NCBI GenBank assembly: GCA_030524205.1
Contig: JAUNGZ010000007.1
Coordinates: 1 to 46,382 of the forward strand
Direction of reading: 5' to 3'
Length of the DNA stretch: 46,382 nt
From: Eubacteriales bacterium
GTDB taxonomy: Bacteria > Bacillota > Clostridia > Oscillospirales > Butyricicoccaceae
The notes beneath the pieces were generated by a model. It was not told the origin of the DNA. It searched no databases and saw only the letters and a program-made list of their open reading frames with translations. Shown piece by piece: positions 1 to 46,382 of the stretch. The number at the start of each line of letters is the position of its first letter. Position 1 is the stretch's first letter. Made by a program: the position numbers and the translations under genes.

Positions 1-2
1 TT

Positions 3-284
3 GCCGCCTTTGCGTTGTATGTGGATAATGGATATAACGGGTTGAACTTTGACCGCCCCGCCATTGCCCGCTTGCAGCAGCACATACAGGCCGGACAGAT
101 TGAAAAGATCGTTGTCGTGAGCCTTGACCGCATTTCCCGCAACTGTATAGATACCGTTGCGTTTGCAGATCAAGCCGCCGACTTCGGCGTTTCCCTTGAA
201 GCAATCAACGGCGATCATGTGTCGCTTGATTGGAGCAGACAGTTATATGCTGCACTTGCCGCGAAAGGCGGTGAGCGCAGATGA
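3..284 (+). CDS. Serine recombinase catalytic-domain fragment, 5' end outside window
   Basis: The reading frame is open from the window edge, so the N-terminus with the expected catalytic serine is not visible. The visible part has resolvase-family features: the DNGYNGLNFDRP stretch, then VVVSLDRISRN, which matches the LDRxSR active-site arginine segment. The protein ends about 30 residues after that segment, without the long E helix or a helix-turn-helix, so it is a catalytic domain only. Its stop overlaps the start of the next recombinase (ATGA), which implies translational coupling. It may be a small partner recombinase of the mobile element or a decayed one. I cannot tell which without the upstream sequence. 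Confidence 0.7.
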   Translation, partial: AAFALYVDNGYNGLNFDRPAIARLQQHIQAGQIEKIVVVSLDRISRNCIDTVAFADQAADFGVSLEAINGDHVSLDWSRQLYAALAAKGGERR

Positions 285-2050
285 TGAACAAAGGGTTTTC
301 ATTTCAACAGGTTTCCACGCCTAACACATTGAGCGCGGAAGTACGCGAGGCCATAGCAACAAACGTCCTGCAATTCTATGTTCAAGAGCAGCAGGACGCA
401 CAGGACGAGGGAATAACCGCCCTGTACGAACGGCTTTCGCAGGAGGACAAGTTAGACGGTGAAAGCAACAGTATCGCAAACCAAAAGAAGATTTTGGAAA
501 GGTACTGCCGCGATCATGGCTATACGGCAATCCGGCACTATGACGAGGATGACGGATATTCTGGGACAAACTTCAACCGTCCGGGGTTTCAACGTATGCT
601 TGCCGATATTAAGGCGGGTAAAATCAAGCGCGTTATCGTAAAGGATATGTCCCGCTTTGGGCGCGATTATCTGCAAGTGGGATTTTATACGGACATTCTC
701 TTTCCCGATTTTGGCGTTCACTTTATCGCTGTAAACGACGGAGTGGACAGCACGCGGGGCGACAACGAGTTTACCGCAATTCGCAACGTATTTAACGAGA
801 TGTACGCCCGCGATACTTCAAAGAAAATCCGCGCTACTTGGCAATCAAAGGGCAAATCCGGCGAACATCTTACCACCATACCGCCCTATGGCTATATGAA
901 AGACCCGCAGGACAAAAAGAAGTGGATTATCGACGAGGAGGCCGCAGCCGTTGTGCAACAGATTTTCTCGTTATGTGTTTCCGGCATGGGGCCGACGCAG
1001 ATATGCCATTGGTTAGAGAAAAATAAGGTTCTCAATCCTACTTTTTATTGGCTATCAAAGGGTATGAAAGTAGGCAACAAGCCGAAACCGGGAGCAAACC
1101 AATACAAGTGGGTGAATGAAACCGTTTCCCGTATGTTAGAAAAAATCGAGTATTTGGGGCATACGGTAAACTTCAAAACCCGCAAGCAATCCTACAAAAG
1201 CAAAAAGACGTTGTGGAATGACCCGTCGGAGTGGGTGATCTTTGAGAACACACAACCGCCCATTATTGAGGAAAGCGTATTCCTTATTGTTCAGAACATA
1301 CGCCGTTCCCGTCGCCGCCCAACTAAAATGGGCGATATGGGTATTTTCTCCGGGCTGCTCTATTGTGCGGAGTGCGGCGGCAAGATGTATCAATGCCGCG
1401 CAACGAACTTCACCGAAGAACAGAAGTATTTTATTTGTTCTACCTATCGGAAAGGCAAAGACTTGTGTACGACGCACTCCATTAAGAACGTCGTCCTGCA
1501 TGAGATCGTCCTAAAAAACCTACGGGAAGCGATACAGTATGTAACGCAGCATGAGGCCGAGTTTGTGCAGGAGGCAGCGGACAGCAGCTTGCGGGAGCGC
1601 GACGCGGAGTTTTCACGCAAGCGTGATACACTTGCAAAAGCTGAAAGCCGGATTGTGGAACTGGACAACATTTTCAAGCACTTGTACGAGGACAATGTAA
1701 CCGGGAAGCTGTCTGATGATCGGTTTATCAAAATGTCCCGCGACTATGAACTTGAACAGGAAAACCTAAAAGCTATGGCAGCGGCCTTGCGAAAGGAACT
1801 GAAACAGCAGGAGCAGCAAAAGAACAATGTCAAGGCGTTTGTTTCGACGGTAAAGAAGTACACCGATATGCAGGAACTTGACGCTTCTGTACTCCGGGAG
1901 TTTATAGACCATATCGAGGTGTCCCACGTTGATAAGAAATCCAAAACAAGGGAAATCACGATTGTTTATAACTTTATCGGCGCATTTGATTTTGGGAGGG
2001 CGATTGACAACGCCCAACATACAACTAAAAAACAGCAAAGAACGGCATAG
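281..2050 (+). CDS. Large serine recombinase (TnpX/TndX-like site-specific integrase of a mobile element)
   Basis: This 589-residue protein catalyses site-specific strand exchange through a phosphoserine linkage. The catalytic domain spans roughly residues 45-190: the nucleophile is Ser53 in YERLS, and the active-site arginines are in SRFGRD (125-128). A recombinase domain follows (about 195-300). A zinc-ribbon-like segment has Cys362, Cys365, Cys386 and Cys396. A charged coiled coil runs about 430-520, and the C-terminal region resembles DUF4368. Length and order fit the large serine recombinases that move clostridial conjugative or mobilisable elements. The gene starts four bases inside the preceding recombinase stop. 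Base composition is clearly more AT-rich than the chromosomal genes to the right, which supports recent acquisition. Confidence 0.93.
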   Translation: MMNKGFSFQQVSTPNTLSAEVREAIATNVLQFYVQEQQDAQDEGITALYERLSQEDKLDGESNSIANQKKILERYCRDHGYTAIRHYDEDDGYSGTNFNRPGFQRMLADIKAGKIKRVIVKDMSRFGRDYLQVGFYTDILFPDFGVHFIAVNDGVDSTRGDNEFTAIRNVFNEMYARDTSKKIRATWQSKGKSGEHLTTIPPYGYMKDPQDKKKWIIDEEAAAVVQQIFSLCVSGMGPTQICHWLEKNKVLNPTFYWLSKGMKVGNKPKPGANQYKWVNETVSRMLEKIEYLGHTVNFKTRKQSYKSKKTLWNDPSEWVIFENTQPPIIEESVFLIVQNIRRSRRRPTKMGDMGIFSGLLYCAECGGKMYQCRATNFTEEQKYFICSTYRKGKDLCTTHSIKNVVLHEIVLKNLREAIQYVTQHEAEFVQEAADSSLRERDAEFSRKRDTLAKAESRIVELDNIFKHLYEDNVTGKLSDDRFIKMSRDYELEQENLKAMAAALRKELKQQEQQKNNVKAFVSTVKKYTDMQELDASVLREFIDHIEVSHVDKKSKTREITIVYNFIGAFDFGRAIDNAQHTTKKQQRTA

Positions 2051-2066
2051 CCGTTGCTATACCGTT
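2041..2066 (+). terminator. Hairpin at the 3' end of the recombinase gene
   Basis: An 11-bp stem (AACGGCATAGC / GCTATACCGTT, one mismatch) with loop CGTT overlaps the recombinase stop codon. Only a broken T-rich stretch follows, so this is a weak intrinsic terminator at best. It could equally be part of the element end recognised by the recombinase. Confidence 0.4.
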
Positions 2067-2130
2067 CCTTGCTTCAATGTTTTCTTAATTCACCGCCCCA
2101 TTCGCAGCGTGCTTTTTTGTTTGCGCGGTT

Positions 2131-3069
2131 TCATCCAACCAGCCGCAGCAGCGCTTCCATCACGGTGATGGAGAGCGGCAGCGTGACGACGGAGAGCAGC
2201 GTCGTCAATGCGATGGCGCGGGTGGAGAATAGGAAATCCGTATGGTAGAGCTGTCCGAACATGGCGGAGGCGAGCGCGCAGGGCGCGGCGATGCCGGTCA
2301 GCAGCGTCAGCTTGGCCATCGTACTCAAGGGGACGAACAGCAGCAGCACGATGCTGATTGCAGGCATCAGCAGCAGGCGCACGCCGGCCAAATGCCAAAC
2401 GGCCTTATCGGTAAAGCACTTCTTTAAGTCAATCTGGGCGAGAAAGCAGCCGAGCGCCAGCATGGCCAGCGGGGTGTTCACGTCGCCCATCAGGTCGACC
2501 GCATGATACACCAGCCCGGGCAGCTTGACCGGAGAGCAGAACAGCAAAAAGCCCCCGACCGTGGCGAGCATCGCGGGATTAAGCAGAATGTTTTTCAGTC
2601 CTTTTCCGTCCTTGCCGCCGGAAAGCTGCCCCACGCCGTAGGTCCACAGTACGATTGCCATGCAGGCGATATGCGCCGAGCCGAGAAACACGCCGTCCGC
2701 GCCGAACATCGCGTCGAGCAGGGGAAGCGCCATGAAGCCGTTGTTGGTGAGAACGGCGGAAACGCGGCGGTCGGCGCTGTTCGATATTTTTTCGGGCCGG
2801 TAAATGCGGTTGGCGAGCACGATGGAAAGCAGGAACAGCGCCACGCCGCATATAAAAATCAGTCCGAGCGAATAGCCAAGCGCAGGGTCGAACGGCCGCT
2901 GGAACGAACGCAGGATACATAGAGGCATGACGTATTTGTTCAGCAAAAGCGTTAAGCTTTCCGTCGTTTGATTGGTGAGAATTTTCTGGTGAAACAAAAA
3001 ATATCCCAGCGCGATGAGCAAAAACATTACGACAATCTGCTGCAGGACCAATAGACTGTTGGTAAACAT
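2131..3069 (-). CDS. AEC-family transporter (auxin efflux carrier type permease)
   Basis: This 312-residue integral membrane protein has about ten hydrophobic segments arranged as two halves around a polar centre. That and its length are typical of AEC permeases, which export organic anions such as malate or auxin-like acids. Substrate cannot be read from the sequence. I place the start at 3069 because GGAGG lies six bases upstream of that ATG; the longer frame to 3096 has no ribosome binding site. It is transcribed divergently from dacF and towards the mobile element. The coding end appears intact, so the element did not truncate it. Confidence 0.85.
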   Translation of the reverse strand: MFTNSLLVLQQIVVMFLLIALGYFLFHQKILTNQTTESLTLLLNKYVMPLCILRSFQRPFDPALGYSLGLIFICGVALFLLSIVLANRIYRPEKISNSADRRVSAVLTNNGFMALPLLDAMFGADGVFLGSAHIACMAIVLWTYGVGQLSGGKDGKGLKNILLNPAMLATVGGFLLFCSPVKLPGLVYHAVDLMGDVNTPLAMLALGCFLAQIDLKKCFTDKAVWHLAGVRLLLMPAISIVLLLFVPLSTMAKLTLLTGIAAPCALASAMFGQLYHTDFLFSTRAIALTTLLSVVTLPLSITVMEALLRLVG

Positions 3070-3096
3070 ATGTTCCTCCGATTTTAAACTAATCAT

Positions 3097-3125
3097 ATCA
3101 TACGCGCATCACCGGCTTTTGTCAA
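3097..3125 (-). promoter_or_regulatory. Sigma-70 type promoter of the AEC transporter
   Basis: On the minus strand a perfect -35 TTGACA (3125-3120) is followed after 17 bases by -10 TATGAT (3102-3097). It sits about 30 bases upstream of the chosen start. Confidence 0.75.
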
Positions 3126-3192
3126 TTTCCGAGAAGGGCATGTTTACCGGAGAGAACGCATAGGCTGAACAAAAAAGGGGAGGACAGACCGC

Positions 3193-4326
3193 ATGAAAAA
3201 GATCGTTTGCCTTGCGCTTTGCACCGGCATGCTGTTCCAATCGGCGCTGGCGCTGCCGGAGATGGGGGCGCTTAACGCAAAATCGGCCGCGCTGTACGCC
3301 GCGGGCGGGCAGGAGCTTTATTCGTATCAGGCTGACGAGCCCTTGCAGCCCGCTTCGGTTACCAAAATCATGACCATGCTGCTCGCCATGGAAGCGCTCG
3401 AACGCGGCGACGTCACGCTCGACACGATGATCACGGGCAGCGAATACGCCTGCTCGATGGGCGGCACGCAGATCTGGCTCGAGCCGGGCGAGCAGCTTTC
3501 GCTCGACGAGATGCTCAAGGCGATCGCCGTCGGTTCGGCAAACGACTGCGCGGTTGCCGTTGCCGAGCATCTGGCAGGTACGGAGGCAGCGTTCGTCGAG
3601 CGCATGAACCAGCGCGCGTCTGAGCTGGGCTGCACCAATACGCAGTTTATCAACGCGAACGGACTGGACGGCATGGGGCAGAAAACCATCACCACGGCGC
3701 ATGATCTCGCGCTGATTTCCTGCGAATTGCTGCGGCACCCCAAAATTTTGGAGTACACCGGCATTTGGATGGACAGCATCCGAGGCGGCAAATTTGCGCT
3801 CGCCAACACCAATAAGATGCTCAAAAGCTATCAGGGGCTGACCGGGCTGAAAACAGGCTATATTTCGGAAGCGGGCTTCTGCATTTCGGCAAGCGCCGAG
3901 CGGGAGGGATTGGGGCTGGTCGCGGTGGTTATGGCAGCGCCCACCAAGGAGGCGCGCATGGCGGACGCAACCGCCCTGCTCAATTACGGCTTTGCCAATT
4001 TTACGGCGTATACCCCCCCGTCAGACGCGCTGGCGCCCGTGCCGGTCACGCTTGGCAAAGCGGACTTCGTGCAGCCGGTCATGGAGGGCGGCGAAACGCT
4101 TGTAATTGAAAAGGCCAAGGCTGCCGAACTGGAAACACGGCTTGACCTGCCGGAAACGCTGGCAGCGCCGGTTGAAGCGGGGCAGAAGATCGGCGAACTG
4201 ACGGTGCTGAGCGGCGGCGAAACCGTGCTTACCGTACCCCTGACCGCCGCGGAATCGGTGGAGGCAAAGGGCCTGCGCGATCTTTTTTCTTCGTTTTGGA
4301 GCGAGCTTTTGGGCAGCCCGGAATAA
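3193..4326 (+). CDS. dacF: D-alanyl-D-alanine carboxypeptidase (class C low-molecular-mass PBP, DacF/PBP5 type)
   Basis: This exported serine carboxypeptidase removes the terminal D-Ala of peptidoglycan stem peptides. Its 377 residues begin with a signal peptide (about 1-21). All three active-site motifs are present: SVTK at 55-58 with nucleophile Ser55, SAN at 115-117, and KTG at 220-222. A C-terminal beta-rich domain (about 280-360) matches the PBP5 C-terminal domain. A GGGGAGG ribosome binding site precedes the ATG. The symbol is by similarity to the DacF/DacB group; the exact paralogue is uncertain. It appears to be transcribed alone. Confidence 0.92.
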   Translation: MKKIVCLALCTGMLFQSALALPEMGALNAKSAALYAAGGQELYSYQADEPLQPASVTKIMTMLLAMEALERGDVTLDTMITGSEYACSMGGTQIWLEPGEQLSLDEMLKAIAVGSANDCAVAVAEHLAGTEAAFVERMNQRASELGCTNTQFINANGLDGMGQKTITTAHDLALISCELLRHPKILEYTGIWMDSIRGGKFALANTNKMLKSYQGLTGLKTGYISEAGFCISASAEREGLGLVAVVMAAPTKEARMADATALLNYGFANFTAYTPPSDALAPVPVTLGKADFVQPVMEGGETLVIEKAKAAELETRLDLPETLAAPVEAGQKIGELTVLSGGETVLTVPLTAAESVEAKGLRDLFSSFWSELLGSPE

Positions 4327-4362
4327 AATAAGACAAAATGACGGGAAGTTGACAAATCATGC

Positions 4363-4391
4363 TTGAGGTTTTGGGCAAACTATGGTACACT
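4363..4391 (+). promoter_or_regulatory. Promoter of the P-loop protein gene
   Basis: TTGAGG (4363-4368), a 17-base spacer and TACACT (4386-4391). A TG one base upstream of the -10 hexamer makes it an extended -10 promoter. Confidence 0.65.
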
Positions 4392-4425
4392 AGGGATAAC
4401 CTCAAAGGTTGGGAGGAATTAATCT

Positions 4426-4836
4426 ATGGTAAAACTTATCATTGGCGGCACTGGCTCTGGCAAGACCAAGGAATTGATCGATCAGGTCAACGCCGCAGTA
4501 AAAGAAGAAAAGGGAAGCGTGGTTTGCATTTCCCGCGGCGGCAAGCTGACGTTTGACATCTCGCATGATGCGCGTTTGATCGACGCGGCAGATTATCCGA
4601 TCAAGGATTACGCGAGCCTGCTTGGTTTCCTGTGCGGCATCCATGCCGGCAATTACGACATCACCCGCGTGTTTATCGACGGCCTGTACAAGATCACAGG
4701 CGTGAAGGATGCGGCTAAGGCCGAGGAATTCCTGAACGCGCTGAATGATTTTTCCGAGCAGCACAGCGTTAATTTCACGGTTTCGCTGAGCACGGATCCC
4801 TCGGCCGTGACCGAAGGCATGAAGCGCTTTTTGTAA
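4426..4836 (+). CDS. Small P-loop NTPase of unknown function
   Basis: The protein has 136 residues and a textbook Walker A motif, GGTGSGKT, at residues 7-14. A Walker B-like hydrophobic strand ending in Asp (TRVFIDG) lies near residue 87. Relatives in Clostridia are often labelled PilT-like, but nothing here points to a pilus motor: it is far too short and lacks the His and Asp boxes. The gene has its own promoter, a GGGAGG site and a strong terminator, so it is monocistronic. It lies immediately upstream of the ATP synthase operon. The role is unknown. Confidence 0.8.
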   Translation: MVKLIIGGTGSGKTKELIDQVNAAVKEEKGSVVCISRGGKLTFDISHDARLIDAADYPIKDYASLLGFLCGIHAGNYDITRVFIDGLYKITGVKDAAKAEEFLNALNDFSEQHSVNFTVSLSTDPSAVTEGMKRFL

Positions 4837-4861
4837 AAAATATACTTATCTGTGATTTTTC

Positions 4862-4897
4862 AATAGACGCAATCTCTAAGATTGCGTCTATTTTTTT
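4862..4897 (+). terminator. Strong intrinsic terminator after the P-loop gene
   Basis: A perfect 13-bp stem (AATAGACGCAATC with its complement, loop TCTAA) runs directly into a T tract. It insulates the ATP synthase operon from the upstream gene. Confidence 0.92.
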
Positions 4898-4960
4898 GGT
4901 TATTTTACATAATAGTGTGATAAAGGACGAAAATATTCTAGAGATTTATAATAAAAAGTG

Positions 4961-4989
4961 TTTCACTTTTTGGTAAGGTTAGGTATAAT
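4961..4989 (+). promoter_or_regulatory. Likely promoter of the ATP synthase operon
   Basis: A consensus -10 TATAAT (4984-4989) sits 17 bases after a weak -35 TTTCAC (4961-4966), leaving a leader of about 80 bases before atpZ. Confidence 0.6.
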
Positions 4990-5077
4990 AAAGCTGATGT
5001 GTGGGATAGGGGACAGCTCTGCTTTTTTGGGGCACTGCTGTGCTCTTTGCATCAATTCAGGTCTTGGGGGGATGCGG

Positions 5078-5335
5078 TTGAAGAAAGGCAAAAGCACTTG
5101 GTCGGCGCTGCGTTATCTGGTGTACTTCAGTCAGGTAGGCGTCACGATGGTCACGCCGCCGTTGGCGTTCTGCTTCGCGGCCGTTTGGCTGCGCAACAGG
5201 TTCGGCTGGGGAAACGGCGTGGTAATTGCAGGGCTCTTGCTCGGTATAGCGGTTGCGGTCTGCGGCCTGCGGGATTTTCTGCGGTTTACCGAGCGAAAAG
5301 CCAGAGAACGCGAGCAGGAGGAGAAAAAGCTATGA
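5078..5335 (+). CDS. atpZ: AtpZ/AtpI-family F0 accessory membrane protein
   Basis: This is a small protein (85 residues) with two membrane segments (about 15-35 and 45-62) and a highly charged C-terminus. That matches AtpZ, the accessory protein at the head of many Firmicute ATP synthase operons, implicated in F0 assembly or Mg2+ handling. I use TTG at 5078 because the G-rich ribosome binding site (5066-5071) is six bases upstream. The ATG at 5072 would touch that site. The stop overlaps the atpI start by four bases (ATGA). Confidence 0.75.
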   Translation: MKKGKSTWSALRYLVYFSQVGVTMVTPPLAFCFAAVWLRNRFGWGNGVVIAGLLLGIAVAVCGLRDFLRFTERKAREREQEEKKL

Positions 5336-5715
5336 CGGGAATGGAAATCGTCCGGGAGGAAGCCCGGCGCATGCTGCGCGGCATGGTCCCGCTGACGCTG
5401 ATCGCCTTTGGCGCGTTCGTGCTGTTCGGCTGCGCTCCTCTGCGGGCGGCCGTCAGTCTGCTGCTGGGGGCGTGCTATTCGCTCCTGCTGTTCCGCATGA
5501 TCGGTAGAAGCGCCGTGAAAGCGGTCCTGTTTCCGCCCGAACAAGGCACGAGGATCGTCCGCCGCGGCTATGTCTTCCGTTACGCGTTGACCGGCGTAAT
5601 GATCGTTCTGGCGATCAAAGCGCCTTTCATCCATCCGCTGGCGGCGGTGCTGCCGCTGTTCTTTCCCAAATTCATTTTACTCTGGTCCAGCGTATTTCAG
5701 AGGAAAGGAGGTTAA
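5332..5715 (+). CDS. atpI: ATP synthase subunit I (AtpI-like assembly factor)
   Basis: A 127-residue protein with four hydrophobic segments, in the AtpI position between atpZ and atpB. AtpI-type proteins assist assembly of the c ring in some F0 complexes, including Na+-dependent ones. Sequence conservation in this family is low, so the call rests on size, topology and operon position. A GGAGGA site lies before the ATG, which overlaps the atpZ stop. The 3' end holds the AAAGGAGG ribosome binding site of atpB. Confidence 0.78.
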   Translation: MTGMEIVREEARRMLRGMVPLTLIAFGAFVLFGCAPLRAAVSLLLGACYSLLLFRMIGRSAVKAVLFPPEQGTRIVRRGYVFRYALTGVMIVLAIKAPFIHPLAAVLPLFFPKFILLWSSVFQRKGG

Positions 5716-5718
5716 ACG

Positions 5719-6432
5719 GTGGATGCACAAATAACAGGCCCAAAGGTATATTTCTATTTGTTTGGCAATGAAAGCATGCCGATCACCGAAACCATGCGCA
5801 ACTACTGGATTGTTATGGCGTTCATCCTGCTTCTCTGCGTTTTCCTGACGCACCGCATGCAGAAGGTGCCGAAAGGCAGGCAAGCGCTCGCGGAAAAGGC
5901 GGTGCAGATGATAGACGATCTGGTTGACAGTACGATGGGCGAGGGCTTCCGAAGCTTTTCCCCGTATATCATGACGCTGCTGATGAGTTCGCTGTTAGGT
6001 TCTCTGGCAACGCTGTTTTGGATGCGGCCGGTCACGGCCGACCTCAACACAACGCTCGGCTGGGCCCTGATCACCTTCGCGCTCATTACGATCAATAAGA
6101 TCAAATATCATGGCGTAGGCGGTTATTTAAAGGGCTTTCTCGAACCGATCTTTGTTATGGCTCCGCTCAACGTACTCAGCGAAGTTGCCACGCCGATCTC
6201 CATGTCGTTCCGTCATTTCGGCAATATGGCCGGCGGTCTGGTCATTTCAACGCTGCTGCTTGGCGCTTTGCAGGCTCTTTCTCACGCGGTGCTCGGCTTT
6301 CTGCCCGTTCCGCTGCTGCAAATCGGCATTCCCGGCATTCTTTCGCTGTATTTTGACTGCTTCACCGCAGCCATGCAGGCGTTTATTTTCAGTATGCTGA
6401 CGATGTCCTATGTCGGCGCGGCAAAAGATTGA
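5719..6432 (+). CDS. atpB: F0F1 ATP synthase subunit a
   Basis: Subunit a forms the ion half-channels against the c ring. The 237-residue protein has five to six membrane helices. It carries the family signature SMSFRHFGNMAGG, in which Arg165 is the essential stator arginine. The start is GTG, preceded by a strong AAAGGAGG. The a subunit must match the c subunit in ion choice, and atpE here carries a Na+ signature. Confidence 0.96.
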   Translation: MDAQITGPKVYFYLFGNESMPITETMRNYWIVMAFILLLCVFLTHRMQKVPKGRQALAEKAVQMIDDLVDSTMGEGFRSFSPYIMTLLMSSLLGSLATLFWMRPVTADLNTTLGWALITFALITINKIKYHGVGGYLKGFLEPIFVMAPLNVLSEVATPISMSFRHFGNMAGGLVISTLLLGALQALSHAVLGFLPVPLLQIGIPGILSLYFDCFTAAMQAFIFSMLTMSYVGAAKD

Positions 6433-6470
6433 AAACAAAACCACATTTTGAATCAGAATTTTCAAATTAG

Positions 6471-6749
<279 letters not shown>

Positions 6750-6788
6750 TGGTTCGCCGGATTTTTAACGGGAAGGAGGGTTACCCCT

Positions 6789-7292
6789 TTGTTAGAAGGA
6801 ATTACGCAGGAATTTGTCACAATCGGCTGGTGGCCGATCGTTGTTACGCTTTGTAACACCCTCATTACCTTTTTGATCATCAAAAAGTTCCTCTTTAAGC
6901 CGGTGCGCAAAATGATGGCCGCGCGTGAGGAGGAAGTGCAGAATATGTACGCCGTCGCGGAGAAGGCGCAGACCGAGGCGGAAAATCTCCGCAGCGAATA
7001 TACCGAGCGTCTGTCCAAGGCCAAGGAGGAGGCGACCGAAATCGTCGGTTCCGCGACCCGCCGTGCGACCGTGCGCAGCGAGGAGATCCTGAAGGAATCC
7101 TCCCAGCAGGCCGCCGCGATGATGAAGAAGGCCGAAACGACGATCGAGATGGAGCGCAAGAAGGCGATGAACGAGCTGAAGGACGAAATTGCCGGCCTGT
7201 CGGTGATGATCGCCTCCAAGGTCGTCGAGCGCGACGTGAACGAAGCCGACCATGAACGCTTCATTGAAGAGTTCATCGACAAGGTAGGGTGA
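6789..7292 (+). CDS. atpF: F0F1 ATP synthase subunit b
   Basis: Subunit b is the peripheral stalk that joins F0 to F1. Of its 167 residues, one N-terminal membrane helix (about 12-32) is followed by a long charged, Ala/Glu/Lys-rich coiled coil to the end. The start is TTG: AGGAGGG (6774-6780) lies eight bases upstream and the first ATG is about 40 residues in, which would delete the anchor. The gene lies between atpE and atpH as usual. Confidence 0.94.
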   Translation: MLEGITQEFVTIGWWPIVVTLCNTLITFLIIKKFLFKPVRKMMAAREEEVQNMYAVAEKAQTEAENLRSEYTERLSKAKEEATEIVGSATRRATVRSEEILKESSQQAAAMMKKAETTIEMERKKAMNELKDEIAGLSVMIASKVVERDVNEADHERFIEEFIDKVG

Positions 7293-7298
7293 GCGTAA

Positions 7299-9363
<2,065 letters not shown>

Positions 9364-9382
9364 GGGAAGGGAGGACTGACTT

Positions 9383-10249
9383 ATGGCTTCCGGCAACATG
9401 AAGGACATCAAGCGCCGCATCAAATCCGTGCAGTCCACCATGCAGATCACTAAGGCGATGGAGCTGGTGGCGTCCTCGAAAATGCGGCGCGCCAAGGAAC
9501 GCGCGCTTGCCGCGCGGCCCTATTTCAACACGATGTATGAAACGATCACCCGGCTGGCGGCGGCCACGCGCGACGGCGATTCCATTTACACCCGCCACCG
9601 TGAGGTGAAAAACAGTCTGTACCTTGTGATCGCGGGCGACCGCGGCCTTGCGGGCGGTTACAACGCCAACCTGTTCAAGCTGGCCGCCGCGCAGATGGCG
9701 GGCAAAAACGCGCAGGTGATCACGATCGGCAAAAAAGCGCAGGAGCATTATGCCAAGCGCCCGTGGCCGGTGGTTTCCGATTATCCCGGCATCGCCGAAA
9801 CCATGCGCATCAGCGATACGCATCCCATCGTTCATGACCTGCTTTCGCTGTTCCGCGACGGCAAGGTGGATGAGGTGTTCCTCTGCTACACCGAGTTTAT
9901 CTCGCCCTTGCAGCAGGACGCCAAGTGCATCCAGCTGCTGCCCGCGAGCTTTGAGCGCGCGGAACAGGAAAAACCGGCCGGCCCGCAGGTGCTGACCGAG
10001 TACGATCCCTCGCCCGAGGCGGTGTTCGACGCGATCATCCCCGAGTACCTTTACGGCGTGCTGTACGGCGCGACGGTCGAGAGCTTCTGCTCCGAGCAGT
10101 CCGCCCGGCGCATGGCGATGGAGGCCGCGTCCGACAACGCGGGCGAAATGATCGAAAATCTGAACCTGTCCTACAACCGCGCGCGGCAGGCCGCCATCAC
10201 GCAGGAGATCACCGAGATCGTTGCGGGTTCCGGCGAGGTCGGCGCATAG
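9383..10249 (+). CDS. atpG: F1 ATP synthase subunit gamma
   Basis: The central rotor shaft of F1, 288 residues. The conserved N-terminal coiled-coil start (MKDIKRRIKSVQSTMQITKA) and the C-terminal coil ending near SYNRARQAAITQEITEI are both intact. A GGGAGG ribosome binding site lies upstream. The gene lies between atpA and atpD in the standard order. Confidence 0.97.
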   Translation: MASGNMKDIKRRIKSVQSTMQITKAMELVASSKMRRAKERALAARPYFNTMYETITRLAAATRDGDSIYTRHREVKNSLYLVIAGDRGLAGGYNANLFKLAAAQMAGKNAQVITIGKKAQEHYAKRPWPVVSDYPGIAETMRISDTHPIVHDLLSLFRDGKVDEVFLCYTEFISPLQQDAKCIQLLPASFERAEQEKPAGPQVLTEYDPSPEAVFDAIIPEYLYGVLYGATVESFCSEQSARRMAMEAASDNAGEMIENLNLSYNRARQAAITQEITEIVAGSGEVGA

Positions 10250-10258
10250 GACTATTAG

Positions 10259-11674
<1,416 letters not shown>

Positions 11675-11675
11675 T

Positions 11676-12077
11676 ATGGCTACCTTTCATTTAAAAGTGC
11701 TGACGACCGAGCGCTGCTTTTTCGACGACGAGGTGGAACAGATCGTTGTGCGCACCACGCAGGGCGACGCGGGCATCCTGCCGAACCACATCCCGTATAC
11801 CGCGGCGCTGGGGATCGGCGGGCTGACCATCATTCAAAACGGCGCCGAGCGCGTCGCGGCGATCGCGGGCGGCTTTGTCGACGTATCGAAGGAGCAGACC
11901 GTCGTTCTCGCCCGCACCTGCGAATGGGCGGACGAAATCGATATCAACCGCGCCCGCGAAGCGGCCGAGCGCGCCCGTCAGAAGCTTCAGCAGAAGGCGA
12001 GCGAGCACGAACAGGACGTTGCGCAGGTCAAGCTGAAAAAAGCGGTCAACCGCATGCGCATCGCGGGAGAAAAATAA
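11676..12077 (+). CDS. atpC: F1 ATP synthase subunit epsilon
   Basis: The 133-residue epsilon subunit has an N-terminal beta sandwich (about 1-85), with the GDAGILPNHIPY turn, and a C-terminal two-helix hairpin rich in Ala/Arg/Glu that can inhibit ATP hydrolysis. It is the last gene of the operon and is followed by a hairpin array that includes a strong terminator. Confidence 0.96.
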   Translation: MATFHLKVLTTERCFFDDEVEQIVVRTTQGDAGILPNHIPYTAALGIGGLTIIQNGAERVAAIAGGFVDVSKEQTVVLARTCEWADEIDINRAREAAERARQKLQQKASEHEQDVAQVKLKKAVNRMRIAGEK

Positions 12078-12081
12078 GCTT

Positions 12082-12278
12082 TCGTTTGAAGCGTACAGCT
12101 TTAAACGAGGGGACGCTTTTCCGGGCCTTGCCCGGAGAAGGCTATTGCAGAGAAACAGGCTCGGAATTTCGATTCCGAGCCTGTTTCTCTGTTTGTCTAA
12201 AAAGCACGGGCAAAGCTCGCGCTTTTTAGGAAACCGGCGGCGAGGCCGCCGGTTTCTATTACAATGCGCCTGCGGGCG
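12082..12278 (+). repeat. Hairpin array A (downstream of atpC)
   Basis: Six consecutive inverted repeats fill this stretch: 12082-12108 (11 bp, one G-T pair), 12116-12140 (11 bp), 12148-12191 (20 bp, see terminator entry), 12198-12228, 12230-12256 (perfect 12 bp), and a weak GC-rich one near 12266-12278. The last three make a module also found in the arrays at 18773 and 27392. The 31 bases 12198-12228 are identical to 27493-27523. Family and function are not recognised. Together with the downstream promoter it accounts for the 327-base gene-free gap. Confidence 0.8.
12148..12197 (+). terminator. Terminator of the ATP synthase operon
   Basis: A perfect 20-bp stem (12148-12167 with 12172-12191) closes on the very stable TTCG tetraloop and is followed by TTTGTCT. 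It is the third hairpin of array A. Confidence 0.85.
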
Positions 12279-12364
12279 AGGATGCGGGAGACGAAAGGAC
12301 GGTCGCGCCGACGCGGCGCGGGGTTGGACGAAGGACGGGAGATGTGGCGGAGCGGGCGGGAATG

Positions 12365-12373
12365 TGCTATAAT
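12365..12373 (+). promoter_or_regulatory. Extended -10 promoter of the YoaK-like gene
   Basis: TGCTATAAT with a consensus hexamer at 12368-12373 lies 32 bases upstream of the TTG start. No convincing -35 hexamer is visible 17 bases upstream. Confidence 0.6.
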
Positions 12374-12404
12374 AAGCGAAGAAACAAGCAAAGGGGAGTC
12401 GGGA

Positions 12405-13085
12405 TTGAAACGAATACGGGGGCAGATGTCCGAATCCATGCTGCTGGGCGCGCTGCTCGCGGTGGTGGGCGGCTTTTTGGACGTATATACCTATCTGTGC
12501 CGCGGCGGCGTGTTCGCCAACGCGCAGACGGGCAATATCGTGCTGTTCGGCCTGTATCTGGCCGAGCGGGAGTGGCTGACCGCGCTGCGCTATCTGCCGC
12601 CCATTCTGGCGTTTGCGGCGGGCGTTGTCGCGGCTGAGGAGCTGCGGCGGCGGTATCAGAACCGGCAGAGCATCCATTGGCGGCAGGTGGTCGTGCTGGT
12701 GCAGGCGACGCTGCTGTGCGCGCTGGCGTTTGCGCCGCAGAGCTTAAACACGGCGGTAAACGTCGTGATTTCCTTCGTCTGCGCCTTGCAGGTGGAGGCG
12801 TTCCGCAAGCTGCGCGGCAGCGCGTTTGCCACGACCATGTGTACGGGCAACCTGCGCTCGGGCACCGAGCAGCTTGTCATCTGGCGGCGGGAGGGCGACG
12901 CGAAGGCAGGGCGTAAGGCTGCGCGGTATTACGCGATTATCCTGTTTTTTATCGGCGGGGCGGTGCTCGGCGGCGCGCTGACCGACGCTTTCGATGAAAA
13001 GGCGGTGTTTGCGGCCTGCGCGCTGCTGCTGGTCATATTCGGCATGATGTTTATTGAGGAGGAAGAACAAAAAGAGCGCCCATAG
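12405..13085 (+). CDS. YoaK/DUF1275-family membrane protein
   Basis: A 226-residue protein with six predicted membrane segments. Family features are visible: GGFLDVYTYLCRGGVFANAQTGNIV near the N-terminus and a later TTMCTGNLR motif, both typical of DUF1275. Biochemical function of the family is unknown. Start TTG at 12405 is chosen because GGGGAG (12393-12398) is six bases upstream. The reading frame continues upstream into the hairpin array, but that part is not credible coding sequence. The stop codon lies inside a terminator stem. Confidence 0.85.
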   Translation: MKRIRGQMSESMLLGALLAVVGGFLDVYTYLCRGGVFANAQTGNIVLFGLYLAEREWLTALRYLPPILAFAAGVVAAEELRRRYQNRQSIHWRQVVVLVQATLLCALAFAPQSLNTAVNVVISFVCALQVEAFRKLRGSAFATTMCTGNLRSGTEQLVIWRREGDAKAGRKAARYYAIILFFIGGAVLGGALTDAFDEKAVFAACALLLVIFGMMFIEEEEQKERP

Positions 13086-13096
13086 GGCGCTCTTTT
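13070..13096. terminator. Bidirectional terminator between the YoaK-like gene and the RHH gene
   Basis: A 12-bp stem (AAAAGAGCGCCC, loop ATA) has T runs on both strands. It overlaps the 3' end of the upstream gene and also serves the convergent small gene on the minus strand. Confidence 0.88.
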
Positions 13097-13110
13097 GCGT
13101 GCGGCAATCG

Positions 13111-13284
13111 TTAGGAGGGTTCGTCCTCCAGACAGCTTTCGATCATGGAAATGACGACGTTGTTCCAGCTTGTATTGTTTTCTCGGGCGATTTTCTCAAC
13201 CGCGTCGGCAAGGGACTGCTTTATGTAAAGGGATTTATAGGTTGTTTCGTCTTTTCTCTGCGTGCGGTTGATCTTAAATTTCAA
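13111..13284 (-). CDS. Small ribbon-helix-helix-like protein
   Basis: About 57 residues. After a basic N-terminus, the segment YKSLYIKQSLADAVEKIARENNT then SWNNVVISMIESCL has the strand-helix-turn-helix pattern of Arc/CopG-type DNA-binding proteins. TTG at 13284 is preferred since GGTGA lies five bases upstream; a longer TTG start at 13296 lacks a site. The gene is convergent with the YoaK-like gene. With no toxin next to it, it is probably a stand-alone regulator rather than an antitoxin. Confidence 0.6.
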   Translation of the reverse strand: MKFKINRTQRKDETTYKSLYIKQSLADAVEKIARENNTSWNNVVISMIESCLEDEPS

Positions 13285-13392
13285 AGCTATCACCAAGGAA
13301 ATTCTACCGCAAAAGGGGGATTAAAGATATATTAGAAAAATGTATTAGAATACACCTTAGAAAAACCTGTGAGATACACAGCAGAGAAAGCA

Positions 13393-13401
13393 TGGTATAC
13401 T
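13393..13401 (+). promoter_or_regulatory. Extended -10 promoter of the Cys-rich small gene
   Basis: TGGTATACT, 22 bases upstream of the start, with no clear -35 element. The sequence upstream (13297-13392) is AT-rich and otherwise featureless. Confidence 0.5.
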
Positions 13402-13422
13402 TTTCTGCGAGGTGAATCGAAC

Positions 13423-13602
13423 GTGAAAGCAGCGGAATGTGAGAACAAATGGTGCGTCTACTACGAAGCGTCCCGCTGTGTGCTGACCGATATTTCGGTC
13501 AATGCGTATGGCATGTGCGACTGCTGCATTATGGCCGAGGTGGACGAAGAAGCGCTTGGCGCGCTTCGCCGCCGTCAGCGCGAAACGCTCGAGAGCCGAT
13601 AG
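13423..13602 (+). CDS. Cys-rich small protein of unknown function
   Basis: A 59-residue soluble protein with six cysteines at positions 6, 11, 19, 32, 34 and 35, within ECENKWCVYYEASRC and MCDCC. This suggests a zinc or other metal knuckle resembling short DUF1540-like proteins, although I cannot assign it firmly. The GTG start at 13423 is supported by GAGGTGA seven bases upstream. It has its own promoter and a strong terminator, so it is monocistronic. Confidence 0.65.
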   Translation: MKAAECENKWCVYYEASRCVLTDISVNAYGMCDCCIMAEVDEEALGALRRRQRETLESR

Positions 13603-13616
13603 GATTGAAGGAACGG

Positions 13617-13657
13617 AAAAGCCGCCTGTTCAGAGAACAGGCGGCTTTTCTATTTTT
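13617..13657. terminator. Strong terminator between the Cys-rich gene and tex
   Basis: A 15-bp stem (13617-13631 with 13635-13649, loop AGA) is followed on the plus strand by a T-rich tail. It also stands just past the convergent tex stop codon and can act for both. Confidence 0.9.
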
Positions 13658-15809
13658 ATTTCGCTTGTTTTATTGAAAGAGAAATCCGGTGGCTCTTAGG
13701 GTCGACCGACAGCACGACCACATCGACGATATCGCCTACCGTGACGGCTTCGGACGGGTGCTTAATGAATTGATTGCAGATCTGCGAAATATGCACCAGA
13801 CCGTCCTGATGCACGCCGATATCGACGAACGCGCCGAAATCGGCCACGTTGCGCACCGTGCCTTGCAGCTTCATGCCGGGCTTTAGGTCGGCGAGGTCTA
13901 AAACGTCCGACCGCAGCAGCGGGGGTGGCAGCTCGTCGCGCGGGTCGCGGCCGGGCTTTTGCAGCTCGGACACGATATCCAGCAGCGTCGGCACGCCCAC
14001 GCCGCAGCGCGCGGCGGCATTTTCCGCGCCCAGCTCCTTCACGCGGGCGGACAGCTCGCTAATTTTGCCGTTCGCCGCGTCCTCCGCTGTGTAGCCGCAC
14101 AGCGTCAGCAGCGTCCCAGCGGCGGCGTAGGATTCGGGGTGCACGCCCGTCCGGTCGAGCAGGTTTTCGCTCTCGGGCACGCGCAGAAAGCCCGCGCACT
14201 GCTCGAACGCCTTCGGACCGAGGCCCTTGACCTTGAGCAGCTGCTTGCGGCTGCCGAACCGCCCGTTCTGCTCGCGGTAGGCTGTGATGTTTTTGGATAC
14301 CGTGGCGGACACGCCCGCCACACGCGACAGCAGCGCGGGGGAGGCTGTGTTCAGGTCGACGCCGACCGCGTTTACACAGTCCTCGACCACGCCGTCAAGC
14401 GCTTCGGAGAGCCGCGCCTGCGGCATGTCATGCTGGTACTGCCCCACGCCGATGGCCTTGGGGTCGATCTTGACCAGCTCGGCCAGCGGGTCCTGCAAGC
14501 GCCGGGCGATGGACACCGCCGAGCGGAGCGACACGTCGAAATCCGGGAATTCCTCCGCGCCGAGCTTCGACGCGGAATAAACCGACGCGCCCGCCTCGGA
14601 CACGACCATGTAGTCGATGCCGCCGCCGTATTCGCGGATGAAATCGGCCACGAACAGCTCGCTTTCCTTGCTTGCCGTGCCGTTGCCGATGGCGACGCAG
14701 GTGATCTTGTGTTTGTCGCACAGGCGGCGCAGCGTCTTTTTGGCTTCTTCTATTTTTTTATGCGGCGGCGTGGGGTAGATGACGGCGGTTTCAAGCACCT
14801 TGCCCGTGCCGTCCACCACGGCGAGCTTGCAGCCCGTGCGGTAGGCCGGATCGAAGCCGAGCGTGACGCGGTTTTTGACCGGCGGCTGCATCAACAGCGG
14901 GCGCAGGTTGAGCGCAAAGGTGCGGATGGCCTGCTCGCTCGCCGCGTCGGTCAGCTCGTTTCGCGTTTCGCGCTCAAGCGAAGGAAACAGCAGACGGCTC
15001 CACGCGTCCGCGCAGATTTCGCGCAGCAGCGGGCAGAACGGGTTCTTGGGGTGCAGAACGGCGCGGTTAAGCGTGACGAGGGCTTTCTCGTCGTCAACGG
15101 ACAGCGTGACCTTGAGCTTGCCTTCTTTTTCGCCGCGGTTGATTGCGAGCACGCGGTGGCTCTGCAATTTGCCGACCGGCTCGGAAAAATCGTGGTACAT
15201 GGCGTAAACGGTGTCATTCTCGTCCGTGCCGGCGGTTTTGATGACGCCCGTGCGGCGGATGTGCGCACGCAGCCCCGTGCGGATACTCGCGTCGTCCGAA
15301 ATATCCTCCGCGATAATATCGCCCGCGCCCGCGAGCGCGTCCGCCGCGCTCTCCACGCCCTTTTCGGCGCTGATATACGGCGCGGCAAGCTCCTCTGCCG
15401 TGGGAGAGGGCGCACGCGCGGCGAGCAGGGCTTTGGCCAGCGGTTCCAGTCCCTTTTCCCGCGCGACGGAGGCGCGCGTGCGCCGCTTGGGGCGGAACGG
15501 GCGGTACAGGTCGTCCAGCGCGGCGAGCGTTTGCGCGTTTGCAAGGGCGGCGCGCAGCTCGTCCGTCAGCTTGCCCTGCTCCTCGATGGAGGCGAGGATG
15601 TCAGCGCGCTTTTCATCCAGACTGCGCAGGTAGGCCAGCCGGTCGGCCAGCTCGCGGATGAGCTGGTCGTCCATCGTGCCGTGCAGCTCCTTGCGGTAGC
15701 GCGCGATAAAGGGCACGGTGTTGCCCTCGTCCAGCAGTGCGACGACGTTCTTCACATATTCTTCCTTCTGTCCCAGCTCGCGGGACAGGATTTGGATGAT
15801 CGTTTCCAT
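13656..15809 (-). CDS. tex: Tex-family S1 RNA-binding protein
   Basis: A 717-residue nucleic-acid-binding protein of the Tex/Spt6-like family, linked to transcription and transcript handling. Domain order: N-terminal helical Tex region, the RNase H-like YqgF domain (around LGFDPAYRTGCKLAVVDGTG), helix-hairpin-helix pairs (around LSRVAGVSATVSKNI and LLKVKGLGPKAFEQ), and a C-terminal S1 domain (GTVRNVADFGAFVDIGVHQDGLVH) ending in SIKQAK. The start at 15809 has AAGGAG upstream; the longer frame to 15857 does not. Confidence 0.95.
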   Translation of the reverse strand: METIIQILSRELGQKEEYVKNVVALLDEGNTVPFIARYRKELHGTMDDQLIRELADRLAYLRSLDEKRADILASIEEQGKLTDELRAALANAQTLAALDDLYRPFRPKRRTRASVAREKGLEPLAKALLAARAPSPTAEELAAPYISAEKGVESAADALAGAGDIIAEDISDDASIRTGLRAHIRRTGVIKTAGTDENDTVYAMYHDFSEPVGKLQSHRVLAINRGEKEGKLKVTLSVDDEKALVTLNRAVLHPKNPFCPLLREICADAWSRLLFPSLERETRNELTDAASEQAIRTFALNLRPLLMQPPVKNRVTLGFDPAYRTGCKLAVVDGTGKVLETAVIYPTPPHKKIEEAKKTLRRLCDKHKITCVAIGNGTASKESELFVADFIREYGGGIDYMVVSEAGASVYSASKLGAEEFPDFDVSLRSAVSIARRLQDPLAELVKIDPKAIGVGQYQHDMPQARLSEALDGVVEDCVNAVGVDLNTASPALLSRVAGVSATVSKNITAYREQNGRFGSRKQLLKVKGLGPKAFEQCAGFLRVPESENLLDRTGVHPESYAAAGTLLTLCGYTAEDAANGKISELSARVKELGAENAAARCGVGVPTLLDIVSELQKPGRDPRDELPPPLLRSDVLDLADLKPGMKLQGTVRNVADFGAFVDIGVHQDGLVHISQICNQFIKHPSEAVTVGDIVDVVVLSVDPKSHRISLSIKQAK

Positions 15810-15839
15810 TTTGACGCTCCTTTTCAGCAGTTCCTTCCC

Positions 15840-15848
15840 ATTGTACCA
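15840..15848 (-). promoter_or_regulatory. Extended -10 promoter of tex
   Basis: On the minus strand TGGTACAAT lies about 30 bases upstream of the tex start. No good -35 is visible. Confidence 0.5.
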
Positions 15849-15867
15849 CAAAACCACGGCGGAGAAA

Positions 15868-15895
15868 ATGAAAAACCGCAGCGATAGCTGCGGTT
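15868..15895 (-). terminator. Terminator of the azlC-azlD-GNAT operon
   Basis: A perfect 9-bp stem (AACCGCAGC) with a four-base loop is followed on the minus strand by TTTTTC. It begins directly after the GNAT stop. Confidence 0.85.
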
Positions 15896-15901
15896 AAACG
15901 G

Positions 15902-16354
15902 TCAGCGCTTTTTCAAATAGAGCAGCGGGAACGGGCGGCCCTGCTCGTCCTGCTCGGTCCGCCGGTCGAGGACAAAGCCCAGACGCCGGTAAAAAGCGGC
16001 GGCGCGGGGGTTTTGCTCGTTGACGCAGACCGCATTCACGCCGTACTGTGAGAAAGCGTATTCCGCGAGAAGGCGGCCGAACCCGCGTCCGATTTCGCGC
16101 GGGTGCAGGAACAGCATTTCGAGCCTTTGCCCGTCCACCCCCAGAAAACCGAGAGGCTTGCCGTCCTCGTGCAGCACGGCAAGACACGGCACGGCGCGCA
16201 GCGCCTGCGGCACATAAGCGCGAAGCGAAACGATATCGTTCTCGGTCAAAAAGCCGTGCGTTTCGCGCACCGAGGCCTCCCAAAGGACGGTCAGCGCGTC
16301 CACCAGCGCGTCGGTGCGCGCGGCGGGCGGGTAGGATTTGATTTTCGGCGTCAC
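15902..16354 (-). CDS. GNAT-family N-acetyltransferase
   Basis: A 150-residue protein with GNAT fold signatures: the strand LEMLFLHPREIGRGFGRLL carries the acetyl-CoA pyrophosphate loop (RGFGR), followed by the NPRAAAFYRRLGF motif near the C-terminus. This layout resembles YjaB-type acetyltransferases; the substrate is unknown. The GTG start overlaps the azlD stop by four bases (GTGA), which supports coupled translation as the third gene of the azlCD operon. Confidence 0.85.
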   Translation of the reverse strand: MTPKIKSYPPAARTDALVDALTVLWEASVRETHGFLTENDIVSLRAYVPQALRAVPCLAVLHEDGKPLGFLGVDGQRLEMLFLHPREIGRGFGRLLAEYAFSQYGVNAVCVNEQNPRAAAFYRRLGFVLDRRTEQDEQGRPFPLLYLKKR

Positions 16355-16680
16355 ACAAACACCGCCTGCACCAGAAACATGTACAGCGCCGTGCCCGCGC
16401 CGATAGACAGCAGGTTATTGCGCTTCCACGCGTGTAAGAGTGCGGTAACCGCGATGCAGAGCAGCTCGGGCGCGCCGTGGGGCGCAGCCAGCCAGTTGAC
16501 GCTTTTCACGCAGTATACCACCAGCAGCGCGATGACCGCGGGCGGCAGCGCCTCGCCCAGATAGCGGACGATGGGCGGGATGGGCTTTTTGCCGTTAAAG
16601 AGCAAAAACGGGGCGACGCGGGTGGCGAACGTGCACAGCGCGGCGACCGCGATCATGGCGAATACTCGTGCGCCGCTCAT
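16351..16680 (-). CDS. azlD: AzlD-family branched-chain amino acid transport protein
   Basis: A 109-residue protein with about four membrane helices, including TFATRVAPFLLF near the N-terminus, which is characteristic of AzlD. It is the small partner of AzlC in a two-component exporter for branched-chain amino acids or analogues. ATG start with a GGAGGTGG site; it overlaps the azlC stop by four bases. Confidence 0.87.
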   Translation of the reverse strand: MSGARVFAMIAVAALCTFATRVAPFLLFNGKKPIPPIVRYLGEALPPAVIALLVVYCVKSVNWLAAPHGAPELLCIAVTALLHAWKRNNLLSIGAGTALYMFLVQAVFV

Positions 16681-17366
16681 TCGGCCACCTCCTTTGAAAG
16701 CCGGCCGCGCAGCGCGACCAGCATGACGCAGATCGCAAGCATTGCGGGCAGGATGAACTTGTCCGGTCCGAGCAGGAAAAGCGAAACTGCCGCCGCGCCC
16801 AGTCCCAGAAGGGCGGGGATATGGCATTTGGCGCTTTTCCACTGCTCGACAAAGATCACGGTGAACAGCGCGGTCATCGCAAAGTCGATACCGGTCGAGT
16901 CGATCGGCAGCACGCCGCCGATCACGCCGCCGATGACCGAGCCGGCGATCCAGTAGCTTTGGTCGAGAATCGCGATCAGAAAGCGCATCGCGTTCGGGTC
17001 CACGCCCTCGGGCGTCTTGAGCGAGCACAGCAGGGAATAGGTTTCATCGGTCAGTGAGAAGATCATGTACCATTTCCTGTGGCCCATTTGGTGGAAGGTT
17101 TCCAGAAACGACAGGCCGTAGAAGATATGGCGGCAGTTTAACAGCAGCGTCATCACCGCGACGGTGACGAGCGACGCGCCCGAGGCGAGCAGCGAAACCA
17201 GCAGGTATTGGCCCGAGCCGGCGTAGATTGTCAGGCTGGAAAAGAACGCCCAGACGGGGAGGTAGCCCGCGTCGCGCAGCATTACGCCGAACGCGAAGCC
17301 GATGAACAGATAGCCGCACAGCACAGGGATCGTAACCTGAAAAGCGGGGCGGAGCGCTTTTTTCAT
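16677..17366 (-). CDS. azlC: AzlC-family branched-chain amino acid exporter
   Basis: A 229-residue integral membrane protein with the AzlC features PVLCGYLFIGFAFGVML, AGSGQYL and NCRHIFYGLS. With AzlD it forms the permease. The start at 17366 has AGGTGAT five bases upstream. First gene of azlC-azlD-GNAT. It lies just past the rpmB terminator; I see no obvious promoter in the short gap. Confidence 0.9.
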   Translation of the reverse strand: MKKALRPAFQVTIPVLCGYLFIGFAFGVMLRDAGYLPVWAFFSSLTIYAGSGQYLLVSLLASGASLVTVAVMTLLLNCRHIFYGLSFLETFHQMGHRKWYMIFSLTDETYSLLCSLKTPEGVDPNAMRFLIAILDQSYWIAGSVIGGVIGGVLPIDSTGIDFAMTALFTVIFVEQWKSAKCHIPALLGLGAAAVSLFLLGPDKFILPAMLAICVMLVALRGRLSKEVAE

Positions 17367-17391
17367 GGACATCACCTACAAAATATCAATA

Positions 17392-17416
17392 GAAAAGCGC
17401 TCTGCAAGCAGAGCGC
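17392..17416 (-). terminator. Terminator of rpmB
   Basis: A perfect 9-bp stem (GCGCTCTGC) with a two-base loop is followed on the minus strand by TTTTC. It lies between rpmB and azlC. Confidence 0.85.
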
Positions 17417-17446
17417 CTTAACATTCATTCAACGTATCCGACGCGA

Positions 17447-17635
17447 TCAAATCGCGCGGGTTACCTTGCCGGAGCGGAGGCACCGAGTACATACGTTGAT
17501 ATGGCGGGGAGTACCTTCGACCAGAGCCTTCACACGACGAACGTTCGGCTTCCAAGTTCTGTTGGAACGACGGTGAGAGTGAGAGACCTGAATACCAAAG
17601 GTCACGCCCTTGCCGCAAATATCGCACTTTGCCAT
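17447..17635 (-). CDS. rpmB: 50S ribosomal protein L28
   Basis: A 62-residue large-subunit protein. It is the zinc-binding form, with CDIC near the N-terminus and CTRC near the C-terminus, and the conserved SHSHRRSNRTWKPN segment. The start MAKCDICGKG is supported by AGGAGGTG upstream; the longer frame to 17662 is not. It is transcribed divergently from hprK. Confidence 0.96.
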   Translation of the reverse strand: MAKCDICGKGVTFGIQVSHSHRRSNRTWKPNVRRVKALVEGTPRHINVCTRCLRSGKVTRAI

Positions 17636-17677
17636 TTTCCTGCACCTCCTTCTCTTGTACATTGCGTAACGGATATT

Positions 17678-17706
17678 ATAATACCATAATGTCTATAAAA
17701 ATGCAA
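17678..17706 (-). promoter_or_regulatory. Promoter of rpmB
   Basis: Minus-strand TTGCAT (17706-17701), 17-base spacer, TATTAT (17683-17678). Confidence 0.7.
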
Positions 17707-17765
17707 GCGCTTTTTTCAGAAAAAGTTCTATTTTTCAAGTTTTGCCAAGGCTCGTCCGGAAACCG

Positions 17766-17794
17766 TTGAAAAGCAAGTAAAATAAGGGTATAAT
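17766..17794 (+). promoter_or_regulatory. Promoter of hprK
   Basis: TTGAAA (17766-17771), 17-base spacer, consensus TATAAT (17789-17794), about 40 bases before the start codon. Confidence 0.8.
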
Positions 17795-17836
17795 ACAAAT
17801 ACCATATTACCTGCCTTAGCGGAAGGGAGCATTTTT

Positions 17837-18769
17837 ATGCAGTTAAAAGAGTTCGGCGTCAGTCTGGGCGATTTGATACAGGAATTCAACTTCGAGATCG
17901 TTCACGGCCCCGAAGGGTTTGAAAAGGTTGAGATCACAAAGGACGACGTCAACCGGCCGGGCCTGCAGCTGGCCGGATTCTTCGATTATTTCGATCCCAA
18001 CCGCATTCAAATTATGGGCAAGGTCGAGTCCAGCTATGTTGAGCTGATGGAGCCGGAGGCGCGTCAGGCCTGCTTTGACCGCCTGTTTTCGACCGGCATT
18101 CCGGTGCTGCTGATTTCGCGCAATATCGACGTGTTTCCGGAATGCCTTGCGGCGGCGGAAAAGTACAAGGTTCCGATTCTGCGCACCAACGATTTTACCT
18201 CTACTATCATGAGCGCGGTGATCGCGTCGCTCAAGGTGAACCTTGCCCCGCGCGTCACGCTGCACGGCGTGCTGATCGAGATTTACGGCGAGGGCGTGCT
18301 GCTGCTCGGCGACTCGGGCGTGGGCAAATCCGAAACCGCGATCGAGCTGGTCAAGCGCGGACACCGCCTGATCGCGGACGACGCGGTCGAGATCAAGCGC
18401 GTATCGGATAAAACGCTCGTCGGCACCGCGCCGGAGGTGATCCGGCACTTTATCGAGCTGCGCGGCATCGGCATTGTGGACGTGCGGCGTATTTTCGGCG
18501 TAGGCGCGATCAAGATGACCGAAAAGGTCGAGCTTGTCATCAATCTGGAGCCTTGGGAGGACGGCAAGCAGTACGACCGCCTCGGCATGGACGGGCAGAC
18601 GACCAGCATTCTCGATATCGCGGTGCCCAGCCTGACCATTCCGGTCAAGCCCGGCCGTAACCTTGCCGTTATTATTGAGGTTGCGGCGATGAACGACCGC
18701 CAGAAGAAGATGGGCTTTAACGCGGCGAAGGAGCTGCAGGAGCGCATGCTCAAGCAGTACGGGAACTGA
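17837..18769 (+). CDS. hprK: HPr kinase/phosphorylase
   Basis: A bifunctional 310-residue enzyme that phosphorylates and dephosphorylates Ser46 of HPr, the master signal of carbon catabolite control in Firmicutes. The N-terminal domain (about 1-130) is followed by the kinase domain with Walker A GDSGVGKS at 158-165 and the following DDAVEI acidic segment. His143 in TLHG matches the conserved active-site histidine. Its own promoter is visible. The PHP and ROK genes downstream are co-directional, with hairpin array B in between. Confidence 0.97.
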   Translation: MQLKEFGVSLGDLIQEFNFEIVHGPEGFEKVEITKDDVNRPGLQLAGFFDYFDPNRIQIMGKVESSYVELMEPEARQACFDRLFSTGIPVLLISRNIDVFPECLAAAEKYKVPILRTNDFTSTIMSAVIASLKVNLAPRVTLHGVLIEIYGEGVLLLGDSGVGKSETAIELVKRGHRLIADDAVEIKRVSDKTLVGTAPEVIRHFIELRGIGIVDVRRIFGVGAIKMTEKVELVINLEPWEDGKQYDRLGMDGQTTSILDIAVPSLTIPVKPGRNLAVIIEVAAMNDRQKKMGFNAAKELQERMLKQYGN

Positions 18770-18772
18770 AAC

Positions 18773-18966
18773 TCGTTTGAAAGCACGCTTTCAAACGAAT
18801 TTTGGGCTGTGCCGCGCTTGCAGCGCGGACAAAGCCCGGCGGAAAAAAGTTCCGACAAGCGAAACTTTTTTGCCGTCTTGTATAAAAAGCCCGGCAGAGC
18901 TGGGCTTTTTATGAAAATCGCCGTATCCCGGCGATTTTCTGTTGTAAGGGCGCGCCGGAGGCGCGC
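18773..18966 (+). repeat. Hairpin array B (between hprK and the PHP gene)
   Basis: Six inverted repeats follow one another with almost no spacing: 18773-18798 (perfect 12 bp), 18804-18837 (GGGCT and CCGCGC stems), 18843-18871 (9 bp with A6/T6 flanks), 18883-18911 (13 bp, one G-T pair), 18913-18939 (perfect 11 bp) and 18950-18966 (perfect 7 bp). The last three correspond in order, flanks and spacing to the modules in arrays A and C. The first shares the TCGTTTGAA half with the first hairpin of array A. The array ends about 20 bases before the next ribosome binding site. Confidence 0.82.
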
Positions 18967-19001
18967 GAAGCGGAAAACGGAAAAGGGAGCATTGTTTTTT
19001 C

Positions 19002-19724
19002 ATGCAAATCGTAGCAGATCTTCACACGCACACGATTGCGAGCACACATGCGTATTCGACCGTTCACGAAATGGCGCGCGGCGCGAAAGAACGCGGCCTG
19101 CTCGCCATCGGTATTACCGACCATGGGCCGGATATGGCGGACGGCCCGCATGAGTGGCATTTTTCCAATTTGAACATCATTCCGCGCGTGATCGAGGGTG
19201 TGACGGTGATTCGCGGCATCGAGTTTAACATCCGCCCGGGCGGGGCGCTCGACCGGATGAGCGCGAAGAGCTTGGAGCCGGTCGAGTTTTCCCTCGCATC
19301 GTTTCACGAGTGCTGCTTCGCCCCTTCTACCCGCGCGGCGCATACCGAGGCGCTCGAGGCCGTGCTGCACGATCCGCGCGTCAACGCGCTCGGGCATCCG
19401 GGGAACCCGAAGTTTGACTTCGATCAGGAACACATTATTTCACAATGCGGCAAATATGGTAAATTGGTTGAGATCAACAGCAATTCGTTTGCCATCCGGA
19501 AAGGCAGCAAGGAGAACTGCACCGCAATCGCACGGCTGTGCAAAAAGTACGGGGTGCAGATCGTGGTGGATAGTGATTCGCACATTGAATACACGGTTGG
19601 CTGTGCGGACAACGCGCTGGCAATGCTGGACGAAATCGGTTTTCCCGAGGAGCTTGTGGTCAACAGCAGCCGGGAGCGGTTGGATGCGTATTTTCGCGGG
19701 CGCGGCCTGCGGCTGTTTGAATAA
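19002..19724 (+). CDS. PHP-domain phosphoesterase (YcdX-like)
   Basis: A 240-residue metal-dependent phosphoesterase. The N-terminal ADLHTHT motif (5-11), ITDHGPD, the later GHPGNP and the DSDSH near the C-terminus supply the His/Asp metal ligands of the PHP fold. The length matches YcdX-type stand-alone phosphatases; the substrate is unknown. ATG at 19002 follows AAAGGGAG. It precedes the ROK kinase by 21 bases, so the two are very likely co-transcribed. Confidence 0.88.
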   Translation: MQIVADLHTHTIASTHAYSTVHEMARGAKERGLLAIGITDHGPDMADGPHEWHFSNLNIIPRVIEGVTVIRGIEFNIRPGGALDRMSAKSLEPVEFSLASFHECCFAPSTRAAHTEALEAVLHDPRVNALGHPGNPKFDFDQEHIISQCGKYGKLVEINSNSFAIRKGSKENCTAIARLCKKYGVQIVVDSDSHIEYTVGCADNALAMLDEIGFPEELVVNSSRERLDAYFRGRGLRLFE

Positions 19725-19745
19725 AGGGAAGGGGAGAAAGAAACC

Positions 19746-20666
19746 ATGCGTATCGGCATTGATTTAGGCGGCACGAACACGGTCGTCGCACTGTGCGACC
19801 AAAACGGTGTGATGCTCAGCAAAAAATCCACCCCCACAAAAACAGGCGACGCGGACGGACTGCGCGGCGACATGAAAACGCTGGCGCTCGCCCTGTGTCA
19901 GGAGCAGGGACTGCCGCCGGATATGGTCACGCAAATTGGAATCGGCGTCCCCGGCTCGTTTGACAAGGCGTCCTGCACGCTTAAATTCGGCACAAACCTC
20001 GGTATGAGCGACGTTTCGTTCGCCAAGGCGTTTCTTCCGGAGTTTCATTGTCCGGTCAAGCTGGACAATGACGCGAACTGCGCGGCGCTCGGCGAGGCGA
20101 TCGCGGGCGCCGGCGCGAACGCGCGGCATATGCTGATGGTCACGCTCGGAACCGGCGTGGGCGGCGGCATCGTGATCGACGGAAAGCTGTATACCGGCTT
20201 CAACGGCATTGCGGGCGAGCTGGGGCATATGGTCATCCGGCAGGGCGGAGAAGCCTGCAACTGTGGCAGAAAAGGCTGTCTGGAGGCGTATACCTCGGCG
20301 TCGCATTTCGTTAAATTTGCCGAGCGGGCGCTGCGGGAAGGACGAGAGAGCTGCCTGCGCGCCGATCAGGGCCATTTGAATGCCAAAATGATTTGTGACG
20401 CGGTCGATGCGGGCGATCCGCTCGGCAAGGAGCTGTTTGACGATTATTGTGTCAATCTTGCCTGCGGCCTTGCCAATTTCATCAATATCTTTCAGCCCGA
20501 GTGCATTGTCATCGGCGGCGGTTTGGCCGGTTACGGTGAAAAGCTGCTCGAGCCGCTTCGCCGCTTGACCGCGCCCGAGACCTTCCGCGGCGCGAGCCGG
20601 AACACGCAGATTGTCGCGGCCTCCCTCGGGAACGACGCCGGACTGATCGGTGCCGCAATGCTGTGA
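19746..20666 (+). CDS. ROK-family sugar kinase (glucokinase-like)
   Basis: A 306-residue cytosolic kinase that most likely phosphorylates glucose or a related hexose. The phosphate-binding loop is IDLGGTNT (5-12), the catalytic-base Asp109 lies in LDNDAN, and the ATP site GTGVGGG is at 135-141. The ROK zinc motif is CNCGRKGC (Cys171, Cys173, Cys178), with His161 in GELGH. Location downstream of hprK fits a carbon-control unit. A strong terminator follows. Confidence 0.92.
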   Translation: MRIGIDLGGTNTVVALCDQNGVMLSKKSTPTKTGDADGLRGDMKTLALALCQEQGLPPDMVTQIGIGVPGSFDKASCTLKFGTNLGMSDVSFAKAFLPEFHCPVKLDNDANCAALGEAIAGAGANARHMLMVTLGTGVGGGIVIDGKLYTGFNGIAGELGHMVIRQGGEACNCGRKGCLEAYTSASHFVKFAERALREGRESCLRADQGHLNAKMICDAVDAGDPLGKELFDDYCVNLACGLANFINIFQPECIVIGGGLAGYGEKLLEPLRRLTAPETFRGASRNTQIVAASLGNDAGLIGAAML

Positions 20667-20675
20667 ACACCATGG

Positions 20676-20716
20676 AAACGGCGCATTTGTAATATTACAA
20701 ATGCGCCGTTTTCCCC
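20676..20716 (+). terminator. Terminator after the ROK kinase
   Basis: Bases 20676-20711 form a perfect 36-nt palindrome (AAACGGCGCATTTGTAAT and its complement, no spacer), followed by TTCCCC. The outer T-rich arm and position support termination. Confidence 0.8.
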
Positions 20717-20725
20717 CGTAAAGCA

Positions 20726-20754
20726 TTGAATTTCGCGCTTTTTCGTGATAAAAT
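20726..20754 (+). promoter_or_regulatory. Promoter of the amidase operon
   Basis: TTGAAT (20726-20731), 17-base spacer, TAAAAT (20749-20754), about 50 bases upstream of the amidase start. Confidence 0.7.
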
Positions 20755-20802
20755 ACGTACCGTATTATCTGGGAATCAATCCGGACGGCACGGAGGTTTA
20801 TC

Positions 20803-22344
20803 ATGCGTTTCAAACGAATGCTCGCGCTGCTGTGTGCATCGCTTTATATTATGACAAGCGCGGCGGCTGCCGCGGACATGCCGCCCACCGATAGCGCGGC
20901 TGGTGCGGACGATATCGCTGTGATCGCGGCCGATTCGGCGCAAGCCGCGCAGACGGAACCAAATCAGGCGGGACAAATCGGCGCGGCGCTGCCGGTTGTG
21001 CGCGCGGCGGCGCCCAAGGTGGTGCCGTCCACGCATAAGGTGCAGGTAAACGGCGCGGCGGTCAATCCGCAGGCATATAATATAGACGGGTACAACTATT
21101 TTAAACTGCGCGACATCGCTTTTCTGCTCAGCGGAACCACTTCGTCCTTTGATGTTGAGTGGAGCGGCGCAAAACAGGCCATCAATTTGGTCAGCGGCCA
21201 GAGGTACACTGCAGTCGGCGGCGAGATGAATGTTACCGCGGCGGCTGCGCTGCGCGTGCAGGCGTCGACTGCCGCGGTGCTGCTGGACGGCAGCGGCGTA
21301 TCGATCAAAGGCTACAATATCAACGGGAACAATTATTATAAGATTGCCGACGTTTCGGCGGCAATGGGCTTTACCGCCGCATACGAGAGCGCGACCAAAA
21401 CCGTGCAGATTAAAACTGCGCCCGCGCCCGTACCGGAGCCGGAGCCTGATCCCGAACCCGAGGAGCCGGACGAACCGTTTGTCACCGGCATTTATCAGGT
21501 CAAGGTTGACAGCAGTCTGTCTGTGCGTTCCGGTCCGGGCACGACCTATACGGTAATCGGCAAGCTTTCCAACGGCGACAAGATCGTTGTGGACGCGCTG
21601 TCTGACGGCTGGGCGCATATCATGGACACCAGCGGGGGCGACCGGTACTGCAGCGCTGATTACTTAACTCGACTGAGCGATTACGACCCTTCGTCGAACG
21701 AACCTGATCCCACCCCGCCGCCCAAGCCGCCGCGCACTTCGCATATTGACGGGAAAATGACAATTATCCTCGATCCCGGGCATGGCGGCAGCGATATCGG
21801 CGCGCACAACGCGGATATGTCGCTTGACGAAAAGCACATTAACCTGTATGTGGCACAATATTTGCAGCAGTATTTGGAGGACGCCGGATGCACGGTCATC
21901 ATGGTGCGCGATACGCTGGAGGAGGGAAGCGCGCTCTCTTTGCGCGGCACAGTGATCGAGCGGTATGCCGATTCGGCCGATTTGTTTTTCAGTATCCACC
22001 ATAACGCGGTCAACACCACGGCGCGCGGCGCGGAGGTGCTCGCGCAGATCTCGGATAAAAACGGCGGTCCGAGCAAGATTCTAGCCGAAGCGCTGATGGC
22101 CGAGTACCGCAAGATCGACGGGCTGCCCATCCGCCAGATCGTATTCCGAGAGGGAAGCAATGGGGATTACTATTACACAAACCGCGTTGCGACCTCGGTG
22201 CAGATGCCTGCTGTAACAAGTGAGTTTTGCTTTATTGATAACGAAGAGGATCAAAAGCTGATTGACAGCGAAGAGGATTGGCAGATCGAAGCGCAAGCGC
22301 AGTTCAATGCGATCATGCGATACTTTGAACAGGTGGAATATTAA
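20803..22344 (+). CDS. Exported N-acetylmuramoyl-L-alanine amidase with stalk and SH3 domains
   Basis: This 513-residue peptidoglycan hydrolase cleaves the MurNAc-L-Ala bond. It starts with a signal peptide (about 1-25) and a low-complexity Ala-rich linker. A copper-amine-oxidase-N/stalk-like domain (about 70-205) holds two repeats, with NIDGYNYFKLRDIA and NINGNNYYKIADVS. A Pro/Glu-rich linker leads to a bacterial SH3 domain (about 228-285, SLSVRSGPGTTYTVIGKL). The C-terminal Amidase_3 domain has zinc ligands His327 (DPGHGG) and His399 (SIHHNA) and catalytic Glu474 (TSEFCFID). It is followed closely by a small Cys-rich gene. Confidence 0.93.
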   Translation: MRFKRMLALLCASLYIMTSAAAAADMPPTDSAAGADDIAVIAADSAQAAQTEPNQAGQIGAALPVVRAAAPKVVPSTHKVQVNGAAVNPQAYNIDGYNYFKLRDIAFLLSGTTSSFDVEWSGAKQAINLVSGQRYTAVGGEMNVTAAAALRVQASTAAVLLDGSGVSIKGYNINGNNYYKIADVSAAMGFTAAYESATKTVQIKTAPAPVPEPEPDPEPEEPDEPFVTGIYQVKVDSSLSVRSGPGTTYTVIGKLSNGDKIVVDALSDGWAHIMDTSGGDRYCSADYLTRLSDYDPSSNEPDPTPPPKPPRTSHIDGKMTIILDPGHGGSDIGAHNADMSLDEKHINLYVAQYLQQYLEDAGCTVIMVRDTLEEGSALSLRGTVIERYADSADLFFSIHHNAVNTTARGAEVLAQISDKNGGPSKILAEALMAEYRKIDGLPIRQIVFREGSNGDYYYTNRVATSVQMPAVTSEFCFIDNEEDQKLIDSEEDWQIEAQAQFNAIMRYFEQVEY

Positions 22345-22356
22345 GGAGTGAAGGAA

Positions 22357-22761
22357 ATGTCTGAACGGATGGAGCGGGCGCAGAACCTGCACAATCAAGG
22401 GTACAACTGCGCGCAGGCAGTCGTCTGCGCATACTGCGATCAATTTGGCGTGGATCAGGATACCGCGTTTAAAATGGCGGAAGGCTTCGGCCTTGGCATG
22501 GGGCTGATGGAGGTGTGCGGCGCGCTGACCGGCGCTTTCATGCTGGCCGGGCTGCGCGGAAGCAAGGGCTGCGACCATCCCGGGGAAACCAAAGCGCAGA
22601 CCTATAAGATGAACAAAGCGCTTGCGGCGGCATTTCGTGATCAGAATGGAACGCTGCTTTGTCGTGAGCTGAAAGGCGTTGCCGACGGTAAGGTGCGGCG
22701 CTCCTGCCCTGACTGTATCAACGACGCCTGCCGTCTAGTCGAGGAATTTTTGGTAAAATAG
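22357..22761 (+). CDS. C_GCAxxG_C_C family redox-type protein
   Basis: A 134-residue protein matching the family that many anaerobes carry: GYNCAQAV near the N-terminus, the CGALTGA signature in the middle, GCDH, and a C-terminal CPDCINDAC cluster. The conserved cysteines suggest metal or redox chemistry, but the family has no settled function. ATG at 22357 is used with GGAG eight bases upstream; a GTG at 22348 is the alternative. It starts 12 bases after the amidase stop, so the two probably form an operon. Confidence 0.85.
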   Translation: MSERMERAQNLHNQGYNCAQAVVCAYCDQFGVDQDTAFKMAEGFGLGMGLMEVCGALTGAFMLAGLRGSKGCDHPGETKAQTYKMNKALAAAFRDQNGTLLCRELKGVADGKVRRSCPDCINDACRLVEEFLVK

Positions 22762-22766
22762 TCAAA

Positions 22767-22805
22767 TGCCGCAGATGTCAACCCATCTGCGGCAATTATT
22801 TTTTC
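22767..22805 (+). terminator. Terminator of the amidase operon
   Basis: A perfect 11-bp stem (TGCCGCAGATG, six-base loop) is followed by ATTATTTTTTC. Confidence 0.9.
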
Positions 22806-22892
22806 TTTTCTTCGTCAGAATTCGACAGACGCGCCTCCCTTTTGCGCGTACAATGAAGCTCGTCAAGTTACATAAGAAGGGGGAGGACAACG

Positions 22893-23099
22893 ATGGTTCG
22901 CTATATTGTTACCGAGAAGGAGGGCTCGGAAAAAACGCAATATGGCATTGCGGCTGTTTGGGGGAAGATGGAGCGCGTCTATATTCATGACGTTGCGCCG
23001 ACATTAGAGAAAACAATCCATATTGCGGCGTTCCTACAGGAAAACGGTGTTGCGGTCGAGCATTTCCGCGATGTGTTAGATGATCTTTTGGCAGAATAA
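22893..23099 (+). CDS. Small conserved protein, DUF6514-like
   Basis: A 68-residue protein starting MVRYIVTEKEGSEKTQYGIA, with the YGIAA strand and a C-terminal helix (TIHIAAFLQENGVAVEHFRDVLDDLL). The pattern recalls the DUF6514 family of short clostridial proteins, which have no known role. A strong GGGGGAGG site and its own terminator frame it. No convincing promoter with both hexamers was found in the 100 bases upstream. Confidence 0.72.
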   Translation: MVRYIVTEKEGSEKTQYGIAAVWGKMERVYIHDVAPTLEKTIHIAAFLQENGVAVEHFRDVLDDLLAE

Positions 23100-23114
23100 T
23101 GCAATTCAATGAGA

Positions 23115-23147
23115 AAGCGGCGCTGCCATGGGCAGCGCCGCTTCTTC
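23115..23147. terminator. Terminator between the DUF6514-like gene and chrA
   Basis: A perfect 13-bp GC-rich stem (AAGCGGCGCTGCC, loop ATG). It sits between two convergent genes and has only short T runs on either side. Confidence 0.75.
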
Positions 23148-23151
23148 ATTA

Positions 23152-23718
23152 TTAGAATTGGAACAATACGCCGCAGACCGCGCCGATCAGGATAAAAAGG
23201 ATGGGGTGGAGCCGGGGCAGCTTCCAAATTGCAAGGGAGAGAAGCAGGAAAAAAGCGATTGCAGGCAGATTGAGCACGGCGGTAAGGCGGGAAAACCCGC
23301 CCCACAGCTCCATATGAAGGAGCGAGGCTGCAAAGACCTCCAGCATCGCTCCAAAAATCAGGCCGGCGGAGGCGGGGCGCAGCCCGTAAAACGCATCCTT
23401 GACCAGCGCGGAATCGCGGAATCTGGTCAGCGCCCGTGAAATTAGGATAATGATTACGACCGAGGGCAGTACAAGCGAGCAAGTGGCCGTAAGCGCGCCC
23501 AGAACCCCAGCCGCGTGGAAACCCGCATACGTCGCGGTATTTACGCCGATGGGACCGGGCGTCGATTCGGAAACGGCGATCATGTCGAGCAGGTCGTTCG
23601 GTGTGAACCAAGGGTATTTGAGGGAAATCGCCTTGAGAAAGGGCAGCGTGGCCAAGCCCCCGCCAATTGAAAACAGACCGGTTTTAAAGAATTCCCAAAA
23701 GAGCTGTAAAAATATCAT
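23152..23718 (-). CDS. chrA: Chromate transporter family protein, short form, second of pair
   Basis: A 188-residue half-size ChrA protein with about six membrane helices. Family motifs are FSIGGGLATLPFL near the N-terminus and SESTPGPIGVNTATYAG. Short ChrA proteins work as pairs encoded side by side; clostridial members may carry anions other than chromate. It overlaps the upstream chrA by four bases (ATGA) and has a GGAGG ribosome binding site. Confidence 0.88.
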   Translation of the reverse strand: MIFLQLFWEFFKTGLFSIGGGLATLPFLKAISLKYPWFTPNDLLDMIAVSESTPGPIGVNTATYAGFHAAGVLGALTATCSLVLPSVVIIILISRALTRFRDSALVKDAFYGLRPASAGLIFGAMLEVFAASLLHMELWGGFSRLTAVLNLPAIAFFLLLSLAIWKLPRLHPILFILIGAVCGVLFQF

Positions 23719-24257
23719 GTGCGGCGCCTCCGTATCAGACCGGCGAGGATACCGGCCGCAGCCGCCAGCACGACCATCAGCACGGGAGACAGTCCCAAAA
23801 ACGCGACGCCCGCAAAGGTGAGCAGCAGCAAAATGCCGGTCAGGCCGTCGATCACGCCCTTGCGGGACATCTTCCAAACCGATTGCAGCACGAGCGCGCA
23901 GACCGCGATGCGGACGCCCGCAAACGCATGCTGAACAACAGCCAGATGCGCGAACTGCTGGATAAACGCAGCAATTACGGTAATGATCAACAGCGAGGGA
24001 AATATCATGCCGGCGGTCGCGCACACGGCGCCGCGCACGCCGTGCGTCTTGTAGCCGATGAAGGTCGCGGTGTTGACTGCGATCACACCGGGCGTGCATT
24101 GGCCGATTGCATAGTAATCCATCAGCTCATCGTCGGTCGCCCAGCCGCGGCCGTCGACAATTTCCCGTTGCAGGATCGGCAGCATGGCATAGCCGCCGCC
24201 GAACGTGCATACGCCGATGCGCGCAAACGTGAGAAATAAATCCAGATAAGGGTTCAA
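23715..24257 (-). CDS. chrA: Chromate transporter family protein, short form, first of pair
   Basis: The second half-size ChrA, about 180 residues, with motifs CTFGGGYAMLPIL and GQCTPGVIAVNTATFIG that parallel those of its partner. I choose TTG at 24257 because AAAGGAG (24275-24269) lies 11 bases upstream. The ATG at 24281 has no ribosome binding site and would coincide with the predicted transcription start. An ATG start would add only eight residues. Confidence 0.85.
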   Translation of the reverse strand: MNPYLDLFLTFARIGVCTFGGGYAMLPILQREIVDGRGWATDDELMDYYAIGQCTPGVIAVNTATFIGYKTHGVRGAVCATAGMIFPSLLIITVIAAFIQQFAHLAVVQHAFAGVRIAVCALVLQSVWKMSRKGVIDGLTGILLLLTFAGVAFLGLSPVLMVVLAAAAGILAGLIRRRRT

Positions 24258-24287
24258 GTAAGAAACAACTCCTTTCCACATAGCAGA

Positions 24288-24296
24288 AGTATACCA
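24288..24296 (-). promoter_or_regulatory. Extended -10 promoter of the chrA pair
   Basis: Minus-strand TGGTATACT places transcription start near 24281. No good -35 hexamer is visible. Confidence 0.5.
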
Positions 24297-24336
24297 CGGC
24301 ATAACCGATCCTGCATAAAATTCATGTGAAATCCGG

Positions 24337-24364
24337 CAAAAAACGCCGGACATTGTCCGGCGTT
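24337..24364 (-). terminator. Terminator of the VOC gene
   Basis: An 11-bp stem (AACGCCGGACA and complement) with a one-base centre is followed on the minus strand by TTTTTTG. Confidence 0.88.
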
Positions 24365-24378
24365 CTGCCAAGCTGCGT

Positions 24379-24747
24379 TTATCGGGCGGGGATGATCTCC
24401 ACCCAGTAGCCGTCGGGATCGGAAATGAAATAAATGCCCATAGCAGGGTTTTCATAACAAATGCAGTCCATTTTAACATGCTTTTGGTGTGCGGCGGCAA
24501 AATCGTCCACGCGGAAGGCGAGGTGGAATTCATTATCGCCTAAATTGTAGGGATGGTCCCAGCCGCGAAGCCAAGTCAGCTCAAGCTGGTGCGGGGTCTG
24601 CCCGTCGCCAAGGAAAACGATGATAAAGCTGCCGTCGTCCGCCGTTTTGCGGCGAACCTCGGTCAGACCGAGCGCATCGCGATAAAACGCAAGCGACCGC
24701 TCCAGATCGAGCACGTTCAAATTATTATGAGCGAAAGTAAATTGCAT
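24379..24747 (-). CDS. Glyoxalase I-like VOC metalloprotein
   Basis: A 122-residue vicinal-oxygen-chelate protein made of two beta-alpha-beta-beta-beta halves. Residues at the usual metal positions are His7, Glu56, His75 and Glu117 (in YWVEIIP), and DPDGYW is the typical C-terminal turn. This matches lactoylglutathione lyase-like enzymes, which detoxify methylglyoxal; substrate specificity is not proven. A GGAGG site precedes the ATG. Monocistronic. Confidence 0.85.
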   Translation of the reverse strand: MQFTFAHNNLNVLDLERSLAFYRDALGLTEVRRKTADDGSFIIVFLGDGQTPHQLELTWLRGWDHPYNLGDNEFHLAFRVDDFAAAHQKHVKMDCICYENPAMGIYFISDPDGYWVEIIPAR

Positions 24748-24824
24748 AATTACATCCTCCTTTTGGCTGTAAGGCTACTCTATCACAGATTGGCTAAAAA
24801 CACAATCTGCGTAGAGGATTTTTG

Positions 24825-24853
24825 TTTACATTGCCGCTGCCCGATGCTATAAT
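24825..24853 (+). promoter_or_regulatory. Promoter of the gdpP-rplI-dnaB block
   Basis: TTTACA (24825-24830), 17-base spacer, TATAAT (24848-24853), with TG one base before the -10, a near-consensus extended promoter. Confidence 0.85.
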
Positions 24854-24890
24854 TAACCTGTATATTTGCGTCCGAAAGGAGGACGGGAAT

Positions 24891-26888
24891 TTGAAGAACC
24901 GTTTACAACGGTCTTTGCGACCCGGACAAAATTTATTTTTTCTGCTGTTTTTGCTGTTCGCGGCGGGAGGACTGTATTTTTCCCTGCCCTACGGCCTGAT
25001 CGGCATGGCCGTTTGCGTGCTGCTGCGCCTTGTTTCGCTGCGTCAGGAAACAGAACGCAAAAAGCAGGTGCAGGAACTGATGGACAACGTCCGCATCGAG
25101 GGGGGCGAGCTGCAGCCCTCGGTTGCCAAGTCGCCGATGGCCACGGTCGTCGCGCTGGCGACAACCGGCGAAATCGTCTGGGCGAACGATGCGTTCGCCG
25201 AGCTCAGCGGGCAGTTTAACGGCGCGCGCCACATGCGGCTGACCGAGCTTGCGCCTACGTTTGAGACCCGCTGGCTGATCGAGGGTAAAAATGAGTTTCC
25301 GACCGAGCTGCGCATGGGGCGGCGCGCCTTCCACGTATTCGGCTGTATGGTGCCGGGCGGCGCGGGGCAGATGATGATGCTGCATTTTATCGACTGCACC
25401 GAATATGTACACCTGCGCGACGAAGCTGAGACGCGGCATCCGGCGATCGCGATTATTGCGATCGACAATTACGAAGAGCTGATGAAGAACGCGACCGATT
25501 CGGAAAAATCGGCTATTCTGGCGGGCATTGACAAGCGCCTGTCCGCGTGGACCCGGGATTCGGGCGCGGTGCTGCGCAAGTACGATCGCGACAAGTACAT
25601 TTTCATTCTGGAAAACGCGGAGCTGGATAAGCTGGCCGCCCGCAAGTTTGCCGTTTTGCAGGAGGTCCGCGATATCCAAAACCACGAGGGTGTTATTGCC
25701 ACGCTCTCGATCGGTATCGGCAAGGACGGCGACACGCTGGCAGAAAGCTATCAGTATGCCGGCTTGGCAATCGACATGGCGCTGTCCCGCGGCGGCGATC
25801 AGGCGGTCGTCAAAAACCACTATACGTTCGAATTCTACGGCGGCCTCAGCGAAGAAGTGGAAAAGCGCACCAAGGTCAAGAGCCGCGTTGTGGCAAACGC
25901 GCTTTCCCAGTTGATCCGCGATTCCTCTCAGGTGCTCGTCATGGGGCATAAAAACAGCGATATGGACGCCATCGGCGCGGCGGCCGGTATGGTGTGCGCC
26001 GCGCGCGTCAAGGGTAAGCCGGTGCATGTCGTGGTGGACCAGCAGCATACGGTCTCGTCCGACCTGATCAGCCGCTTGGAAACGCTGCCCGAATATAAGG
26101 ATGTGTTCATCAGCGCGGAGGACGCGATGATCATGTGCGATTTCAACACGCTGCTCATCGTGGTCGACGTTAATCGCCCCGGCTACGTGGAAAGTGAGGC
26201 GCTGCTGCAGTCGATCAATAAAATCGCGGTTATTGATCATCACCGCCGCGCGGCGGACTATATTGAAAACGCGGTTGTTTCGCTGCACGAGCCGTACGCC
26301 TCCTCGGCCTCCGAGCTGGTCAGCGAGCTGCTGCAGTATCTGGTGCCGACCAGCGGGATACTGACGGGCGAGGCCGAGGCCATGCTCGCCGGTATCTATC
26401 TGGACACCAAGGGCTTTTCGACGCGCACCGGCGTGCGCACCTTCGAGGCGGCGGCGTATCTGCGCCGCGCGGGCGCGGAGGCGAGCGACGTCAAGCGCCT
26501 GTTCCAATCGAGCTTTGACCAGTATATGGAGCGGCAGAAGATCATTTCCTCCGCGCGCAACTGCGGGCAGGGCGTGATCTTCGCGCTGACCGGAGAGGAG
26601 ATCGACCGCATCGCGGCGGCGCAGGCGGCGGACGAGCTGCTTTCCATCATCGGAACGCGCGCGAGCGTGGTCGCCTTCCGCAGCGGCGCGGATATCGCCG
26701 TTTCGGCGCGCGCGTCGGGGCAGGTTAACGTACAGCTTTTGATGGAGCGGCTGGGCGGCGGCGGCAACCACTCCGCTGCGGGCGCGCAGCTGAAAAACAC
26801 TACCCCGGAAGAGGCCGACCGCATGATTACGGAGGCAATTCAGGGCTATTTCGCCGACAGAGAGACCGAAACGCAGGCGGAGGAATAG
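24891..26888 (+). CDS. gdpP: Cyclic-di-AMP phosphodiesterase GdpP
   Basis: A 665-residue membrane-bound enzyme that degrades c-di-AMP. Two membrane helices (about 15-50) are followed by a PAS-like domain (about 75-150) and a degenerate GGDEF domain (about 180-310). The DHH domain has HKNSDMD from 353 and DHH at 449-451, and the C-terminal DHHA1 domain carries GGGGNHSAAG. This is the full GdpP architecture. Start is TTG, with AAAGGAGG eight bases upstream and no usable ATG nearby. It heads the conserved gdpP-rplI-dnaB cluster. Confidence 0.96.
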   Translation: MKNRLQRSLRPGQNLFFLLFLLFAAGGLYFSLPYGLIGMAVCVLLRLVSLRQETERKKQVQELMDNVRIEGGELQPSVAKSPMATVVALATTGEIVWANDAFAELSGQFNGARHMRLTELAPTFETRWLIEGKNEFPTELRMGRRAFHVFGCMVPGGAGQMMMLHFIDCTEYVHLRDEAETRHPAIAIIAIDNYEELMKNATDSEKSAILAGIDKRLSAWTRDSGAVLRKYDRDKYIFILENAELDKLAARKFAVLQEVRDIQNHEGVIATLSIGIGKDGDTLAESYQYAGLAIDMALSRGGDQAVVKNHYTFEFYGGLSEEVEKRTKVKSRVVANALSQLIRDSSQVLVMGHKNSDMDAIGAAAGMVCAARVKGKPVHVVVDQQHTVSSDLISRLETLPEYKDVFISAEDAMIMCDFNTLLIVVDVNRPGYVESEALLQSINKIAVIDHHRRAADYIENAVVSLHEPYASSASELVSELLQYLVPTSGILTGEAEAMLAGIYLDTKGFSTRTGVRTFEAAAYLRRAGAEASDVKRLFQSSFDQYMERQKIISSARNCGQGVIFALTGEEIDRIAAAQAADELLSIIGTRASVVAFRSGADIAVSARASGQVNVQLLMERLGGGGNHSAAGAQLKNTTPEEADRMITEAIQGYFADRETETQAEE

Positions 26889-26938
26889 CTTCGCCGCGGT
26901 TTTATCGAATATCAGCAACTGCAAAAGGAGAAAACAAC

Positions 26939-27385
26939 ATGAAAGTCATTCTTACAACAGATGTTAAGGGAAAGGGCAAGAAGGGCGACCTGATCGAGGT
27001 CAGCGAGGGCTATGGCCGGAACTTTCTGATGCCGCGCGGCTTGGCGGAGCTGGCCACCGCCGATACGCTGAACGTAAAGCGCGCGCAGGACGAGGCGCAT
27101 GCCCGCAAGGTCGCGCTCGACCAGCAGGCGGCGCGTGACGCCGCGGAGAAGCTCAAGATCAGCCCGGTTAAAGTGCCGGCCAAGGGCGGCGCGGGCGGCC
27201 GTCTGTTCGGCGCGGTCACTTCCAAGGAAATCGCGGAGGAGCTGAGCAAGCAGTACGGGCTCAATGTGCCCAAGCAGAAGATCGTCCTTGACGAGCCGAT
27301 CAAAACCTTCGGCGTGCACAAGGTGAAAGCCAAGCTGTATCAGGATATCGCGGGAGAGATTTTGGTGCAGGTAGTGGAGGCGTAA
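26939..27385 (+). CDS. rplI: 50S ribosomal protein L9
   Basis: A 148-residue large-subunit protein. The N-terminal 23S-binding domain is canonical (MKVILTTDVKGKGKKGDLIEVSEGYGRNFL), joined by a long helix to the C-terminal domain containing LFGAVTSKEIAEEL. Start ATG with AAAGGAG upstream. Located 50 bases after gdpP. Confidence 0.97.
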   Translation: MKVILTTDVKGKGKKGDLIEVSEGYGRNFLMPRGLAELATADTLNVKRAQDEAHARKVALDQQAARDAAEKLKISPVKVPAKGGAGGRLFGAVTSKEIAEELSKQYGLNVPKQKIVLDEPIKTFGVHKVKAKLYQDIAGEILVQVVEA

Positions 27386-27391
27386 ACGCCT

Positions 27392-27574
27392 TATAAGGGA
27401 CTTCAAAAGTCCCTTATATACGCGAACCGATTCCCAAGGAAACCGGTTCGCGATATCCGAATGACGCCGCCCAAGGCGGCTGGGTCGGAGTATAAAAAGC
27501 ACGGGCAAAGCTCGCGCTTTTTATGGAAAATGCAGCTTGCTGCATTTTCCTACTTTAATACGCGCGCGGCGCGC
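27392..27574 (+). repeat. Hairpin array C (between rplI and dnaB)
   Basis: Consecutive inverted repeats: 27392-27418 (perfect 12 bp), 27421-27452 (9 bp plus inner 4 bp), 27466-27480 (perfect 6 bp), 27493-27523 (31 nt identical to 12198-12228), 27525-27550 (perfect 12 bp, two-base loop) and a GCGC-rich one at 27562-27574. The last three are the shared module. The array ends nine bases before the dnaB ribosome binding site. It lies between two genes that are normally co-transcribed. Confidence 0.82.
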
Positions 27575-27598
27575 AAGATTAGGGAAGGAGATGCGGCT

Positions 27599-28963
27599 TT
27601 GGATGAACTTTTGATGCGACAGGTGCCGCAGGATTTGACGGCCGAGCAGTCGCTGATCGGCGCGATGCTGGTCGACCCGAACTGCATCCCGGAAGTGATC
27701 GAGCAGGTGCGCGCGGACGATTTTTACGCGGACGAAAACAAGCGCATTTTTGAAACGATCTACTCCATGTTCAATGGCGCGCAGAAGATTGATCCGGTCA
27801 CGGTGCTCGATATGCTGACCCGGCTCGGCTATTATGATGAGGCGGGCGGCAGAGCGTACCTGTTCCAGTTGATGGAGGTTACGCCGGGCACGCGCAATAT
27901 CGCGGAATACGTGCGCATTGTGCGGGACAAAAGCCTGCTGCGCCAGCTTGCCGACGCGGGCGCGGAAATCCAGCAGAACGCGCTTGAGGCGCACGGCGAG
28001 GCTTCCTCGATCGCGGAGCTTGCCGAGCAGCGCATTTACAATATCCGGCAGGGAAGGGAGATCAAGGGCCTTTCCCGCCTAAGCGAGGTCATCGCCGACC
28101 TGTATACCGAGCTCGACGAGCGCGCCAAGTCGGACAGCGATATCCCCGGCATGTCGACCGGATTCCACGCGCTCGATACGGCGCTGACCGGCCTGAACAA
28201 ATCCGATTTAATTTTGATTGCTGCCCGCCCCGGCATGGGCAAAACGGCGTTTGCGCTCAATATCGCGCTGAACGCCGCCAAGGCCGCGGTGAAGGGCAAG
28301 CCAAAGGGCTACAAGAAGGGCACTGGCGTGTGCGTGTTCCAGCTTGAAATGGGCAAGGAACAGCTTGCCAGCCGCTTTTTGTCCAGCGAAGCGCTGATTG
28401 AGTCGCAAAAGCTCAAAACCGGCAATCTGGACGGGGACGACTGGGTCAAGATCGCCCGCGCCTCGGGCGTGCTGGCGGGCCTGAACATTTATGTGGACGA
28501 CAACCCGGCGATCACCGTCGCGGAAATTAAGGCGAAGTGCCGCCGGCTGGGCGATGAGCTCGGACTGATCGTCATCGACTATCTCCAGCTGATGCATTCT
28601 GGGGGCCGGCATTCGGACAACCGCGTGCAGGAGGTTGCCGAGATTTCGCGTTCGCTCAAGATCATGGCGAAGGAACTGAACGTGCCGGTCGTCTGCCTGT
28701 CGCAGCTTTCGCGTGCGTCCGAGCAGCGAGCGGACAAGAGGCCGATGCTGTCCGACCTGCGAGAATCGGGCGCCATCGAGCAGGACGCCGATATCGTTAT
28801 GTTTATTTATCGCGACGACTATTACGACGATGAGAGTGAAAATAAAAATATTGCTGAAATCCTGATCGCCAAAAACCGTCATGGCGCGACCAATACCATC
28901 GAATTGCAGTGGGTTGGACAGTATACCACCTTCTCCAATCCCGACCGGATTCACGGGGATTGA
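27599..28963 (+). CDS. dnaB: Replicative DNA helicase DnaB
   Basis: The hexameric replication-fork helicase, 454 residues. The N-terminal primase-interacting helical domain (about 5-110) is followed by a RecA-like motor with Walker A ARPGMGKT at 209-216, Walker B LIVIDYLQLM and the RSLKIMAKEL segment. TTG at 27599 is chosen: GGAAGGAG is eight bases upstream, and the frame upstream of that runs through the hairpin array. The 3' end lies four bases before tilS. Confidence 0.96.
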   Translation: MDELLMRQVPQDLTAEQSLIGAMLVDPNCIPEVIEQVRADDFYADENKRIFETIYSMFNGAQKIDPVTVLDMLTRLGYYDEAGGRAYLFQLMEVTPGTRNIAEYVRIVRDKSLLRQLADAGAEIQQNALEAHGEASSIAELAEQRIYNIRQGREIKGLSRLSEVIADLYTELDERAKSDSDIPGMSTGFHALDTALTGLNKSDLILIAARPGMGKTAFALNIALNAAKAAVKGKPKGYKKGTGVCVFQLEMGKEQLASRFLSSEALIESQKLKTGNLDGDDWVKIARASGVLAGLNIYVDDNPAITVAEIKAKCRRLGDELGLIVIDYLQLMHSGGRHSDNRVQEVAEISRSLKIMAKELNVPVVCLSQLSRASEQRADKRPMLSDLRESGAIEQDADIVMFIYRDDYYDDESENKNIAEILIAKNRHGATNTIELQWVGQYTTFSNPDRIHGD

Positions 28964-28967
28964 CGCC

Positions 28968-30302
28968 ATGCTGGAAACGGTCAAGCAAACCATAGCGGAA
29001 TATCATATGCTCACGGCGGAGGAGCCGGTGCTCGCCGCCCTGTCGGGCGGCGCGGATTCGGTTTCGCTGCTGCTGGCGCTGCTGACGCTCGGTTATCCGG
29101 TGCGGGCTTTTCATTTGAACCATTGCCTGCGCGGGCAGGAATCCGACCGGGACGAGGCGTTCTGCCGTCGGCTGTGCGAAGCGCGGCAAGTGCCGCTGAC
29201 GGTCGAACGGGTCGATGTGCGCGCCGAAGCCGCGCGGCGGGGCGAAAGCGTGGAAACCGCGGCGCGGCAGATCCGGTACGAGCGGCTCGCTGCCGCGGCG
29301 CATGGCATGAAAATTGCAACTGCGCACACGGCGGACGACAATGTGGAGACCATGCTGTTCCATCTGGCGCGCGGAACAGGGGCCAAGGGACTCGCGGGTA
29401 TCCCGCCGGTACGCGGCGGGCTGATCCGTCCGCTGATCAGCGTTTCGCGCCGGGAGGTGGAAGCATATCTTGCCGGCATTGGGCAGGCGTATGTGACGGA
29501 CAGCTCCAATCATTCCGATTGCTACACGCGCAACCGCATTCGGCATGAAATTGTGCCTGAACTGCAAAAAATCAACCCAGAGCTGGCCGCCGCCGCGGGA
29601 CGCACCGCGCGCCTGCTGCGGCAGGATGACGACTGCTTGGCTGGACTTGCGGAGCAGGTTGTTTCGCAGGCCGCCGGAGCGGACGGCGCATATGCGGTGC
29701 AGCGGCTCCAAGCGGCACATCCGGCGGTTCGTTCACGCGCTTTACGGCTGATTGCCGTGCGCGCGGGTGTGCCGCAGCGGGATTTTTCCATGCGGCACGT
29801 TGCCGCGCTGGAAGCGCTGATCAAATCGGAGAATCCTTCCGCCGTCTGCACCCTGCCGGGCGGTTTTGTCGCCCGGCGCGAGTACGGCGCGGTGCGCTTT
29901 GTCCGGAACGAGATGTTGGCGGACAGGCCGCCGTTTCCGCTTCCGGTGCCCTTTGAGGGGCCGCTGTGGAATGGTGAAATTAAAATAACCGTGAGGCCGC
30001 TTGAAAAAAACGAAGTTTTTTACAAATCATTCAATACTTTTTGCGTGGATTGTGGTACAATAAACCTTGATACGTTGCAAGTCCGTACAAGGCTTGCCGG
30101 AGACCGCATCCGCCTGTCCGGGCACAGCGGCAGCCGGACGCTGAAAAAGCTGCTGATCGACCGCAAAATCCCCAGACTGCGGCGCGGCAGGCTTGCGGTA
30201 ATCGCCGACCGAAACGGGGTGATTGCCGTACAGGATATTGGCATGGATATTTCGCGTGCGCCGCAAGGGGGCGCGCTGATGGAAATAAAAGTAGAGGGGT
30301 AA
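28968..30302 (+). CDS. tilS: tRNA(Ile)-lysidine synthase
   Basis: A 444-residue enzyme that converts C34 of tRNA-Ile(CAU) to lysidine. It has the N-type ATP pyrophosphatase loop SGGADS (26-31) and the HTADDNVET and NRIRHEIVP motifs. The C-terminal TilS domain ends with TLKKLLIDRKIPRLRR. ATG at 28968 has only a weak GGGGA ribosome binding site, so coupling to dnaB is likely. The stop is five bases before hpt, the usual neighbour. Confidence 0.95.
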   Translation: MLETVKQTIAEYHMLTAEEPVLAALSGGADSVSLLLALLTLGYPVRAFHLNHCLRGQESDRDEAFCRRLCEARQVPLTVERVDVRAEAARRGESVETAARQIRYERLAAAAHGMKIATAHTADDNVETMLFHLARGTGAKGLAGIPPVRGGLIRPLISVSRREVEAYLAGIGQAYVTDSSNHSDCYTRNRIRHEIVPELQKINPELAAAAGRTARLLRQDDDCLAGLAEQVVSQAAGADGAYAVQRLQAAHPAVRSRALRLIAVRAGVPQRDFSMRHVAALEALIKSENPSAVCTLPGGFVARREYGAVRFVRNEMLADRPPFPLPVPFEGPLWNGEIKITVRPLEKNEVFYKSFNTFCVDCGTINLDTLQVRTRLAGDRIRLSGHSGSRTLKKLLIDRKIPRLRRGRLAVIADRNGVIAVQDIGMDISRAPQGGALMEIKVEG

Positions 30303-30307
30303 CGACA

Positions 30308-30862
30308 ATGGCATACGACATGCGAGACGACATAAAGGAAGTCTATTTTACGGAGCAACAGTTAGCGGACAAGGTGGCGGAGCTGGGGGCGCGTATCACC
30401 GCGGACTACCGGGATAAGAATCCGCTGATTGTCAGCGTGCTCAAAGGCTCCTATGTGTTTATGGCCGATCTGACCCGTAAGATCGACACGCCCTGCAACG
30501 TCGATTTCATGGTGGTTTCGAGCTACGGCAAAAGCACCAAGACCTCGGGCGAGGTGCAGATCATTAAGGATATCGAGCAGCCGATCGACGGGCGCGACCT
30601 GCTGATTGTCGAGGATATTTTGGATTCCGGCGTGACGCTGCATTACCTGATGCAGGTGCTGACCGCCCGCGGCGCAAACTCTATTCGGCTGTGCACGCTG
30701 CTGTCCAAGCCGGCGCGGCGCAAGGTCGATGTGCCGGTCGATTATCTCGGGTTTGAAATCCCGGATGAATTCGTGGTCGGCTATGGCCTTGATTATGCTG
30801 AAAAATACCGTAATCTGCCGTATATCGGCATTTTAAAGCCGTTTGTCTACGGCGGCGAGTAA
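30308..30862 (+). CDS. hpt: Hypoxanthine phosphoribosyltransferase
   Basis: A 184-residue purine salvage enzyme that makes IMP/GMP from hypoxanthine/guanine and PRPP. The PRPP-binding motif is VEDILDSGVT (101-110). The flexible loop with SSYGKST (71-77) and the C-terminal hood segment PDEFVVGYGLDYAEKYRNLPYIG are typical. The tilS-hpt-ftsH order is widely conserved in Firmicutes. Confidence 0.96.
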   Translation: MAYDMRDDIKEVYFTEQQLADKVAELGARITADYRDKNPLIVSVLKGSYVFMADLTRKIDTPCNVDFMVVSSYGKSTKTSGEVQIIKDIEQPIDGRDLLIVEDILDSGVTLHYLMQVLTARGANSIRLCTLLSKPARRKVDVPVDYLGFEIPDEFVVGYGLDYAEKYRNLPYIGILKPFVYGGE

Positions 30863-30892
30863 ACTTTAACAAGGAAGAGGTGTTATACCGAT

Positions 30893-32824
30893 TTGAAAGG
30901 AAAAATGAAGGGCTTCGGCCTTTATCTGATTATTCTGGTTTTCCTGCTGGCGGGCGTCAGCTATGTGGTAAGCCAGTCGCAGCAAGCGCCGGCGCTTGAA
31001 TATTCGGACGTTTATAACCATTTTAAAGCCGGCGACGTCACGGAGTATTCCGTGGAAAGCGATACGCTGTACATGAAGCTGAAGGACGGCACGCAGGCGA
31101 CCTTCGAACTTGGCAGCTATTTCAGCGTGTTCTGGAGCCAGCTGGGCCAGACCATTGACGACCAGATGGCAAGCGGTAAGCTCGAACACGTCAACTATAA
31201 GACGACGCAGATTCCGTGGTGGGCCAATTTTGTGCCGTATGTTATTCTGATTATTCTGCTTGGCGCGTTCTGGTATTTTATGATGAACAAGCAGTCGGGC
31301 GGCGGCGCGGGGCCGATGCAGTTCGGCAAGGCGCGCGCCAAGCTCGCGCAGGATGATAAGCGAAAAGTGACGTTCGAGGACGTCGCGGGCGCGGATGAAG
31401 AAAAAGCGGAATTGCAGGAGATCGTTGAGTTTCTTAAAAATCCGCAGAAATTTGTGCAGATCGGCGCGCGTATCCCCAAGGGCGTGCTGCTGGTGGGCCC
31501 TCCGGGCACCGGTAAGACGCTGATCGCCCGCGCGGTCGCGGGCGAGGCCGGCGTGCCGTTCCTTTCGATCTCGGGCTCTGATTTTGTCGAGCTTTATGTC
31601 GGCGTCGGCGCGTCCCGCGTGCGCGATTTGTTCGAGCAGGCCAAGAAGAACGCGCCCTCCATCGTGTTTATCGACGAGATCGACGCGGTCGGCCGCCAGC
31701 GCGGCGCGGGCCTCGGCGGCGGGCATGACGAACGCGAGCAGACGCTCAACCAGCTGCTCGTTGAGATGGACGGCTTCGGGGCGAACGAGGGCGTTATCGT
31801 CATCGCCGCCACTAACCGGAAGGACATTCTGGACGGCGCGCTGCTCCGCCCGGGACGTTTTGACCGGCAGGTGTATGTCGGCGCGCCTGACGTAAAGGGG
31901 CGCGAGGCGATTCTCAAGGTGCATGCGCGCAATAAGCAGTTCGATCCGGACGTTCGCTTCGCAGATATCGCCAAGACGACCGCGGGTTTTACCGGCGCGG
32001 ATCTGGAAAATTTGCTCAACGAGGCGGCGCTGCTTGCCGCTCGCCGCAACAAAAAGCTGATCTCGCAGGATGAAATCGAGGAATCGCTGCTCAAGGTGGT
32101 AATGGGCGTCGAGAAAAAGAGCCACATTATCACCGAGCAGGATAAAAAGCTGACCGCCTTCCACGAAGCAGGTCATGCGATCTGTTTCCATGTCCTGCCG
32201 AGTCAGGATCCGGTGCATCATGTTACCATCATTCCGCGTTCCTCCGGCGCGGGCGGCTTTACGATGCCGCTGCCCGAGGAAGATCAGGCTTACCGCACGC
32301 GGCGCTATATGGAAGAGTATATCATTGTCTGTCTGGGCGGCCGCGTGGCCGAGCAGTTGACCATGGCCGATATCTCGACCGGCGCTTACGGCGACATCAA
32401 GCAGGCAACCCAGATGGCGCGCGCCATGGTCACCAGCTATGGCATGAGCGATAAGATCGGTCCGATCGACTATGCGGCCGATAACGGAGAAATCTTCCTT
32501 GGCCGCGATTTTGCGGCGGGCAAGGGATATTCCGAGGTCAAAGCGGCTGAGATCGACGACGAGATCCACCGCATTATCGAAGACGCGCATCGCGCCTGCG
32601 AAAAGCTGCTGACCGAGCATATGGATGAACTCAAGCGCGTGGCCGAATATTTGATCCGCAATGAGACGATGGATGGGGAAACCTTCCTTAAGGTTTATAA
32701 CAATGAGGTGGTTCCCGATAAGGTTGTCGGAGACGATCTGATGACCGAACTCAAGGCCGAGCTTGACACTAAGATCGAACCGGCGGCGAAGGCCGCCGAG
32801 ACGGAAAACACAGAAACCGAATAA
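30893..32824 (+). CDS. ftsH: ATP-dependent zinc metalloprotease FtsH
   Basis: A membrane-anchored AAA+ protease of 643 residues. Helices at about 8-26 and 112-130 flank a small external domain. The AAA module has Walker A GPPGTGKT (202-209) and Walker [12 protein letters not shown]. The protease domain has the zinc site HEAGH (424-428). The TTG start at 30893 has a purine-rich site about ten bases upstream; ATG at 30905 with AAAGGA is a reasonable alternative. A terminator follows the stop. Confidence 0.96.
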
Positions 32825-32829
32825 GAAAA

Positions 32830-32857
32830 CCCACGGCAAAAGCCGTGGGATTTTTTT
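32830..32857 (+). terminator. Terminator of ftsH
   Basis: A perfect 8-bp GC-rich stem (CCCACGGC, loop AAAA) is followed by ATTTTTTT. Confidence 0.92.
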
Positions 32858-32863
32858 GCTCAA

Positions 32864-32885
32864 AATGTAAAAGACTCTTGACATT
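32864..32885. promoter_or_regulatory. Putative operator 1 of the XRE regulator
   Basis: A 22-base imperfect palindrome bounded by AATGT and ACATT. It covers the -35 hexamer. Its twin lies exactly 46 bases downstream. Confidence 0.6.
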
Positions 32886-32906
32886 CTTGCACGGCAGGGA
32901 TATACT
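32878..32906 (+). promoter_or_regulatory. Consensus promoter of the membrane protein/XRE operon
   Basis: TTGACA (32878-32883), 17-base spacer, TATACT (32901-32906). Both flanking palindromes overlap the promoter region. Confidence 0.88.
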
Positions 32907-32909
32907 CTA

Positions 32910-32931
32910 AATGTAAAAAGAATTTGACATT
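32910..32931. promoter_or_regulatory. Putative operator 2 of the XRE regulator
   Basis: A 22-base palindrome with the same ends (AATGT, ACATT) and the same TGTAAAA and TTGACATT halves as operator 1. It lies over the expected transcription start. Confidence 0.6.
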
Positions 32932-32947
32932 TGAAGGAGATGGCAAG

Positions 32948-33406
32948 ATGCGGCGGTTCTGGATTTACGCGATTCCATTTCTGGTGATCGTTCTGTGCTT
33001 TGGGTTCGCGGTTTGGCTTGCGAAGGGGAAATCTGCGCTCGCGCAGCGGCTCTCGGTTCGGTTCGGCGCGGTGAAAAAGGCGGATGAAATGGAGCGGCAG
33101 ATACAGTACAAGGCCGTGAGCCTTGCGTATATGGTCGTGATGCTCGGTCTGCTGTGCCTGACCTTTTACAGCGTTTTTGTAAAAGGCGAAAGCATGCCGC
33201 TTTCCAATGCGGTCTTGCTGGCGGGCGTGCTGACCCAGTCCATCGCCGTGCTGGTGCTGCGGCACCGAAACACGGCGGGCGACGAGGAATACAAGGCCTA
33301 TCCGATTTGGAAAACGCTGCTGTGGATCGTGGGGTTTGCGGCGGTCATCACGGTTGTCGGCTGTGCGTTGATTTTCAGCGGCCTGTCTTACGGACACGGT
33401 ATGTGA
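32948..33406 (+). CDS. Four-helix membrane protein paired with an XRE regulator
   Basis: A 152-residue protein with hydrophobic segments near residues 5-24, 59-76, 86-103 and 124-146, and a charged stretch (KKADEMERQIQYKA) after the first helix. The layout resembles DUF2178-like proteins that often precede a short XRE gene. ATG at 32948 follows GAAGGAGATG. Function is unknown; a stress- or envelope-responsive unit controlled by the adjacent repressor is plausible. Confidence 0.7.
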   Translation: MRRFWIYAIPFLVIVLCFGFAVWLAKGKSALAQRLSVRFGAVKKADEMERQIQYKAVSLAYMVVMLGLLCLTFYSVFVKGESMPLSNAVLLAGVLTQSIAVLVLRHRNTAGDEEYKAYPIWKTLLWIVGFAAVITVVGCALIFSGLSYGHGM

Positions 33407-33407
33407 G

Positions 33408-33602
33408 ATGAAAAACAACATCAAAGCGCTGCGCCGCGCGCGCGGCCTGCGGCAGGAGGATATGGCGAACCTGCTCGGCGTATCGCGGCAGACGGTCGTG
33501 GCGATGGAAAACGATAAGTACGACCCAACGTTGGAGCTTGCCATGAAGGTCGCGCGGCTGCTTGAGCAGCCGGTGGAAAGTATTTTCTTTTTGGAGATAT
33601 AA
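33408..33602 (+). CDS. Short XRE-family transcriptional regulator
   Basis: A 64-residue protein consisting of little more than a Cro/CI-type helix-turn-helix (about 5-58, QEDMANLLGVSRQTVVAMENDKYDPTLELAMKVARLL). It starts one base after the membrane protein stop with almost no ribosome binding site, so it is probably translationally coupled. It likely binds the two palindromes in front of the operon. Confidence 0.88.
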   Translation: MKNNIKALRRARGLRQEDMANLLGVSRQTVVAMENDKYDPTLELAMKVARLLEQPVESIFFLEI

Positions 33603-33634
33603 AAAGCGGAGCGGCAAACTTGCCGCTCCGCTTT
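33603..33634. terminator. Bidirectional terminator between the XRE gene and the NSS symporter
   Basis: A perfect 13-bp stem (AAAGCGGAGCGGC, loop AAACTT). The T run is longer on the minus strand (TTTTTAT), serving the symporter, and shorter on the plus strand. Confidence 0.88.
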
Positions 33635-33637
33635 CCT

Positions 33638-34963
33638 TCATCCAATACCGCCGGGAATCACAAAACTGAACAGCACGACCAGCGCCGCGAGGAATACATA
33701 TACGTATTTGGCCAGCGGGTCGAACATGCGGCCGAGCGGCTTGCTGCGTCCCTCCATCAGTTCTTTTTTGATGTCCTTGACGCCGAGCACCCAATAGATC
33801 ATCACCGCGCCGAGTATTGCGCCGATCGGCACGACATAGATCGTGATAATATCCATCCATTTGCCCATCAGCGGTTCATACTCGATGAATAGGCCCACTG
33901 CAAGGGTGGCAGCGCCTGCGAGCAGCACCGCCGCTTTGCGGTTCAAATGCAGCCGTGTCTGCGCGGCTTCGGATACCGCTTCCAGCATGTTTGCGAGCGA
34001 GGTAATGCCGGCAAACAGCACCGAAATAAAGAACAGCAGGGCGAACACCCGGCCGGCGGGCATTTGCTGGAACACGCGGGGCAGGGTGATAAACAGCAGC
34101 TTGGGGCCGGCCGCCGGATCGAGGCCGAACGCGTACACCGCCGGAATGACGGCGAAGCCCGCGAGCATGGCGGCACAGGTATCGAGCGCAGCGGTCATGG
34201 TGGAGGAGTGCACGATATCCTCCTTCTTTGACAGATACGAGCCGTAGATGATCATGCCCGAACCCGTGACCGAAAGCGAGAAGAACGCTTGTCCCATCGC
34301 CATGATCCATGTTTTGGGCTGCAATAGGTATTCCCACTGGGGAACGAGCAGATACCGGTATCCGTCCATCGCGCCGGGAAGAAAGGCAACGCGCACCGCG
34401 ATGATCAGGAACAAAATAAAAAATGCGGGCATCATTACCTTGTTGATTTTTTCAATACCGCCGGACACGCCGAAAACCAAGATCGCGACGGTCAGGACGA
34501 CCACGACGGCATGCCACGGCACACTGGAAAAGTGCGCGCCGCTCATCTGCGCAAAGAAGGATTCCGGATCGGCAGCCATCAGCGTGCCGGTCAGCGCGCC
34601 GGCCGCGCTCTTGAGCACCCAGCCGACGATGATCGCATAACCGATCGCGATGCCGAGCGAGCCGAACAGAGGGATCGAACCCAAAAGCGCGCCGCCTTTT
34701 TTGCCGCGGCTTTTCATCGCATATTCGTAGGAGCCGATCGGCCCGGTGCCGGTCAAGCGGCCGAGTGCAAACTCGCCGGACAGGCCGACATAGCCGAACA
34801 GTGCGACGAACAGCAGATAGGGAATTAAAAAGGCCGCGCCGCCATATTGTCCGGTGCGATAGGGGAACATCCAGATGTTGCCCATGCCGACAGCCGAGCC
34901 GACTGCGGCAAGCACAAAGCCCAATTTTGATGTAAAGGTTCCGTTTCCGTTTTTTTGTTGCAT
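33638..34963 (-). CDS. Sodium-dependent neurotransmitter-symporter family (SNF/NSS) transporter
   Basis: A 441-residue Na+-coupled amino acid symporter with about 11 membrane helices. The N-terminal signature GFVLAAVGSAVGMGNIWMFPY is the unwound helix 1 that holds substrate and Na+ in LeuT/MhsT. The segment AFFSLSVTGSGMIIYGSYL corresponds to helix 6. Substrate is probably a neutral or aromatic amino acid, which sequence alone does not settle. ATG with GGAGAG upstream. Monocistronic. Confidence 0.92.
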   Translation of the reverse strand: MQQKNGNGTFTSKLGFVLAAVGSAVGMGNIWMFPYRTGQYGGAAFLIPYLLFVALFGYVGLSGEFALGRLTGTGPIGSYEYAMKSRGKKGGALLGSIPLFGSLGIAIGYAIIVGWVLKSAAGALTGTLMAADPESFFAQMSGAHFSSVPWHAVVVVLTVAILVFGVSGGIEKINKVMMPAFFILFLIIAVRVAFLPGAMDGYRYLLVPQWEYLLQPKTWIMAMGQAFFSLSVTGSGMIIYGSYLSKKEDIVHSSTMTAALDTCAAMLAGFAVIPAVYAFGLDPAAGPKLLFITLPRVFQQMPAGRVFALLFFISVLFAGITSLANMLEAVSEAAQTRLHLNRKAAVLLAGAATLAVGLFIEYEPLMGKWMDIITIYVVPIGAILGAVMIYWVLGVKDIKKELMEGRSKPLGRMFDPLAKYVYVFLAALVVLFSFVIPGGIG

Positions 34964-35000
34964 TTTTCTACTCTCCGGTTTTTATTTCACAGACTTAAAT

Positions 35001-35009
35001 AGTATAGCA
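35001..35009 (-). promoter_or_regulatory. Extended -10 promoter of the NSS symporter
   Basis: Minus-strand TGCTATACT about 40 bases upstream of the start; no clear -35. Confidence 0.5.
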
Positions 35010-35116
35010 CAGTCTTCCCGTATAGGCCATACACGATTTTCATAGAAAAGCCTGCGGAGTTTGTCAAATCCGCCAAAAGCTTTTTCAGAATAACGAGAAA
35101 TTTATCAGTTATTCCC

Positions 35117-35145
35117 TTGCTTTGTAGGTTATCGTATGGTATGAT
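35117..35145 (+). promoter_or_regulatory. Promoter of the ACT-hom-thrB-aspartokinase operon
   Basis: TTGCTT (35117-35122), 17-base spacer, TATGAT (35140-35145), with an extended TGG in front of the -10. Confidence 0.72.
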
Positions 35146-35156
35146 AGGAAAGCGTG

Positions 35157-35176
35157 AAAAAGACACATGTCTTTTT
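35157..35176 (+). promoter_or_regulatory. Palindrome at the 5' end of the threonine operon leader
   Basis: A perfect 9-bp inverted repeat (AAAAAGACA, two-base centre) begins about where the transcript should start and ends directly before the AGGGAGG ribosome binding site. It could be an operator or a 5' hairpin in the mRNA. Confidence 0.5.
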
Positions 35177-35190
35177 AGGGAGGACAACGC

Positions 35191-35631
35191 ATGATTAAGC
35201 CAAAATACTATCTGGTCGAGCGCACATTGCTGCCCGAAGTGTTCCAGCGCGTGATTGAAGCGAACGAAGCGGTCGCCTCGGGCAAGGCGGCGACGGCAAG
35301 CGAAGCGGCGAAGATCGCAGGCCTGTCGCGCAGCGCATATTATAAGTATAAGGACGGCGTGCGTCCCTTTTTTGAAGCGACGACTGACCGGATCGTCACC
35401 TTCCATTTCATGCTGCACGACCAACCCGGCGTGCTATCGAGCATTTTAGGACTGATGGCCCGTTCCGGGACCAATCTGCTGACCGTCAACCAGTCGATCC
35501 CGATGCGCGGGCAGGCTTCCGTAACGATCGCGGCCCGCACGGGGGAGATGAAATATTCGGTCGAGGAGCTGATGCGCCGCGCGGAAGCGCTGGAAGGCGT
35601 CGGCAAGGTTGAAATTTTAGCGTCTGAATAA
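35191..35631 (+). CDS. ACT-domain protein (PheB/UPF0735 type)
   Basis: A 146-residue protein with an N-terminal helical, HTH-like region (EAAKIAGLSRSAYYKYKDGV) and a C-terminal ACT domain (about 68-140, VTFHFMLHDQPGVLSSILGLMARSG). ACT domains bind amino acids, so this protein is probably a sensor for the aspartate-family operon it heads. Relatives are named PheB but true chorismate mutase activity is doubtful. ATG preceded by AGGGAGG; it ends 27 bases before hom. Confidence 0.88.
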   Translation: MIKPKYYLVERTLLPEVFQRVIEANEAVASGKAATASEAAKIAGLSRSAYYKYKDGVRPFFEATTDRIVTFHFMLHDQPGVLSSILGLMARSGTNLLTVNQSIPMRGQASVTIAARTGEMKYSVEELMRRAEALEGVGKVEILASE

Positions 35632-35658
35632 TAAAGAGAACCGAAGGGAAGGAAATAT

Positions 35659-36870
35659 ATGTTAAAAGCAGCAATTATGGGGCATGGAACGGTCGGCTCC
35701 GGCGTATATGAAGTTTTTGAAATGAACGCCGAAAAGATCGCGCGCACCGTCGGCGAGCCGGTCGAAGTCAAATACGTGCTTGACCTGCGCGATTTTTCCG
35801 CGCTGCCGTACGGAAATAAGTTTGTGACCGATTTCTCTGTGATAGAAAACGATCCCGAAATTGCGGTCGTCGCGGAAGTGATGGGCGGCGTAGGCGCGGC
35901 GTATCAGTTCACCAAGCGCTGTCTGGAGGCGGGCAAAAGCGTGTGCACCTCGAACAAGGAGCTGGTCGCCACCAAGGGCGAAGAGCTGCTCAAGATTGCC
36001 GAGGAGCACAATGTAAACTATATGTTCGAGGCTTCGGTCGGCGGCGGCATCCCGATCATCCGCCCAATGCTCCAGTGTCTGGCCGCCAACGAATTCAACG
36101 AAATCTGCGGTATCTTAAACGGCACGACCAACTACATTTTGACGCAGATGATCCACAACGGCGTCACCTTTGAGGACGCACTCAAGCAGGCGCAGCTCAA
36201 CGGCTACGCGGAAAAAGATCCGACCGCCGATATTGAAGGCCACGACGCCTGCCGCAAAATCTGCATTTTGTCCGATCTCGCCTTTGGGGATAAGTTTGAC
36301 CCCGACGCGGTTTCCTGCGAGGGAATCACCAAGATTACGCTCGAGGATGTGGCCAACGCGGATAAACTGGGCTGTGTGATCAAGCTGCTGGGACGCTCGG
36401 TCCGGTGCGAGGACGGCACCGCCTACGCTTACGTTGCCCCGCATCTGATTCATAAGGAAAGCCCGCTCGCCGCGGTTGAGGATGTGTTCAACGCCATCAT
36501 GGTAAACGGCAACGCCACGGGCGAGGTCATGTTCTACGGCAAGGGCGCGGGCAAGCTCGCGACCGCGTCGGCCGTGGTGGCCGATATGCTGGACTGCGCC
36601 CTGCACCGCGAGCACCGCCGCCGCATCTCTTGGGGCGACGGCTCGAAGCACCTGCTCCGGCCGCTGGATACGCTGCAAAGCGCGTGGTATGTGCGCTTTA
36701 AGGGCGCGCAGAAGGACGCGGAGGCGGTTCTGCCGGTTGAGAGCGTGACGGAGCCGGTCGAAGGCGTGATCGTCGTGCGGACCCGTAAGCTGTCCACCGC
36801 CGATATGCGGGAAAAAATCGCAAAGCTGAACGCCTGCGGCGAAGTGCGCGCGGCGATGCGCATGCTGTAA
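35659..36870 (+). CDS. hom: Homoserine dehydrogenase
   Basis: A 403-residue enzyme reducing aspartate semialdehyde to homoserine with NAD(P)H. The nucleotide-binding loop is GHGTVGSGV (8-16). The catalytic domain has the GILNGTTNYILTQM motif, with KDPTADIEGHDACRK following it. A C-terminal stretch of about 70 residues looks like a degenerate ACT domain, as in other Firmicute Hom proteins. ATG start after GGAAGG. Second gene of the operon. Confidence 0.96.
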   Translation: MLKAAIMGHGTVGSGVYEVFEMNAEKIARTVGEPVEVKYVLDLRDFSALPYGNKFVTDFSVIENDPEIAVVAEVMGGVGAAYQFTKRCLEAGKSVCTSNKELVATKGEELLKIAEEHNVNYMFEASVGGGIPIIRPMLQCLAANEFNEICGILNGTTNYILTQMIHNGVTFEDALKQAQLNGYAEKDPTADIEGHDACRKICILSDLAFGDKFDPDAVSCEGITKITLEDVANADKLGCVIKLLGRSVRCEDGTAYAYVAPHLIHKESPLAAVEDVFNAIMVNGNATGEVMFYGKGAGKLATASAVVADMLDCALHREHRRRISWGDGSKHLLRPLDTLQSAWYVRFKGAQKDAEAVLPVESVTEPVEGVIVVRTRKLSTADMREKIAKLNACGEVRAAMRML

Positions 36871-36885
36871 GGGGAGGGAACAGAA

Positions 36886-37776
36886 ATGGTTCGTGTTACC
36901 GTCCCGGCCACAAGCGCCAATATGGGTTCCGGGTATGACAGCATCGGCATCGCGCTCGAGCTGTATAATATTATCGACATCGAGGAAGCCGATCACATTG
37001 ATATTTCCGATAAGAACGGCCAGTTTGTGCCGAAAGACGCGCGCAATCTGATTTACCAATGCGCGAAAAGAGTGTATGACGAGTGCGGGAAGCCGCTGTC
37101 CGGCCTGCGGATTGTGGAGGACTGCGCCATTCCGCAGACACGCGGTCTGGGCTCCTCGTCGGCGTGCACGGTTGCGGGGATTATGGGCGCGAACGCGCTG
37201 CTCGGCGATCCGCTCGACCGGCAGGCCGTGATCGACCTGTGCGCCTCGATAGAGGGCCATCCCGATAATTCGACGCCCGCCATCCTCGGCGGCTTCTGCG
37301 TGGCGCTGCTCGAAAACGGCCATGTGCATCATGTGCGCGTGCCGGTGCACGGCGCGATTGACTTTATCGTATTCATTCCGGATTTTAAGCTGTCCACCGA
37401 AAAAGCGCGCGCCGCGCTGCCTAAGACGATCGACCACCGCGACGCGGTATTCAATCTGGCGCGCGCCGCGCTGCTCGCGGGCTCGCTGACCACCGGCAAG
37501 CTGGAAAATCTGGATGCGGCCACGGGCGACTGCCTGCACCAGCCCTACCGCTTTGGTTTGATTGAAAACGGCGAGGATATTGTGCGCGAGGCTAAGAAAC
37601 TGGGCGCGCTGGGCGCGTTCATTTCGGGCGCCGGGCCGTCCATTGTTGCGATCGTTTACAAGGGAGACCGCGATTACTTAGCGCGCGCGCAAGCGATGTG
37701 CGCGGCAAATTATCCGCACTGGCAGGCGGTGCAGCTTCGCTGCGACGAGGTCGGTGCGACGGTCAAACGCATTTGA
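36886..37776 (+). CDS. thrB: Homoserine kinase
   Basis: A 296-residue GHMP-family kinase that phosphorylates homoserine on the way to threonine. The N-terminal PATSANMGSGYDSIG motif, the ATP loop RGLGSSSA and the C-terminal FISGAGPSIVA are all present. It begins 15 bases after hom with GGGGAGG. Threonine synthase is not in the window. Confidence 0.95.
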   Translation: MVRVTVPATSANMGSGYDSIGIALELYNIIDIEEADHIDISDKNGQFVPKDARNLIYQCAKRVYDECGKPLSGLRIVEDCAIPQTRGLGSSSACTVAGIMGANALLGDPLDRQAVIDLCASIEGHPDNSTPAILGGFCVALLENGHVHHVRVPVHGAIDFIVFIPDFKLSTEKARAALPKTIDHRDAVFNLARAALLAGSLTTGKLENLDAATGDCLHQPYRFGLIENGEDIVREAKKLGALGAFISGAGPSIVAIVYKGDRDYLARAQAMCAANYPHWQAVQLRCDEVGATVKRI

Positions 37777-37826
37777 GGCGCGGCCGCCCCGTGCGGCAGG
37801 CAATATAAGGAGGAAACGTAACTAGT

Positions 37827-39035
37827 ATGAGTCTTATTGTGCAAAAGTTCGGCGGCACCTCGGTGGCAAACACCGAGCGTTTGAGAAATGTCGCAGACAT
37901 TGTGACGAGCACCGCGGCGGCGGGCAACCAAGTGGTTGTCGTCGTGTCCGCGCAGGGGGATACCACGGACGACCTGATTGAAAAGGCTGCCGAGCTGAAT
38001 GAAAAGCCCTCAAAGCGCGAAATGGACGTTCTGCTCAATACCGGCGAAATGATTTCGATGTCGCTGCTCGCAATGGCAATCCAGAAACTGGGCTTTCCGG
38101 TCGTTTCGCTGACCGGCTGGCAGATCGGCTTGGAGACCAACAGCAATTACTCGGACGCGCGCATCAAGCGCTTATCGGGCGACCGCCTGAAAGCCGAGCT
38201 GGACAACGGCATGATCTGCATCGTCGCGGGCTTTCAGGGTCTGAACAAGCTGGGCGACGTGACCACCCTTGGCCGCGGCGGTTCGGATACGACGGCGGTT
38301 GCCATCGCGGCGACGCTGGGCGCCGACCTGTGCCAGATCTACACCGACGTCGACGGCGTTTATACCGCGGACCCGCGCATCGTGCCGTCCGCGCGCAAGC
38401 TCGGCGAAATCACGTATGACGAGATGCTCGAGCTGGCTTCGCTCGGCGCGCAGGTGCTGCACAACCGCAGCGTGGAAATGGCAAAGAAGTACAATGTCGA
38501 CCTCGAGGTCGTTTCGAGCTTTACCCGCAACCCGGGTACGAAAGTCAAGGAGGGTTCTCACATGGAAAAGATGAATGTATCGGGCGTTGCCCGTGACAAT
38601 AACTGCGCCCGCGTTGCGATTATCAATGTAGACGACACACCGGGCACCGCGTTTAAGGTGTTTTCGCTGATGGCCAAGCACAATGTCGATATCGACATTA
38701 TTTTGCAGTCGGTCGGCCGAGACAACAAAAAGTCGATTTCGTTCACCATCCGTCAGGACGACGCCGAACGCGTCGGCCAGATTTTGAAGGATAACGCCGA
38801 GATGCTCGGTTATGAGGACGTTTCGATCAGCACTAAGGTTGCCAAGGTTTCGATTGTCGGCGCGGGCATGGCCTCCTCGGCGGGCGTCGCCTCTAAAATG
38901 TTTGAGGCGCTCGCGATGGCCGGCATTAACATCCGCATGATTTCCACCTCGGAGATTAAGATTTCCGTGCTGATCAATGAAGAGGACAGTGAAAAGGCGG
39001 TCAAGGCCATTCATGAGGAATTTTTTGGAGAATAA
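37827..39035 (+). CDS. lysC: Aspartate kinase with two regulatory ACT domains
   Basis: A 402-residue enzyme that phosphorylates aspartate, the first step to lysine, threonine and methionine. The kinase domain (about 1-240) has KFGGTS at 7-12 and LGRGGSDTTAVAIA; two ACT domains follow (about 262-400). Size and layout match the class whose gene also makes a separate beta subunit from an internal start, and such a start is visible here at 38562. Feedback by lysine and/or threonine is expected but not provable from sequence. The symbol is by family, since the specific isoenzyme is unknown. Confidence 0.95.
   Translation: MSLIVQKFGGTSVANTERLRNVADIVTSTAAAGNQVVVVVSAQGDTTDDLIEKAAELNEKPSKREMDVLLNTGEMISMSLLAMAIQKLGFPVVSLTGWQIGLETNSNYSDARIKRLSGDRLKAELDNGMICIVAGFQGLNKLGDVTTLGRGGSDTTAVAIAATLGADLCQIYTDVDGVYTADPRIVPSARKLGEITYDEMLELASLGAQVLHNRSVEMAKKYNVDLEVVSSFTRNPGTKVKEGSHMEKMNVSGVARDNNCARVAIINVDDTPGTAFKVFSLMAKHNVDIDIILQSVGRDNKKSISFTIRQDDAERVGQILKDNAEMLGYEDVSISTKVAKVSIVGAGMASSAGVASKMFEALAMAGINIRMISTSEIKISVLINEEDSEKAVKAIHEEFFGE
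38547..38564 (+). promoter_or_regulatory. Internal ribosome binding site and start for the aspartokinase beta subunit
   Basis: AAGGAGGG (38547-38554) stands seven bases before an in-frame ATG at 38562, codon 246 of the aspartokinase. Translation from here would give a 157-residue protein made only of the two ACT domains, the same organisation as the Bacillus and Corynebacterium overlapping alpha/beta aspartokinases. Confidence 0.8.
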
Positions 39036-39062
39036 AAAATTGATATAAATTTATCAATCTCG

Positions 39063-39091
39063 TTGACAACGACGGAAACACACGCTATAAT
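39063..39091 (+). promoter_or_regulatory. Consensus promoter of the 62-residue protein gene
   Basis: TTGACA (39063-39068), exactly 17 bases, TATAAT (39086-39091). This is the only perfect consensus promoter I found in the window. Confidence 0.92.
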
Positions 39092-39126
39092 AAGGATAGT
39101 AAAACGACAAGAAAAGGAGAATTCAA

Positions 39127-39315
39127 ATGAAGAAGCTTTGGTGTCTGTTCCGCCGCCGCAATGCTACCGGCGAGGGGAAATTGTGTGTTGCTTTCTCTGA
39201 AACTGAAGGCCGCGTGCGCGCCTGTCCTTATGCGACCGAAGAGGAAGCAAAGGAAAAGTGCCCGGAGTATGCTTACAATCACCGCCCCGACGGCGAGGAC
39301 GAAGGCATCGAGTAA
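39127..39315 (+). CDS. Small hydrophilic protein of unknown function
   Basis: A 62-residue protein with a basic N-terminus (MKKLWCLFRRR), three cysteines (Cys6, and single ones in LCVAF and VRACPY, plus a fourth in EKCPEY), and an acidic tail. I do not recognise a family. It has AAGGAG before its ATG, a perfect consensus promoter and its own terminator, so it should be strongly and independently expressed. Confidence 0.7.
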   Translation: MKKLWCLFRRRNATGEGKLCVAFSETEGRVRACPYATEEEAKEKCPEYAYNHRPDGEDEGIE

Positions 39316-39334
39316 TTGATACATAAATGATTTG

Positions 39335-39370
39335 AAAGCCCCGGAAGAGATGTCTTTCGGGGCTTTATTC
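39335..39370 (+). terminator. Terminator of the 62-residue protein gene
   Basis: A 14-bp stem with one G-T pair (AAAGCCCCGGAAGA, loop GATG), followed by ATTC. The T run is inside the 3' arm. Confidence 0.8.
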
Positions 39371-39477
39371 TGATAATCGGCGCTGTCAACCGCCGGTTGA
39401 CAAAAAGAAACGCGGGGTTGGTGGCGCGACCGGGCTGTTTCCGGTAATCTGGAAATAGAGAAAGGCGGGTGGGAAAT

Positions 39478-40608
39478 ATGACGACTGGAGAGAAAATTGC
39501 GGCGCTGCGCCGCGCGGCCGGGCTTAGTCAGGAGGCGCTGGCCGACCGGTTGGACCTGTCCCGGCAGGCGGTCAGCAAATGGGAGGCCGATCAGGCCGTA
39601 CCGGGCATGGATAATTTATTAGAGCTGAGCCGGATTTTCGGCGTTTCGGTTGACACTCTGCTGCGGCCGGACGAGGAATTGCCCGGGAAAAGCGGCGAGG
39701 GACAGGAGCAGGAAATGAAAGCGACGGTCTCGCCTAAGGGATTTTACGTATCCTATAAGCCGGTGCTGACGCGAAAAACGAAAGCGTTTATTATCGCCGT
39801 GGCGCTGCTGTTCGCGGTGAGCGCTGTCGGCAGCGTGGTTTCGCTGGTCGGGCTGACGAGATTGCAGGAGCGGCTCGCCCTGCTGCAAAGCCGGGTGGAC
39901 GCGCTGCCGGCGGGCGGGGATGTTATATACATGCCGTCGCCCGACAGCGGGGCGGCGGAAGCCGCAGATATGGCGGACGCGCGCGTCGATTATACGCTCG
40001 ACAGGGCCGATCCGACCAAACTCTCTCTGCAAATCAGCGCCATGCCGCGCGAGATCGACGCGACGGAGTCGGCGCAGTTCTGCGTCAAGGGCGGCGGGCA
40101 GAGCGTGACCGTTCCCGCCGCTTACGAAAACGGCAGCTACACGGGTACGGCGCAGTTTCCGCTGATGGACACGGTCTCAGTGTACCTGCTGCTGACGAAG
40201 GAGGGTGCGACGCGCAATCTGCTGGTGCGGCATCTGGAGTATCTGGAGGACGAGTACCAGTTGTATGTGGATGCGTCACTGGCGGAGGGCGGCCTGTCGT
40301 GGAGCGCCGGACGCGGCGCCAGCCTAACTGGGCGGATGTGCGTGTCGATCGAGTCGCACGCCGCTGAAACCGTGCTCTATCCGGTATCCGGGCGTGTGGT
40401 CGTGTACGTAAACGGCGAGGAATACGACAGCCTGCCGATCGACGACATCACCGCGCGCGCGGAGGAATGGCGGCAGCCGGATATGGCTGGGGCGACGCGG
40501 TTTTACTACATCGACCTGCCGTGGACACAGATCGACGCGGAGATGGACGCGGTCACTTGGACAGTCGAGATCACGGATAACTTTGGCCGGGTACAGACGA
40601 CGGAGTAA
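39478..40608 (+). CDS. Membrane-anchored XRE-family regulator with extracytoplasmic domain
   Basis: A 376-residue protein. An N-terminal Cro/CI HTH (about 3-60, LSQEALADRLDLSRQAVSKWE) is followed by a linker, one membrane helix (about 95-120, AFIIAVALLFAVSAVGSVVSL) and a short coiled coil. The C-terminal portion of about 240 residues is strand-rich and presumably lies outside the cell, with no family I recognise. ATG at 39478 is preferred (GGTGGG upstream); GTG at 39469 is possible. The design suggests a one-component sensor that binds DNA from the membrane. Confidence 0.8.
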   Translation: MTTGEKIAALRRAAGLSQEALADRLDLSRQAVSKWEADQAVPGMDNLLELSRIFGVSVDTLLRPDEELPGKSGEGQEQEMKATVSPKGFYVSYKPVLTRKTKAFIIAVALLFAVSAVGSVVSLVGLTRLQERLALLQSRVDALPAGGDVIYMPSPDSGAAEAADMADARVDYTLDRADPTKLSLQISAMPREIDATESAQFCVKGGGQSVTVPAAYENGSYTGTAQFPLMDTVSVYLLLTKEGATRNLLVRHLEYLEDEYQLYVDASLAEGGLSWSAGRGASLTGRMCVSIESHAAETVLYPVSGRVVVYVNGEEYDSLPIDDITARAEEWRQPDMAGATRFYYIDLPWTQIDAEMDAVTWTVEITDNFGRVQTTE

Positions 40609-40614
40609 GGATAA

Positions 40615-40650
40615 AAAGGGCGCGGGAATCGGTTGGTTCCCGCGCCCTTT
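40615..40650. terminator. Terminator between the XRE-membrane gene and comF
   Basis: A perfect 14-bp stem (AAAGGGCGCGGGAA, eight-base loop) between convergent genes. The minus strand continues with a further TT. Confidence 0.85.
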
Positions 40651-40664
40651 GCGCTTGGCAGAGG

Positions 40665-41315
40665 TCAGCGCTTCTGTCTTGCCAGCGTCGAAGCGAGCAC
40701 ATAGACCCGCGCCGCGCCCATTTGGCGCAGAATTTTGACGGCGGAAGCCGCGGACGAGCCGGTGGTGATAATATCGTCCACCAGCACGACCGACAGACCG
40801 CCGAGATCGACGCCTTTTGCAGGAAGAAAGGCATGCTCCACGTTTTTCTGCCGCGCGGCAAGACCTTGCTGGCGCGACTGGCGTCGGGAGAACAGGCGTT
40901 TATCCAGCGCTGCCCGGCATGGCAGGCCAAGCGGTTCGGCGATTTTCCGCGCGATCAGCTCGGCCTGATTATACCCGCGCTGATACCAGCGGAGCGGGCC
41001 GATCGGCATATAAGTGATCAGGTCGGGCTGCCAGCGGTCGAGCCGCTCCGTGAGCAGAGGGAGCGTCTGCGCGGCGAACCAGTCGGCGTAATGCTGCTTG
41101 TGATGGAATTTGAGCCGCTGCATCGCGCCCGATACCTTGCCGGTGTAGTAAAGCGGCGCGGCGGCACCATCCGCGTCGTCAATGCGGACGGTCTCTGCGC
41201 AGCGGTATTTCTGCCGCACCTCGCCCGCGCAGGCGGCGCAAACCATCGCCTTGCCCGCGTCGAGCGGCAGCGTTTCGCCGCACAGCACGCATTTATCAGG
41301 ATAAATGAGCCCCAA
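40665..41315 (-). CDS. comF: ComF-family phosphoribosyltransferase-like protein
   Basis: A 216-residue protein of the ComF family, linked to DNA uptake in competent bacteria and widespread elsewhere. The N-terminal zinc finger is made of CVLCG and CAAC. The C-terminal phosphoribosyltransferase fold has LVDDIITTGSS as PRPP loop, and PLRWYQRGYNQAELIA is a ComF signature. TTG at 41315 is chosen since GAGGTG lies seven bases upstream and no ATG is close. Other competence genes are absent from the window. Confidence 0.88.
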   Translation of the reverse strand: MGLIYPDKCVLCGETLPLDAGKAMVCAACAGEVRQKYRCAETVRIDDADGAAAPLYYTGKVSGAMQRLKFHHKQHYADWFAAQTLPLLTERLDRWQPDLITYMPIGPLRWYQRGYNQAELIARKIAEPLGLPCRAALDKRLFSRRQSRQQGLAARQKNVEHAFLPAKGVDLGGLSVVLVDDIITTGSSAASAVKILRQMGAARVYVLASTLARQKR

Positions 41316-41353
41316 GATTACGCACCTCGCTTTTAAAACAGAAAATAAGGCAA

Positions 41354-41379
41354 CGGGCTGTCCCACAGGGGACAGCCCG
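41354..41379 (-). terminator. Terminator of the dapF-pyrG-dapL operon
   Basis: A perfect 11-bp stem (CGGGCTGTCCC, four-base loop), with the minus strand continuing TTGCCTTATTTTC. The T tract is broken, so efficiency may be moderate. Confidence 0.75.
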
Positions 41380-41384
41380 AATGA

Positions 41385-42560
41385 TTATCCTAACAGCTTT
41401 TTCAGACGAGCCGCGGCTTCGATGGTGCGCTGCTGGTCGCCGAAGGCGGTCAGGCGGAAGAAGCCGTCGCCGTTCTTGCCGAAGCCCGCGCCCGGCGTGC
41501 CGACCACGTGCGCGTTTTCCAGCAGATAGTCGAAAAATTCCCACGAACCCATGCCGTTGGGGCACTTGAGCCACAGGTACGGGCTGGATTTGCCGCCCGT
41601 GTACCAAATGCCGAGCGCATCGAGCGTTTCGGAAAGTACTTTGGCGTTCTGCTTGTAGTAGTCGAGCGTTTCGCGGATCTGATTCTGGCCTTGCTCGGTA
41701 AAGCAGGCCGCCGCGCCTTTCTGCACGATATAGGGCACGCCGTTGAATTTAGTCGTCTGGCGGCGCAGCCACATCTGGTTCAGCTTGCCGTCCATAAGCG
41801 CCTTGGGGACGACCGTCCAGCCGCAGCGCGTGCCGGTGAAGCCCGCCATCTTGGAGAAGGAGCAGAATTCGATCGCGCAGGTCTTTGCGCCCTCGATTTC
41901 AAAAATAGAACGGGGCAGCGCTTCATCCTCGATAAAGCATTCATAGGCAGCGTCATACAGAATAACGGCGTTCATGCCGTTCGCGTAATCGACCCATGCT
42001 TTCAGCCCCTTGCGGTCATAGGCTGCGCCCGTTGGGTTGTTGGGCGAGCAGAGATAGATGATGTCGGCCTTGACCGAGGGATCGGGCAGGGGCAGGAAGC
42101 CGTTGTCCTCGTTTGCGTCCATGAAAACGACCTTGCGTCCCGCCATGATGTTGGTGTCCACGTAAACCGGGTAAACCGGATCGGGGATCAGCACCGTGTT
42201 GTCCGCGCCGAAAATATCGAGAATGTTGCCGAGATCGCTCTTTGCGCCGTCGGAAATGAAAATCTCGTCAGTATCGAGCGTTACGCCGTGGCTCTTGTAA
42301 TAGCCGACCAGCGCTTCGTGCAGAAAACCGTAGCCCTGCTCGTCGCCGTAGCCATGGAAGGTTTCCTGCCCCGCCTGATCCTCGACCGCCGCGTGCAGCG
42401 CGTCGATGACGGCGGGTACGAGCGGACGGGTCACATCGCCGATGGACAGCTTAATGATATCGGCGTCCGGATGGGCGGCGGCAAATTCGCGCTGCTTGCG
42501 GTTTACCGTGGAGAACAGGTAGCTTTGCTCCAGATTATTGAAATTCTTGTTGATCTGCAT
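41385..42560 (-). CDS. dapL: LL-diaminopimelate aminotransferase
   Basis: A 391-residue PLP enzyme of aminotransferase class I that makes LL-diaminopimelate directly from tetrahydrodipicolinate, bypassing the acylated route. Seen: [16 protein letters not shown] near the N-terminus, [14 protein letters not shown], and the PLP-lysine segment [15 protein letters not shown], all diagnostic of DapL. AAGGAG precedes the ATG. The first 26 bases overlap the 3' end of pyrG in another frame. Confidence 0.95.
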
Positions 42561-44163
42561 CGTCTTGACTCCTTTTCAGTGCTGCGTGCACAAACGCCTT
42601 GAACAGCGGATGCGCGCGGTTTGGACGTGATTTGAACTCGGGGTGGAACTGTACGCCGATATAGAAGGGGTGATCGGGGATTTCCACCGTTTCGACCAGC
42701 TCGCCGGTGGGCGAGGTGCCCGTAATCAGCATGCCCTTGCTTTCGATTTCCTCACGGAAATTATTGTTGAATTCATAACGGTGCCGGTGGCGCTCGGAGA
42801 TCATTTCCTCTCCGTAGGCGCGCGCCATGATCGTTTCCGGGCGCACCTTGCAGGGATAAGCGCCCAGACGCATCGTGCCGCCCTTTTTGGAAACGCCCTG
42901 CTGGCTCTCCATCAGGTCGATGACAGGATGCGTGGAATCGGGATCGAATTCGGAGGAATTCGCGTCCTCAAAGCCCAAAACGTTTCGGGCATAGCTCATC
43001 ACTGCGATCTGCATGCCGAGGCAGATGCCGAAATAGGGGATGCCCTGCGTCCGCGCGTAATTTGCCGCGCAGATCATGCCCTCCACGCCGCGGGGACCGA
43101 AGCCGCCGGGCAGAATGATACCGTCGACCTCGCCTAAAAGCTTGTCCACGGTCGCGTCGCTCAGCTCCTCGGAATCGACCCAGTCAATGTCGACAAAGCA
43201 CTCGTTTTCATAGCCGCCGTGCTGAAGCGCTTCGGCAACTGACAGATATGCGTCGTGCAGCTTGACGTATTTGCCGACCAGCGCGATCTTGACGTGCGCC
43301 TGCCGTTTGGCGATGCGGTCGAGCATGTCGGTCCATTCGGTCATATCGCCCTTGGGCGCGCCGATCGACAGCTCGCGGCAGACGATGTCGGACAAATGGC
43401 TCTCTTCCAGCATCATCGGCGCCTGATACAGCACGGGCAGCGTGCGGTTTTCGATCACACAGTCGGGCTGGACGGTGCAGAACATGGAAATCTTGCGCTT
43501 GATGTCGTCGTCCATCGGCTGGTCGACGCGCGCGACAATGATATCCGGCGTGATGCCCAGACCGCGCAGCTCCTTGACCGAATGCTGGGTGGGCTTGGAC
43601 TTCGGCTCGTTCGAGCCCGAGATATAGGGAACGAGCGTCACATGGATGAACAGACAGTTGCGGCGGCCGACCTCGACCGCGACCTGCCGGATCGCCTCCA
43701 GAAACGGCTGGGACTCGATGTCGCCCGTCGTGCCGCCGATTTCGGTGATGACAACGTCCGCCGAGGTTTTTTTGCCGACCGAGTAGATGAACGATTTGAT
43801 CTCGTTGGTGATGTGGGGGATGACCTGCACGGTCTCGCCCAGATATTCGCCGGCGCGCTCTTTGTTGAGTACGTTCCAGTACACCTTGCCGGTGGTCAGG
43901 TTGGAGAATTTATTCAGATCCTCGTCGATAAAGCGCTCGTAGTGGCCGAGGTCGAGGTCGGTCTCGGCGCCGTCGTCGGTGACGTAAACCTCGCCGTGCT
44001 GGAACGGGCTCATCGTGCCGGGATCGACGTTGATATATGGGTCGAGCTTTTGAGCGGCGACCTTAAGCCCGCGGCTTTTAAGCAGCCGGCCGAGCGAGGC
44101 CGCCGTAATGCCCTTGCCCAAACCGGAGACCACGCCGCCGGTTACAAAAATGTACTTTGTCAT
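42535..44163 (-). CDS. pyrG: CTP synthase
   Basis: A 542-residue glutamine-dependent enzyme converting UTP to CTP. The N-terminal synthetase domain has [10 protein letters not shown] (9-18). The C-terminal glutaminase domain has nucleophile Cys381 in GICLGMQ. Full length for the family. Its ATG overlaps the dapF stop by four bases, and its C-terminal tail runs 26 bases into dapL, so three genes are tightly coupled. Confidence 0.97.
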
Positions 44164-45005
44164 ATCTCGATTTCCCCCTCAAATACAGTTGTTGCCGCAC
44201 CTGTCATATACACGGTTTTATCGGTGTATTGCACGGTTAAATCGCCGCCGCGCAGATGGACGGTGATCTCTTTTCCCTTTTCCGCGCGTCCGGTCAGGCA
44301 GGCGGCCACGCCGACCGCGCAGGCGCCGGTTCCGCACGCCCAGGTTTCGCCGCTGCCGCGTTCCCACACGCGCATTTTCAAGCTGCCGTCGGGCAGCGCG
44401 TTTACAAATTCCGTGTTCACACGCTCGGGAAACAGGCTGTGGCGTTCAAATTTAGGACCGATGCGGGTAAGATCGAGTCCGTCGATATCCTCGTCCATAA
44501 AAACGACGCAGTGCGGATTGCCCATGGAGACGCAGGTGATATGGTATACCTTTTCGTCCACGACGAGCGGCGCGCCGATCACCGCGCCGCCGTCCAGATC
44601 GACGGGGATATCGCGAGGCGCGAGAATGGCGGCGCCCATGTCGACGCGGGCGGTTTCCATCTTGCCGCCGCTTACGGTCAGCGCAAGCGTTTTAACGCCT
44701 GAAAGGGTGTCTACCGTAATTTCGGTGCGTCCGCGGACCATACCGTTGTCGTACAGGTATTTGCCGACACAGCGGATGCCGTTGCCGCACATTTTGCCCT
44801 CCGATCCGTCGGCGTTGAAGATACGCATTTGCGCATCCGCCTTATCGGAAGGGGAAATGAGAATGATGCCGTCGCCGCCGATACCGAAATGCGCCTCGCT
44901 CAGCCGGACGGAGAGCGCTTCCGGTTCAGGAACCGTCTGGTCGAAACAGTTGAAGTAAATATAATGATTGCCGCAGCCGTGCATTTTGGTGAAAGACAGC
45001 TTCAC
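44160..45005 (-). CDS. dapF: Diaminopimelate epimerase
   Basis: A 281-residue cofactor-independent racemase that converts LL- to meso-diaminopimelate for lysine and peptidoglycan. The two catalytic cysteines sit in CGNGIRC and [10 protein letters not shown]. The start is GTG at 45005 with GAAGGAGGGAG upstream; the longer open frame to 45080 lacks support. Operon dapF-pyrG-dapL. Confidence 0.96.
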
Positions 45006-45082
45006 ACGGTCTCCCTCCTTCAATTCAAAAGAAAATGGCGTATGAAGGGACGTTTTTGCCCGCCCCGGCTCATACACCACTC

Positions 45083-45091
45083 AGTATATCA
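45083..45091 (-). promoter_or_regulatory. Extended -10 promoter of the dapF operon
   Basis: Minus-strand TGATATACT about 80 bases upstream of the dapF start, without a clear -35. Confidence 0.5.
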
Positions 45092-45187
45092 TAATTCGAT
45101 AGGAATTTCTCTAGTCATTTCAAAAAAAGGGGAAAAATTTTGTCATATCCGCACGGCCGGTTTTAGGCGGTATGGCACAAAAACGGT

Positions 45188-45763
45188 TTATTCCGGCTGT
45201 CCGCCGCCCAGTATGCGCTCGGCGATTTCGCGCTTGGTCAGGCGGTCGCGCATAGCCTGCCGCTCAATATAAGCGTGCGCCTCCGGTTCGGTCATCGCAC
45301 AGCACTCGATCAGCACGCATTTGGCGCGGTCGACCAGACGAATGTCCTCAATCCGTTTTTGCAGACGGCGGTTTTCGCTTTGCAGGCCGGTCAAGCGCGA
45401 CTGGGAAACACGGATCATACGCAGCGCCTGCAAAAATACCGGCTGCGCAAGCGGTTTGGAAACAACAAATACGCCGTCCTCCTCCACGCGCTCGGCTACC
45501 TCGTCGGCAGACTCTGCTTTGACAATTAGGATGACGCCCGCGAGCGTATCGTGCGCGGCGGTCTGCGCCAGCTCGTGGCCGAATTCGTCGGAAAGCGGCG
45601 CATTGATCAGCACAAGGCTGAAATTGTCCTCGATCAGCGCGCGCCGCGCCTGCGCGCAGTTGGAAACGGGGAAGGTCTGCGCCCGCACGCCGCAGGAGGA
45701 CAGGAACTGTCCCAGCATGGCGCGTGATTTTTCAGTGGCCGAAACGATCAAAACACGTTCCAA
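45188..45763 (-). CDS. ANTAR-domain regulator with degenerate receiver
   Basis: A 191-residue protein with a receiver-like fold (about 1-115), a short coiled coil and an ANTAR RNA-binding domain (about 135-185, RLVDRAKCVLIECCAMTEPEAHAYIERQAM). ANTAR proteins bind paired hairpins in leader RNAs and prevent termination. The receiver lacks its acidic pocket (VLIVSATEKS) and has Asn54 where the phosphorylated Asp is expected; Lys103 is kept. TTG start at 45763 with AAAGGAGGGG upstream. It lies 39 bases after the glutamine synthetase gene, as the NitR regulator does in some clostridia. Confidence 0.88.
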   Translation of the reverse strand: MERVLIVSATEKSRAMLGQFLSSCGVRAQTFPVSNCAQARRALIEDNFSLVLINAPLSDEFGHELAQTAAHDTLAGVILIVKAESADEVAERVEEDGVFVVSKPLAQPVFLQALRMIRVSQSRLTGLQSENRRLQKRIEDIRLVDRAKCVLIECCAMTEPEAHAYIERQAMRDRLTKREIAERILGGGQPE

Positions 45764-45802
45764 ACGGCGTTCCCCTCCTTTCATGCCGCGCCGGCGGCTG
45801 AT

Positions 45803-46382
45803 TTAGTAGCGCTCGAAATAAAGACGGCGCTCGGCGGACAGCTGATCCTCCGCCGCCGCGATGCGGTCGTGCTCGGCCTGCTTTGCCGCGAAGAAGGCCG
45901 AGCGCGCCTTGGCGGGCAGGTTTTTCATAATAAAAAGACTGTCACTGGCGCACGCGATCGCTTCACACAAGGAAGCGGGCAGCGATGTATACTGCGCGCG
46001 CACCTCGGGCGGCGCGGTGAACAGGTTTTCGTCGCAGGCCGGGGCAAGCTGTGCGCGCTGCTCAATGCCGTCCAGCCCGGCGTGGATCAGCAGGGCAAAA
46101 ACGATATAGGGGTTGATGCAGCCGTCGAGCGCGCGTATTTTCATGCGGTTGACGGTTTTGCCGTCGGCCAAGGGCAGCGTGATGAGCGGTGAGCGGTTAC
46201 GGTGCGACCAAGTAATATACTTGGGGGCTTCGTATTCGCCCAATCGCTGGTAGGAATTGGTAAGCGGGTTGCCGAACACGGTGAGCTCGGCCGCGCGCTG
46301 CAAAATGCCCGCGACAAAGCACCGCCCTTCATCCGATGAGGAAAAGGAAGGATGGAAAATATTCCGGCCGTGTTTTGCGATG
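45803..46382 (-). CDS. Glutamine synthetase family protein, C-terminal part (runs off the window)
   Basis: Only the last 192 residues are present, with the frame open to the window edge. The catalytic-domain motifs NPLTNSYQRL and APKYITWSHRNRSPLI and the segment INPYIVFALLIHAGLDGIE are clearly glutamine synthetase (ATP + glutamate + ammonia to glutamine). A variant SSSDEGRCFVAGIL precedes them. Whether it is a true GlnA or a related ligase needs the missing N-terminus. The ANTAR gene follows in the same direction. Confidence 0.88.
   Translation of the reverse strand, partial: IAKHGRNIFHPSFSSSDEGRCFVAGILQRAAELTVFGNPLTNSYQRLGEYEAPKYITWSHRNRSPLITLPLADGKTVNRMKIRALDGCINPYIVFALLIHAGLDGIEQRAQLAPACDENLFTAPPEVRAQYTSLPASLCEAIACASDSLFIMKNLPAKARSAFFAAKQAEHDRIAAAEDQLSAERRLYFERY

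Follow-up and report, generated by a model that had tools for sequence, protein, structure and literature searches.

Hairpin arrays behind genes of Agathobaculum are probably mobile DNA that inserts at transcription terminators

Three intergenic gaps in a 46,382-nucleotide stretch of an Eubacteriales bacterium (assembly GCA_030524205.1, contig JAUNGZ010000007.1; hereafter the window) carry the same ordered set of hairpins, in which stem sequences change and pairing is kept. What kind of element is this: an RNA structure of the host, a palindrome without function or a piece of mobile DNA? The first-pass annotation, made from the letters alone, had described a module of three hairpins at sites A, B and C, and all three modules were present as it had them. 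The first hairpin of the module (here H4) was identical over 31 nt between A and C (TAAAAAGC...GCTTTTTA) and altered at B with pairing retained, and the second (H5) had three different stems, every one perfectly paired. The third (H6), described as a palindrome at each site, was clear at B and C and weak at A (GCGCCTGCGGGCG). It was the extent of the unit that had to be revised: a hairpin scan of the window, together with reading, revealed three extra hairpins 5' of the module at all three sites, and the module is only the 3' half (H4–H6) of an array of ~190 bp with about six hairpins, H1–H6. The arrays extend over about 12082–12279 (A), 18773–18966 (B) and 27392–27574 (C); H3 is the hairpin that differs most among copies, and H1 of site A reaches 12079–12111 in the scan when weaker outer pairs are included (Table 1). 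Some copies in the own genome have a G-rich stretch (GGGGATGCGGGGGACGGGGGACG...CGCGCCGCCACGGCGCGGGGTTGGACGA) 3' of H6, as seen at ~12279–12345 of the window and at L016, L017, L028, L030 (in tandem), L036, L179, L192, L199, L207 and L208.

Table 1. Hairpins of the three arrays and their neighbouring genes, in window coordinates.
Feature	Position	Strand	Remarks
atpC (ATP synthase epsilon)	11676..12077	+	5' neighbour of site A; Pfam PF02823/PF00401
Site A H1	12082..12108	+	4 nt past atpC stop codon; locus L257
Site A H2	12116..12140	+	hairpin scan
Site A H3	12148..12191	+	20-bp stem; hairpin scan
Site A H4	12197..12229	+	first hairpin of the first-pass module; GC stem then CTTTTTA
Site A H5	12230..12256	+	hairpin scan
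Site A H6	12266..12278	+	weak GC hairpin, read by eye; R1 match ends at 12279
hprK (HPr kinase)	17837..18769	+	5' neighbour of site B; Pfam PF07475/PF02603
Site B H1	18773..18798	+	3 nt past hprK stop codon; by eye; scan extends to 18766–18805
Site B H2	18804..18837	+	type II form; by eye
Site B H3	18843..18871	+	type II form, AGTTCCGA...GCGAAACT; hairpin scan
Site B H4	18882..18912	+	hairpin scan and R1 match
Site B H5	18913..18939	+	hairpin scan
Site B H6	18950..18966	+	by eye and R1 match
rplI (ribosomal protein L9)	26939..27385	+	5' neighbour of site C; Pfam PF03948/PF01281
Site C H1	27392..27418	+	type IV form; 6 nt past rplI stop codon; hairpin scan
Site C H2	27421..27452	+	type IV form; hairpin scan
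Site C H3	27455..27491	+	type IV form; interrupted stem, inner GCCGCC/GGCGGC; by eye, aligned with rpmJ-rpsM type IV copies
Site C H4	27492..27524	+	hairpin scan, R1 match and terminator scan
Site C H5	27525..27550	+	hairpin scan
Site C H6	27562..27574	+	by eye and R1 match
dnaB	27599..28963	+	3' neighbour of site C; Pfam PF03796/PF00772

In the genome of the window (G000; 2.21 Mb in 47 contigs, 82% complete), BLAST with site A hit 37 places, the query included, indicating a repeat far beyond chance. The matched regions shared the hairpin plan; 5' of H4, at least four forms could be distinguished. As the first-pass annotation had proposed, we built a covariance model from copies (R1; H4–H6 of 23 clean copies) and searched the genome and its relatives. 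R1 gave at least 111 matches at E ≤ 0.001 in the own genome (150 of 3063 candidates scored, antisense shadows included); the stretches fetched from it held 137 matches, corresponding to 101 that do not overlap, with some shadows perhaps remaining among the weakest. The 8 lowest-scoring of these were left out of all own-genome counts of mismatch polarity, stop-codon distance, flank duplication and U-tracts, for which 93 were used. Sorted by regular expressions, the 93 copies comprised 25 of type I, 14 of type II, 11 of type IV, 6 of type III (the two middle hairpins being a single long stem), 4 mixed and 33 unclassified. At L014, L033 and L185 of the own genome, two arrays stand head-to-head, inverted relative to each other, so that H6 of one faces H6 of the other. 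Several arrays, from different species, hold a nested element in or beside H4/H5, namely a second palindromic insert of ~56 nt (AGCCCGTAGGCCTCTATCC...CCGCCGCCGTGCGGCG...ATGAGAGCAAA) (L357, L358, L362 and L364 in G010; L012, L023, L026 and L032 in the own genome).

R1 was then applied to 60 genomes including G000, with 75 candidates scored in each. Every one of the 24 Agathobaculum congeners had matches, from at least 6 to at least 61 each, whereas outside the genus only weak matches appeared, in 7 of 35 genomes: one each in 3 of 12 genomes from other genera of the family, and 1 to 5 in 4 of 23 from the wider order. The element is essentially confined to the genus Agathobaculum. DnaB of the window's genome is 95% identical to that of an uncultured Agathobaculum sp. 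and 75% to that of Butyricicoccus pullicaecorum. A plasmid collection (2 queries), phages (1 query) and viral contigs (2 exact patterns) gave no match to the element. The first-pass annotation knew no named family of this layout, and that view held: no Rfam 15 family reached its gathering score within the window, and an E-value search of four loci returned only 7 matches, all sub-threshold. Two sub-threshold matches lay over the site A array (SpF25_sRNA, 28 of 48 bits; Collinsella-1, 18.6 of 35 bits). A limited search of the open-access literature yielded no description of a similar hairpin-array family, or of a terminator stem-loop as target duplication. A survey of structured RNAs in human microbiomes reports 250 palindromic candidates, and its main text mentions neither Agathobaculum nor Butyricicoccus (PMC8040213).

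Pairing in the arrays was compared with 500 shuffles. In alignment A2 (H4–H6, 23 copies, 31 pairs), 91.5% of cells were paired and 17 of 31 pairs had changed on both sides, with counts above all 500 shuffles; in alignment A1 (15 full-length copies of one type, 61 pairs), the values were 92.9% and 47 of 61, and no measure was reached by any of the 500, the structures having been drawn from those same copies, so that A1 and A2 are favoured against slid controls. H6 in A2 showed no two-sided changes, only one-sided changes and unpaired cells. Orthologous copies between rpmJ and rpsM (9 sequences from nine genomes, being 9 of the 12 type IV loci, as the pattern missed L372, L373 and L383) had 94.8% of cells paired and 15 of 37 pairs changed on both sides, a level found in 0 of 500 shuffles; a count of further pair types was less clear (54 of 500). 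That is, stems turn over wholesale and pairing is retained. The first-pass annotation had proposed a repeated, ordered, structured element, and had named a lack of further copies, or of covariation beyond chance, as what would speak against it. We found many more intergenic copies (101 matches) and massive covariation, with pair counts that no shuffle of 500 reached. Its further claim that structure is conserved holds in so far as stems are re-paired far beyond shuffles; covariation alone does not show a structured RNA.

The polarity of mismatches bears on this point. Over distinct hairpins of 93 own-genome and 68 congener copies, we counted 3748 Watson–Crick cells, 20 G.U, 56 A.C and 19 others, with G.T and A.C treated alike, H4 and conserved-mismatch columns excluded, and L060–L066 and duplicate fetches left out of the congener set. 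The G.U to A.C split was 12 vs 37 in the own genome and 7 vs 21 in congeners. Per hairpin, 47 contained only A.C, 18 only G.U and 2 both (sign test p = 4e-4, kinship not corrected for). H4 is an exception, with a conserved G.T near the apex in 54 of 74 cells, and its other mismatches lean towards A.C (17 vs 7). Copies behind an opposite-strand gene showed 8 A.C against 1 G.U, indicating that the bias belongs to the element's own orientation. An A.C on the element strand corresponds to G.T on its complement, so that the complement seems to be the strand on which pairing matters, as DNA or as antisense RNA. Selection on a sense RNA as the sole cause of the covariation is therefore disfavoured, A.C being commoner than G.U on the element strand as read. 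More generally, a functional RNA cannot be deduced from strong covariation alone when the sequences are intergenic repeats of bacteria.

Palindromes can also be kept perfect by quasi-palindrome correction, in which template switching occurs during replication. The arrays could then be functionless palindromes, the repeat spreading by unequal recombination. We regard this as improbable: it would account for the near absence of one-sided changes, the few G.U cells and the free variation of stem sequence, but it does not predict the A.C/G.U asymmetry, and it leaves unexplained the fixed hairpin order, the conserved linkers, the anchoring behind stop codons and the terminator duplication described below.

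Position relative to genes was assessed with a purpose-made codon-usage caller, not a standard program. None of the 101 copies lay inside a predicted gene. Among 94 copies with a called upstream gene, 75 had that gene on the same strand (47 between co-directional genes, 24 convergent, 4 without a downstream call); the remaining 19 comprised 15 between two opposite-strand genes, 3 divergent and 1 without a downstream call. The distance from the stop codon to H1 could be measured in 49 sense-side copies and was 1–7 nt in 37 of them.

This anchoring is what a host element would show, namely a composite terminator or 3'-UTR RNA element that is cotranscribed with the gene before it, ends or protects its mRNA, is kept by selection on RNA structure and has spread by recombination. 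A scan for terminators flagged H4 as terminator-like at sites A and C, and our simple purpose-made detector found a separate U-tract terminator within 120 nt in just 19 of 93 copies; most arrays therefore either stop transcription themselves or lie between genes that share a transcript. The same scan, however, gave a clear excess over shuffles at site A only (4 vs 0.9) and was hardly above them at B (1 vs 0.7) and C (1 vs 0.6); at site B, H4 was flagged on the opposite strand. The 15 copies between two opposite-strand genes also fit a host terminator poorly, as does the excess of A.C over G.U on the sense strand, which persists behind opposite-strand genes.

Orthologous loci, read by eye, speak on both sides. 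Behind atpC (20 genomes with an orthologue; the paralogues L277–L279, at 29–30% identity, excluded; L275 and L276 judged by eye), the full array was found solely in G000, and 18 of 20 genomes lacked the element. Nearly all of these 18 had an ordinary terminator hairpin near the stop codon; across congeners, the hairpin behind atpC started 0–9 nt after the stop in 16 of 17 measured cases and at 30 nt in the other. In G000, no ordinary terminator remained before the promoter-like TGCTATAAT of the next gene, and the array stands in its place, as would be expected if it were a terminator of the host. In G015 (L261), a partial inverted element lies between two copies of a terminator stem-loop of which related genomes have one, and this locus is a direct occupied/empty comparison for terminator duplication. 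Behind hprK, 22 genomes gave 1 full type II-like array (G000), 3 of type IV (in G011, in G017 and, truncated at the contig end, in G020), 9 remnants or single hairpins (remnants in G004, G007 and G013; single H5-like hairpins in G012 and G022; single H4-like hairpins in G003, G005, G006 and G018) and 9 with nothing recognisable.

The gap between rplI and dnaB was readable in 23 of 25 genomes (L151 and L171 left out as not readable) and held 15 full arrays and 1 truncated array (G001); it held none in 7 (G012, G017, G002, G009, G024, G010 and G021). In the same gap of G024 and G010 (L168 and L169), a different AT-rich inverted repeat (AGTAATTAGTAATTGCGGGG...AATTACTAACTACTAATTCC) stands in the array's place. 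Upstream of rpsM, by comparison, an array was present at 18 of 18 readable loci (16 with rpmJ in view; L385 and L386 left out as not readable), 12 of type IV and 6 of type III, indicating that position and plan were kept and the sequence type exchanged. This constancy, with pairing retained among orthologues, argues for a host terminator, and it resembles a feature conserved by the host more than it does a selfish insertion. A conserved stretch resembling a leader (ACACGACAAGCACGC...GGCGCTGCAGGGGCGGAGGCGG...CAGTG) lies 3' of the array and precedes rpsM in the 18 readable genomes (L367–L384); from its sequence it is a possible ribosomal-protein autoregulatory leader, and in L374 it had no Rfam match at E ≤ 0.5.

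Further evidence of movement came from two congeners, G010 and G024, in which many copies are recent and near-identical. Most of these copies carry an extra hairpin, H0 (CAGACTGTCAAAA...TTTTGACAGTCTG), before H1 (motif in 36 of 38 loci), and end in or near TTTGACAMGCTG, which forms an imperfect end pair with CAGRCTGTCAAAA; this left end was not seen in own-genome copies. Host terminator stem-loops flank the recent copies on both sides. We took 40 loci, namely 20 of 40 R1 matches in G010 and 20 of 42 in G024, which were mostly the better-scoring ones and no random sample; two (L330 and L348) were dropped, as no left end was found. Left and right flanks reached a local alignment score of at least 16 at 33 of 38 loci, compared with 6 of 736 random pairings. 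Since 4 of the 33 positives and 1 of the 5 negatives repeat an insertion of another locus, merging these leaves terminator duplication at 29 of 33 distinct insertions.

What is duplicated is the stem-loop itself, 21–44 nt long, separated from the left end by 0–3 nt in 32 of 33 cases (16 nt in L334); as a rule, a U-tract follows the right-hand copy. In L318, L347 and L364 the two copies are reverse complements of each other, so the loop is flipped. No duplication was detected at 5 of the 38 loci: L324 and L344 (one insertion), L325, where merely half a stem-loop is repeated, and L326 and L331, which are short-form copies without H0 directly behind a stop codon. At L324/L344 the element starts where an open reading frame ends, and the stop codon of that frame appears to come from the element. 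Further duplicated stem-loops were read by eye at L358, L364 and L393–L395 and, in other congeners, at L249 (G015) and L243 (G023); no duplication was seen at L242 (G015). Between genes of G010, lone H0-like hairpins (CAGRCTGTCAAAA...) occur beside ordinary terminators without H1–H6 (L389, L390 and L391), which suggests remnants or a minimal form.

Mobility with duplication of the terminator hairpin is thus well supported in congeners, and because insertion there is targeted to terminators and duplicates their hairpins, we read the element first as mobile DNA. The window's copies are probably older descendants of a non-autonomous mobile element of ~180–270 bp, made of tandem hairpins, which homes to terminators and duplicates the terminator hairpin. 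Observed in its favour are the many copies, the fixed hairpin order, the replacement of stems, the polymorphic loci, the post-stop position and the terminator duplication in congeners. Terminator duplication around recent copies is a signature of insertion, and it counts against the host-terminator explanation, which we consider rather unlikely on balance. The two are nonetheless compatible, as a mobile element may be co-opted as a terminator.

Against the mobile reading, no flanking terminator duplication was found in the own genome at any of 88 copies (92 scored; control 3 of 271), after removal of four above the threshold that were slicing artefacts at the edges of fetched stretches. These copies have neither H0 nor a recognisable left end, and their shared descent by insertion is accordingly inferred from the H1–H6 plan and the sequence. 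They might also have arisen by a second insertion mode next to stop codons.

For the mobile element, we propose a mechanism in which a trans-acting enzyme would recognise the folded ends (imperfect CAGnnTGTCAAA termini) together with an extruded terminator hairpin. Cutting of the two strands at opposite bases of the hairpin, followed by gap filling, would then duplicate the hairpin. The right-hand terminator copy, usually with its U-tract, could still terminate, which would make the insertion nearly harmless. The window copies would be eroded older descendants, without the left terminator copy and H0 that they once had, and would occupy the terminator's place, where H4 may act as a terminator. 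As a mode of transposition this may be one for which we found no description: the target would be an extruded terminator hairpin (cruciform) cut on both strands at opposite bases, so that stagger, duplication and hairpin are the same, with a copy sometimes flipped (L318, L347 and L364); the body would be an array of DNA hairpins with freely diverging stems; and terminators would be used rather than destroyed. We put this forward tentatively, as a possibility that falls short of probable.

A search for an autonomous copy in G010 was made with exact end motifs (32 right-end and 76 left-end matches). At the 15 right-end and 10 left-end places outside R1 matches, the sequence near the motif was read by eye and 2.6–5 kb were searched for the motifs. 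No autonomous copy was found there: the places were chance matches in coding sequence, lone H0 hairpins and copies that were degenerate, deleted or nested. No two ends more than ~270 nt apart were seen as a pair, and none enclosed a gene. No mobilising enzyme emerged from this search or from that for Y1 transposases, a point against the mobile reading.

A known mobiliser of hairpins is the Y1 (RAYT/TnpA) transposase, which would act on single-stranded hairpins as in REP/BIME-like repeats. The palindromic, extragenic, high-copy arrays with strand-asymmetric mismatches would suit such an enzyme, and Y1 genes scored above the cut-off in G010, G024, G015 and G004, recent near-identical copies being present in G010, G024 and apparently G015. 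However, 20 of 25 genomes, the own included, had no Y1_Tnp match and yet all carry the element; none of 10 fetched Y1 loci had the end motif, and just two weak model matches occurred there (L303 and L304). To our knowledge, Y1 elements do not duplicate their targets, and we counted the target duplication against this explanation, which we hold to be very improbable. The Y1 transposase was also rejected as the mobiliser: Y1_Tnp (PF01797) had no match in the own genome (82% complete) and matched in 5 of 25 genus genomes, 4 of them above the cut-off, at loci unlinked to the element.

If the proposed mobile element is real, its target specificity would lie in a shape, the terminator hairpin, and not in a sequence, and the length of the duplication would be set by the secondary structure of the target; the mobilising enzyme would then be a test case for structure-guided integration. 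One genus would then have remodelled the 3' ends of core genes with repeats, including those of ATP synthase and ribosomal proteins and the gap before dnaB.

Among known systems, group IIC introns recognise terminator stem-loops and attC sites as insertion sites. They share the terminator stem-loop as a target with the element described here, which differs in that the hairpin is duplicated. Cas1–Cas2 duplicates a palindromic repeat target during CRISPR insertion; its target is of similar length, and the likeness is an analogy only; the targets here differ at every locus. The closest kinds are REP/BIME, BOX/SPRITE and MITEs. REP/BIME and REPIN with RAYT likewise comprise many extragenic palindromes, and BIMEs are composite (PMC2817692, PMC3116915); they consist of one palindrome in alternating orientation, whereas different hairpins stand here in a fixed order, and 20 of 25 genomes lack a Y1 transposase match. 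BOX of Streptococcus pneumoniae is modular and strongly folded, SPRITE is terminator-like, lies close to gene 3' ends and may be co-opted as a terminator, and both are nearly absent from other streptococci (PMC3049150). The present array is set apart from them, by those descriptions only, in the number and order of its hairpins, and for SPRITE no target duplication could be established in that study (PMC3049150), in contrast to the duplicated terminator here. MITEs are small, non-coding elements of high copy number in few species, with target duplication, no encoded enzyme and terminal inverted repeats (PMC10969869); recent copies in G010/G024 end in an imperfect pair, the left end of which was not seen in own-genome copies. 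The element resembles them as a short non-coding intergenic repeat (101 matches, none in predicted genes) with target-site duplication in G010/G024 (33 of 38) and not in the own genome (0 of 88). It differs from MITEs in that no parent IS was found with exact end motifs in G010, in its body of hairpins with freely exchanging stems, and in its duplicated target, a whole terminator stem-loop of 21–44 nt, the length of which follows the hairpin rather than a fixed stagger.
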